From positions 248,001 to 312,000 of the forward strand of contig MU394098.1 in assembly GCA_022578605.1 (NCBI GenBank): a stretch of DNA of 64,000 nt. Reading direction: 5' to 3'. Under the pieces are notes generated by a model that was not told the DNA's origin, made no database searches, and saw only the letters and a program-made list of their open reading frames with translations. Below are positions 1 through 64,000 of the stretch, piece by piece. Position numbers and translations under genes: made by a program. The stretch comes from Camillea tinctor. Taxonomy: Eukaryota; Ascomycota; Sordariomycetes; Xylariales; Xylariaceae. Positions within the stretch are counted from its first letter, which is position 1; each line of letters begins with the position of its first letter.

Positions 1-746
<746 letters not shown>

Positions 747-3266
747 CGCTTCACTTGGGGAATGGCTCTCGTATAGACGTATGGAACCTCAGGGGTAACG
801 GGTACGCCACCACATGGGTCTTTTATCTGGGACTAGAGGAATTTATACGAACCATCTTATCCCGTACGGACTCTAGGCTTTCATTGGGCATCGGCGGACG
901 GGGCAAAATGACGATAGAAAGATGCACTACGTGCAAGACTGCATATCACCAAAATATGCACATATCTAACGACGTTCTAAGATTCATCAATTGCCAAAAA
1001 AGGTAGACGATAAGATATATATGTGGCAAGGCCCAAATCCCATTCGCCATTCACTTTGGTAACAGACACACTACAGAGACTAAACCTGTTCTAGATATTG
1101 ACGGCACAAGAACTTTACCGGAGTCCCACGATATGGGGGCCATAACCAACTCATTCCTGTCTTGAGGGCCTCCTACGGCGATGGATACGGCGATGGATAA
1201 TATTAGCGTCTGAGGACCCCATGTGCTCTCTGCCCCCATCTCATCCCCTCCTCTCCTGTACAATCCCTGCAACCACGAAGCACGCATCGCATCGCGGGGA
1301 ACCAAGTAACAAGTCAAAGCCCCCTTGGCGAGGACCAATTTTGTGCAAGATTACATCAGTACTTCCAATGTCTCAAATATGTTTGGTTCTCTCCCACAGA
1401 TAACTCACTGCTGAGCGTAAAAAAAAAGGCTAAAACCCTGGATGCTATTCAACTGAGGACTTGATCAAATACTTGGCATCCCCGGCGTGGATGACTGATC
1501 CTGCTGAGATTGAAAATGTAAATTACGCCTCACGTCGATCTCATGTAATGCGGAGGCAACGCCCTTAAAAAAACCACTGAAGTAATATACTCAGATTGTC
1601 TCGATACAATTATAGTGTATGTACGGTGTGCGATGTTACACCTAACGGTGTACAGCTATCGTGGCAGCGCCGTTGACGTTTATAAGCTGCATCTTACCTT
1701 GGTTGAACATCTTTCAGCTTTCTGGTTCTACAAGGTACGCATGGGATGTGGCTGATATGTACACATGAGCATTTGGCAAACGTTACAGCCAACATTGGCT
1801 TTCTCCGTGTGTAGTGGCCGGTTGAAGGCTTAATATTTAACTTTGAGGGCCATGGTCATTCTGCTACGTGGACACATATATAACCTAAATACTTCGGTGA
1901 ACGAGAAACTTAACATAATTCTATACGAGGATACCGAATGTCACATACAAGATTGAGTTGATATGAAATTATAGGAATGGAAGAACCAAGTTGGAACAGA
2001 ATAAAACTCGGCATAGAGATATAAGGTCGGCTGTACATGTTCGAAAGTAGCTGTAATGTTGTTTACATCTTGACGGCATATTCCATTTTAATTAATGAAT
2101 CTTGGAGATATTCGTATGTTGGCATATTTACCTTGTGACACCACGACTATAGTCCCGTTGCCTCGATCTTATAGGTAACTACTAGGGGTTGTTGTACGTA
2201 TTTATCATGATAGTTGGTAGCTTTATTAAGCTTATGTTAGGATATAAATTGCTACTAAAACCTTCTGTTTCTATGGACACGACCCGAGGACTCAATCTCA
2301 GCAGCATTCACAGCCAGGCGATATCTATTTTAAGTAAGACTCGGTAGAGATGATAAGCGAGACCAGTCAATTGTCAAGAGAAAATACGGACCAAACTGCT
2401 GTGTCCTGGTTTAACACGGGCTCGGTAATTACCAACGTAAGAAGAATGCACAAAGTAAGCGAGGGCTTCCACCAATAAATATCAAAAATAACTGTATGAC
2501 TTAATAACTAAGAGAAAATAGATGATGCTTGTATCATTGAGCATTTTCTGTTTGCTATGTGAGAGACAAAGCATAGACGAGTTGGTTATCAAGACATTAA
2601 GCTAAAAATATTTCTATGGACTCATAATCAACTTATTGAGAAAGATACGGGAGAATGGCACGAATATACCATGGGTTAATTCGAGTTTGATATATATATA
2701 TATATATATAGACATCCTACCGTTGACAACCTTTGTTACGCAGCTGCCCATTTGAGGTCCCTCCTGTATACGACTGGATGAAAGATGAAGACTATGAAGC
2801 TATTTATATGTGCAACCTTCTAAAAGGGGTAGTACAATATTCGCCTCCAAGCGCAAATAGCGGTGACGTGTATTTCTAAGCGGACGACAAAGATGTCGTC
2901 CTACGACACTCCGCGGGGGCTGATTGTATGCCGCTATGTAGTATGGATAAGCCATTCATTGTAGTAATGGGCGTTGGAGGCTTCAAACCTAGTTTCTAAG
3001 GGGATGAGCACGACTTCTGAATCATTGCACCACGTCCCTTTCTGCAGTTGCTAGCCGACGTAGACCTACGGATGACCATTTTTGGTGTATAAAAATAAGT
3101 AAAATTAAACGCAATTATTCTATAAGAGAGTGCTTGGGTTTGGAATGCGCGCTTAGTACATGCTTATTTCATACACTGCGTTTGAACCTAGACTCTATTA
3201 CGGAGTGTGGAGAGAAATAAATTGTCCTATAATAATTCTATACTGTAACATAGGCTCCGGGGTGCG
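747..3266. other. AT-rich intergenic region with a (TA)n tract
   Basis: No convincing gene was found here on either strand; the open frames are short and show no recognisable protein. A (TA)10 microsatellite lies at 2691-2710. The region presumably holds the promoter of the glucanase at its left end and the 3' flank of the NmrA-like gene at its right end. Confidence 0.6.
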
Positions 3267-4240
3267 CTACAGATTCTTCGCATGGGCATCTAAAAGACCC
3301 TGCACCTCATCTTCAGTGAGTCCCTTGATACCCAAAATTTTGTTGTCCAGGTTTTGAAAGTGGCTTCCGTATCCCTCACCGAATATACCGACTTTGACAG
3401 AATTAAACATTAGCACAGTATAGTCAGGCGTGCTTTTCTTCTCCTCCTCCTCGATCTCCTTGAGAAATGTCGTGATAGGAACTACTTCTTCCTTCCAACC
3501 ATCCGATCCGACTGCCTTCTTGCCCATCTCGACAATTCGTTTCTGAGTAATTGCGATGTCTTGAATATAAACTGCGCGGTTTTTTGTTTCCTCTGGATGT
3601 TGAAGTACTCCAACTATGGCCTTGCCAAGCGTGGTGACGGTAGTGGTACTGAATAGGCGATTGCCACCATCATAAAGAGTGACACTCTTTTCCTTTAAGT
3701 TCACGAACAGCCCGGCGTCGATGCACATGTCCAAGAAGGGTCCAGTGGAGATAAGCGTATACTCTACGTTGCCGGCGTCTGCCTCTTTCTTTATAACCTC
3801 TTGGAACTTCCGTTTTGGCACAAAGAAAGGTAGTTGTGAGCTTTTCTCATTTTGGCTATCGGAACCGTATTCAGATGGAATGAAGCGCTTCACATGTGCC
3901 TTGATGGCGGCATCAAGCAAGACTTTCTGTGATGTTGCGGTGGAGGCCGCCTGGAGTAGGGAGACGACAGCATCGTGACCCTTGAGAGCATCTGTGAGAG
4001 ACTCAAGAGAGTCATAATCCACAATTTTGATAGCGACGGTAGAAGCTAGAGCTTGTCTACTTGTACCGCGAGTCAAAGCTGTTACTTGGAACCCTGATGC
4101 TAACAGTGCCTTGAGGATTTCTGATCCAATTCTACCCGTTGCCTACGTGAAGTCAGTCACGGGTGTAATGACATACGGGTGATATTGATGTATTGGATAT
4201 TACTTACACCAGCAACCGCAACTTTTAAGATGCCACTCAT
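3267..4240 (-). CDS. NmrA-like / isoflavone-reductase-like NAD(P)-binding protein
   Basis: Predicted 302-residue Rossmann-fold oxidoreductase or redox sensor. A tiny first exon (4240-4208) encodes MSGILKVAVAG. After a 65-nt intron (4207-4143, donor GTAAGT) the frame continues with ATGRIGSEI, which completes the AGATGRIG dinucleotide-binding loop that would be lost if the first exon were missed. The motif KRFIPSEYGSD near residue 100 and the following Pro-Lys-Arg-Lys stretch match the isoflavone-reductase/PCBER branch, where a lysine there takes part in catalysis. The length is normal for the family. Substrate unknown; possibilities are an aromatic or phenylpropanoid-type reductase or a regulatory NmrA-like sensor. 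It is divergent from the zinc-finger gene at 5246, with about 1 kb between them. Confidence 0.85.
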
Positions 4241-5245
4241 TTTCAGTGAACAATATCAGTTACGTGTGAAGCGATTGACAAAGTTGTTGAACTGGCTATT
4301 GATTGACGAGACTCGAAATTGGAATTGGATACGGTATAAGTTAGTGGAAAGTCTAATGGCGCATACATCTTAAGCATGTTTTTATATTTTTACAAGCTAC
4401 CCCTTAGTTCTAATATGTGATCGTATTTGCTGGAAGTTCTGTTCGCGAGGTATTCATTATTCCCGACTTTCCCGATGCATTTATTCCTCGCGGCGGAATT
4501 TAGCTCTCATCTTCCGAATGCCGTACGATGAATGACCTTCACGGACACATCTTGCATCAATCATGTAGGACCTCGATGGGAGGCGTTATTGTGAATCACA
4601 GTCACGTCTACTGATTGGAGTTAAAAAGAATGAGGCGATGTGACTGTGATGTGGGCTGCACACGAGCCTGACAAGCCCACTCTCGCCCCTGGACCTCATC
4701 CCACATTGCAGCCATCCCACATGCCACATGTCACACCTTATTCTGTTACTATGCTGCTATGTACGATACTGAATCTGATCTACTGTCAGAAGAACACTTA
4801 CGAACATTCTCGTTAGCGCTGATTTCATCCTGCATATCTTTCCAATCTTCAACCACAGCTGCCAATCAACTAACGGGCTTTCTTGAACCCTAAGCACTTT
4901 GGCGGCGCGGAAGATGGACCGCTGAATAATGAAAGCTTGTGTACTGCATTGCGTTGAGGTCCTTGGCACTACGGTCGGAATCCCTGGAGAGCGGATCCCT
5001 TATTGCCATCTACCCTATCCGACTATCTACTCAAAGCTCAGCCTGCTCCTAGGTCTAGAGCAAGCCAGCCTGGTTTTGCTTCTGTTATCTTTCTATCAAG
5101 ACATATCGCGCCAACTACGCCGGGACGCTTATAAATCGAAAAGGCATTCGGGCTAACAGTTGGTGCGCGGGGCCTGGGACGGAGTCTTATCCATCTTATA
5201 CTAGACGTTCCTAAGTCTCCCGGCCACGGGAAACAGCACATCAAC
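4241..5245. promoter_or_regulatory. Divergent intergenic region between the NmrA-like gene and the zinc-finger regulator
   Basis: One kilobase between two divergent genes, so it should carry both promoters. I see no gene and no specific operator that I can name. Direct control of the reductase by the neighbouring regulator is a possibility, not something the sequence shows. Confidence 0.5.
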
Positions 5246-7865
5246 ATGTCCCAATCCCGGCAGTTTGAGTGTACTTTGCCCGGATGTGGGAGGGTTTTCA
5301 ATCGCAAGGAACATCTAAACCGTCATGTCAAATCACATGATCCACAGCTTCAACATAGATGTCCCATATGCGGGCGTCGTTACGCACGAAGGCATGCATC
5401 CTAATCACAATTTTGACCGCCCTCTTTCGTCATGGTCGTTCCAGAAGACATACTACTATATAGACTAACCTGCAGACTTATAGCGACGTTTTGAAACGTC
5501 ACGTCGAGAACCATCCACAATATTCCAACTCGAAGCGCAAGCAAAGGTATACAATATAATCGGTTCTCGGTGATCATTGAAAAAGAGACTAATTGTAAGC
5601 CTTAGGTCCTGCGTAGCATGCCATGACAGAGGCGTCGAATGTGATGGGAACTCCCCTTGCTCGCTATGCATTCAGAGTTCCTCAGAATGCACGCGTGTCG
5701 TGCCAGAATGGCAGCGCAGTACTTCCAATGTTACCGGGAGGATTAGTGAAGATGACCAAATGCTCAACGATGACGAGACATTGTTGGCAAACCGTGTCGG
5801 AAACATAGACTCAGTTGACAGCCTGATGTCTAGCAATAATAACCGTAATCAAGAGTCAATGCTTCAAGGAACTTGGCCGATCTCATCCTTTCCTGACACC
5901 GAATCTTCCGTACATATCTCTAGTGAGTTCAATGTACCACATCCAGACCACTCATTTAGTACCAGTACATATCCTAGTAGCAATGACTCTGTTGCTATGT
6001 TGGGCGACTCGCCCCTGACGTCAGTCTCTTCCAACAATAATCATAGCGAGACTGCACACCAAAAGTCAGGAAATGCTAGGAACGTATGGGACAGTCCAAA
6101 CCAAGATATTACTATGGGACAGAATGAATGTGCCGCCCCATTCCAAGAAACCCATGATACTACGCCCCGCGGAACTTTCAATAGGGGGTCGCCGGCCACG
6201 GAGAGACTTGTCGGGTTGTTCTTTTCTGAGATCCATCAATTCTGGCCAATTCTACATAAACCGAGCTTCGATTTAAGGACTGCCTCGGACACCTTGTTGG
6301 TCTCTATTGTTATGCTTTCTAGCTGGCTAGAAAGTGGATCGGAGCATAAACAACTTGCCCCTCTTGTTTTTAATGCATCATCGCGACTCCAGTTGGTATG
6401 ATAATACTCATCCCCTTTTTGTCTTCTACATAAATTAACTAAAATTTCTAATCAGGAACAAAGGCCGTCGCTAGAGCTCTTGCAAGCTGCCTTGCTGAAC
6501 ATAATATACACATTGTATCACTTAGTAGGGCAATTCCCACTAGGATGTTGATTCTCAGGGGTTGTAGCTGATCATCATGATGTGTAGAGAGAAGAAGGGA
6601 TGCTAGCGAAAGCGCTTAATATGAGCGCTGTATTCATTTCAACCTGCCGCTATTTAGGGATTTTCAACGGACTTTACGAAATTGATGATGCTATAGAAGA
6701 TCAATTCGCCATTTGGAGATCACAGGAGCAACTCAACAGGTATATAATCCCCATTCGAACTACCAACGAAATGTTTCCAATATTAACCCAGGCTGATCAA
6801 TCTACCGGGAGTGATAGAATTGCATTTACTATTTTTCGCGTAGACACATATCTCAGTATACTACTAGACCACCCCCCATCTATTCGTTACCAAGAACTCT
6901 GCATCCCTCTCCCAAAGTCAAATGAACTTTGGGCGTCCTTGAATGAAACCGAACGGCGCCAATTACAGTGGAACGAGCCTGCTGGTCGCGAGAAAGCCCT
7001 CTTCTCCTTTCTTATCCGCGATGCTCTAGACGAGAAGCATGAGACCCGTCTCCCGTATCATCTGCTCGATATTGACCGTCACCTGGGCATTTGCGCAATG
7101 CAGGTTAAGGTATGGGAAGCTGCCCGGGAAATCAATAGCTCAAGGTCGGATGAGCTAGGATCTCGCGTCCGCCCTGAAGAGGGGTTATATCTCAACTGCC
7201 CACGCTTCCGCCAATGGCACGATGAAGTGCGTATGGAGTGTGAGCTCCGAGAGCACTTTGCCTCCCTGTGCGCGCCGGGAGATGGCTACACCTTCTCCGC
7301 CCTGACGCTGTTGCTATGGCATATGTCTGCTGTGAGCATGCACGCCCCCCTGAACAGCATCCGCGTTCAGGGCTTCTACTACAAGTCCCTCCCTGGTTCG
7401 TCGGTGCCGACGCGCACTCGGCGGTCTCACCTCCTGCGCTGGACCTCGACCGGGTGTCCTCGCCGCGCCCTGTGGAACTCGGCCCAGATCGCACGAATCC
7501 TCACTGTCGAGTCGGGCAAGCCGGACGGCAGGTCCCGGGTTCGGCTCAACCCTCTGGCTATCGCTGCCCTGCTTATGAGCGCTGTCGTTACATGCGTGTA
7601 CGCTTTTCGCACCCGCGCTTGCGCCGCCTGTACGGGCCAGCAGCCAGATTTCACGATCGACTTGATCAATACGACGGAGGACGATACCGGCCTGATGGGC
7701 TGGTTTGTAACCGGGCAGGGCCTGATTCTGTGGGGTGCTGGCGGTATCCCGGTATGCAAGTGTCGAGTCGGGGAGCTGGCGGCTTGGTTCCAGGTCCTGC
7801 TTGCGAGGGATGAATCCGCACAGATGGAACTCGTGCTCTTTCTTGCGGAGCTTAACAGGGAATAA
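5246..7865 (+). CDS. Transcription factor with two C2H2 fingers plus a Zn2Cys6 cluster
   Basis: Predicted 781-residue nuclear regulator in five exons: 5246-5391, 5484-5546, 5606-6395, 6456-6524 and 6588-7865. The N-terminus has C2H2 finger 1 (C-x4-C-x12-H-x3-H) and finger 2 (C-x2-C-x12-H-x3-H), then a basic linker and a canonical C-x2-C-x6-C-x5-C-x2-C-x6-C binuclear zinc cluster. A Ser/Asn-rich linker leads to a fungal-specific transcription-factor domain. Finger 2 is complete only if intron 1 (5392-5483) uses a GC donor, giving ARSDVLKRH across the join. Intron 4 (6525-6587) removes an in-frame TAG. The 3' third (after about 7000) is visibly more GC-rich than the 5' part. Target genes are unknown; the divergent NmrA-like gene is a candidate. 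Confidence 0.85.
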
Positions 7866-8701
7866 AAAAAGGGCTGCGCAGTTTCAAGGATCTTAGGATA
7901 GGTGAGGAGGCGTTCGTTTTAAATGGTTGATTTTATTGGACAATCTATTAAGATGATCTGTGTCATATAACTCTACCTTTTTTGGAGTTCTTCAAATGTG
8001 TTCCTCGTTTAGCGTGCCCCTTTTCCGAGGTTTAGAAACAGGCCAATGCTGTGAAGTCGTTGGATTTCGGAATTAGTCCAAAATCTTGGAAGTCCTATCA
8101 AATCACACGAATCCAAGGAACTAAAGTTTTTGAGAATTATGTTCGGATGATATAACACGCATGCGTAAGACTTTTGGGGGTTGTCTATGCTTAGTCGATC
8201 ATGAGTCTTAGGTCGGGACTAGGGACCTTATCCTTAGTCAATCCGATATTATCTGTCATACAGGACGATCCGTGATATATTTATATCTTACCGGGACAAT
8301 TTGAAAACCATCACCATAATCGGGAACTTTTATTCTCTCAGAGGGGTGGTTTCTATTCGCCATAATCATTATCCTACATAGCCCCGAGTGTTAGTCTGTC
8401 TCATCCTTTCGACTTGGGACCAATACGGGGCCCCCTTTATCGACTTAAAGCCCGGGAATCTGAATCAAAGTCCAACAAGTGCTTGTAATTATCAGCTACG
8501 TAGGTTATAAGAATGCAAGGGGAATCGGGATTTCTCATATGTTACACAGCGTCAAAGGATCCAGCGGCTGAAGCTGAAGCCATTAACCAAGGTGGAATCG
8601 GTCAGCTCGCTTAGTTCCGATTTATATACCTACACTATAAGCTCCTCATCGTTAGTGTGAATATGTTTACCTAGATTTATGAAGGCACAGTTGCAAGCAC
8701 G
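7866..8701. other. Intergenic, no gene seen
   Basis: About 0.8 kb between two genes on the same strand. It holds the 3' flank of the regulator and the presumed promoter of the membrane-protein gene. No RNA gene, repeat or conserved frame was recognised. Confidence 0.5.
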
Positions 8702-10899
8702 ATGCCCCCAGCAATTTCGAATGGCTGTTCAGAAATCGGACAGTCACAGTGGTTAGCTATCCCTTCAATTACAGATATTTCTGGGGCAGGGGTAGGTTTC
8801 CACAATGTGAAGATCAGGGCACTGAGCTGATAACGCCTAGGTTCTCACTGGTTTCATCACACCGGCGTATATACTTCTTGGAATAGTGGTCATATACTAT
8901 ATTGTCACCTACCAGCCCTCCCTTGACCCCTTTAGGAAATATGGCGATCAACATTCGAGAGTCGCTCGTCCCAACCCCGTCGACGAGATCGTGCTCAGAG
9001 GCATGAGAAAGCTACTTATGATCGGATCGCCACAAAATAGACGCCCTATAATATCAGCCAGCTTGCAAAGGGTATTTGAGAAAGTAATATTCTATTATTC
9101 CGCTATATTATATCACTATGACATGTTAGTTCTCCTCTAACCATACCAGTGTGTCCTTAGCATGGCCGACATCCAGATCGTTACGGGCGTAGGCATAATG
9201 ACGGCTGGATATGTTTCCCGTGCCGAACTTTCCGCCTTTCATTGGAAGATGGTGGTATACCTGGCCTGGTTCTCTTGTACTTCTCATCTATCTGCATTGA
9301 CCTTCCTCGGCAACTACCTGGTAAATCGCCCTATTTCGAAGATAGTCAGACTATGCGTCATGTTTGGTCTCTTGGTTCTCCTCGTGGTTGCTCTAATACC
9401 AACGGGCCATTTCTATTGGTACAGGATCCTATGGGTATTGGAACATTACTCCGAACTCTCTAATAAGGATATAAATTACTACGATCTAGACGCACCTCCT
9501 TCAGCAAATGCAACTTGCTATTTGAACGCTACATTCGGCCCAGAACAATCTAGGGGAAGAGATATGATGATTATATCTGTATTCCTTCTAGTAGTAGGCT
9601 TTATCTCTCGGCTGTGCAGACTACTCAAGCCAACCCCTTGGATCGCTCGCTACTTTGCACCACATGCGCTGATTAGTAAGGTACTGGGCAGTGCTGCATT
9701 CTTTCAACGATGTTTTGGTACTGCTAGGACAGATGAACGATTTGTATCAAACATAGTGGTCGCTGCCCATTTCGTATTTTGCATCTTGGTCGATCTTTAC
9801 ACGTCAATGCTATCCGATGTATGGTTTATCTCCTTTATCATCTCTTGCTGTATTTTCTGACCGAATTTGGAAGGTTTGCTTTTTGATAGTGTCCCATGTC
9901 TGGGGTACTATAAGCATTGAGGACCTACGACGCATCCTGGCACATTCCACTTTGGCACAAGATAGGACATGGTCATTTGGTCAAGTTCTCCCGGTCGTGC
10001 TCCTAGCAGGTCCTTGCATCACCTTGCTGGAGCATTGTATAAAGGTTTTCTGGCCATGTATGTTCGATCTATTATTATTATATGAAGTTCTGTCGTCTTC
10101 ATTAACACGCGTCGGATAGGGAAAATATCTCGCATTGAAATGCGAGACCATTCCACAACGCGTAAGTATTCAGGGTTTCCTTTTAATGCTATCTATTTTA
10201 AGCATGCATATATCTAACGCCATGTATGACTTTCAAGCAACGGAATCAGTTATAACACTGCCTGACCAGCCCTCCCCCGCTGATCTTTTAACTACGAATG
10301 ATAATACTATGGAAAGTCCTGGGACGAGCGTATCGTGGAATCTTCGACCAGAATCATTTGATGACTATTACACCAAAAGTATCTGGCCTGTGTGGATAAT
10401 CCTCATATGCAATGCGCACAGTGTCTACTTACTTCATGTTATTATATCGCCCAGATTCCTACCGAACATATATCATGGGCCCGTCGATATAGTAGCGCGT
10501 GTTGGCCTTGTGGTTGTATGGTTTATATTTACCCAAGGCTCCGTTCTGCATATATTAACTGTGCTGTTATCGTTCCTTGAGGCGAGATTAAACCAGCATC
10601 GTCGTGCGATGCACGCAGTAATGTTCGTCACCTCCGGAGGCTTCACAGCTTTATCCTTATTTTCGCTTTCGGCTTTCACCTTCTATACCCCGTATTTAGC
10701 TGCCGGTATGAATATCATTATTTTTCTTGTTGCCGCTACGGTAAAATTTTGTTGCCAGGTCATCCGATCGTCTAGATGCTCGACAGGTGAAGACGGAGAC
10801 GGAGGGGAGGGACATGCCTGCCTAAGATGGATCCCGAATTCAATCAATAATATTTTTTGCTATATTCGCTCACCTTGGGTGACAGTAATAGAACCGTAA
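8702..10899 (+). CDS. Polytopic membrane protein, fungal family of unknown function
   Basis: Predicted 622-residue integral membrane protein in six exons: 8702-8791, 8841-9083, 9150-9818, 9874-10036, 10120-10161 and 10238-10899. The joins restore continuous family-like sequence, for example DISGAG to VLTGFITPAYI, FEK to CVLSMADIQIVTG, and SMLSD to VCFLIVSHVWG. Roughly nine to eleven hydrophobic segments are visible, with an extracytoplasmic-looking loop after segment four that holds N-glycosylation-type sites (NAT). The ADIQIVTG...GYVS and LVALIPTGHF motifs belong to a widespread uncharacterised ascomycete family. Introns are 49-83 nt. Exon 5 is only 42 nt, and its phase is what fixes both flanking splice sites. 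No function can be assigned; a transport or sensing role is only a guess. Confidence 0.8.
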
Positions 10900-11810
10900 A
10901 CCCAATAAAACAGCAATTAGGTGAAAACACTCGATGGTAATTGCATTTCGCTTTTTGTCTCATACCTTTGATTATCACGAAAGCGCTGAATGCAGCCCGT
11001 AAAACGCATATAAAATTAAGGCAAAAAATGGGAATGATTTTCTCGTGAGGGAAAGTAATATCGCAAACTGTATCAATTTAGGTCATAAACATATAGGAGT
11101 ATTCCTCACATGAGAGTTGGACGTTATGAATAGGGTTTGTCCGGGAAATGTTACGAATAGTAGATTAAGGGGTTGTTGCAATAGGTTTGGGTAACCTATT
11201 GTCCAGCGGGTATATGTACTGAGCAGCCAACCGGTTTTATATTGTGAGGCGAACCATGTATCTTGACTTATTGCGGTGATGCATGGGCCCCTGTGCCTTT
11301 CCGCCTCGAAAGCTCTCTCACATGCCATCTTTCAAAGAGGTTCTACCCGAGTATGGGGCTTTCATTGAATCATGAACTTATGCTTCTTTTTAAAACCAGT
11401 CATTACATGTGGTGAGCAAAAGCGATGCCGTTATTGCTACGTTAGCTAAGAACGTATATGTACATTCGCAACATTACAACTGTTACGACTTTTTCTATTT
11501 CGCTGGCGCCCACAAATAACAATGCCAGACAATACCTCCCCATAACATCATAGAATGGAATTGATACATATACTTAATGCAAGCTGATTACCTAGGTAGG
11601 TTAGATAATATCTGGAAATATTCCATTTATGGGCACCCCGAAACACGTTGAAATAATCGTCCTCATCTCTCAGTGCTATAACAAGTTGAGGCGTTTAGTA
11701 ACTGAAACCAAGCAACTACTCCGTGACTTTGATAAACAACATCCCACTCACCTTTAGCGTAAATATCCTCAATGCGGAAGATAAAGTCTTGATCATCCAT
11801 AATGGTATTT
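10900..11810. other. Intergenic, no gene seen
   Basis: About 0.9 kb of AT-rich DNA between the membrane-protein gene and the subtilase relic. Low-quality open frames on the minus strand near 11663-11926 may be the eroded 3' end of the subtilase gene. A palindromic CCTAGG motif followed by TAGG repeats is near 11590. Confidence 0.4.
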
Positions 11811-12678
11811 TCACCGACTGGGAAAAATCGAGCCGGCGTGACTAATCGATGGCGTTTTGCCATAGTATCTTGCAGTCCTGGACCTCTGATTATCGGCTGT
11901 GACATGATAAGGAAGATGCGGTTCACAATGCTTGGCCTGTTGGCATTGGGGAATTTCCTTTTTTGAGTCTGGTATCATGTCATAACATGCAAGAAGGAGG
12001 GACGCGATGCCTGCGGCCATCGCGGTAGCGACCGAGATGCCTCGCACGATGTCGCTCTCACTTAGCAGCCCCGAGGCTGTTCCGGAGGCATCGACATCCT
12101 CCCCGCGAAACTGGAACCTCCCGGTAGTCTCGCTGGCTCAGAGATGAGCCACTGAAAAGCCTGAAGAAGTTTAGCGACCCGGGGTATCTTTGCTTCGTTC
12201 GTTCACTATTTAGTCGGTATAATGTACGTTATATGGTAACCTACATTCACTACATTGCCTTCAGCAAAGTATCTTGAATTGTCCGTAACCTGCGCGATAT
12301 AGAATGCGCAGCGGGGATCAAGCCGGGAGATGATATTAGCCATCTGCGAGCCATGAGAATCTGTTGCCAGCCACCATGATGATTCTTGTTCGAACTCCTG
12401 TGCTGTGTTTGTCCACACAAAACTACGACCTGAACTTTATGACTCTTGATTGAGAAACGTGCTGTATTGATACCGGTATCGACCACACCCACTTTAATCT
12501 GCGAATCCGGAAATTTGGGAGGTTGCTCTCTCGACGTGCCCTGGACCGTACGATAGAACTCGAGGAACATCTCGAGATTAGTAATCTCGACAGGACGAAG
12601 CTTTCTGCTCAGATTATTAGTTAGTGAAGGTTGCCAGACAATTTCCCTTGTCATCTCTTTCTTAGACGCTATACGCAC
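11811..12678 (-). pseudogene. Relic of a subtilisin-like (S8) serine protease
   Basis: All three catalytic boxes of a subtilase can be read on the minus strand, but in different frames. The Asp box VGVVDTGIN lies near 12480, the His box DSHGSQMANII near 12355 and the Ser box GISVATAMAAG near 12035. The Asp and His boxes are separated by a one-base frame change in an A-run near 12450. The His-Ser interval is only about 107 codons, and the strand with the oxyanion Asn is not recognisable, so a deletion is likely there. There is no start codon before the first block: an in-frame TAG lies just upstream. The sequence is still clearly recognisable, so decay looks recent. It sits head-to-head with the NACHT-ankyrin relic. 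An intron could explain one of the frame changes but not all of them. Confidence 0.75.
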
Positions 12679-13560
12679 TGTCTAGATTACCTTGGGTACG
12701 TACCCGAGTTACTATATTAGTGCGTAACCCCACCACAGGGCTGTCAGCTATTGGCTGCCAACATACGGAGTAAGTACACTATTTAACGAGTACATACTAT
12801 GGAATCCCTGTCTGTCTTGTTCACCATTACCGTTTCACTTTGCAACTTATGGACAAGTCATCAGACAAGCCCTACCATTTGTTAATCTGTCATATCACAT
12901 CACCAGAGAGTAAGATAGCAACCGAAAAACAACGGCAGAAGCAGAAGAAACTCCGAAAACTACAGCCTCCGTAGGTTCTCCTTGCACTCACTGTCATCCC
13001 GTCAACCAAAGCTGAACTTTGTTAACTTCGGGAGAGCGTATCAGCAATGTCGAATCTGAGCTTGAGAAAACAAGACGAGAAATAGACTGGCTCAAGAACA
13101 AAGAACGGGCGAGAGACTCATCAAGAGTAGATTGGCGAGATACCAAGCATGATTTACGAAATTCGGATGTCGTGACGATCATAGAACATCTATATAGACA
13201 TCCACAACCGGACTTGGGAGGTCGCAGACGGCCGTCGGTGCGTATCTACCAACCGTCGCTAAAAGTCACGGAAACGCCTACAATGGATGCTTCTTCGCTT
13301 GCTAAAACTTCGCTTACATCTGTTCCTATCGTAACAGAACCAATCATTGGAAACAAGCCAACTAAAGAAACTGCGATGAGAGAGAAGTTGCTGGATTCCA
13401 TATGCCCGTACACGCCTGACCATGTTCACCGGAACTTGTCGAAGGCTCGAGCCAAGGATTCGGGAACATGGTTATTTACCCTGCCGATATTCGAGAAGTG
13501 GCGGAACACGAGTACGACCGATGATATAGATACTATAAGGAATGTAAAGCCTGCGTTAAG

Positions 13561-13751
13561 GTAAGTTGGATGTCTGAAATGGAAAGGGATTAGATGAAAC
13601 TGACGACAACACAAGACCCCTGTTTCATGACCCTTCTGGACAGAGTAATTGCATCTGGTTGAGTGGTAACTTGGGTACTGGAAAGACGATGTTGATGTAA
13701 GTTAGGTTTCTGGAATGGAAGAGGATTAGATGGTGCTGACGGCAATACAAG
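13561..13751 (+). repeat. Pair of near-duplicate 55-nt introns flanking the Walker A exon
   Basis: Introns 13561-13615 and 13697-13751 are both exactly 55 nt and align without gaps with 44 of 55 identical positions. Shared blocks are GTAAGTT, GGATTAGATG, CTGACG and ACAAG. They flank the 81-nt exon that carries the P-loop. This is the pattern expected of introner-like elements, or of a local intron duplication. Confidence 0.75.
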
Positions 13752-14045
13752 GTCAGCAGTTATCGACCATTTGCTTGCGAATGTCGGGGCCGCGTTGGTG
13801 AACAAGAACAAGAAAACAGCTATTCTTTATTATTACTTCTACCGCGGTCTTCCATCACGTCCAAGAGACGCTATCGCAAGCGTACTTCGGCAACTCTGCT
13901 CTCAAAAGGATGTAGACCCACTACCACAGTCCCTAGCCGACAGATTGGCAGCGGTGAATAAAGCTAGTGGCTCAAGGGGAGACACTTCTGATACAATTGC
14001 TACTCATGCTGTTGATGAGTGTCCAGATCTAATACCGTTGGAGAC

Positions 14046-14081
14046 ATGATCGCCGATTTTCTTATGATCGCCGATTTTCTT
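14046..14081 (+). repeat. 18-bp tandem duplication in the NACHT relic
   Basis: The unit ATGATCGCCGATTTTCTT occurs twice in direct succession (14046-14063 and 14064-14081), just upstream of the Walker B motif. It inserts six codons (MIADFL repeated) without changing frame and looks like a replication-slippage event. Confidence 0.9.
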
Positions 14082-17039
14082 AGGCTCCAGGCGCGTTTTG
14101 ATGATGTCTACATCTGTCTTGATGGTCTAGAGGAGTGTGAAGACCTTGTGGCTCTGTTCGAACTCCTCGCTCGGCTAGTAAACCCCTTCTCTCCGACGTC
14201 CGTCTCGGCTAGTTATATCAGCTCGCCCACAGATCGTTCAGAGAGGGGTCGTGGTGGGAATAGGATCTAGGGATATGGTTGTGGCTCTTGAACAGCACAA
14301 TGAGGCTATGAGCCCGATATTCGACGCTATCTTGAGATGTATATAACAACGCATGTCTATCTTGCTGATACGATCGGGCCTGAGGCATTCCCAAATTACC
14401 TTAAATTACTAGCTGAGAGATGTAGAGGAAAGTAAGCAGAACTTATTTCTCAATCCCCCTGTGCCCTTCATGGCAATTTTACTAAACCGATCGTTCTCCT
14501 GGGTAGCTTTCTTGTAGCCACCACTGAAACTACGAAACTTAATCGCCTCACAACCAGGTTTGATATAAACCGGCTTATGGAAAAGGCAAACATCGGCACT
14601 CAGTACCCTGAACTATTTAATCAGATATGGTCTCGACTTAACTACCAGCCTCCACTTCATGCTACACTTGCGAAGAGAATATTTCACTGGTTGTCGATAT
14701 CTCGTCGCGCCTTGACCTTAAAGGAGCTACAACAAGCAATTGCCATTGAACCCGATGGGTATCTTACTCACCAGCTTATTGATCAAGGCGAGAGACTTCC
14801 CCCACCTAGTTTGATTGAAGAAGTCTGCATGGGCTTTGCCTGGGTTGATACGACCAATGATAGAGTTTTCACGAATCCTTCCGCACTGCCGTTTTACTTC
14901 TATCAGTTCAACATGTCCTTCGCTGCAGAGGCTAGGGAGTACGCGGCTAAGTGTTGCGTGGCATTTCTGAATATTGAGATCCTCTCCGATGGCGCGTTCA
15001 AGGCCCAAAGGGAATATGACCAGATGGATCGAAAGCTCCCCTTTTCGCGCTACGCTTCCCAATACTGGGGCACTCATCTTAATGACTCCAGAGAGGGGGA
15101 TATACAAGTGATTACAGAGAGGCTCCTTCGGAAACGTCCCACTAATGGATACCATGAGCCAACTCCTTCACGTCAATAACAAAGACGCAGCAAACAAGAA
15201 TCGATACGATAAATATCCTTCTAAATTTACTGGAAAGCACTTTGGAGCCTATTTCCGGCCCAGAGCGGCATTTAGTAAGTGGAGATCTCCGCAAGATTGG
15301 GAGGCTTTGAAGGATAGCTGGGGCAGGACGCCGCTGCATATAGCCTCTGTATCATCATCACTATACTGTAGACATGTCATCTTGGATGCATGTAACGACA
15401 ACACTTTTGGCTTTGTTGTGTCTGTAACGAATCCAAAAAAGCGCGAGACATCGCCCGATACTCATGCTACCAAGGAACGGCAGGCAACTGATACAGGCGA
15501 TAGCAACAACAAGGAGGACAATAGGCCATTCTCAATGTTGCCTTGGACATGGGATTGGACCAATGATGCTACAGAGCGGCTCAATTTGCAAGTCCCTTTC
15601 AATCTAGAAGACATCACTACGCCTGACCATGAAGATAAAACGCCACTCCACCATTTCATTACCGGATAGTCAGAAGATAGATTTAGTCACCTACTTGACA
15701 CCCTATTTGACCTCCAGCATTCTTCCGACAAGGGTAATGATACAGGAATTCACTCATGGGCCAACAAAGTGGAGCTCTTGCCGAAACTCACTGACTGCGA
15801 TGGCTGAACTGTATTGGACTATGCTTGCCTGCGAAATGCCGTTTTTGTCTATTTTGTATTTACTGCCTCCCAGTGGTCGCTTGATAATATCATGAGTCCC
15901 ATATTTACCACCGCAACAGGCGGGCACTTATGGCCATTGAAGCAGCTCCTTGTGTTAGTTAAATCGAGATTAGGAACCGAAATGTTGGATTTCGACTTCA
16001 ATGCCGCTGTTATAGAGGCTAGCAAGCGTAGTTTTACTGATATAGTTGATCTGCTGCGTGGGGAAGGCGCCAACATCGGAAAACTTGGACCAGATGAGCA
16101 AGACATAACAGCTATGAATTATGCTGCGTGTGGTAACCACCTAGAGACAGTGCGATACCTAATTCTCGAAGGCGCAGATCCGTGCCATCTTGATATACTC
16201 GGAAGGTCTCCTTTTTTCTGTGCAGTCGAGAACGGTAACCAAGACGTCGTTCCCCTGCTGATTTCGAAGGGCATGGATCCGGATGCTGTAAATAGAGAGG
16301 GTTTTACTCCTCTGCAGATGGCGGCCCGCAATGGGCATTTGGACGTGGTGAAGGAGCTTCTTCTTTTCTCCGATAACTGCGAAACTGAATCTAGCCGTCG
16401 GTATCCAAGGGTAGATCCCAAATCGCCCCTTCATTTTGCAGCGGAATGGGGACATCATAATGTGGTCCAGTTCTTACTTGATGAAGGATTGCCATGTGAC
16501 GGCAACGACAGTGACAATCGGACTCCGCTTTCATACGCACGCCAGGCTGGGCTTTTACCAACTGTCAAAGTTCAAACTGCTGCTGGCACAAAACGTAGAC
16601 GTGAACAGTCAGAGTTCAACCGGACGTAGTCCACTTTCATACGCCTCAGAGAATGGGCATGTGGAAATCGTGGTTGCCCTACTGGAACTAAGCGACCTAG
16701 ACCCTAACGATATAGACAGCGAAGGAAGGTCACCTTTAATATATGCCGCGCTAAATGGCCGCGACGATGTAGTTATGCTACTTGCGGTTCTAGGTGCGGG
16801 AACTTGGGCTCAAAGAGCAATCATTCATAATAATGGCATGCTATCAAAGCTTACCTATAAAATCGTCTAGCTGCCATGAACTCCTCAATATCCAACACAC
16901 AGACATCCAAGGCCATACTGCAAGAGATTATTTAAAACAACCCCAGAATGCTAAGTCAATTGAGTTTTTGGATTATATGAATGACGGTAGAGCTGTGATG
17001 GATACCATTAGAAAGTGGGCCTTGGGGAATCGGAAATAG

Positions 17040-17786
17040 CCCCCTTATACCCGCGATCTAGTAAAAGCTGCTGGGGTTGGCGAAGAAAAGGTGTTGCAAG
17101 TACCCTAAGGGTATAAATAGGGGTCGGCGCACAGTCCAGTAACTTTTAGTTCACCATCATCTTTACATCTAGTACACTCGTTTTCTGAGAGATTTAGTGA
17201 GGGGTTTATACTAAGTCGGCAGTGCGTGGCTGGATGTGTGGGGGATGACCCCCTAGGACACACGAGGCACTGGGCACAATGGTCTGTATTGTGCTATCTA
17301 GCCGTGAGAGAGAGAGAAACCTAAAAAGAGACTATTAACTAGGGCTTGCTGAGTTATTCTGATGTAACAGGATGTCAAGCGATCGACTGACCTTTTCTTT
17401 CTAGTTTGACATCTTCGCAAGGGTGTCGGGGAGCAGGAACTTTACTCTCACAGGAGCTTTTGATATAAAGGCACGAAGTAGATTACAGCTTGGAAGCTAG
17501 CAACATCACCCAGCATAATAATTGAAATAATCGGATGAATCCTAGGGCTGCAAAGAAGACCGAATTATTCTAATGCTGTAACATCAATAGGTCCTGGGCA
17601 GTTCCAGATGGTAGGTAACATATTTCCCCATATTGTTCCATCAAATGCAATAATCAATGCAAACTATACTCTTAACTTGCCGGAGTTCCCCCTTTTAAAA
17701 CCCTGTAATAACACTCTACTCTGCATATTACCTCTATTCCGAGCACGTGCAGATCCAGGCAATATGGTGGCGCAGTTAACAGATCT
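17040..17786. other. Intergenic region holding a solo LTR
   Basis: Between the NLR relic and the UstYa-like gene. The solo LTR and its target-site duplication occupy 17232-17374. The rest shows no gene. Low-complexity GA repeats near 17310 belong to the LTR. Confidence 0.6.
17237..17369 (-). mobile_element. Solo LTR, copy A (133 bp) with 5-bp target-site duplication
   Basis: Read on the minus strand, the element begins TGTTACATCAGAATAACTC and ends TCCCCCACA, so it has the TG...CA termini of an LTR. It is flanked by the perfect 5-bp direct repeat GGATG (plus strand, 17232-17236 and 17370-17374). It aligns with the element at 40166-40332, sharing the start, ACTCAGCA, TTGTGCCCAG, CTAGGGGGTC and the end. 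No internal retrotransposon coding sequence is nearby, so it is a solo LTR or a miniature (TRIM-like) element. Confidence 0.8.
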
Positions 17787-18862
17787 TCATGGCCACTTCT
17801 CTCTGTCTAGCGGCGTAGCATGCTTGACATACCCTATCCGGTTATCCAAGACAGTCTTGCGCCCGTCCGGCACCACGGGGCCGTATTTCGGGTGCACCAG
17901 CAGCCCCGGAGTGAACGGGTCCACCTTGACCTTTTCCATCCGGTCCATAAGGCCCTTCCAGTTCACGCACTGGTGCGGGATAGTCCGGTTCCCACCAGGC
18001 AGGATACTCTCATCAAACCAGAACATAGTAAGAGGAGCCTCATCAGCCTTGCACATGATGGCCTCGACGAGCATCTGCAAGCAATGCACTGCAAAGAGTT
18101 AGTGGGATTAGGTATGTAGTTTGAGAGAGGTCATATACTCACAATTGTGTTCTAATTGAAGCTCTTGCTCTTCTTCTGTCATATTTGGGAAATAACGGTC
18201 CGGGAAATAGGACTGGTGTAGACGTTTCTTCATGCTTTGTCAGAAAAATGAATAAACCTTCGGGGAGAGGGAGCTAAAAAGGAGTTCTTTCATACCAAGC
18301 AGTGTAGTTGGTGTATAAACGCATAGTTGGCGAGATAGTTCCCGTTAGGCAGTTGGATACCTTGTTTCGTTCGACCGAGCTTCTCCATCATTTCCATTGG
18401 AATTTCAGCATAGAAATACTGCATAATTTTGTGCCAGGATGCATCGAGCTCTTCACTTGGCTGCCCAACTAAGGGGTAATCTTTGGATGTTTCAGTTTTC
18501 CCAAAGAACGTTGGTTCATACTTGACATATGATTTCAATGGCGCTTAGATAACAATTAGTAATGTAAGGGGATAGGGGAAGCATAGGAAATTATTACAAG
18601 TAATGTCATCAGCATCCTCTAACCTCTCCTTATTCAGCCACATCCAAGGAACCGACACAAGAACAGCAGAGTACGCCAGGAACGCCAAAAAGCCGCCGCA
18701 GGCAACAAGCAAACGAAATTTACGAGACGACTTCCATCTTAGGGCGGCTGGAGCGTGATACCCTTCAGACATGAGGCCATCCGACTCAGTAGCAGAGTTG
18801 GAAGACTGGTCGTCCTCAATAGGCATATACACTGCCTTGGAGCCCTTGTGTAACTTCTCCAT
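17787..18862 (-). CDS. UstYa-like (DUF3328) oxidase, predicted peptide cyclase
   Basis: Predicted 294-residue type II membrane protein in four exons: 18862-18598, 18543-18296, 18212-18143 and 18088-17787. One transmembrane helix lies at about residues 50-72 (LLVACGGFLAFLAYSAVLV). Two HxxHC motifs follow, HQLHC (18313-18299) and HNLHC, the latter split by intron 3. Both are the presumed metal ligands that define the UstYa family, and an AIMC element follows the second, as is usual. The acceptor of intron 2 is placed at CACCAG (18213) because the nearer AAAG is only a few bases from the CTGAC branch site and would break the frame. UstYa-like enzymes oxidatively cross-link aromatic residues in fungal ribosomal peptides. 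The small repeat precursor starts 700 bp away in divergent orientation. Confidence 0.88.
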
Positions 18863-19561
18863 ATTGTTGGATGGACACTAGAAACGATAGAATTGGGGTT
18901 GTAGAGAAGGAGGGAGCGGTTCAGAAGATGAATGTTTATCAGGTGGAGGAGGGCCAGACGTTCAAATGAGAATTTAAGCGAAGTCTCAATATCTGCCGGG
19001 GCCGAGAAAGCTTCGAAGCGATAAAGGATCCGGATATAAGTGAGGAGGCAAATCCGACTGGGGTGAAAGAGCGCGATGTAGTTGAATCAACCGGAAAACC
19101 AGGACGGTGCCCCACAGAGAGGAGGAAAGATAAGCATGTTGAAAGCCAGGAGGATACAGACTTTACGGGACCGAAGAACTTAGTCGATATACCTTCCTGA
19201 AACGATGTCTTCTAGATCACACGAGCACGAGGATACGGCTTAATCAACGGCGTAGGATTGGCCGCCCCGTGTGGGGAACATTGAATCCTTCTGCAGAGGT
19301 CTATAGTCTATACCGGAATCAACTTCGCCATCAACCAATATAATATAATCATTGGATATCAGGACAGGCCCTCCTGGTCTTACGGTCGAGGTTGAACAAG
19401 GTCAGGGTTCAGAACTGGTTGTAGGATTGAGATTTTGTATAGGCCAGTACCAATATTTAAAGCCGTCCCCTCGAGGACATCTTCACTCGAACCAGCAGCA
19501 TCAAGCACGAAACACTCCATCCTTCTTCAGCCTAAAAGCACTCTCTAAGATCAACTCCAAT
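18863..19561. promoter_or_regulatory. Shared divergent promoter of the UstYa-like gene and peptide precursor
   Basis: A 699-bp gap between two divergent start codons and therefore the presumed control region of both genes. On the precursor side a TATA-like element lies at 19454-19460, followed by a CA-rich stretch that looks like a 5' leader. No regulator gene lies between them, and I could not name a binding site. Confidence 0.6.
19454..19460 (+). promoter_or_regulatory. TATA-like element of the precursor gene
   Basis: TATTTAA about 102 bp upstream of the precursor ATG, at a usual distance for a fungal gene with a short leader. The assignment rests on position and sequence only. Confidence 0.5.
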
Positions 19562-19891
19562 ATGCAGTTTAAGCAGCTCGCCTTTGTGGCCCCGTTGTTC
19601 CTAGCTTTCGCCCTTGCCTCCCCCGTTGGAGACATCAGTAAGAACCTCCTCCCTCATCAACTCATCAAAACATCTAGTTACATGTTTTCATTGTCGACAT
19701 GTGTACTAATCTTAGTAGAACGTTCCCCTGAAGTAGAGGCACGCGACAAGGACGCAGACGCGATTTGGCTATGGAAGGAGAAGCGTGAAGAGCTTGAGAA
19801 AGACTCGGATGCCATATGGCTCTGGAAGAAGGAGCGCGAGGAGAAGCGTGATCAGCTGGAGAAGGACTCTGATGATATCTGGCTGTGGTAG
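19562..19891 (+). CDS. Secreted Kex2-processed repeat peptide precursor (predicted dikaritin-type RiPP)
   Basis: Small precursor of 83 (or 82) residues in two exons. Exon 1 (19562-19637) encodes a signal peptide (MQFKQLAFVAPLFLAFALAS). The intron has a GTAAGA donor, a TACTAAT branch site and a tandem acceptor at 19715 or 19718. Exon 2 encodes three repeats with cores ADAIWLW, SDAIWLW and SDDIWLW. Copies 1 and 2 are followed by Kex2-type Lys-Arg sites at residues 48-49 and 69-70, and copy 3 ends exactly at the stop, which suggests that the mature C-terminus is Trp. The Ile and Leu codons differ in all three copies (ATT/ATA/ATC; CTA/CTC/CTG) while the peptide stays IWLW, which points to selection on the peptide. 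With the divergent UstYa-like gene this fits a cyclised ribosomal peptide. A pheromone precursor is the main alternative, but the cores lack the Trp-Cys...Cys-Trp alpha-factor pattern. Confidence 0.85.
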   Translation: MQFKQLAFVAPLFLAFALASPVGDISKNLLPHQLIKTSSYMFSLSTCVLILVERSPEVEARDKDADAIWLWKEKREELEKDSDAIWLWKKEREEKRDQLEKDSDDIWLW

Positions 19892-22238
19892 AGAGGTGGG
19901 CGGACTCGAGAATCCGAGACCAGAACCAGCGGACCCACTCTATGGAGGATGGTATGGATGCAATGCTTGCTAAAGACATTTTTTACTGTTGAACATAGCT
20001 TTATATCCGGATTTACCTGATTTAGCCCCTTTTCCATATGGCATGTCCAATAAAGTCGGGGCGCTCGTTCATCACTTAACACCCTTCGCAATAGTGCCAT
20101 TTAATACGTGAAAAATCTGGGAGCGGATTAGCTTCGTAGTATGTATGGAAGTGAAATGATCACCGCAACGTTTCTTTTTCCTCGTAGCTAGATACGCGCA
20201 CATGCAAGTCGCTTCCTGCGGCTGGGGGTACTGGGGAAAAGAGGGTTAGTACCTGCGACATATTGTAACCCAATAATGTAGTGTACGGTACCCAGAACCT
20301 TGGAATGGGATTCTTCTATGTTACGCTACTACGTTGACTGTTTTCGGTTTTCATAGGTCGGATCTCTATCCTTGGTGGATTCCAGAAACATGGATCTGAT
20401 CTCGATGCATATTAGCACATGATTCTCCGCCAGACCTGCGTGCATGCAACGTGATGACTGAGGGTAGTTCTTATACCTTTGACTAATACCTCCATTCGTA
20501 TCTATTCAATCGGCCTATCTATGGTCACCTACAAGGTATCCTATCATATTAAGACTAGGGAAGGGCCGAGACAACAGTACCCGCAATCCTTTCTACAGAG
20601 AGTTCCGGATAAAGCCAAGGATTCCGTTGGCGCGGAGTTCTTATACACTAGATTTGATCCTACGGTTAGGTATCTTGTGTTACTCGTATAAGATATGAGA
20701 GATTATCTTCTACTACTTCCTAAAACTGGGAATTTATCCAAAACTTGGAAAGCAAATGGGCATCAAGGGATGGGGAGTTTGTCTAATCAAATTATACCAC
20801 TGGTTATAAGTTGTCAGCCTAGATCCACTATATTGTCAAGTTATAAAGACTGTGTCGGGATATGGGTAGGTGTAGGTTATAGGTACCCGCGTATTGAACA
20901 AATTAATGCATTGACCATCTGTCTTACGCATGCCATACTTAGAGAAGCACACGCCTAAGCAGCTAAGGTCCAATTTAAGGTTAGAAATTCGTCGGAGCGC
21001 GGCACGATAAAGTGCTTAATCTAAAGAAGCTTCAGCGCTCCACTATATAAGGTCTTAGTCAGCGGTTTGACGGGAACCAACCATAGTAGCGGGAGTCACT
21101 TGTCTCGTCTTGTACTGAGCCCACGTTTAACCAGATTAAGCAGATTATGAATTGCATGTAGCTTGGGAAGATAGCTTTCGTACTCGCAATATTTCGCCAT
21201 AATGGTGACCTTTGAGCAGTTTGAAATAGGTCACCTTGGTTCACAACTTGGACCTTTTAAAAAAAGCTATTGGTTGTTTATATATATATATATATATATG
21301 TATATATTTATTTATAATAATTTCTACTGCATTAAATAGTGGTTGCTATACCTTTTGTCACTATCTAGAGCATCAAGATAAATTGATATCGCTTGAATGA
21401 ACTGAAAACGGTATGCATATAAATTGCCGGAGAAGAACATGTCCCAGTTTCTAGGGTCTGTGTATTAGATAGCCCGTATTGACGCATGTACCCTATTTGT
21501 TGAGGTATTTCCACCGAGAAATCTATTCTAACTGCTCCTAATTACTTCATTTATGAACAAAGAACCACCTACATTCACAATTAAAGGGCCTAGTCAAGTC
21601 GGGTCAAAAAGGGATAAACGAGAGGCAGAGAGTAACATAGTAGGTTGACGAGATCATACGGCCGGAACCGAGGTTCGTACTCACGTAATTTAGGGGCCTC
21701 TTCTCTACGACGGAAATTACAAACATTGACGGTGGAGATAAGGAGGTTAATTTTCAGATATTAGGTCTTTTTTTATTGGCTCGATCGGCTCAACCCAGCA
21801 TAACTTTGCCCAGAAGTGGCCGGAGTCTCGTGGTGTCGGAAGAAATAGCCATGCTAGAAAAAGAGTATAATGCCTTGAAATGCCTTTCCCGATCCGTTTT
21901 TCCCTTCCCCCTTTCTGGTTTCCCGTCCTCCCCGTTCCTTTTGTGACAGCATATTAAGACGTTCTCATGCGAAAAAAAAGACAGCTGGTGTCCAATATAA
22001 ATCTAAGACACAAGAGAACCTAGATCTGCTGCTTCCCTAGGCTATCTGTTTTTTTTTCCTGCTGCTGCTGTGAAGACACTTTTTAACCTTGACCCGTAAC
22101 ATCATGCACCAGACTCCAGACATCCTTAGACCTAATTCGTCACACTAGCCCCCCTCCTTGAATTAACAACAGGGCACATCAATGAGATGGAGAGCGATGG
22201 ACGTGATCATGGAAAATTCGTGTCTAATATGATCGCAC
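19892..22238. other. Gene-poor AT-rich gap with a (TA)n tract
   Basis: About 2.3 kb without a recognisable gene. An AT dinucleotide-rich tract lies at 21279-21309. Short frames at 20479-20958 show no family features. The last few hundred bases are the 3' flank of eIF2A. No third gene of the peptide locus was found here. Confidence 0.55.
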
Positions 22239-24410
22239 TCAATGACCTTCCTTGTCCAACGTCTCGAGCTCCTTCACCACGGATTGCTTGGTGGCAATTT
22301 TCTTCATCTGAGTGTCCTCGAGCTTCTCACCACCAGCGAGACGCATCTCTAGATCCTCGATAGCGCGGATCTTCTTCTGTAAGCTACGCAACTTTTTTGA
22401 AGCAGGATTCTGATTCCCGGGTGATAGGACGGCATCGTTGGCTGGAGGCTGGAGCGTCTGCACATGAAGAGGCGCTCCGCCCTGCCCGGCCTGCCCAGCC
22501 TGTCCATTTGGCTGCGTGCCGCTGCGGTGACGTCCAGGGTTGTTACCTCCCGGGGCGTTTCGCGAGCGGCTGCGGTGATGCCGGTGTTGGTTTGGGTGAC
22601 CACGACGTTCAGGGCTGCGTCCCTCATTTCCAGAGCTAGGACCTTGCTCCTGACCGGGAGGCGCCAATCCACCAGGGGTCTTGTTCTCAGCTTCTTTGGC
22701 TTTCTTGTTGTTTCGCTTCTTCTTGTTCTTCAGCGCAGCCTTAGACAGACTATCGTCGCCATTTGCTCCTGCGTCCGCTAGGTTAGCACCAGGGACCGCG
22801 CGGCCGGCCGATTCGAGAAGCTCAGCACCGGGCACTTGGCGGCGGGGCCTTCCGAACCCGTTCGGACCCACATTTTGGCTACCGTTGGTCATGACATGGG
22901 CGGCGCCACCTTCATCCTCGCGCCTGAAATGTAGCGGAGTGACCATGCCTCGAGCGCCGGGGGGTCGGTAGGCGCCAACCGGCTTCGACGGCGTCTTGAC
23001 AGAACCTAGATAGGTAAGGGCGGAGGCATGCGGCGTAGGCACAGGGTTCAATGGGTCGTCCTGAGGGATGTTCTCGGGTAAAACGGGCCTCCAGGTTACG
23101 TTGTACAATTCCACCATATCTTCGTTATACATGATACCTCCACCCACGTGCCAGAGCCTGACTCCGTTGTCGACACGAAGGCGTGGAGAGGTGGTAGCAG
23201 TCATGATATACCGACTGTCTGGACTCCATTGACACACGCTCGGGTTGCCACTCTCGATGGTGCAGACCTTGCGACGATCCTTTTCCAAGTCGTACACATC
23301 AATCTGACCAGTAAGGTTACCAAAACCAGCAACTAGAGCGAATCGACCAGTCGGGGAGAAGATAATGGTGTTACGGGGACCAATGGGGAAGGAGTGCGTG
23401 GCCGCTCCGCGGTGATTGAAGATGGTAGTCTTTGCGGGCATATAGCCGTAGATGACACCAAACTCCTTCCCATTGGGCGACCAGGAAACATCATGAATGG
23501 GGCCTTCCTTATCCAGAGTTATACGGGCATCAAGGGATCCGTTGGCGCTGAGGAGGTATAGGGTGGTCTCGCCGTAGTAACTCTTGTTCGTCTTGTCCAC
23601 ATCTGTTTGTGCCAGCACAATCAGGCTCGTGCCCAAGCTATTCCACTTCATCTGGACCTTGTCGCCTTTGTAGAAAGTCTTCTGCGAGATGGGCGTCTTG
23701 AACTGGGGAACGTTGAAGACCTTGACGGCAGCTGGCTGACCCTGCACCGATGTGGTTAGCCTTTATACATGTGTAGAGAGGGGTTACTAGAACAAATGGT
23801 AGGTAGGAGATCCATGTTGACTTACCTTGCGCTCCGGGATAAAGACAGCAACATTATGGCCCTGGCCAGGGGCCATAGCGAAATCGGTTACGCCCTCAAC
23901 CCTCAGTTTGTTCCAGACGACGGAGAGGTCGTTGCTGTCGTAGAACTGCACCTCGTTCGTGACAAGGCGAGCGCAAAACTTCTCGTCGGAAGTGTACTGA
24001 AGGTTCCAGCCCGTCTGGGACTTCTGCACAAACTGTCCTATGGGCTGTTTCTCAGCATCGTCGGGGAGGTCTTCAATGGTACGCCAGATCTTGAAGTTCT
24101 TTGTTGCGTCACCGGCCTCGTCCTTGGCGGGGCGCTCCCAGGTGCTCAAGAAAGAACCACGGGGGGAGAAGGCAACCTCGAAAACGTTGGACAGGACGAT
24201 GGTGGTGAGGATATGGCCAACAGAGGCATCGACGATACACACACGTTCGTTGGATGCCCAGGCAAGATATCGGCCGCAGGGGGAGTAGACACAGCACCGC
24301 AAATTCCCTTCGGGCTTGACGAAACCAGATAGAGGCTCATAGACAGGGGCGGCATCGGTGACGCCGATGGCCTTCTGGGTTCGAAAAGCAAACTGCAATG
24401 GGCTCGCCAT
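22239..24410 (-). CDS. Eukaryotic translation initiation factor 2A (eIF2A)
   Basis: Predicted 695-residue cytosolic initiation factor that can deliver initiator tRNA to the 40S subunit in a GTP-independent way. There are two exons, 24410-23826 and 23741-22239, with a phase-0 intron that joins FIPERK to GQPAAVKVFNVP. The N-terminal two-thirds is a WD-type beta-propeller, with typical segments GNLRCCVYSPCGRYLAW, FEVAFSPRGSFLSTW, HDVSWSPNGKEFGVIYGYMP and VCQWSPDSRYIMTAT. A Gly/Pro/Arg-rich linker follows (GAYRPPGARG, then RNAPGGNNPGRHRSG). The C-terminus is a basic coiled coil (SKKLRSLQKKIRAIEDLE). Length and order are normal for fungal eIF2A. As a conserved housekeeping gene it probably marks the edge of the peptide locus. 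Confidence 0.97.
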
Positions 24411-26213
24411 GACTAGTGAAAGTCACAGTAAATAGGGAAGTGAGGAAATTATTCTTGTCGTTTCGTAGGAGGGGGAGTAAGAGGTTCTCGTGGCCGAGGG
24501 AGGGATCGGGTACAGGCAGGTTGGGCTCTGCGATATGGCCACGTCAGATCTTGTCAAAGAAGAATTTCTCGGTCTAGCAGATCGGAGCGAGTCAGGAACT
24601 TGGGGGGGGAGGCCAAAGAACTGCTTCGTTAGGATCGCGCAGATAAAAAGCTTGAGAGAGAACCGAGGAATGTTTTTCTGGGTCAAGTGACGTAGACGTG
24701 TTCGTGTTGGTTGGTTGATGCTTGTTTTCGCAAATAAGGCTGGAGAATTATCTGAAAGGCAAGCCCTTTGTGGTGATATAGGATACTTGTTACCACACAA
24801 CCACGATACAACACAACACACGACACAATCCAATAGACTCGCGAGGGAAGAACCTAGTTGAAAAAGAGAAAAAAGAAAACGGCAAGAATAAGAAGGGAAT
24901 TTGACAGGTCACCCAGACCAAGGGGAGGAAAATTGACAAATGGGTGGTGGGCGAACGTGACGTGACGGAGCGTGCTAATGGGCTGAAGAAAAGAAAGGAA
25001 GGGGGAAAAAAGGGAAGGGGAAAAAAAAAAGAGGGATTGCTGATTATAGGTTTTTTTTTTTAGCCTTGTAACGGTTTTAGGTTTTGGGGGGTTTCTTTTT
25101 TTTTTTTAGAAGATGCATCAACCAGGTATTGCTTTTAAGGTAGGTTATTACCCTTACTTTTAAGACGTTGCCCTGTTTACTTAAGGCATTCCCTTGCCTG
25201 GAGACCTAAGCTTATCACTTCTTTTTGTTGCATATCTTCAAGTTATCTTAATATCCGCCTACCTAGGTCCCTACCTAACCACAAGGCTTCAGCTGAGCTG
25301 ACGTGTGGCGGTGCAGATAGGTTATCTTGATTAAGTATGACCTTTTTAATTCATTAGTAGGTAGTAGTAGTACCTACAAGCTCTTCTTCTCATTCTCATT
25401 CCCATTTAGAAGCACCTAAACCATCAGTGCGATCTCCCCCCCTCTCACATCACACTGTCCACAGACTGGCACGACTCACGGCTAGGGCTAGGTACTTTCC
25501 TTTGCCTGACCAACCTACGCTAGTAAAGGGGGCATCACATCACGTATGAATCGCGACAAGCTGATGATGCAACATGGCCCGTGTTGCCGCCAACCAGAAC
25601 CAAACACTGAACAGTCTGGTCAACAGCTGTTATTGGCATAAGACCATTGTAACAGTTTAAGCACAATCTTATTTTGATCTGTGCCATGCCTTTCCCCATC
25701 TCTGCACTGAACTATACTCAATTCTGGCTATGAGAGTTTATAGAACATGAGGATTCTGTTAGCACGATATAAGATATGGCTCTCTAATTGGAAGACCAGG
25801 AACCACGAAAGAAACACATCTAACATTGATATGTAAATGGGCATAAACAATTCATATGTCACTCCTGTGTTAGTCGATCCTTTCCGTCTATACATGTTCC
25901 CCCAAAAGCTGCAAAGAAGGAATCCCGGAGCAAGGCAACACGTTGATTCAACACCAGTGCCTAGAGACGTATAGGTTAGCCAATGCAATGTTCAATGGCT
26001 AGGACGACAGTAGATTGCGCATTTATACCCCCTGCCCCTTATTTGCCTGCTAAGATTGTGTAGTAGGTAACTGATAACTGTTCTATAAGAAATCTCACAA
26101 ATCGTTATTATAGAGGTAAAGCCACCAATAGAATGCCTCTCCTATTCATAGGTATGCATTAACATTTCTCCACGAAACCTGCCGCCACTTGACCCTCCTA
26201 TTTCTTCTTCTCC
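24411..26213. other. eIF2A promoter and intergenic region
   Basis: The part nearest eIF2A (24411-25130) carries purine- and A/T-run-rich DNA on the plus strand (runs near 25018, 25051 and 25095), a usual feature of housekeeping promoters and leaders. Further on there are CTACCTAGG and GTAGTAGTAG motifs (25255-25380). No further gene was recognised. Confidence 0.55.
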
Positions 26214-27585
26214 TCAAAACACCGTAGCCCACTCCGGGTAAACCTCCTCCTCCCTCGGTGTCGACGCCACATTGCGATCATGAATGTGCGCCTCGAGCGG
26301 CAGGTCTTGATACTGGCTATGCTCCCCCATCTCCACGCCGCGGCGTTGGATGTATCGCGCGTACCCTAACGTCTGCCTCTTCCACTCCTCGCGCGGCACC
26401 TTCCCAGACACGTAATCCGCGTATATCATCGCGTCGAATGTCGCCTGCGACGTAGACGCCACCGTGTGCGGCCGGAACCCCGCCAGCGCGTCCCCTACCA
26501 GCACCACCTTGCCCCCCAGGTACTCGTGCTCCCGGCTGATCACGTCCGTGACCATCTGCACGAACGGCCGCTGCGTGGCGCACACCACCTCCGCGAACGG
26601 CGGCGGCAAGACCTCGCGCGCGTGCGCCCGCTGCTTCTCCCACGCCGCCGGGTCCGTCATCCCAGGCGGCATCGTGATGGCGCGCCGACGCCCGTGCACG
26701 TCCGTCATGAGCTCCTCGAGCGCGGGCGACCCCGCCGGGAAGTTGGTGTAGTACACGAAGTTGATGAGGCGCTCGCCCGGCTCCACCGTGCCGTGCTGGC
26801 CCGGGATCAGGTACGCCAGGATCTGCACCCCCGGCCCGTGGTAGAACGTGAACCGCTCGCTGAAGAGCTCGCGCGTCGGCCCGCTCGCCTCCCGCTCCCG
26901 GATTGTGCCCCGCAGCGCGCAGTACCCCGCGTACGTGCGCTGCGCCCCCGGGTCGAGGATCCCCCGCACCGTGGAGCTCGGCCCGTCGGCGCCGATGACG
27001 CGGTCTGCGAGGAGGGAGCCCTGAGCGTCGGTGCTCGACTTCCAGAACACGCGGACCTGGTCGCCCTCCTCTCGAATGTCCGTCACCGTGCGGTTGTGCA
27101 GGTGTGTCGCTTTGCCGTGGCTCGGGTCCGGTTCAGGGACATCGCAGTATGGGTTCTCGATGCCGTCGTAGTTGGTGCGCAAGAGATAGTAAGTAAGGTC
27201 CCAGGAGGTCATGTTCTGCTCCATCTCTACGGTGTGCACGACGCGGCCCTCACGGTCGATGTACTGTCGCCGCTGAGAAGCCACGGCGATGGGCCGGTCG
27301 CAACGGTTGTACCGCCGGAAGAACTCGAGCGTGTCGCCGCCCGCGACGATGCCCGCTCCTTGGTCTTGGAGTAGCGGCGCCCGGTTGCGCTCGAGAATCG
27401 TAGTGTTGTGGCCGAGGGCCTTCAGGGCAATCCCGGTGGCAAGGCCACCTAATGATCCGCCCACCTAGTTGAGGCATTTATAAGTCGCGGTGGCATAAGC
27501 TCTCTGCGGAGTCCGGACTCACTATCACGAAGTTAAGCTTCTTGTTCTGGTCCCGCTCTGGGGTTTCCTGTAAATCGGCCGCCAT
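26214..27585 (-). CDS. FAD-dependent aromatic-ring monooxygenase
   Basis: Predicted 437-residue flavoprotein monooxygenase in two exons (27585-27523 and 27464-26214). The intron joins NFVI to VGGSLGGLATGIAL, the Rossmann FAD-binding loop. Further motifs are GADGPSSTVR (the DG motif that touches FAD and NADPH) and VVLVGDALAGFRPH (the GD motif that binds the ribityl chain). The SLGGL form of the loop and the TVASTSQATFDAM segment resemble the 2,6-dihydroxypyridine 3-hydroxylase branch more than salicylate hydroxylases, which suggests a hydroxylated heteroaromatic or phenolic substrate. The coding region is much more GC-rich than its flanks, enough to keep a long antisense frame open. No membrane segment is seen. 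Confidence 0.88.
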
Positions 27586-28359
27586 TTTTTATTATTATTA
27601 CTTAAACCTAGAATTGATATCGACTCTTTTTAATTTCCAGATGTAGTAATGATTTTGAGCGTGTGGTGGTTTGCTGCACTCCAAAATCTATCATAGGAAA
27701 ATGTTAATAGCCACAATTAGAACTCTGGATATTATCCGGACGGGATTGCGTGACGTCACTATAGGCTAATGACCGGACGCGCGGCAGAGATCCTTTTTCT
27801 CGATTCAAACATCCAAGTGGTTGAGTATTTAGATTTTAGTTTTGATGGTTACAGAATCTGAAATAATGAGAAAGAAATCATTGCTTTAAAATACCCATAT
27901 ATATTTCCGTGCAACAGTATCACCAACACTGACTCATGCGAAACAAGTGAAAAGAGCCAATCAAATAACATACTGCACAGATATAGGAGTGATAGAACCT
28001 GGAACTACATTAGAGGCATCGACTCCTAATGTCCAATTGACATCATGATCTTGGTTATGATTACTAGTAAATATGTCCCTCGGAGACGCAGGATTCTATT
28101 GAACTAATCAATCTATTTAATTGAAAAATATCTTACCTATGCCATTGCTATCGAATTCTGTTGAGGCAGACCCAATATATAGTATAACTCGTCATACAAG
28201 TTCCTTTCGTCTCATCAAAAATTTAAGATATAAATGTATGTGAATTTAATTAAGATCAAGATTGCTGCATAGGCTGGTATATACAGCATCTCACGAAGAG
28301 AACTCACGAAGATAAGCCATTGTTATTCCCCAATCGTTGCCTGGATCCTATAGATTCTC
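27586..28359. other. Intergenic, no gene seen
   Basis: About 0.8 kb of AT-rich DNA between two genes on the minus strand. It must hold the promoter of the monooxygenase and the 3' flank of the FMN oxidase. A TGACGTCA palindrome, a CRE/ATF-type site, lies near 27751, about 170 bp upstream of the monooxygenase ATG; its use is unproven. Confidence 0.5.
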
Positions 28360-29876
28360 CTAATCCAACGCACAAGACTGTTTCCAGATCACCTACACAC
28401 AGTACGTTAGTAAATTCAATTTATTCCCTATCGCTATTCCAAGTGGAAAATGACCAAAAAAAAGGGGAGGAAGGGAGAGGGGGGAAAGAAGGAGTAAGTT
28501 GGTCCGGTCCTGTCTACTCACATAGCTCGGGTCGATATTCTTCAAGTCGGCAACCCCCGCATTCGCCGCATCAAGCGCCACCTCTCGCTTCAGCAACTGC
28601 ACTGCCCGGGTGACTCCTTCGGTCCCGTACACGTTGGCGTACATGAACGGCCTGCCGATCCCCACAGCCCGCACCCCTAGCGCCAACAATTTGACCACGT
28701 CGCCGCCGTACCGCACCCCGCCGTCAGCGTACACCTCCGTCTGCGTGAACACCTCCGGTGCCTGTGCGCGGATCTCGATCGCGACTTCCAGCGGCGAGCG
28801 CGACCCGTCGACCTGCCGCCCCCCGTGGTTCGAGAGGTACACGGCTGGTACCCCGTGGGCGACCGCTGCCTGGGCCTCCTCCACGGTTTGGATCCCTTTC
28901 AGGATGATAGGTAGGTCGGTCAGGGTCTTCAGATGGTCATAGTAGTCCCACTGTAGCAAAGCAGAGATAGGGTTAGCATTATAGGAAGAGAGCATGGTCC
29001 CTCGCTCTGAGGCAGGGAGTGGGTGATGAGGGCTTACCGTGATGGCGGTGAAAGGGAGAACCCTGAAGGAAGTCTTGTCAACATTCTGCTCTGATAGATT
29101 GTGTGCGTTGAAGAGAGAGGGTCGAATAAGGTGGAAGACTTACGCTTCACTGGCGTCATAACGGTCTGCCCTCTGGCGGTTGCCCTCGGCAGGAGCATCA
29201 ACCGTGAACACAATGGCCTTGCTCCCTGCTGCTTTAGCCTGATCGAATACTAGCTTCGTAGCAGTATCGTTGCTTGGATCAAGGTAGGCCTGCTGAAAGG
29301 TAACCTGGCTCGGGGCCTTGTAAGACGCAATCTCAGGGATAGATAGGGTGGCATATAGTGAAGGCTATGCAAGGTCAGTGGCTTGAAGAGACTGGTTTGC
29401 GTGTATCTGTTCGTGTTTAGGTAGGTAGGCATCCCTGGGAGCATCATCCTAACTTACAACGTATAAAATGTTCTCGGCTGCCGCGGCCTCAACCAGACCC
29501 CTCTCTGCTGCCGGGTTGCCAAGTCCTGCCCGAGCAGCAGATGTGATGAAAAACGGCGCCGAGAAATTGTAACCTAGAATTGTCGTGCTGGGGATTTTGT
29601 GAATATAAGCTACAAACTAGCTTGGGACTTATGATTTATTGCTTACGGTAGCGTTGACTGAACATTAGAGGTGTCGACCATCGTCCGAGGGCGAAGAGGG
29701 TACCGATAAAACACCTCTAGGTTATTACGGAATGACCACTCTCCCGCCGCTCCATTGCGATAGTACGTGTAGTTTGCTATAGGTAGATATCGTTTTGCTG
29801 CGGCTTCAAAATCTGGTAAGCCTACTAGCTGGTCCAAGGGTGCCAGCTGTCCAGTTGCGAGATTCGAAAAGAACAT
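28360..29876 (-). CDS. FMN-dependent alpha-hydroxyacid dehydrogenase/oxidase
   Basis: Predicted 362-residue TIM-barrel flavoprotein of the lactate/glycolate oxidase group, oxidising an L-2-hydroxyacid. Six exons: 29876-29647, 29587-29458, 29364-29151, 29090-29038, 28950-28522 and 28392-28360. Motifs in order are YTYYRNGAAGEWSFRNN (N-terminal), NFSAPFFITSAARAGLGNP, KAIVFTVDAP, LPIILKGIQTVEEA (catalytic Lys), AVYLSNHGGRQVDG (catalytic His and substrate Arg) and YADGGVRYGGDVVKLLALG (FMN phosphate). There is no cytochrome b5 domain, so it is not a cytochrome b2. The join of exons 3 and 4 is the least certain; I chose donor GTGAAG at 29150 because it alone kept the frame. The first Met gives no clear signal peptide, although many relatives are secreted, so a further 5' exon is possible. 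Confidence 0.83.
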
Positions 29877-31720
29877 GTCGAAGCTTCATTCATGTTAGTG
29901 TACAAGATTTATATGTTCGAGTGCATGAGCTTCATAGGTTACCCGGTATCTGGTTCGTCTAGAAAGGGGCGGGCAGCCAAAGTGCCGCTGAGGAGAGACA
30001 GGGAAATCAATGTGCAACGCATCTTTATCCGTTTTACAGTAACTTTTAGTAATGAACTTCTCTTACGTGAAGAATCTCATCAGAAAACGTCTCGCGCAGG
30101 ATTTCCATCGCCTCTTATATCTTTGGCCGTAGTCTACACTTTTTGAAGGATTCAACCCCTAACCTAGCAAATACCAGTCCGCAAAGCAATTCTGAATTGA
30201 CAACGGGTGATTCGCGTAGAATGTTACAGGGTCAATAGTGCTTACGAAGAATGATTATTGGCCTAGATCGGTGTGACATTGAAGGATTAATAGAAATCAG
30301 TATCATGTAGCCACCACATCAGAAAGAGAGAAGACTGGTTGCTTGATCGTCATTAGCTATCAAACCCACGTCTCAACGGGGGATTAGAAATGCAAGACAA
30401 TAGAATTCAGCGGAATATCGATTTCAAGGCGTAAAATCAACTTGCTTTTCTAGATTGGCTCTATTGGCTTTGCACAATAGCACGCAGTGGCCATATTGAA
30501 AGGGGTCATCTAGCTCCAAAGGCACGCGAATAGGTAGCTTTAGCTATACGTAAGGGCGGCTGTATAAAGGCATCAGGAACCTGGTAGTATCCCTGAAGGG
30601 ATTCGAAGTACAGCTAGCTTTGCTATTCTCTGATTGGACCGGGCGCAGCTGAGTCGTGAGCTTATATGGTTCAGGAGTCAGCCGTACGCAGGTCTCTATC
30701 TAATGTTTTCTGGTAGTCACATATATGTAATGTCAAAATTAGCTCTCAACAGGCACAATTGATTGCATGCGTAAATGATAAAGAAGTCTAATATAGATAT
30801 GTAGAGTTCTGTGAACATCTAAGGTTGCCTTGATTCTATCAGGATCTACGTATTTAGCAGAGTGCTTCCGCATAAATTCCAATAATAGTCTACATAGCAT
30901 GCTAGGACAAGTGTATAATAGTTGCCTGTCACTTTGGCGGGCTCGAGTTGCTTCCTTGGTAGGTAATATGGACTCCCGGGACAAATCCTTTTGGGACCTG
31001 CGTACGCAGAAACCCGCGAACCTGCAGAGCATGACTAGGTACCCCTCAATCCTACTAGTCCGACCGAACAGGGTGGTGACATGCTAAGCTCTAAGCTCCG
31101 AGGGAGCTTGCAACTTGGCTTGCAGGAAACTCAAGGGAACCTGGTTAGTAAATGCATGACTCCACGTTAAACGTGCGATTCTACCTCGCATTTTGAGTGA
31201 ATCAAAATGCTAAGCGATCTGAGCCAAAGCTTGTTTAATCTTCTTCTGTATTTCGGTGAGCGGCCCTTAACTTGGAGTGATGTTATTCCCGTCTACAAAA
31301 CTGCACATGGGGTAACATATGCCCTGCCGTAGTATTTCGATATGCCAGCAACAATTGTTCTAGACTTTCCATGGCCTTGATATCTTATCCCACCGCAAGT
31401 CTATAACCAATAAATCATTATTCGGGACCGAATATAAAGCAAGGAGTTGCACGGACATTATAGGTTTAAGGACTATTGCTACCCCCACTTATATATAGGA
31501 ACTGTTGAATTGAGGTTATGAGGTTGCTTGATTAGGTGACTATCTATCTCTGGATGACGGGAGGACCTGTACCTTGACAGATACCCCTTATCATATATTT
31601 TGGCAGGAACACTCTCAGAAAAGATTCAGATAGGTCACATCGCACGATCACGGTATAAGAGTAGGGTACCTAAGGTTATCTCATTCTACTATTATCTTCG
31701 TACAGCTTTCAGGAACTCTC
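29877..31720. other. Intergenic, no gene seen
   Basis: About 1.8 kb with only short, family-less frames. It holds the promoter of the FMN oxidase at its left end. No RNA gene or repeat longer than a few bases was recognised. Confidence 0.5.
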
Positions 31721-33595
31721 TTACCAAGCAAAGCTTTCGTTGTGCCACCACACTCTCCGACCTTTCTTTACCCAAACCCCGACACAAGACCGCAATTCCT
31801 GTGCCATACCTGCTGGTCCGCATACTACCACCGCAATACGATCCTCAACGCTTTGTCTAAAAAGTTCGTCCACAATATTCTGAAAGTTCGGTCTCTTATT
31901 ATCATAAATCCGATCATACCTGTTCCGTCTGTCCTCTGATATATCGTTCATCTCTATTTGCTCGCCTCTAATACTAGCAGTCGTATCATTGTTTCTAGCA
32001 TCTAGTATATTCCCTGTAAGATATATCTGTATGTTATCACCGTCCATAATGCCATTCTTGTTTCCATTTACAGGCCATGTGGCATCGCCTGGTGTCCGAA
32101 CGGCCCAGATCATCTGGACTTTTACGGCTGAACTTTCACTCAGCATAGCGCGGTAGAGAGGCATAATAAAAGTTGCCCCAACACCGCCTGCCACTAAGAG
32201 CACACGGTTGAAGTCGATCCTAGCCCGATTCATAAAATGGGTAGTGGACCCGTAGGGGCCCTCAATAGATAAGGGGACCTTGAGGCCAGCTGAATTAGCA
32301 TTTGAAAGTCTGGCTAGATTCCTTGTCATCGGGCCGTTATGGCAGCGGGCAATTAATGTTAAAGCCCCGGAGTCATCGTCTACCGCTGCAACAGTGAACG
32401 GGTTAAATGCAAACTCAAACACTATGTTTGCTAGTGATACAGGATTCGGACTCGGCCGGGACGCGTAAGGTATGTTTATGTACACATGAGAGCCGGGCCG
32501 TTCGCGAAAGCGAGCTGACTTCTCTGCAGGAACATCGGCCACAATTTTGATGAGGTTGGTTCCTGGGATGGCCTCTATCGTGGTCGTCGCGGTGATGGTA
32601 TCGATCTTACGCTTGATCAGATCGGCGAGGAAAAGCACCAGAGCCCCACCAACATAGAAAGTCGAGTGATGAGCGTGGAAGTAAATAATGAGCGGAAGGG
32701 AGAGGGCGACTATAAGGTGAGTGATGAAAAAGACTCGATAAGAATATTCCCGGACAATTCCAAAGGATGTAGCACCAAGTAGACACATGCCAGTGAACGC
32801 ACTTATTCCAAGCGCTGGCACTAGCGAAACAACCTTTTGGCCGAGAATTCCCTCTTGGATGTAATAGTTAAGGTAAAGACATGTATGGAGAAATAATAAT
32901 AAATAGACGATACGGCCCAGGACACGATGCCAACGATTGACCTGCTCATGTGATGATTGAAAGGCCAACGCAAATGGATTCAGATTCTTCAACGCTAATA
33001 AGTATTGCGCTGGAAATTGTGATATGGCGACTAGCCCAAGTCGTTTAGTCAGGTGAAGATAGTCTGGATGCTGGTTAGCGATCTCAGTCATGGAGGGCCT
33101 TTCTTGAACAGCCACCAGGAACCCAACTATCCACCGAGTACCAGACGCTGGTCTACAAGCCAATGAGTAATTCACGGATGGGAACATATGACTTTTCGCA
33201 AACTTACCATTACCGGTGCCAACCGTGCAAAGAAATAACAACCAGAACGTCCATCCGATTCCTGCGATCAGTTGGGCCCGTTGCCCCCAGTTCTGTCCCA
33301 TGAATAGGATATCATCTCCTAGCCACCAGGCTACCCGCCTGACCAAGGTTACGCAAGAGCCAAATACGGACTGCCTTTGCTTCTTAAGTCTGGGTGAGTC
33401 CGGCACGGCCGAGTACGCGCCACGGTCAGAAGAAAGTGTTTTCCAGACTAGCCATACTACAAATCGGTAAAGCAGGAACAAAGCTACGGGCAAAAGAGCC
33501 GACAGATGTGCATAGAGGGCGTGTCGGTCGATGGAATGTCGCCTTGCCTGTTTCCCAGGAGCATCGAGGGCGACAAATTGGTATGGCCAGCCCAT
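31721..33595 (-). CDS. Ferric-reductase-like transmembrane flavocytochrome (FRE family)
   Basis: Predicted 576-residue plasma-membrane metalloreductase that passes electrons from NADPH through FAD and two hemes to external Fe(III) or Cu(II). Exons are 33595-33208 and 33063-31721. The 144-nt intron is a multiple of three and open, but splicing yields TGNDYLHLTKRLG, the family's conserved join. The bis-heme histidines are visible in two helices (RWHRVLGRIVYLLLFLH and THLIVALSLPLIIYFH). A PGSHVYINIP element and NPFT follow, the latter replacing the usual HPFT of the FAD site, and then AGGVGATFIMP and VVCGPAGM of the NADP domain. The start at MGWPYQF is preferred over an in-frame Met 33 codons upstream because the family begins there. 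It could serve iron uptake or a pathway-specific reductase role. Confidence 0.88.
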   Translation of the reverse strand: MGWPYQFVALDAPGKQARRHSIDRHALYAHLSALLPVALFLLYRFVVWLVWKTLSSDRGAYSAVPDSPRLKKQRQSVFGSCVTLVRRVAWWLGDDILFMGQNWGQRAQLIAGIGWTFWLLFLCTVGTGNGKFAKSHMFPSVNYSLACRPASGTRWIVGFLVAVQERPSMTEIANQHPDYLHLTKRLGLVAISQFPAQYLLALKNLNPFALAFQSSHEQVNRWHRVLGRIVYLLLFLHTCLYLNYYIQEGILGQKVVSLVPALGISAFTGMCLLGATSFGIVREYSYRVFFITHLIVALSLPLIIYFHAHHSTFYVGGALVLFLADLIKRKIDTITATTTIEAIPGTNLIKIVADVPAEKSARFRERPGSHVYINIPYASRPSPNPVSLANIVFEFAFNPFTVAAVDDDSGALTLIARCHNGPMTRNLARLSNANSAGLKVPLSIEGPYGSTTHFMNRARIDFNRVLLVAGGVGATFIMPLYRAMLSESSAVKVQMIWAVRTPGDATWPVNGNKNGIMDGDNIQIYLTGNILDARNNDTTASIRGEQIEMNDISEDRRNRYDRIYDNKRPNFQNIVDELFRQSVEDRIAVVVCGPAGMAQELRSCVGVWVKKGRRVWWHNESFAW

Positions 33596-35843
33596 AATAT
33601 ATGTCGGGCCCTTCCCTTTTATTGTTCTGTTTTCGGAATTCTTCCTTTGACTCGGGAGATTGACTTCCGGTGGCGTTATAATCGGCACGGACAAGTTATA
33701 AGTGCGTCCCGTTCGACGCGTCGAAGATGAATCGTTGTCGGGTTCCGGGTGCTCGGGAAAATCAGGGATGAGAAGCTAGGATCAGTCCCGATTATTCTAT
33801 CCCTCGTACAGTGGGAATGGGGCAGGTTATGCGTGTCTTGCAGGTAACTTGAAAATACGTAGGTTAGGTTAAATGGGTTTCAGTCACGATTTCGCATGTC
33901 CAACTACTAATGCGAGATTAGATTTACCCAGACCCTGGTCTCGGGACAGATTTAACTATAGATTGATTACATACATGCATGTCTAGTACCGGCTGGGTTA
34001 GTAGGTTACATTAGTACGTCCCAAGTAGGAACTCCATATTTGTACAGGGATTAAATTGACTACCTTCCATTATGTAATCATAGGGAGAGTAGTATGTAAA
34101 TCCCTCCGTGGAAAAATCCACGGAAAATCAGATCACAAAGTTACAAGTTTGTCGTGCAAATAGACTTTGGTATACGTGACTCAGGTCTCTCACTGTTGAA
34201 TGATTAAACTTACTAAGTAGGTTAGTGGGCACAGTAGGTACAAGTTTCCCTATCTCAAAGAAACTGTTGTCTCTAATTGAGAGTATTGAATGGCTGTAAA
34301 GGTGCTTCAGTCTCCTTTTTTCCGAGTAGTCTTGACCAATAAGGAGCCCCGGAAATCAATTAGGTTTACGGGTAATTGTGGTTGGGAATTAGACCTAGTT
34401 AGATAACTTTAACAGAATCAGCAGTTAATGCTTATGAAAACGAACATGTTTTAAATTTCCGAGAACCTGATCCGGGGAGAGTTTGCGTTGCTTAGTAAAT
34501 TCTGTAGGCAAGCTCTAGACGGAATATATATACCGGCAAAGGAAATATGAGAGATGGGGAGGCTAGCCAAGGTGATATTGTTCGCGACAGGGTCAGACAG
34601 GTCGATAAAACAATGGTATTTTTTATCGAGTCGCAAATAAGGACGTTGACTTCCACTAAGCCAGATATAGATTTGAGGTTTCTTTAAACACTATCTATTC
34701 TCCTGTTTTCTGAGTTCATCGCGTGGGTATAGAGTGTATAAGAATTTGATTCGTCCCTTTCCCAATATATGTAGACCTAGAAGTCTAAACATCTCCAGCC
34801 CATATTTTACAACTTCTATTTCTCACAAGCAATTCCTCATGAAGCTAAATGAACAAGGAAATATCCAAACTCATGATGGACCATATTAAAAACAGTGTAA
34901 TAGGAAAAAGGAGGATGTTATACTTACTTCTGGACCTATCCTACTTTAGAGCTATGCAAGTGTTTAATATTAGTAGCAATAAATTAGTTTCTGCTTTATT
35001 GATTTCATAATGTCATGACCGGGAAGAGCCCGTACGTTAGGGGAGCGAGAGATGTATATGTGTATTAAGTCACGTGATATATCGAACCTCATATCCCTAC
35101 CCCTATTTACAATATCCTCCATTGTTGAGTATCCTCTTTTATATTCTACAACGACCTCAATTGTCATAAGCTCTTCCACGAGGACTTTCAAAGCTGAAAT
35201 TCAATAACTCGTAGTTGCTGATCTCAGGACCCGTTGCATTTATAATCAAACGTTACCAAGTATTGAATGGAATTCCTGATTTAAAAAGCCTGTCGTCGTT
35301 GTTCACCTTTGTTTCGCCAGATCAGTCTAGCTTCTAGTATGTGACTCATTTGGTTGCTATATAGAGCCATTCAATACTTTCGCTTGATTTGAAATCACCC
35401 GCAACATTGTGGAAATAATCCATTCAATATAGAGATGCCGCATGTACTTTGACGATTAGGTTGAATCCAGCTAGTAGGAAATTCATATCTATTGGTTTGG
35501 TCGGTGATTTTATTACCCTAATAGATGTACTCCCCAGCCTTCCTCCTCGCGGATTGAGGTTAAATCGACCGCATTCTATGTAATGTGCCATTTTTTGAAG
35601 CATTGACCATTTTAAGGTCAAAAGATCAATAAATATCTATCAGTATGACTGGGCTGAGTCCAAGTAGACAATCAATATAAACTCCAGAATTAGAAACAGA
35701 ATACCATAGACTAGCCGCCTATAGTAAGAAAGCATTCACCATTCAATGCTAAGTAACCATGTCCATTCAACAGATGGGTTACTAGTGCTTCCATATACTA
35801 GTACTTCTAAACGGTGTTGAATGGTAGATTCTTCCCAGAAAAC
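33596..35843. other. AT-rich intergenic region with repeated CCATTCAATACT motifs
   Basis: Promoter side of the reductase (up to about 34 kb), then about 1.8 kb without a gene. It contains most copies of the 12-mer motif annotated separately. Short GTTAGTAGGTTA-type repeats occur near 33998 and 34210. Confidence 0.55.
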
Positions 35844-36388
35844 TATATAAACCCTCCTTTCCCTTGCCACTATTCTCACTCTTCCCCCCTCACCTTTACT
35901 ATTCTTCTCCATCCTTCCTACAGGTCACTATTAATCCATCACCCTAGTTACCTCTGTCAACTCTTCCTCCATCCATGCCATTACCTTTACTCTTTCTCCA
36001 TCGCCTTTGCTATTCTTCTCCATCCTTCCTACATCTTACTTTCCACATCATAACCTGAGTTATCTCCATTGACTCTCATTGCACGCTGCCTCTACAGCCT
36101 CTGAGGTCTCACTGAACGATACTCTACATATCAATTACATCTTCTGTTTCGCTTTCTCCTCTGTTCCTCACCTGAACAGCCCACAAAACTATCTAGAGGT
36201 ATACCTCTTGCGGCAGCCATTGCAGCCATACACCAACTGTATTGGAGATACCAGTGGTAGCCAGAACTGTTACTTTCCTTTTACCGACCACGTAAGTAAG
36301 TCCATTCAATACTCACTATTCCTCCTGTTCCCCAAGCGACCGACTTTGGAGAGCCCTATCCCCATAAAGCATTTAACCATTCAATACT
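34282..36388. repeat. Cluster of a 12-bp motif, CCATTCAATACT, in both orientations
   Basis: Exact copies lie at 34282-34293 (-), 35259-35270 (-), 35367-35378 (+), 36302-36313 (+) and 36377-36388 (+). One- to three-base variants are at 35420, 35739, 35763 and 35814 (-). I did not notice exact copies elsewhere in the window. The cluster lies upstream of, and inside, the leader of the Q/N-rich protein gene. It may be a binding site or part of a dispersed repeat. Confidence 0.75.
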
Positions 36389-37086
36389 TGTTAGCATCCC
36401 TTCACTTGCCTACACCTGTTTCTTCCTATCCATCTCTTCCTCCTCTACACCTTTCCCTTTACAACCTACTCTTTTCCCACCATTTCTCTGCAACCTTGTC
36501 TTTTTCCACTTTCTCTACTTACCTACACCTGTTTTCTTCCATCTTTCTATTCTTCTACGAAACCTTTTCTTCTACAACATCTTCTATTTCTACCATTCTC
36601 CTCCATTAACTTCTTCTATCAGAAGAACCTCTCTGAACGTACAAGAGTATCCCCTTGAGGTTGGTTCTTTCATTCCAATAGTCATTTCATACCTATAAGA
36701 TTCTCTCTACCTGCCTACATCTACTTCCTCCAGACCTTCAAGGTGTCACCGAACCTTTCCCTTTACAACCTCTCTCTCCCTCACCAGATCTCTTCATGCG
36801 AGTGATTCTTTGCGAGGCTATACCTCCTCATCGCGAACGTTTTTAATTTTCCAACACTAACCATCTCACCCGTTAGTGATAACAACCCTCTTGTAACCTC
36901 TACCTCGCTAGAGCTTCCGATCACTTTAGCTGGGAATTCATATCGTAGCTGCTCAACGCGTCGTAAGTATCCAGAAATTCCCTATCTGCACGCGGATCAC
37001 CAATTTAAAGTTATTTGAGGATTTGTATTGCAAGCATTTAATTCGGCGACCATTCTAATGCACCTGGCGACTAGGTAATTACGGCA
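35844..37086 (+). promoter_or_regulatory. TATA box and about 1.2-kb CT-rich leader of the Q/N-rich protein gene
   Basis: TATATAA at 35844-35850 is followed at once by a strongly C/T-rich plus strand that runs to about 36960. This looks like a transcription start and a long pyrimidine-rich leader, probably with introns (GTAAG donors near 36292 and 36963). Inside it a TTCTTCTCCATCCTTCCTAC block occurs twice (near 35903 and 36013), about 110 bp apart. A long open frame here (36079-36609) is only the low-complexity reading of this strand. Confidence 0.55.
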
Positions 37087-38866
37087 ATGTCTTACCCACA
37101 GCACTACGACGCCCAAGCGGCCTTGGCCAATAATCCAAAGATGAACAACACCCCTCGTAACCGTGGAGGCGTCATCGTAAGGGAAGCTGTCAACGTTCAT
37201 GACAACGTATTTCGTGGATACATTAAAAGCTTTCATGATGCTCTCACTGTTGAGGAGGAGTATAAAGAAACTTACGACGAGGAGGGAACAGATAATTCTG
37301 ATTTCCCCCTAAACGAGGGAGACCAACAAGGACTAGTAAAAGATCTCTTCGAGGCAATTATAAACACCAATGGGGTCCTAGAAAAGGAGACCAACTTTGC
37401 TTACAAGAAGATCGCTACCAATAAATACAGTCCTCTTGAGATCGAGCTCATGAGCTGGAAAGTGCTCGTAAGTATTCACAAGATTTGGATAGGTCGCTAA
37501 GTTATACTAACCACTTCACCTTAGGATGCCATTAGGGTAGCCCAAGACGGGAAAAATGAGATTCCCCCGTGGTATACTGAGGGTGGACCGAAATATCAGC
37601 GTTTCAAGTCATTCACGGAACGATTCTCTAAAGTCCGCGGTATTCTTAAGGTATGCAACACGTGATTCGTCATAACTATAGCTAGCTAACAAGTAACAGG
37701 AATCTAAAGACATGGTGAAGAACATCTTCACTAATGATATGTTCGCTTACCGATTGGCATGGAACCCGAGGGCTGAAGCCAGCGTAAGTACCGAGACATA
37801 AAGTTGGATGGTCTTATACTAACTAGGTTATTAGCGCAAGCAGACAAACCGCACTGGTAATCAGCGCAAGGGAAAGCTGGTCAAAATCGGTGCCAACCGT
37901 CAGGCCATGAGAATGCAGTTCTTACAACAGCAGGGTATTCATGTTCCTGCGAACGAAGACCCATTCCAGCACCAAGTCGATGAGGATGAATTTGAGAGAT
38001 TCGTCGCGGATAATGAGCAGGCTTCAAATGACGAAGAAGATGAGAATGATGATGAGCACGTTGACAAGAGACTCAAGCGAACGGCTTCACAAGCTGCCGC
38101 TCCTCCTCAGCTCCCTGTCGTCAATAATATGCGACGATATAGAGCTCAACGCCAAGCTGCACGCCGGGCTCAACTCAGTAACCCACCGCCACCAATCCCT
38201 CAGATGGCTGCCCCAAACAACCCACAATCTGGTATGGCTGTTCATAACCAACAATGGTTCCCGGCTCAGCCTATCGCAAACAACCCTCAGGCGGGTCCTC
38301 AACAGCCTCCTGCCGACCACCAGCAGCCTTTCGCTACTCCCGTGAACCAGATGACCCCAGCTGCTCCCCGGCAATCTATTCAGGATATTCCACGGCCTGC
38401 GGTGGTCATGCAACATGGACTGACCTTCCCAGTTGCTCAGGACAACTCTAATGCCAACGTTCCAGCCGAACCAGTCCTACCTGTCGCGCAATCTCCTGCT
38501 GCACAACCTGATGATGGAATTGACCTCAGCATTCTAGTGAGCCCTGTCATCCCCGTTGGTCAAATGGATGTCAACTATGATGCTATGGATGAGTTTAAGC
38601 TAGACGCTGATGCTGGCGTCGGCATTGTTGATGCACCTGAGGCCCCAGAGGACCATCCCAGTGATGCGGATGCCCCTCATGAGCCCGAATTTGCCATGGA
38701 TTTGGGTGTGCTTCCGAATATGGATCCTCAGAACATGGACATCCAGTTTGGTCACCAACAACCCAATGCCGAATATCAATTTGCCGGTCCACAACAACAA
38801 CTCGACAATCAGTATGCTGCTGAAAATCCTCAGATGAATGATTATCAAGATGCTGGAAACAACTAG
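37087..38866 (+). CDS. Q/N-rich protein of unknown function, possibly nuclear
   Basis: Predicted 540-residue protein in four exons: 37087-37467, 37525-37650, 37700-37783 and 37835-38866. I do not recognise a family. The N-terminal 200 residues look globular and helical, with ERFSKVRGILKES and NDMFAYRLAWNPRAEAS segments. Then come a basic stretch (RKGKLVKIGANRQAMRM), an acidic run (ASNDEEDENDDEHVDKR) with a KRLKR nuclear-localisation-like motif, and a long Pro/Gln/Asn-rich disordered tail. That composition fits a transcriptional or prion-like nuclear protein, which is inference. All introns have GTAAGT/GTATGC donors and CTAAC branch sites. The stop at 38864-38866 is TAG, and the same frame stays open and coding-like beyond it (see the next feature). 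Confidence 0.75.
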
Positions 38867-39145
38867 TCATTGAACAACAACTTGATCGATTTTAGCGGCT
38901 ATCAGGCTTTCGACAACAACTACATGTTCAACCAAGAAGATATTTCTCTCTATGGTGGCATTCACGGCAACAACGAAGCACAAGACCCCGAGCTTGCATT
39001 CATTGATCCTAGTCTACATGGTCAACAGCTTGCTGGAGAGCCTGAGGATCAACACAATTCTCAACTCAACGTGGATAACAATGCCTCCGTTGGGGATGCA
39101 ATGCTAGGAGAATTCTCGGTGGTGTTTGAGGACGAGGGATATTAG
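38867..39145 (+). other. In-frame Asn/Gln-rich extension behind an amber codon
   Basis: After the TAG at 38864-38866 the same frame continues for 92 codons (38867-39142) before the stop at 39143-39145. The composition is unchanged (SLNNNLIDFSGYQAFDNNY at the start, an acidic aromatic end FSVVFEDEGY). The best reading is that TAG replaced a CAG (Gln) codon, leaving the annotated protein about 93 residues short of its ancestor. Programmed read-through is the alternative. A possible 3'-UTR intron follows the final stop. Confidence 0.65.
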
Positions 39146-41723
39146 AGCTGAAAACAGTAAGTAGGCCTTTGCCCTCCTAAGCTGGGCTAGATACTAACAT
39201 TTCGGATAGGCTCGGCTGATATTTGCCTCTAAGGCAAGGAAAATATCCTCGTCGGACAATCTAGCAACTCGCTATTTTCCACAACAACTTGCTTTTTCGA
39301 CCAAATTCTTATCGGTTGTACGCCTTTTACCTACTCTTACTATGTTTCACCAAAAAAAGACCAAAAAAAAGTTTTCGCTCAAGCTCCTTTATCTCATGCT
39401 TCTCAATATGGCATCGGTTCATGGCCAGCATTCTTTGCTCTCAACGGAAGATACCCCCAGTGGTGTTGGAGTTATTGGCTTCAGGGGGGGAAAGGCTGGG
39501 ATATACCCATGGCATGATTAAGGAGTTCTTTTTACTATGCATTTATTTGACAACCATGTTCTTTTTCCATGCTGATGACAGTGTCTGTATGAGATATACT
39601 GAGCTATGGCATGAGATATGGTTTAGCGGAAATTGTATTGGAATATGGGAGAAATTGTATCAGCAGAATAGGCTCGAGGACTGGTGATAGTATGTGGCTA
39701 TCCTTGAGAGTCTGGATTGAGGATACATGTTTATTTGATTATTTCTCCCTTAGTTGATAAAAAACAAGAAAATCCATCATCATTGTTGGTGCTTTAATTG
39801 TGATGTGTTAATTTGTAATATTACATAAGTTCCTTAATTATCCAGGCTAAAACATATAACACGCTCAAAGGTTATCATAGTATCGTGATCATGGTGTTGT
39901 ATTTAAGATGTGAATAGAATAGAGCAATGCCAGTGGGCCTAACAGTGGATGACCTTATATATATACAAGTGTATGTAACAATACTATGACAAGGATATTA
40001 TTCCAAAGATGACGAACATACATGTGCTTAAAGTCAAGGTGAAGGGTCTTGGGCAGATAGAAATGGGACTAAAAGGTTAACCAATTTACAAAGCTACCTC
40101 TGCAGTTGGGCCCTCACATTACCTTATGCACAACCCTATGCACACATAGCTTTATAAGAGTCAAGTGTTACGTCAGAATGACTCAGCAGGCCTTAGTATT
40201 TAGTCCCTTTTCGGGTTTCATCATTATCTCTCCCTCTCTCCCGCATACACACACACACGAATAGCTCCATAGCACGGCAATATATCCCGTTGTGCCCAGA
40301 GCCTGTGTGTGTCTAGGGGGTCTTCCCCCACATCAAGAGTATATTAGGGTTTTAGGTTGTGATAGAACCCACACTGAATAGGATCTCTTTCATGAGTGAA
40401 ATAGCCCAGGATATAACTAACAACAGCTAGTCCTCTTATAAACATCAAAGTCCACCCTCGCATGCTCATACCACTCATATAAGTAAATGAGTTTTTACAA
40501 TGCGGACGCGATCACATGGCAACATGAGCTTAACGTCCAAACTGTGTTTGCCAAAATATTACATAGTCGGGAAGAATATTCGATTGTTTCTCTCTTTAAG
40601 CCGCTTGTCATATAAGTTATAGAACAGCAGGCACCTACGCACCCTATAGCAGCATAGGGTGTTTTATGCCATGAATTACCAGCCATATATGTGCCTATAT
40701 GCCGCGTGACTCTCGCGACGCCATGAGAAAACACCCATTAATATGAAGACTCCGTTCGGGGGTTTTCGAATGGGCTAACAATCAACATCCACCATTCACC
40801 ATTTATTTAGCGAGTAGACATTCAATTGAGAGAGGTACATGGTGCACAGTACCTATGGGATATATAGGTACGTATACGTGCTAGTATGGTTGCAGAGGGC
40901 TGAATAGCCTCATCTACGACCACCATTGTGGCACTATACTGTGTGAAGTTAAAGTACTTAAACATTCACTTCCTAGATTACATGGAAGTAAACTTGCGAT
41001 GTTAGAATAAACTAACATAGGTTAGTAGGTAGATGGGTCTGTGATTAATGTACCTAGTGTATATAATCTCCACGATCCCCCGGAGATGGGTGGGGACCGA
41101 AGAAGATCTTAGTCAGGGTAAATATACCTAGTGTATGGAGTACACCACAACGTATGCAAGTTATATACATTACATTAACTATATATATGTAATGACATAA
41201 AAGTACCTAAGGACCTCACCGTGACTGATCTACTTACTGATCTACGGGGGAAAAATATAATTTACGGGAAATAAAGTAGAATCCACAAAAATCTACAAAA
41301 AAGGAGAGATTAAATCGATGTTTAAAAAGCCCACGAGTACCAATGTACCCAAGTACCTTTCGAATCAGAAGAATGAGTAGCCAATTATGCGGAATGATTC
41401 TTGGTTGTACCTTTTGCGAAGAAATTATTGCTGCAATCTAACCTAACCTAGGTGACTTACCTACTACTAGGTAGGTAGGTAGGTACTGATCTGTATACCC
41501 TCCCCCTGTCTCACGTAACCAAGCACATGTCCTACGATCGAGACTTATTCCTCAATAAAACACCGAGTATCAAATACGGAACCAGCCCCTTCCTCTTCAC
41601 TTCCCAAAGTGAGACCGAATATTGAGAGTAGGTATACCGCAATCCTCGTAGACTTCATGATAGACTCTAGGTCAGATTGGGCCTCGGCAGTTCTTATGAT
41701 GTGATCCTCTCTCTCCTTCCGTT
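39146..41723. other. Intergenic region with a solo LTR and TAGG repeats
   Basis: The first 600 bases look like the 3' UTR and flank of the Q/N-rich gene. The solo LTR copy B and its duplication occupy 40161-40337. Near 41440-41490 there is CTAACCTAACCTAGG followed by (TAGG)4. No gene was recognised. Confidence 0.55.
40166..40332 (+). mobile_element. Solo LTR, copy B (167 bp) with 5-bp target-site duplication
   Basis: Begins TGTTACGTCAGAATGACTC and ends TCCCCCACA, with the perfect 5-bp direct repeat TCAAG on both sides (40161-40165 and 40333-40337). It is the same family as 17237-17369 but in opposite orientation. It is longer, partly because of an (AC)n expansion near 40250. Because the two copies differ in orientation and in target site, they are separate insertions, not the two ends of one element. 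Confidence 0.85.
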
Positions 41724-43172
41724 TCAGTTATTATCTCCGCAGTGCTTCTTGATAAGTTCAGCGATATCTCTAAGCATAAACTTGTTGGCGTAGTATAGCG
41801 CTGTCTTTCCCTTGTCGTCCTTGGCTCGGAGGTCGACGAGCCACGCGCACGTCTCGATGAAAAAATGCACCACTATCTCGTCGACCCCGTCCTCTTGCAC
41901 CAGTGCCCAGTGTAAATAACTCTGCTTGTGGCCCCAGCACATCTTCGGGATTTTGACCGCTAACATGTGCAGGAGATACTGAACCGTGAGAGGAACAGTA
42001 GCCCGCCGGTATAGACATTGGTGTAGCACGTACTCGATCTCGCGGATGGCGTCGGCCGCCACGAGCCGGTCTACGAGCACCTGTGTGATAGGTAGGTTGC
42101 GGTCGCGCTGTGTGGATGCCCTGAGACCCTTGATGATGCGCGAGCCGGCATACCCGTCGTTCTCAAGTTGTACAAGGTAGAGCGCATTTGCCGTGTGACT
42201 GTTGATGATCGCCCATGCTAGGGGTGACTTGTTGAACTTGTCCTGCGCAGCATGATTTGCTCCGTTTTGAACAAGAACTTTCATCACTTCTACGTTGTTG
42301 GTGCGAGTGGCGGCGAAATGAAGCGATTGGGCGCCGCGATGATGTTCCTCGCTCTTGTCTAGAGTGGGACCCATCTCACGTTGGATCAGAATACGCACAA
42401 CATCAACCATGCCTTCGAGAGAAGCGAGGTCTAGCACCGATACGAGTCCATCCCTGTACGGAATATAGGGGCGTCGAGTGTGCTTGGCCAGGATCTTAGC
42501 GACTGCTGGCTGGCGCTCGACGATAGAGAAGGCTAGGGCGGTAGTTTCTTCAAGATCATTGCGCTGACCAGCTCTCCATATGGGATTGGATATGTGGAAA
42601 GTCGAATCGATATAGACTTCTGTCTCGACTGGCGCGTCGACGTAGCAGCCCGCCTGGACTAGAGCGACGACAATCTCATGGTTTTGGTACTTCACAGCCA
42701 AAAACAAGGGTGTTGCGTTAAACTGATCTTTTGAATCAATATAAGGCTTGTAAAGGCCCAAGGCTTGTGGGATGATCTGGTTAACCATTCTCAATGAGCC
42801 AATTATACAAGCCCAATGCAGGGCCTGTGGTCGTCTGGTACTAGAGTGACGGGGAAGCTCGCGGTGCTTCCGAGCAAGTGGGCTGTCTTGGCCGTCGTAG
42901 TTGGACTGAGAAACCTGGTCGACTCGGTCGTCCTGGTGCTGGAAACCTGATGCCTCATATATACTCTTTACCGACAGGATGTCTTTCTTGTAGAGTAGAG
43001 GAGTTAGAAGTTCTCTCATATCACGCGACGTCCGTAGTAGGGAAGCGGCATCCCGCTGGGTAAGGAATCTGTCCACGAGGTAATATATAACATCTAAGCA
43101 GAGCTTCGGATGGCTAACGGGATCTAGTGATAGCTTAGGTTAATGAGGTACCTTACGCATTTCCAGAAGCAT
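41724..43172 (-). CDS. F-box-like protein with ankyrin repeats
   Basis: Ankyrin protein that probably links an SCF-type ubiquitin ligase or another partner to a target. The main exon (43123-41724) starts with an F-box-like helix pair, HPKLCLDVIYYLVDRF...DAASLLRTSRDMRELLTPLLY. Ankyrin units follow, including QALHWACIIGSLRMVNQIIP, NATPLFLAVKYQNHEIVVAL, QSLHFAATRTNNVEVMKVLV, KSPLAWAIINSHTANALYLV and KTALYYANKFMLRDIAELI. No Met opens this exon. The start at 43172 uses a 16-nt first exon and an unusually short 33-nt intron (43156-43124, donor GTAAGG, branch TTAAC), which gives 471 residues. This 5' end is tentative; a longer upstream intron is possible. The rest of the frame is intact. Confidence 0.75.
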
Positions 43173-46100
43173 TCAGAGTCCCATACCAGTCAATACGTGC
43201 TGATGCAAAACATGGTTCGGCTGTTCTCCTGCCATGGTGGGTTCTGATGATATTTGAGGATACCTTGGTAATGAAAAGTCTGATGGGAGATATAATGGTT
43301 GAGAAGGTAGAGGATCTCAAAAGATGATGTGCATCTCAAGGAATAGCTGTGTGTTGTTGTAGAGGTGTTGAAACGTGCAGGAATAAATATTTTGTTTACA
43401 TCTCCACTTGTACTCGGGCATACTTGCCGAGTCATGGCGCTTCCTTCCAAAAATGTGCCATCGCCGACCTCAAATGAGCAAGTGTGCTAACTGATTGTCA
43501 AATGTATTCCTCACATGAAGATACTGTAGGTTCGTAATTGTTAATCATACAGGTCATTTTCAAAGAACCCTCTCTGTTATGGCACAAGCTCAGGGGTAAT
43601 TTGTGCTCATAGAACTTAAGGCGTCCTTTATAATCTTGTGCAGCCTTTCCAATGAATTGTCGGTATAATATTTATAAGGCAGTATCTTAAAATTGTTTCG
43701 ATCTTTACAACAATAGACTTGACAAACAGAATCCTCATGTCTCTTGTTCTTCTTGTTTTATAAGGTAATAAGAGGTTGAGTTCCGCACACTGTGCTGCTA
43801 TTGTGATAGCTCAACTCTCAAACTAGGGATATTCGTTCACCTGTACTATAGTGTGAGTTAGGTTATCATTACATGCGAGAGGATATAGCTGCATTGAATT
43901 GATAAAGCCTATTTGGAGGTTGAGCGTATTTATCAATAATTGTATATGTCAATGTCCGGGCAGTGCAACGAGTAGATTTAGATGGCCATTTATTCTTTAG
44001 CAACAGCCTCGTGAGATGATTTCTTACAAAGATGACACACATAGTCCGATTCAATAAACGAACGGATGGTTATCCGTAGTTAGTCCTCGTTCATAAGGGT
44101 GGCTGCGCTGCAGTTCGTCTATACCTTTCACCGTGTTTTATGGGTAGATATACCCGTGCCCAACAATTCTCATCTATCAAGTCTCTAAAATACATCATCC
44201 GAAACCTCATAGAAATACTCAATCATGAATCAGTATTCACGCCAACTTGAGGACCTCCCAACTAATCTTTACTGAATTCACTACTCAGAGAGTCGGACGA
44301 TCTATAACTCTGGAGGGCTCAGGCCTAGAGACATAAAAACGGCCTGTTCAAAGAGGCCGTCAAGAGGCATCTTACTTGGGATAACAAGGACCGTTCCTAT
44401 TCGTTTCTCCCTTTTCCGAGACCATGCTCATAACTAAGGATGATTAGAACCATGGTGATTACCAAAAGCACTAGACTCTCTATGTCATTGATGCATCCTT
44501 AGCTAAGGGAATTCACGTGTTCAAAGTCAATGAGTTGTAGATTCGTTGGGGAAGTGATACCAAAAGGTGCCAAAAGGCAAGTGCCAGCATAGTATGTTTG
44601 CTTGCATAAACTACCAGCTCATGGTTGACTTGACCTCTTATTTCGACATGTGTCACGGTGTGCAATGAGTAGAGAGATCTATACTCAAAGTAAATTAGTT
44701 AGGAATCGGCTAATTAGAGACAGACCAAGTCAGAAAGATATATCTTAGGGAAATCCAACTCTTTATCTTTTATCTTGTTTGATATATCACTCTCAAGCAA
44801 TTCACCCTCTAACTTAGCACCCTTGGGCTACATTTTGACTATATCGTCACATTCAAACGGGACTAGGGAACTGGGTGTGGACAACCCCATTGTACCATGA
44901 GACAAAAGATTCTCAGAATGACTTAATGGTCATTGTGCCCCAATTCTGTATTATATAGTTACCCACCAATCCTGGGGCGTAGCACCATGTCTCCTCTCCT
45001 AGAGTCATGTCCTCATGACTGGTCCGATATGAGTGACCCCCTCTTATACCCCTTTATCATAGTTGCGCCATAAGGGTGACAAGGCTTTATATCAGGGCTG
45101 GTATAATATAGGGAATCTCCAAGGGCGTACCTTGCCATTTGCTAGAGCTGCCTGGTAGTCGGAGATAACTACGTGTGGCAGTGTAGGTCGTTGCAATAGG
45201 TACTACATTGCAGAAAACTCAGTCGGCAACTGTAGTATTCGAACCATACGTGTCTGGGCATTGGGGTATTCGGTCATTGTGAGATTGGTTGAGTGGGAGC
45301 TAAGGGACTTTCATCACCTAGTCAGCCTATCCAGAAATAGAATGGGAACTGGAGATGTATTGGTAGAAGTGTATGCTAGCTAACTATGTGGGAGGTGTGG
45401 GTCTAAATACCCCTTCAGCCACATGGGCTGAGCCCATATTACCTAGATGTGGCTAACCTAGGTATGTAGTCGGCTTATCCCTCGTCCTTCCACTAGAGCG
45501 CGGGTATAAGTGGGTTCTTCCGTCCCTAGTCTCCACTCCGTACATATAGAGTACTAACAGCAGACATGCTATCCCTTCGTACAAGATAGCAATGAGTAGG
45601 TAAACCTTTCTCGGGTCTCCAAGACCTGAACGACGCCAGGCAAGGGCCCATTTGTGACCAATACGGCTGCGGATAGGCTCTGTCCCGGCACGCGCAGATG
45701 CTCATGCCTCCTATCACCCCTCGCTTTTACTTTCCTCGTAAACATTGGTTTGCAGTGTGCCCAAATGTGATTAATACTGTAAGATCATCTCCTCTCTGAC
45801 GATTATCTCTCTGTCCTGAGGCTGGAAACCAAATACAGTAGCCTCCATGAGCTAATGTAGACTTACTTTACTTAGGTGTGCCTAGCTACCTAATCACGAG
45901 AGACTACCTAAGCAAGATCTTAGGTAATCACGACGTTCAGGTGTTGGCTTAGGAAACTATAACTACAATTGCATGCGGTACAGATATCTCTTGTCAGATA
46001 CCTGCGGTTCAAGTCTCTTAGGCATCAAAATCGCCAATCCCTAGTCCTATAATGCGTCCCTAATGGCAGAACCTGTGTAAATGTATGGCCCGATAGAGGG

Positions 46101-46420
46101 GTTCATATATTGCATAACATACGAATCTACTCCTCATTAGAGACAGACGCTCTTAAGGTGATAGTGTGAAATAAGTATGCATGCATTGGAATATGTTTAG
46201 GTAAGTGGCGACGACGCTGTAGACTATAGTTAATCGGCCAATTAAACACTATTAACGTAATAATTAGGGTGGAGGGGTAAATCTTACATACATGAAAAGC
46301 GGTGATAGTGGTAATCCCGTTTTTCAGTATGTGGTCCGCATTTATCTCCTTCGTTTAAGTCCTTCAATGTATTCATTTTTATTACACCCCGTTTGCATTA
46401 TGTACATGGCAGATTTGAAT
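43173..46420. other. Gene-poor gap of 3.2 kb
   Basis: No gene was recognised on either strand. CCTAGGT and GTAGGT-type motifs recur (45420-45460, 45870-45930). A GGTTCAAGTCT stretch near 46006 resembles a tRNA B box, but no matching acceptor and D arms could be folded around it. Confidence 0.5.
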
Positions 46421-47360
46421 ATGGCATCCTCAAGTCAGCCACTAGACAAAATGGTCTGGCTCATCACGGGCTGCTCGTCAGGATTTGGTCTTGCGTTTGC
46501 GCGAGAAGTTCAAGCGCGCGGACACAAAGTTATCGCAACATCGCGTAACCCGAGCCGTACCCCTGACCTAGTGAGTGAAGTCACGGGCCGAGGGGGTCAA
46601 TGGATGAAGCTGGATGTTGATGAACCATGCTGCGGGAATGTTATCAGTGACCTAGAGTCCCAAGGAACCCATATCGATATTTTGATCAACTGCGCCGGCT
46701 TTTCTATCGCCGGGCCTCTGGAAATCTTTCAAGAAGACGAAGTACGGAGACTTATGGAGACCAATTTCTTCGGCCCTTATCGTCTTATAAGAGCAGTGGT
46801 CCCGCATATGCGAAAGAGACGGTCAGGGGTAATCGTCAACATTAGTACAGGGTCTGGATTCGAAGCTAGAGAGTCCCTGGGGATGTATGGCGCGTCAAAA
46901 GCAGCCTTGGACAGTGCGTTCTCCCTACTCCCTATTTTAAGAACTAGGCTTCTAACAGCTCTCAGACCTAACAAAAACTCTGCATAAAGAATTGAAGGAA
47001 TTCAATATTCGAGTCTTTCTAGTTTCTCTCGGGACGTTCAACACCCCCATGGTCACCGCGGTACGAAAAGTGTCAAAGCCCCTCGCACCGGATTACCAGG
47101 GTACTCTAACGCAGAGGAACATGGATATCCTAGACTCGGGAGACTTTGTAATTCCTGGAGATCATGTGAAAGCTGTCAAAGCTATTTGCGATATGGTCAT
47201 GGGCGAAGGGATCGGAAAGGGTCTTGAATCTGAGATGATGTTACCACTTGGAGTGGATATGGCGGTACGCGCAAACGAAGTCAGAGACAGGATCGATCAT
47301 ATGATGGAAGTATTCGGCGATATCTGCAAAAATGTGAATGTTGAGACAGGCTCCGAGTAA
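46421..47360 (+). CDS. Short-chain dehydrogenase/reductase (classical SDR)
   Basis: Predicted 295-residue NAD(P)-dependent oxidoreductase in two exons (46421-46913 and 46966-47360). The cofactor loop TGCSSGFG lies near residue 16, followed by NCAG, an INISTGSG-like strand with the catalytic Ser, and the catalytic YGASK. The 52-nt intron (46914-46965) joins ALD to NLTKTLHKELKEFNIRV. A shorter acceptor would hit a stop. The C-terminal segment LVSLGTFNTPMV and the overall layout place it with the fungal group of retinol-dehydrogenase-like SDRs whose substrates are unknown. MASSSQ is the preferred start because the Met residues further upstream would add a segment not seen in the family. No neighbour hints at a pathway. 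Confidence 0.88.
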
Positions 47361-50319
47361 ATTTCATTGCTGAGAAAGATACTTCTACTTCTATGTATAT
47401 CCAAGCCTTATGGAGAACATGGTGGCTTAAAAGAATTTATATCAGTGCTAGAATCCCATTTAAGACTAAATGGGCATCTAGTGGTGCGGATACCAGCTAC
47501 ATGGACGCAATACAGTTTTGTTCTTCGTGTTTCTATCGTGTTGGATCGTATAGGAATAGTTCTGTTGTCGAAAGAAATATTATCCACTAGGGGATGCACT
47601 CATGCAGAATCCATATATTTGTAATTACATATCTAGTTGCTAGACTGTAGACTTGTAAAGCTAAAAAGCAAATGCTAATAGCTTTTGGCTATTAGCTCAT
47701 ATATAGTCCGTGACAAGACTAGTATGAATAACTGAATATTTATAGGTATAGATAGTTGCAAGAATACTGAGGGTCAGGGGTTTCTCTTTCATTGTCATAA
47801 ATATAAAAATAGCAGGTTGCCTTCTCCCATGCTCCCCAATCCATCGTACAATACCTTACGCACTCGACATAGGTCTATCTCCAGAACAGGACTTTAGATA
47901 TAATGTACTTAAGCTGTTAGGATTTGAATTTTGAAGGGTCATGGCATCGGTATTTCTTTTGCTTTGATTTAAAATGCCTATTTACCCACTAAAATCGATA
48001 AAGCTTCTTTTATGTGTAGGCGATACCTGTGATAGTATGGTATAGTCTAGACATTTGAAAGTTAAAGAAGCCTGGGTTCAATTTGGAAGCATCTCTCGCA
48101 TCGGGTCGGTCCTTACGCACCAACCTAGTCCATACTATGTAGCAGATAAAACTAATGCCACGCGGAAGTTCCCGTATTCCACAGTCTCTCCACATGGTGT
48201 AGCGTACTAAACTATTACTGATTACTGTGCATATAAGACAAGCCGGCATTTGAGGGGAAATGATTTAGTTAATAAGAGACCAAGCACACAAATCTGTAAA
48301 CGATGTCTCTTATATACCTCTTGGTAGAGACGAAATGCTGTTTAGTCCATAGGTTACTTATCGAGGTATCTGTGTTATTTGAAAATAATATGTAGATACC
48401 TACGTAGTACGTAGGTAGATACGTGCGTAATGTTGTTATTCGAAGCCTTTACATACGTCACATATTTCACGATTAGTGTGGGAGATCTCCCGGTCCTCGC
48501 CGCCACGATACTTCTAATCCCAGCCCCTGCAACATCAACCCATTCAGATGGGGGCAAACGTGATTTTAAAATCAAAAATCGGTAATATTCCGAATCAGGT
48601 TTAGGGTGGAAAGTCATAACGGCCGTAAAACTCCGGCGTCAAGATTTATATCTAATGAGTATATATATATTTCTTTGTAAATGCCCCCCATACTATGTAA
48701 CCTACCAGGATCAGCATGCAGTATACAGAAGTCAGGGACATACAGGATCTCCTTTCTTCACGTGATAAAATATATAAACTTCATACCTAGGTAGGTATGT
48801 CTTTTCAATGATCATAGATGTGGTATTAAGTTGATTTTCAGTCTAGTCGTACTAATACAGTCTACCTACATAGCCGAGAACGCATGAGGGGAATCAGTAT
48901 ACAGAAGAATCCCTAGACGACAGCAGTTCTCCATCACCTACATTCCTAAATAACAACATAAAATCTATATAAACAGGCAATGGAAGCGGGAGGGGGGGGA
49001 CAATGATTGCATGGATTGATAACCCAACTCCAATAGCCCTAGAAACAAGTCCATACACATTATATCAGCGATGAATGGTGAAATTAATGATATATCACAT
49101 GATAAACACAAGGATTTCTCCAACTCCACGACAGCACATGGGCGCTTGCGTAAACATAGAAGGAAGATTTGCAGATGAAGAGTTCAAATTTATGTTGCGA
49201 CTACTACGTCTTCTATACCTTACTTTATTATCATACTACGGCTACCCAAGTTTCGACTAGGGCATATCCGCTTGGGATCAAGTATCTAATTACCATAAAA
49301 CCAAACTTTACATAATAGTTTGCTGTTCTGTTTATCATAAGAGTCGTAACTACCAATCGAAGCATAACCAGGTAGGGAAGAAACAAGGATCATAGCCAAC
49401 ACGATTGTTCGTCGGCGATACCTCGTACAAATTACACGCAACGGCTAGAGCGCAAGGAAACAAGTGATAGATACCATTATCCAATTACTATGATGATATT
49501 GGACTTTATCACCCAGACTTACTAATGCTATTGCAATACCTAGGTAAGTGTGAGAATTATTGAGCTGGGTTGGAGACGACAACTTGAGCTAAAGTCCTCT
49601 CATGCCTCGCCTGGGATAATGACCTACCAGCATATACATTCCCAAAGAAAAGGTTAAAATAAATAAATAAAAGTCTCCTGGTAAGTTGACTCATGATATC
49701 CCAAAGCCATAATTCACGACACACAGTTGCCAAGACCCAGTGATTTGGAACATCTTACATTAGCAACGAATACGGGAGGTAGTGTAGAGATATATTAAAC
49801 GATTGAGCTTGACACACGTACCGCGAATAGAATCCAAGAAATTTGTCTGGGCTGCAGTAGAACGTATCGCTATCAGGGAGGTTCGAGCGAAACCCCAAAT
49901 TTCTTATCGAATCGATCTGTACACCGAACTGCCTCGGGCTGCATGGTTGTCATGAACGGCCTCCATTGCGTGATCCTTAGCCCCCCCACGGATATGGAAG
50001 TTCGATACGCTTCTTGTGCCATGGCCGCCCCTGCTACCACAACTTGGAGAGTTCGATTCCTTGCTTGGTATGAATTGTGCAATTTTACTTGGCTATATCG
50101 TTTTCCTTCATTTTTCTTTCTAATCTCATTCGTTGCCATGTGGTCGTGCGACATGCAATCGTTTTGTCGGCAAGTCGCCCCAGCGGCAATATCTATATTA
50201 TGAACCACGTCGCGGCTCTACCCTATTTTCAAAGTAATACCACATTCGTGTGTTTTTCTTAATTGTTTTTCAATCTCTATAGAATTGAAGCTGCGAACCA
50301 GCCTAAAGCGACTGATGCC
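47361..50319. other. Gene-poor gap of 3 kb
   Basis: No gene was recognised. It contains CATACCTAGGTAGGTATG (near 48782) and a 20-bp sequence near 48689 that recurs near 61006. The last few hundred bases are the promoter side of the permease, where a 5'-UTR intron ending at CTATAG (50281) is possible. Confidence 0.5.
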
Positions 50320-52638
50320 ATGGGGTTCTCCAATATTTGGAGTCGCCCAGCGACTCAAGTAGTTCAGGTCGATCACCCCGACAATTCTAGTGCCGAAGTC
50401 ATTCACGAAGGAGGTCTTTCTTTTACCGTTGCAAAGGGAGGGAATGGTTCTGGGCCCTCCTATCAAGAGGCAGTAGGGGCCCCTGTGGAATCTAGATCTC
50501 CATTGGGATACCATGTCGGCTGGGTTACTGTTATCTTTCTCAACGTCAACCAGATGATAGGCACTGGTATATTTTCATCGCGTCAGTCTAAACCTTTCAT
50601 TGATGCAGTATTCTGGACGCTAACATACTGGCTTCAGCGGGCACAATCTTGAACAGAACCGGCTCTATTGGCCTGGCGCTCATATACTGGGCAATCGGTG
50701 TCCTCTTTGCGATTGCAGGCTTTTGTGTCTATCTCGAATTGGCGAGTTACTTTCCAAACCGATCTGGCTCTGAAGTCGTCTATCTCGAGCAGGCCTTTCC
50801 AAGGCCAAAGCATTTCTTCCCTATCACGTTCGCAGTTTACTCTGTAGTGCTCTCATTCAGCAGTAGCAACGCCGTCGGTTCGTATTGTTCTTCATCCAGC
50901 CCGTGCACACACTACCCTAATGACTTGGGCTTATTTCATATTAGTGATGTCGAATTACTTGTGGTCCCTCGGCAACGCAAACCCAACCGACTGGCAAATA
51001 AAGGGTGTTGCGATTGCATCTTATACCTTAGCCGTCATATGCAAGTTTCCCTAGTCTCTGAAAAACTCGCACACTCTAATATCATCTTTAGGTGTTGTCG
51101 CTCATAATAAGTACTCACTTTGGGCAGTGAATTTCATTGGAGTCCTTAAAATTCTCACGCTAGTCTTGTACGTGCAAACGTAGTCATATAACAAGCATAC
51201 CACTTATACATACTCATTTGTTTGCGCATAGCATAAGTATTACGGGTTTCGTCGTCCTTGGTGGGAATGTTTCTCGAATACCGAATCCTGGCGCAAACTT
51301 TCGCAATGCCTTCGAAGGCACAACAACGAACGGAAACGATCTCTCAGTAGCCATAGTCAACATTATCTTCGCGTATAGTGGCTACCAAAATGCGTTTTCA
51401 TGTGTAAACGAAATCAAGAACCCCATCCCGACCCTGAAAAGGAACGGAGCAGTTTCCGTTGTTGTTGTCGGTATCTTATATATGCTTTGCAATATAGCAT
51501 ATTTCGCTGCAGGTTAGTACCTCCTCAAAACAACCATATCTAGAGATATGATCAAATTGACTCAATCGTTCCGATATTTATAGTACCTAAGGAAGAATTC
51601 GCCATGACAAAGGAAACATCCGCCTCTGTATTTTTCGCAGCTGTATTTGGCAGAGGAGGAGCTCAAAAGGCCTTGGATGTTCTTGTCTTACTGAGTGCAT
51701 TTGGAAACCTTCTTGCTGTCCTTATCGGTCAATCGCGATTAATTCGAGAAATCGGACGGTTAGTTTCCTTTTATGAGAATCCATCCTGCATCTGGTTTAC
51801 TTATTTAATATCCTTTTCAATAGTCAAGGTGTTTTACCATACACCGAGTTCTGGGTGTCAACAAAACCGTTCGGAACTCCACTAGGACCGTATGCTTTAA
51901 AATGGTTCATGACCTTCATTATGATTGTGGCCCCCCCAGCCGGGGATGCATTCCAGTTTGGTAGGCTTTGAATTGTCACACATGTTTCAAGTCTCTTAAT
52001 ATTTACTATGTAACTAACTATGAGGTGATACAGTCGTTAGCTTGAAGACTTATCCAGACGGATTATTCACTGTCGCCTTAGCGATTGGCGTCTGGATCAT
52101 CCGGCATCACCACAAAAAGATTAACCGAGGAAGACCGGAGTTCAAGACATGGGATGTCATGCTAATATTCTATCTTCTCATTCAAATTTATACCATTGTG
52201 ACACCCTGGATACCCCCGAAGGGTGGCCCTTACGCCGGAGAAGTTAGTTTTTGGTACGCTACTTATTGTGTCGTGGGCATTGCGGTGTAAGTCATGTTTC
52301 ACCTCCCCTTTTGCCTTTCTGCACCCAGAGGTGTCTTACGGTGTTGTAAATCTAATATTTGGACCCTCAGGATCGTTATATGCGGCTTGTACTATATTTC
52401 ATGGATGTATATTTTACCTTCTTGGGGACATTATAAGCTACGGCCTGAAATCCTAGACATTGGCGATGAAGGCGCGAACAGCCATCGACTGGTCAAAGTA
52501 CCACTGGAGGACCTTGTGGAATGGGACAGGGAGCATGATGAAGCCGGACGTATACGGCGTAGACATAACGCCGAGTCTCCTGGTTCTTTGAAACTAGGTG
52601 CAAGTAACACCACCGACGAACCCACCAAGGAGGTGTAG
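50320..52638 (+). CDS. Methionine-type amino-acid permease (APC superfamily, MUP1-like)
   Basis: Predicted 595-residue plasma-membrane amino-acid transporter with about twelve helices. Nine exons: 50320-50581, 50638-50877, 50945-51040, 51092-51167, 51232-51512, 51584-51758, 51824-51960, 52034-52286 and 52371-52638. The joins restore family blocks: TGIFSSPGTILNRTGSIG (the APC substrate loop), SSSNAVVMSNYLWSLG, VICVVAHNKYSLWAVNFIG, FAYSGYQNAFSCVNEIKNP, RQGVLPYTEFWVSTKPFG and APPAGDAFQF. Intron 3 (51041-51091) must use a GC donor (GCAAGT) to keep the frame. Without correct splicing the locus looks broken, but every frame closes, so I call it intact. The LAT/YAT-like type resembles high-affinity methionine permeases; the true substrate is inferred. 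Confidence 0.9.
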
Positions 52639-54686
52639 CCCAGCTATAGCGTCAGTCGGATAGAAAGCCGGCGGCAGATGTGCTGCTATCTTGATTCAGG
52701 TCGGCACATGAAGTTGGTGTTAGTTAGAAGCAATTATTTTATGGGGTATGCCGGTATTCGACTTCAAGGATGACAAAAGATAGTTACTTGTACACAAACA
52801 TAGAGAATCAGCTCAACTATCTTTGATGCAGAAGTCATCCATGTTCTGTTCTAGTGTTTTGCTTTTCAACTTGGCATTGTGTTGAATACCATTCAAATTC
52901 TTACCCATAGATTACAGGTTCAATACCCGATCCCACGGCCTTAAACTCTGTCTGCTGGAGCAATAAATATAATTGACAGCATGCAGTAGCCATCAGCTTG
53001 GCAATTTTAATTTTTCAGTGGCCATATAATGACTTGGCCAGGCAGAGTCATATTTTCACAAGGATAGCCGCAGAAGCCCAAGGCTCTGATCATGACCGAC
53101 AGCAAGAACCGTAAAAGATGTCGCATTATCGAAGGAACAAGGGATCATGCAAGCCTCATGCAAATCACACTTGTTCGAAATTCCGAGAGCCCCCGCATAT
53201 GTATTTACTACATACCTAGGTAGCGTTGATCATCACTATGCTGCAGACGAGGCTATTCACGATTGGTCTCGTGTTCAGCTCTGGTAATTAGCATATGACA
53301 TTATGTCATCTGAAAATGAAAGTATTCAGGACCGGGTGACTTCTGCAAAGCCAGGTGGTAACTGCTGAGAGGCCGACGGCTTATTTTGTTTTGTTGTGCT
53401 GCTCTCTAGTTAAGTAAAACAATATGCCGGTCAATAGGTCCGGAATCGAGCATGCCTTAACTGAAAGTGGAAAGTCTGCCTGCCGTGTGGTCAGCCAGCC
53501 ATTTTCGAAGCCTCTACTACCCTAATTTATGCTGGCCCTTGCTTCTTATAAAGCGGTAGCAGCCGCCTTTTCCTTGGCGTAGATCATACCCTGAAGCAGA
53601 CAGAAAGTCTTTCTTTTTGGTCCTCACCATCAGCTGGCCCTGATAAAAGGGTCTCTTAGTATACACTGCCTACCCGAATAAGCCAATCATTGAGACCATC
53701 ATGCGGGGGATAGAACATAAATCTGAGATCGGCAGGTATCTAGTTGTAGTGCCGGCATGCCCTAGTAACCTAGTACAGTCAACCAATGGTATCTGCCTTG
53801 ACCGCTGTATACTGCCATGGTCCGTATTAAATCTACACCCTTAGACTAGGTATTACGATCGTTGAGTAGATATGGGAAAACGGTGCGTCAAAGTAGCACA
53901 TCTAGGATTCCGGGGACGGCGAAATAGGGAATTCACACTGAGTACGTCTCGAAACTACCTACCGAGATCCAGCAATGAACACAGGTAGCACTTATACTCC
54001 GTATGTAGATCATAGGTATATCCATCCATGCGTCAGCCACATAGTGGAGAACCCAAGATCCTGCCAGCTAGGTCGAGGACAGAAAATATCCGACTGCTGG
54101 AGCTATAGTGCTTCTTCGAGTGCTAAATATTGGTTTTGTTACGTGACTCAAGCAGAAGATATACAGTAGATACGAGGATGGGCAGAGCGTCATAGGTTAG
54201 TTGGTTGTCTGACAGCCGATGCAAGTAACCCACCTAAGAAATGCACTCCATCCTCAGCTCTTTTGACTACACCGCAACTATCACCGTTCTCTGCAGGGTC
54301 CCGTCTAAGAATTTCCACTGCTAGTCTTTGATTGGCTTCCCATACTTCTGCACTGTGATTTACAGGACCCCAACCAAAATATCTACCTTTATTTGTGATA
54401 ATTTTCTTCAAACATCGGAGGCAGCGTATCCAAGCCACCTTTCGAGAGTACGAATGAAGAAAAAGAAGTAAAAATTAAATTGCTCCCGTGGGTCACACCG
54501 GCTTTGGGGTGACTAGTATATAAAGCCGGCCATGTTACCTTCCTTCAGGGAGAGCTGTCTCAACTTCACTAGACATTACCCCCCCCCCCCCCCTCCTTCT
54601 CCCCTCGATCAGCATAAAGGGAGCCGCCCTTGCCCTCGTTGAGTCTAAGGGAGAACTTCCTTGAGGCACATTAGCGACTGAGCATC
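52639..54686. other. Intergenic region with a poly-C tract
   Basis: Two kilobases without a recognised gene. A C15 run lies at 54579-54593, inside what should be the leader of the next gene. A minus-strand frame at 54190-54438 has some protein-like composition but no recognisable family. Confidence 0.5.
54517..54524 (+). promoter_or_regulatory. TATA box of the adenosine-deaminase-like gene
   Basis: TATATAAA, 163 bp upstream of the ATG at 54687. A leader with pyrimidine and poly-C tracts follows. Assigned by sequence and position. Confidence 0.6.
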
Positions 54687-56665
54687 ATGGCGGTCTTATC
54701 ACTATTCCGGGCGTTGCATCTACTTGTAGTAGTTTTTGCTATTATCGCTGTTGCGGCTCCCACTCCCATTCTCGTTCGAATCAATGACGATCCAAGCCCT
54801 AATGACCCGGCAGTCCAGGAGCATCTGCGCAAACAGGCTGAACTAATCGAGACCGAAAGGCACCGGGGTCAAGGTAAGGCTACCTTGGCAAAGCGGTGAT
54901 GAGTTTTACCTTATAGCCGTCTCAGTGCTAACTTGTCTATAGACTGGGAGTTCCGTGCTACTCTTTCACCCATTGCTCAACAAGCTGAAGAGATTGTGGC
55001 TGCTATTCGCCAGTACGAGATCAACCACTTTTGGCGTAAAGCAGGAGGTTATGGCCTTGAAGAGAATGAGCGATTTGCTGGCATGATGTTTGCTAAAGCT
55101 AAGCCGTTGATCCCTTCGACGAAGCTATGGGATATTGTTTCCCGTATGCCGAAAGGCTCCCTTCTACACGCCCATCCCAGTGCGCTTCTGGGCTTTGAAA
55201 GAGTCTTCAATATAATTCTGGAGACTGAAGGTATGGTGATCACATCTTCTCAAGATGTATCGACCGAGGTTTCAGCACAGAATGCATCGATCTCTTTCGC
55301 TCACGTCAACAATATCACCGCGGTTGCACAACAGGTCAATGCCTCGATCCATTCGCCTGAGTATATCCCTGGAACTCTTGTACCAGTTACCCTAGCGGCG
55401 GATGCCTTCCCCGGAGGACGGGAAGGGTTTATCAACTTTCTCATGTCCAAGGTCACAGTCTCCCCGGAAGAGGCCGTCCGACACGATCTCGGCGTTGATG
55501 CAATCTGGAGAGATTTTCAAAAATGTTTCGATCCTGCTGGATCGGCTTTAACATACGAACCTGTCATGCGCAAATTCTACCAATACCTGTTTGAGGGTTT
55601 CGTAGATGACGGCATTAGTTGGGCCGAGTTTCGGTCTGGTGGATCAGCTAAACTTGTACCGGAGGGTCAAGAAACGGCGAATCCTGATCTTGAATTCTGG
55701 ATCCGTGTCATGCTTGATGAACTGCAGAAGTTTCAGAAAACAGAGAAGGGCAGCAAGTTCTGGGGTATAAAACTGATCTGGTCGGATGCCCGATCTCTGG
55801 ATCGGCCAACGATTATTGACCGTAGGTTGTTGAAACTCGAGATTGAGACATATGCTGATATTGATGTAGATATGAAGAAAGCTATTGAACGGAAGCAGCA
55901 TTTTCCTGATATCTTTGGTGGCTACGATCTTGTCGCGCAGGAAGACCTTGGGCGGCCGCTATCAGATCTCGCTCCGGAGCTCATTTGGTTCCAAAATGAG
56001 ACAGCGGCGCTGAATTTGACAATGCCTTTCTTCTTCCACGCTGGAGAGACCCTTGGCGATGGCAACTCTACTGATGATAATCTGTTTGATGCTGTGTTGC
56101 TCGGTACTCGTCGCATAGGGCATGGTTTCTCTTTATACAAGCATCCCCTATTGATGGATATGATCAACGAAAAGAAAATTATGATAGAAGTTTGCCCAAT
56201 TTCGAACGAAGTATTGAGATTGAACACGGACATTATGCACCATCCAATGCCCGCAATGGTATCCCACGGTGTTGCAGTAGCAATCAGCAACGATGATCCA
56301 GCTATTCTGGGGCAAGACGGACCTGGGTTGTCCTATGACTTCTATGAGACAATCCAAGGCTTTGATGATGTTGGCCTTGGCGGTTTGGTAAGTAGCTTTG
56401 GATGATCAACAATTGCTCGCGCTGTGATACCTAAGTTACCGTTCGCTGATTTCTCTTATAGGGTGCTTTCGCACACAACTCTATTCGATGGTCTAACTTT
56501 GAGGACCAGAACCAGGATGATTGGGTCCGCGATATTAATCTTGGTGCAACCGGTACGGGCATTAAGGCCAAGAGGCTACAGGAATGGCAAACCCAGTGGG
56601 AGGCATACTGTCAGTGGATTGTGGATGAGTATTCTGACTGGAACGCTACAATTGGTATCCAGTGA
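54687..56665 (+). CDS. Secreted adenosine-deaminase-related protein (ADGF/CECR1 type)
   Basis: Predicted 611-residue secreted protein of the ADGF branch of the adenosine deaminase fold. Three exons (54687-54873, 54943-56387, 56462-56665); intron 1 joins RHRGQ to DWEFRATLSP. A signal peptide covers about residues 1-24, and the extra N-terminal region typical of ADGF follows. Catalytic elements are HAH (55167-55175, zinc), FFFHAGETLGDG (substrate His and catalytic Glu), RRIGHGFSL (zinc-region His) and SNDDPA (catalytic Asp pair). The residue after the HAH motif is odd: the usual Leu/Phe-Asp is Pro-Ser here, and that Asp normally contacts the ribose. Several N-glycosylation-type sites fit secretion. 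It probably deaminates extracellular adenosine or a related nucleoside; the altered loop makes the substrate less certain. Confidence 0.9.
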
Positions 56666-59600
56666 TATATTTAATGACAATATGGTCTAGCTAGTGTTGC
56701 TAGCTGCCTTTTTCAAGGTATTTATACTACTTTTTGTTAATTTTTCTGTAACGCGCTTTGGGTTATGATGAGGGAGGACTGAACGACTTCATGAGCTGCT
56801 TGAATCACTCATTAGATATTCAATGGGGCTGTTCAAGTGAGGCAGATGATATAGATATTGGTGGGAGCTCATGACGAAAATTTTTTTTTTTTTAAAAAAA
56901 ATCATATAATACATTCGTGATGTGTTCCAACATACACGGTCATACCCACACCTCCATTTCAGTCCACAGATAGGTCGCACGTGTATAACCACAAGCCCCA
57001 TGAAAAAGACTATTTCGCTTATATCAAGGGATTATTTTGCTTACATTCCCATTAAAGGTTTAATTGTAAAGAAAAATAAGAATGACATATTCTGCCAACT
57101 AGCTAAGATCAGCACATCCTCCTCTATTATATGTTAGCAAGAAATAACAACTAAGGGTTTGTAACCATAAGAAGGTTTACACGTCAAAGGATTTCGAGGA
57201 TACATATGCTTTCATTCCATCCTCTTATCACACACTGGTTATTAGGGTGCGGATATTCTACAACGGCGATCCACCAAGATATAGAACGTGATAATGCCAT
57301 TAAGTAATTTAGGAACAGTGCAGCGCAGCAAATGGCAATAGCACAACGCTCCCTGAAGAGAGTACCGCCGCTGCCCAGGCCAGCCTTGCTCGTGTGTGGT
57401 CTTACTTGCTCTCACGTGAAAAGTGATAAGAGATATCCCCTATCAAACCGTGGCGCAGGATACTTCGTCTTGCGACCTATTACACTATATATATTAATAT
57501 CCATCCACTTCTTAGATATCCATGAGATCCCTAATAAACAATGGACCAAATTCTCCGGGTATGGAAGCATGGAGACTGGGTAAAGACGTAAAGTGACATC
57601 TGATGTGGTATGGGGTAAAGGGAATTCCAGAAAAATGGTTTGATAGAATAGTGGAAATTCGAAACCCCATGTGATTGATGACATACATACCCCTCTCTCT
57701 GTAGGCCGTGCGGTCCCCGCTTCTTCTGCTATGCCATGACAAGAGCTCGCCTTGTATGTCATGGACTAGGTGCGAAGGGATTCTCTTACTGAATTCTGGA
57801 AGAAAAGCTGAGCTCTTTGGGAAAATGGGGTGGGTACATTGAGACAACCGGTCCGAAAATAAAAAAGATCGTGATCTATATAGGCAACAACAGTATTTCT
57901 CGATGCTTGTGCAAGGGACTTTCGTACAAATTCTCCGTGATATCATGATATGTGGATAGCTTACCTAGAACACACGGTCGGTCACCTGTTTTGCTAAGTG
58001 GAGAGAAGGGCGTTAGGCACGAGAGTCACCTGCCAGTCTCACGTGTCTATCGAAATAGCGGGCAAAAGACCTTGATTCAACATCGTCGGCGTAGAGAAGG
58101 GGTCTACGCCTAGTTCTTACCGGCCGACGCCGGAAGAGGCGTTGTCTGTCGGGGAGCTGAGGGACCATGGTTCTAAACTCTTCAATGGGAGCGGAAGGTT
58201 CTCTAATACAGTCTCCGTTATGCTAATCTGTTAAGTGACGATGTAGGAAGAGACTTTGATACACCAGTGTATGAAAACAGAAGCTTAGGCCGTCTTCCAA
58301 AGGACCCCAAAATAGATAACAATCATCATCCTAGGCAAGATCTAGATTGTTATACACCTCGCCACCCCTATCTGCTGTGCCAGCTTTAGAATTCTTGCTT
58401 GGAGCATTACCGAGCAATCCGCGGCAAGACAAGTATAAGCGCAGGCTGATGGGACTAGCACGCCCTGCGTCTGTATATCTCTCAGGACCGTAGGACATGC
58501 ATAGAGAGGAATATCATTTACCGAATGGGCATTGCAGGCAGGGTCCGAGCGAAAAGACGCAATAAAAAAAGAAAGAAAGAAAGAAAGGGAATTAGATAAA
58601 CGATATTATTGGGGTGGAGCTTTGCTCGACGAGAATATGTTTCAAAGATGGCAAGTGATGCCTGCATCTCATCATGCATATGTACAGTTATGCAAAAATT
58701 CCCAGGCCCCTATATCTCTCCCCATCCAATTAGGTATGTAGCAGGTGTAGGTTTGGCTTTACCCCCAGTATCATACCATGGGTCTATGATGCGATGTTGT
58801 TAGTTGACGGGACATGTGTGCCTGACAGCTTCGTATACACTGAACCACTCACATAGCCATCGACATTCGTAGGCATGTCCTCCCGCGGTTCTCTACTAGA
58901 GACCATAGCCAGTTGCCCAAACCAGGCGGGGTGCAGAGTTGCAGATTTGTAACCCTAAGTATGAGACGATGCGTCTTTGAAGTGATGGCTCTACCCTGGA
59001 CACACGTGGGGTTTCTGTTTCCATCTCGATAACGATCTCGATGCCAGACAAAGTAGTGAGTGACGAAACGCTGGCGAGCATCTAGTCTGTGCGTATATTT
59101 CGTTAGCGGCTTTTCAATACATCCGCGTGAAAGCCAGTAAGAAGTCTGTTACATGGAAAGTTGATATCCCTCATTCGTTTTCTGCTCCTACTGCTTCTCT
59201 TAGCATCGCCAAGAGAATGCCGTCTGTTGACCTTAGCTGGTTCAAGCCATGACGTTTCTGGCGGGATGGAACCGGGTTTACCTACTCAGTGGACACGCTC
59301 TTCCCGCCTCGCTGACTTTCGAAGAAAGCCATGACGATCCTTGCGAAAATTCCCCGAGCACAAGTCCTCCCTTTGTATAGGTATACACTAGGTAGATAGG
59401 TAGTGTAATGTACACTACGGAGTAACCATATCCAAGTTCAATACATGCCAAGGAGGCGGGCACCGAACAGGTACCTGAGGGGGGTTACGAAACACGCGCT
59501 GATCCATCTTCATTGCCATCATCCTTCAAGCTACTCTACACTAGCTCCGAAAGGCGGGGTGGTATTAGGTTAGAAATACCAAGAACGGGATATGTACTTA

Positions 59601-62600
59601 GTATACGTAGGTAGATGTGGGTTGTGATGCTTGTGCATATAGTGTATATCTTGAGAATATAGCCAGTAATAAATTGATAATAGAGGGACGTGTAGCAGTG
59701 ACAAAACTAGGTGATGAACATTGCGTGTATAAGAAAGAGTTTGGATGGACACAGGAACACGTATATAACATACATATTCATGTCGATAATGAGGAAAAAA
59801 GAACAAGAAATCTGGTTGGGTCAAATCATAAGCGAAGTTGGTAGTGTAGAAGTGATGAAATACTACCCCCCATCCTCTTAGTATCACATACTTACGTTAC
59901 TTTTGGGCATTATTGTTGGAGCATAAGCATTCCCGATCTTGCTAAAGATTATGGGAAAGGGAATTGAAAAAAAAAAAAAAAAAAACCGCGTTGGAGATTA
60001 TCCCCGGATTTCTCTCTCCCTCTCCCTCCCGAAAATCCTGAAAGAAGAATGCCTAGGTGGTCTATACATGGGTACCTAATGCATGTAATGGATCCTTGCG
60101 AACTTGAGCAATAATAAGTATAAGTTTGGAGTAGCTCGACAGCTTGACTAACCTACCTAACCAGTTCGATTAAACCAATTGTTATCTTTCATTGGTCCAA
60201 TGTGGTTCTCGAACCCCCCTTCTATAATGTTAATGAAGTTGGGGTGAAACAAGACGAATTTAGATCCAAGAAACACAGACCAAGTCTGAGGAATCTACAC
60301 TACGGACCTACTTACAACTAGTAGTAGTTCCCAGAGGCTGAAAAAAAAGGTCAAGAAATGGTGGTTGAAGCTGTCACATATGGAGATTGCATATCAGCCC
60401 AACGAACATCTCACCACCACCTCTACTATATGGTAGCAGTGGTAGTGTAGCGTATAGTGATGTAGTATACATTGCATAGTGTGATGAAGTATATTGTAAT
60501 ACGACAGATACATACCTACCCTAGGATACCACTTGATTCTAACAGCAACAAGAACAACAACCATTTGCGTAGACCGCTGCCCAACGCAGGTACTCACTGC
60601 TACGGTAGAGTTGCATAATGCCGGGGTGAGATGATAGCAACTGGCAAGTCAAGCCGAAAACCAGCACTCTTCCCTCATCAGGGTCATTCGAGTTTATGTA
60701 GTAGATAGCGCTTCTTTAGGTAAAGAGAGCGAAGGAAAGGTAGTGCTGGTCCGATGGTGTTTTTGTCAGCGCAATCCAGGCGTTGGCACGTTTGTCGGAG
60801 GTCGGGTAGGTCGGGGTTTAGCTGGTGGACTTTAGACAGGGAAGATAGGGAGCGATGAAGAAGAAAACAGTAGACTTGTCATTTTTTTTTCGACATGGCG
60901 TGGCGTGGCGTGGCATGTCACGTATGTATTGTTGGGTGTTGTATTGTGTTGTGCTGTGTTGTAATGTAATATCAACTACTTATAGTATGTATTATGTTAA
61001 GCTATACTATACTATGTAACCTACCAGGTAACTTCAAATACATGTAGTAATGGGTAGTATCACGAAACATTTCTGACAGGTTTTTTTTTTCCCCCCTCAA
61101 CATTCTTCATTTAGCTATCGTTTCTAGTGAGCAAGGTTAACCAATTTATTATTTATTTTCCATATCCTCCACGGCTCGTGTCTGAGCACAAGAGCCTTGT
61201 TAATTACACTATAATTTTATAATCCTTGACCAGGAGAGGAGACCTTGCCAATTATCCTCTAATTACCCGACTTATATTAACTGAGGTACCTCGCCTTGAT
61301 TTAACCTAGTGTACACTACCCAAACCAATTGAAAGGAAGTTCATGAATTGTATTGATACACCGTGAATATCTAGGCATTCACCTACCTAAGTATTTGCAT
61401 GCATTGAAGTATAAGTTAATTTGCATTTACATTTATACGTAATCTAAATACATAATAACCTACTTCGCACATCAACATCCATCTTGGGTTGTCCCGTGGG
61501 TTCGGGTTAGCGGGTTTTTTTGGGTTTAGCAAAGGCGGTCTATAACACTAATTGGAAAGTCAGGATCAGCCAAGATTTCGAGGCTCGAGCACAAAAGGGA
61601 AAGGAAAGCTACCTAGTCGGGAAGTCGGGAACAGTTTTGGGCGGTTTTGGGGTTTGGGGGGAGTTGATAACCAAAGTTCTGGACTTTTTGGATTTTGAAT
61701 TGGCCAATACTGGTGAGCCATCGGGGCGGGTCTGGGTACACTATCTCTCTTTGCTTGTCACGTCAACTTGGTTAAGTCACGTCACAACCTAACCATCCAA
61801 CCCCACTAACCTAGGTGCTGCATATGTACCTAGGTACCTACCTGCATCAGCACTGGGTACAGTACATGAGTGGCTAAGAAACCCTGAAAATAGTACTACC
61901 TAGGTAAGGAAAGTGCCTCTGTAAGTTACCTAAATTTACTTTAACTTCAGGTTTTACATAGCTAACCTTACCTTACCTAGTTGTACAGACATCCCAACCT
62001 CATCCAATCCAATCCGATGCCATGCCATTTCAATTCAACCTCTTTCCTTCCTTCCCTATCTTCCTTCAAATAAGCCCCTGTAAGCCAATCATATGCTGTT
62101 AACTTTCTCTACTAAACCTAACCTTTTTTTTTCTTTTTTCTTTCCTTCTTTCTTATATTTCTTTTCTTTTTTTTTGTCATCCTCTTCTACACACCTTACA
62201 CCTACCTATTCCTCCTCCTTCTCCTCCTCCTCCTCCCCCCCTCCTTTACCTTCTCATCCTTACCTCCAATTCACCTCTGATTCACCTTCATCCCATTTTG
62301 GGGGGAGGAAGGGTTGCAATCGCTTGGTTCATCCATTCATCTTCACTTTCCACCATCCTTCATTCTTTTTTTTTTCCCTCTTCCAATTTTTTGACATCTG
62401 ATTTCCCACACACACCTCTTTCTTCCTCTCCTCTCTTCTCCCTCCATACGGAATACAACCAGATACACCCTCACATGCAACACACCACCACTACCACCAC
62501 CACAACCACCACCACAAGACAAACTCTCAAAGTTCGCGATCCGAGCGCGCATGTGCCAAGCCCCAAGAACCCCTCCACACTCTTCCGTCTCTACCTTGAC

Positions 62601-62968
62601 ATTGACCTCATTCACATCTTAAACATTAAACCCGAATTTTTATTTTTATTTTATTTTTTTAATTTCTCCGGTTTACCATCTCTATGCAAATCCACATTCC
62701 CATAATATCCTTTTTCTTTTTCTATTTATATTTATTCCCCATCTCCTATTATTAAAATTACCTACCTATCTCCCCTACTTTGAAATCTCCATCGGCGGTG
62801 ACGTCTCCTCCCGACTGTCATAATCCTCGGGTGATCCGAACAAGTGTCTCATTTCTGAATTAATCAAAAACCGTTGATATCCAGTGGAGACGCTATACAC
62901 TTTAGTAACTCGCTAGTACGCGACTAGAAGCCTGTGGGAAGGCGAAACGAAGACGAATAACCTGGATA

Positions 62969-62998
62969 ATCCAAGCTCGATCCAAGCTCGATCCAAGC
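62969..62998. repeat. 11-bp tandem repeat, ATCCAAGCTCG
   Basis: About 2.7 copies in direct succession in the region upstream of the Ras gene. A simple slippage repeat with no known role. Confidence 0.8.
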
Positions 62999-63367
62999 CT
63001 GACCACTACGAAGATCAAACGGGCCCTGTCACTTTGAATTACACCCCACAGTGCATCAGGGAAGGGAAAGTGAAGGGAGAGAAAAAAAAATAAAACATAA
63101 AATAGAAAAATAAGCCAAAGAGAAATAACAATTCTAGAAACCAATCGAGAGAAAAGGACGACGAATCAGTCCTCTTTCTCTCCTTTTTTTTTTCTCGATT
63201 TCTCTTTTTCCTATTCTTTTCTGGCCTATCCTATACGGAGTACTTCTCACATTTCCCCCAATCACGACGAATACCGACTTGGGGTATCCTTCGGCGAACA
63301 ATCGAACTAACGATCGCGAACCACTCGAGTTCGATATTCGGATACAAACGCGAACACCCGCTCGGTT

Positions 63368-63397
63368 AAGGTCAAGGTCAAGGTCAAGGTCAAGGTC
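63368..63397. repeat. Hexamer repeat (AAGGTC)5 upstream of the Ras gene
   Basis: Five perfect copies of AAGGTC, starting 65 bp upstream of the Ras ATG and therefore probably in the 5' leader. The repeat could read as Arg-Ser in one frame, but no start codon in a good context opens that frame. Confidence 0.85.
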
Positions 63398-63432
63398 AGG
63401 GTTACAACCACTCGTGGTCGTCGCCCAATACC

Positions 63433-64000
63433 ATGCACCAACAATCCGCCTCGGGTCCGCCCCAGCCCCCTATTCCCATCTCGATTACCATTTGCGGTGA
63501 TGGCGGATGCGGAAAGTCTTCCATAACATTACGTCTTGTGAGGTCGCAGTGGACATCCGAGTATGATCCAACCATCGAAGATAGCTACAGCATTACTCGG
63601 CACATAGATGGCACCACATACCACCTATCCCTAACCGACACCGCTGGTCAGGAAGAGTACCGTGGCATGTGGGCCTCGTCAAATCTAGGCGCCGATGCCT
63701 TCCTCCTCGTCTATGACATTACCTCGCGCGACAGTCTCGAAGCCCTCGACTACTTTAACGATCTGATAGATATGGAGGCCGAGACCCGGCTAGACAATGC
63801 GGCAAGGGCTCAACGTGCGGGTGTCGCCAACGGCAATAACCGTAGCGCTGCAGGCGGCGCGGGAAGCGGCGGGAGGGTCATCGCGCCCGTCAAGATCGTT
63901 GCTGGAAACAAGTGCGACTTGCAGGAGTCGCGACAGGTGTCAGCCGCGCAGGGATTGGAGTGGGCGCGTAAGCGCGGCTGCGGCTTCATGGAGACGAGCG
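63433..64000 (+). CDS. Ras-type small GTPase, 5' part, cut by window edge
   Basis: Membrane-associated signalling GTPase; the first 189 codons are present in one exon. The G boxes are all visible: G1 GDGGCGKSS, the effector loop YDPTIEDSY identical to classical Ras, G3 DTAGQEEY, G4 NKCD, and the start of G5 ETS at the window end. Two things are unusual. The P-loop has Cys where Ras usually has Val, and an insert rich in Gly, Ala and Asn (about 30 residues, AGVANGNNRSAAGGAGSGG) lies between helix 3 and strand 5. These suggest one of the divergent extra Ras proteins of filamentous fungi and not the main Ras1 orthologue. The C-terminal CaaX motif lies outside the window. Confidence 0.93.
   Translation, partial: MHQQSASGPPQPPIPISITICGDGGCGKSSITLRLVRSQWTSEYDPTIEDSYSITRHIDGTTYHLSLTDTAGQEEYRGMWASSNLGADAFLLVYDITSRDSLEALDYFNDLIDMEAETRLDNAARAQRAGVANGNNRSAAGGAGSGGRVIAPVKIVAGNKCDLQESRQVSAAQGLEWARKRGCGFMETS

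What the first reader, a model, noticed from the sequence alone, without database searches (positions are those of the whole stretch)
17787..19891. Minimal UstYa + repeat-precursor locus: a candidate undescribed ribosomal cyclopeptide
Seen: a UstYa/DUF3328 gene with two HxxHC motifs lies divergent from an 83-residue secreted precursor that carries three (A/S)D(A/D)IWLW cores with Lys-Arg sites after copies 1 and 2. Known: in the ustiloxin, phomopsin and asperipin pathways Kex2-released cores from such precursors are cross-linked by UstYa-type enzymes. Inference: this locus makes a Trp-containing cyclic peptide. The core has two Trp and no Tyr, unlike the Tyr-based cores of the named members, so a Trp-centred cross-link would be new chemistry. 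No tyrosinase, methyltransferase or transporter is adjacent, so the pathway may be minimal or its genes split.
Basis: partly seen in the sequence, partly recalled or inferred. Interest (0 to 1): 0.93.

Follow-up and report, generated by a model that had tools for sequence, protein, structure and literature searches.

The report
Tryptophan-core fungal peptide plus copper enzyme
A wood-inhabiting fungus carries a two-gene locus, found again in related fungi, that probably makes a small tryptophan-rich secreted peptide modified by a copper enzyme, and its tyrosine-free core may mean a cross-link not yet described for this enzyme family.

Summary
The window is Camillea tinctor. A 299-aa UstYa/DUF3328 protein (PF11807, E 5e-39, HQLHC and HNLHC) lies 699 bp from, and divergent to, a secreted-type 82-aa precursor with three DxDxIWLW copies and Lys-Arg sites. 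The copies encode the same IWLW with different synonymous codons, so selection keeps the peptide.

Protein searches gave 11 such precursors, the window's included: 42 of 42 W-x-W copies read D-x-D-x-[I/V]-W-L-W. For 6 of the 9 other named-source precursors, a 66-91% identical UstYa comes from a contig of the same length in the same organism; in 4 of these the locus tags differ by 1-2. The other 3 were not resolved.

No tyrosinase match lies on the contig and no P450 match within about 150 kb. Best reading: a minimal dikaritin-type pathway in which one binuclear-copper DUF3328 enzyme oxidises a Tyr-free core, most likely cross-linking Trp to Ile/Val. The pairing is well supported; the chemistry is inferred and untested. 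I found no IWLW precursor in the open-access text searched. A new variant of a known kind.

The parts
17787..18862 (-). UstYa/DUF3328 gene, four exons (18862-18598, 18543-18296, 18227-18144, 18088-17787), 299 aa, one N-terminal hydrophobic segment near residues 49-76, HQLHC and HNLHC motifs
   Evidence: Exon model and translation; PF11807 E 5e-39; motifs and hydropathy; 48 homologues at E <= 0.001
18863..19561 (.). 699-bp divergent intergenic region, possible shared promoter
   Evidence: Distance between the two ATGs; the promoter role is inference
19562..19891 (+). Precursor gene, exons 19562-19637 and 19719-19891, 82 aa, signal-peptide-like N terminus and three core copies
   Evidence: same as database protein P0001
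19638..19718 (+). Intron of the precursor gene (GT...AG); the acceptor at 19718 creates a Lys-Arg at residues 26-27
   Evidence: Comparison
19751..19774 (+). Core copy 1: DADA-IWLW
19781..19786 (+). Lys-Arg (Kex2-type site) after copy 1
   Evidence: Read
19802..19825 (+). Core copy 2: DSDA-IWLW
19844..19849 (+). Lys-Arg (Kex2-type site) after copy 2
   Evidence: Read
19865..19888 (+). Core copy 3: DSDD-IWLW, ending directly at the stop codon

Best explanation
The locus is a minimal two-gene dikaritin-type pathway. The precursor enters the secretory route by its signal peptide (inferred from sequence). The kexin that the genome encodes elsewhere cuts at Lys-Arg sites and other peptidases trim the ends (inferred). 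The membrane-anchored UstYa enzyme, probably a dimer with two copper ions per monomer held by HxxHC...HxxHC in the lumen of the Golgi or a related compartment, as reported for the DUF3328 protein CctR, oxidises the IWLW core (inferred from the family). The acidic DxDx stretch just before each core is probably a recognition flank, like the acidic ED before the Tyr in ustiloxin and phomopsin repeats (inferred). The most likely reaction is an intramolecular cross-link between a Trp indole and a neighbouring side chain, with the always beta-branched first residue (Ile or Val) as the best partner candidate, because Ile is the partner of Tyr in ustiloxins, phomopsins and epichloecyclins. As all steps happen inside the secretory pathway, no transporter gene is needed. 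Shown here: both genes, recurring pairing, conserved core, no detected tailoring genes nearby. Not shown: expression, processing, any modification, product or function.
For: UstYa domain with both HxxHC motifs; 39 columns invariant over 30 rows (the window and 29 of 48 hits), including the four motif His and two motif Cys. Precursor family: 11 proteins (window's included) of 12 hits, 42 of 42 W-x-W copies D-x-D-x-[IV]-W-L-W, next residue Lys in 31 of 31 internal copies, protein end in 11 of 11 last copies. Synonymous codon differences with residues kept. One kexin-type P domain gene in the genome. CctR: copper, dimer, O2, C-H oxidation, and AprY named as a copper-dependent cyclase (PMC12435403). 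EDYXI repeats (PMC6339444, passage).
Against: No transcript, peptide or mass evidence. The relatives were found with words taken from the core and copies were counted by the pattern W-x-W, so '42 of 42' is partly by selection; a metagenomic fragment, P0060 (E 6e-3), reads AVWLG instead of VWLW. Of 31 gaps between copies, 12 hold Lys-Lys but no Lys-Arg, a weaker Kex2 site (recalled). For 3 of the 9 named relatives (P0002, P0003, P0005) no UstYa on a contig of that length was listed, and for 2 of the 6 paired ones the locus tags are far apart. 25 of 32 UstYa tree rows have no IWLW precursor found; unannotated small genes could explain this, but so could other substrates. 14 of the 28 Pfam-scanned frames of the window had no match, so an unknown accessory gene is possible.
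Confidence: 0.6

Rival explanations
1. The UstYa enzyme does modify the IWLW core but without a cross-link: hydroxylation, halogenation or desaturation of Trp, Ile or Leu, giving a linear decorated peptide.
For: DUF3328 members hydroxylate (CctR), halogenate (ApnU named) and are needed for desaturation (phomopsin UstYa homologues) (PMC12435403; PMC10512285, passage). CctR acts on one C-H bond.
Against: For Kex2-type repeat precursors with a neighbouring DUF3328 gene, the cases described in the review passages seen are cyclic. A single-enzyme locus that only decorates a linear ribosomal peptide is not described in what I read.
Confidence: 0.2
2. The precursor yields plain linear signalling or defence peptides by Kex2, as for mating pheromones, and the UstYa gene beside it acts on something else.
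For: Of 7878 Kex2-processed repeat proteins, 6120 had no DUF3328 gene among the 15 closest genes (PMC7329392, passages); the repeat layout alone does not prove modification.
Against: A 66-91% identical UstYa on a contig of the same length in 6 of 9 named relatives besides the window. Pheromone precursors, with three exceptions, lack DUF3328 neighbours (PMC7329392, abstract passage).
Confidence: 0.12
3. The precursor is an uncut secreted protein whose WLW repeats serve structure or membrane contact; the Lys-Arg pairs are incidental to a Lys/Glu-rich linker.
For: The linkers are rich in Lys, Glu and Arg, and 12 of 31 gaps have Lys-Lys only; P0006 and P0058 have no Lys-Arg between copies at all.
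Against: Each copy is followed by Lys or ends the protein, Lys-Arg lies between copies in 9 of 11 proteins (19 of 31 gaps), and the UstYa pairing recurs.
Confidence: 0.05

Closest known systems
Dikaritins: ustiloxin, phomopsin and asperipin-2a pathways
   Same: Signal peptide plus repeated cores separated by Kex2-type sites; DUF3328 gene near the precursor; acidic residues just before the core as in the EDYXI repeats.
   Different: No Tyr in the core, two Trp instead; no other known tailoring gene found beside it (28 of 43 long frames scanned), whereas the ustiloxin cluster has 15 genes and asperipin-2a four.
Epichloecyclins (GigA)
   Same: Kex2-type repeat precursor; cross-link described between an N-terminal Ile and an internal aromatic residue, the same order as Ile...Trp here.
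   Different: Tyr, not Trp; cyclic nonapeptides. Sequence likeness was not tested here.
Victorin
   Same: Described as cross-linked between the C-terminal aromatic residue (Phe) and an internal Leu; here too the core ends with an aromatic residue.
   Different: Phe, not Trp; chlorinated; cluster-encoded peptidases.
Kex2-processed repeat protein type P-3 of Umemura 2020 (Trp with Pro)
   Same: Trp-bearing repeats, DUF3328 among the 15 closest genes in 4 of 7.
   Different: Listed genera are Fonsecaea, Cladophialophora, Galerina, Psilocybe and Coprinellus; 'W accompanied by P' does not fit IWLW. Its sequences were not seen.
Amatoxins and phallotoxins
   Same: Fungal ribosomal peptides with a Trp side-chain cross-link, Trp to Cys, so a Trp bridge as such is not new in fungi.
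   Different: Mushroom family with a leader/prolyl-oligopeptidase route; no Cys in the window precursor.
Plant BURP-domain cyclases and bacterial radical-SAM Ile-Trp cross-links
   Same: BURP: copper-dependent cross-linking with four coordinating His, compared with CctR by its authors, Trp-indole links in the lyciumin type. Radical SAM: an isoleucine-tryptophan cross-link, known to me here only from a reference title.
   Different: Unrelated enzyme families and organisms; analogies only.

Membership tests
UstYa/DUF3328 (PF11807) | Match to the family profile over its curated cut-off | tested here: met
   134.9 bits against cut-off 25, E 5e-39, profile positions 5-215 of 220
UstYa/DUF3328 (PF11807) | HxxHC(x)nHxxHC copper motif, one HxxHC on each of two helices | tested here: met
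   HQLHC 166-170 and HNLHC 198-202, His and Cys invariant in 30 rows; both lie in predicted helices 163-177 and 189-212 of the 91% identical homologue P0007 (mean pLDDT 70.3, pTM 0.58, the other four models 49.0-57.6, so a weak model; that the helices face each other was not checked)
UstYa/DUF3328 (PF11807) | Copper, O2 and dimer dependence | not testable with these tools
   Reported for CctR in PMC12435403; needs protein
Kex2-processed repeat protein | Signal peptide and near-identical repeats separated by Kex2 sites | tested here: met
   Hydrophobic N terminus (no signal-peptide program was used), three copies with Lys-Arg between; kexin-type P domain in the genome
Dikaritin (repeat precursor cyclised by a UstYa homologue) | UstYa-type gene near the precursor | tested here: met
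   Divergent neighbours, 699 bp; contig of the same length in 6 of 9 other named relatives
Dikaritin (repeat precursor cyclised by a UstYa homologue) | Cyclic product by side-chain cross-link | not testable with these tools
   Needs LC-MS/MS or NMR
Ustiloxin/phomopsin type | Tyr in the core (EDYXI) | tested here: not met
   No Tyr in the window precursor; 0 Tyr in 10 of 11 family members, the one Tyr of P0055 lying before its conserved start MQFKQ
Ustiloxin/phomopsin type | Tyrosinase gene in the cluster | tested here: not met
   None of the 21 tyrosinase matches of the genome lies on contig C48

The most novel reading that the evidence does not exclude
A single binuclear-copper DUF3328 enzyme builds a Trp-centred macrocycle (Trp indole to the Ile/Val beta carbon, or Trp to Trp) in an IWLW core: a Tyr-free, two-gene class of fungal ribosomal cyclic peptides present in Camillea, Biscogniauxia, Xylaria and kin, and in Thyridium.
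Probability: 0.48. Interest if true: 0.82.

Novelty: new variant of a known kind. Interest (0 to 1): 0.68.

Why it matters
If the cross-link is at Trp, a family whose copper chemistry was first reported in 2025 would gain a new bond type, made by one enzyme on a short encoded core, which is about the simplest setting for studying how DUF3328 proteins choose between ring closure and other oxidations. The DxDx-[I/V]WLW core in ten named-source precursors (P0056 has no named source) gives a natural series of substrates, and at least seven enzymes to go with them. It also gives a mining rule: Tyr-free, Trp-bearing repeats beside DUF3328 genes.

Tried and rejected
Fold comparison: the AlphaFold2 model of P0007 matched nothing in the PDB at E <= 0.001 (113 matches with E <= 10, best 0.87), and the profile of 30 UstYa rows matched no PDB sequence at E <= 1; with a model this weak the first says little. 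Pfam PF28562, listed for P0006, is not in the copy held, so its meaning stays open; one search gave P0006 only two sub-cut-off matches (DUF2652 E 0.0073, N-SET E 0.22), rejected as chance. NCBIfam: of four proteins only P0001 had a match, to a cytochrome biogenesis model at E 0.0064 and below its cut-off, rejected as chance. Cyclobiscognioxin A from Biscogniauxia was considered as a possible product and rejected: cyclo-(Phe-Leu-Leu-Leu-Ile), no Trp (PMC12783183, passages). A second IWLW precursor in the same genome was sought; the only two matches are the two exons of this gene. The idea that IWLW is chance was rejected by the codon pattern and the homologues. Genomic context of the relatives could not be read directly: apart from the window's own genome, the DNA collections I could search are prokaryotic, viral or plasmid, so contig lengths and locus tags were used instead.

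Full report
What is there. The window is positions 248001-312000 of contig C48 (320,113 bases) of a 44.7-Mb fungal genome. The precursor protein P0001 of Camillea tinctor lies on a contig of the same length and equals the window's precursor, so the window is that species (Xylariales). On the minus strand, four exons at 18862-17787 encode a 299-aa protein with one Pfam match at E <= 0.01, UstYa, E 5e-39, HQLHC and HNLHC, and one hydrophobic segment near residues 49-76. On the plus strand, starting 699 bp away, two exons encode an 82-aa protein with a hydrophobic N terminus and three copies, DADAIWLW, DSDAIWLW and DSDDIWLW, with Lys-Arg after copies 1 and 2.

Is it more than chance? The IWLW codons of the three copies are ATT-TGG-CTA-TGG, ATA-TGG-CTC-TGG and ATC-TGG-CTG-TGG. 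Across the 8-codon block the pairwise differences are 2, 2 and 14 at codon positions 1, 2 and 3, and 0, 0 and 6 within IWLW: the Ile and Leu third bases differ in every pair while the peptide is kept. A scan of the window's six frames for repeated 4-mers separated by dibasic sites found only this place.

Relatives. Two protein searches, one with the precursor and one with an alignment of it, found 12 proteins. I counted cores in 11, the window's own P0001 among them; the twelfth, P0060 (E 6e-3), is a 49-aa metagenomic fragment reading AVWLG and was left out. The 11 hold 42 W-x-W copies, all D-x-D-x-[I/V]-W-L-W: Ile in 26, Val in 16; the next residue is Lys in all 31 internal copies, and the last copy ends the protein in all 11. 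The pattern counted was W-x-W and the search works by shared 5-residue words, which favours the core, so degenerate copies and divergent members would be missed. Of the 31 gaps between copies 19 hold Lys-Arg and 12 only Lys-Lys. Ten precursors have named sources: Camillea, three Biscogniauxia (two of them B. mediterranea), two Xylaria, two Xylariaceae, one Xylariomycetidae, and Thyridium curvatum, which belongs to another subclass.

Recurring pairing. The UstYa search gave 48 proteins at E <= 0.001. In four pairs the tags differ by 1-2; in the last two only the contig length agrees. That equal lengths mean the same contig is inference. For Biscogniauxia FL1348, the other B. mediterranea record and Thyridium no such pair was listed; clustering at 90% identity may hide the first two. 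A tree of 32 rows (the window plus 31 of 48 hits; 17 hits, mostly fragments, left out) puts all 7 rows with a known IWLW precursor in a 12-row group with Xylaria, Nemania and kin (support 88/86, below the tool's star); the label needs 4 changes against a shuffled mean of 6.4, as low in 5 of 500 shuffles. Five rows in that group and all 20 outside have no IWLW precursor found. That may be missing annotation or other substrates, and I could not tell which.

Surroundings. Of 43 stop-to-stop frames of at least 130 aa in the window, 28 were scanned with Pfam (8, 10, 10); 14 of these had no match. The nearest recognisable genes are an ankyrin-repeat protein upstream and an eIF2A-domain gene downstream; further off are a FAD-binding protein, an FMN-dependent dehydrogenase and a ferric-reductase-type protein. 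None of 21 tyrosinase matches in the genome lies on contig C48; the only P450 match on C48 is about 158 kb away (92 of 283 candidates scored, so a lower bound). Short exons and unknown families would escape this. The genome has one kexin-type P domain gene, on C32.

How it probably works. CctR, a DUF3328 protein, is reported as a membrane-associated homodimer whose HxxHC...HxxHC motif binds two copper ions per monomer and which uses O2 to hydroxylate a C-H bond; the authors name AprY as a copper-dependent cyclase (PMC12435403, section 3 read in both parts). The window enzyme has the motif, an anchor-like segment and two further invariant Cys (212, 240). AlphaFold2 of the homologue P0007 puts the motifs on two helices (163-177, 189-212), at modest confidence (mean pLDDT 70.3, pTM 0.58). 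Ustiloxin and phomopsin repeats carry acidic residues before the core, EDYXI (PMC6339444, passage); here DxDx stands at the same place, with both Asp in 42 of 42 copies. In ustiloxins and phomopsins the Tyr is joined to an Ile, and in epichloecyclins an N-terminal Ile to a Tyr (PMC9233826, passages). With no Tyr, two Trp in every copy and an always beta-branched first residue, a Trp-to-Ile/Val link is my leading guess; Trp-to-Trp and Trp-to-Leu are open. All chemistry is inference.

What is known. IWLWK, AIWLW, DIWLW and VWLWK occur in no relevant paper of the held open-access library (the one text hit is irrelevant). Searches for DUF3328/UstYa with tryptophan, Trp or cross-link terms showed no Trp cross-link by this family in the titles and abstract starts listed; of these only part was listed (20 of 56; 40 of 215; 10 of 11; 12 of 16). 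Most subscription papers are not held and supplements could not be opened; in particular the tables of Umemura 2020 may list members of this family. That survey notes that 65.6% of repeats with a DUF3328 neighbour contain Tyr, and that one type found in two phyla has Trp with Pro (PMC7329392, passages; section 6 part 1). Trp bridges as such are known elsewhere: Trp-Cys in amatoxins and phallotoxins, Trp-indole links in plant lyciumins, and a bacterial Ile-Trp cross-link seen here only as a reference title.

Verdict. A real enzyme-substrate pair of dikaritin kind that recurs in related fungi, with an unusual Tyr-free Trp core: a new variant of a known kind. Whether it is new chemistry depends on one in vitro or LC-MS/MS experiment.

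Noticed in passing
L011, minus strand from about 2445 (genome C5 near 987 kb): A second repeat precursor candidate with 7 copies of NNVDAAATRSGWLYI before Lys, about 3 kb from a run of UstYa matches at C5:990480-999318; its repeat has both Trp and Tyr.
   Followed up: partly
L015, minus strand near 2697 (genome C16 near 434 kb): About 22 copies of a DYAIR-type repeat in a signal-peptide-like frame, about 2 kb from UstYa matches at C16:436031-436758: an ustiloxin-like candidate in the same genome (the scan hit a shifted frame of it).
   Followed up: partly
L013, minus strand near 3242 (genome C26 near 419 kb): Three copies of SADYS[TI]LVYSIG with dibasic sites, 1.7 kb from a UstYa match at C26:420937. 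In all, 4 of the 15 stretches scanned (14 stretches around UstYa matches, and the window) hold such a repeat.
   Followed up: partly
P0059 (Xylariomycetidae sp. FL0641) and P0005 (Thyridium curvatum): A second kind of Trp unit sits between IWLW units: DEWKDEGGPSVIWPAKR twice in P0059 and TMFWAGKKR once in P0005; perhaps a second product from one precursor.
   Followed up: no
P0060 (metagenomic fragment, 49 aa): Repeats reading DADAVWLGKK: a core with Gly in place of the last Trp, which would bear on which Trp is needed.
   Followed up: no
P0010 and P0027 (Kalmusia, Karstenula): UstYa proteins of these two fungi pair (99/93) and sit with Eutypa and Apiospora inside the wider Xylaria-like group (87/78 and 80/55); as members of another class (recalled) this hints weakly at horizontal transfer.
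   Followed up: no
window 31721-33775 (-): A ferric-reductase-type transmembrane protein about 12 kb from the pair; CctR needs electron input, so a link is conceivable but there is no evidence for it.
   Followed up: no
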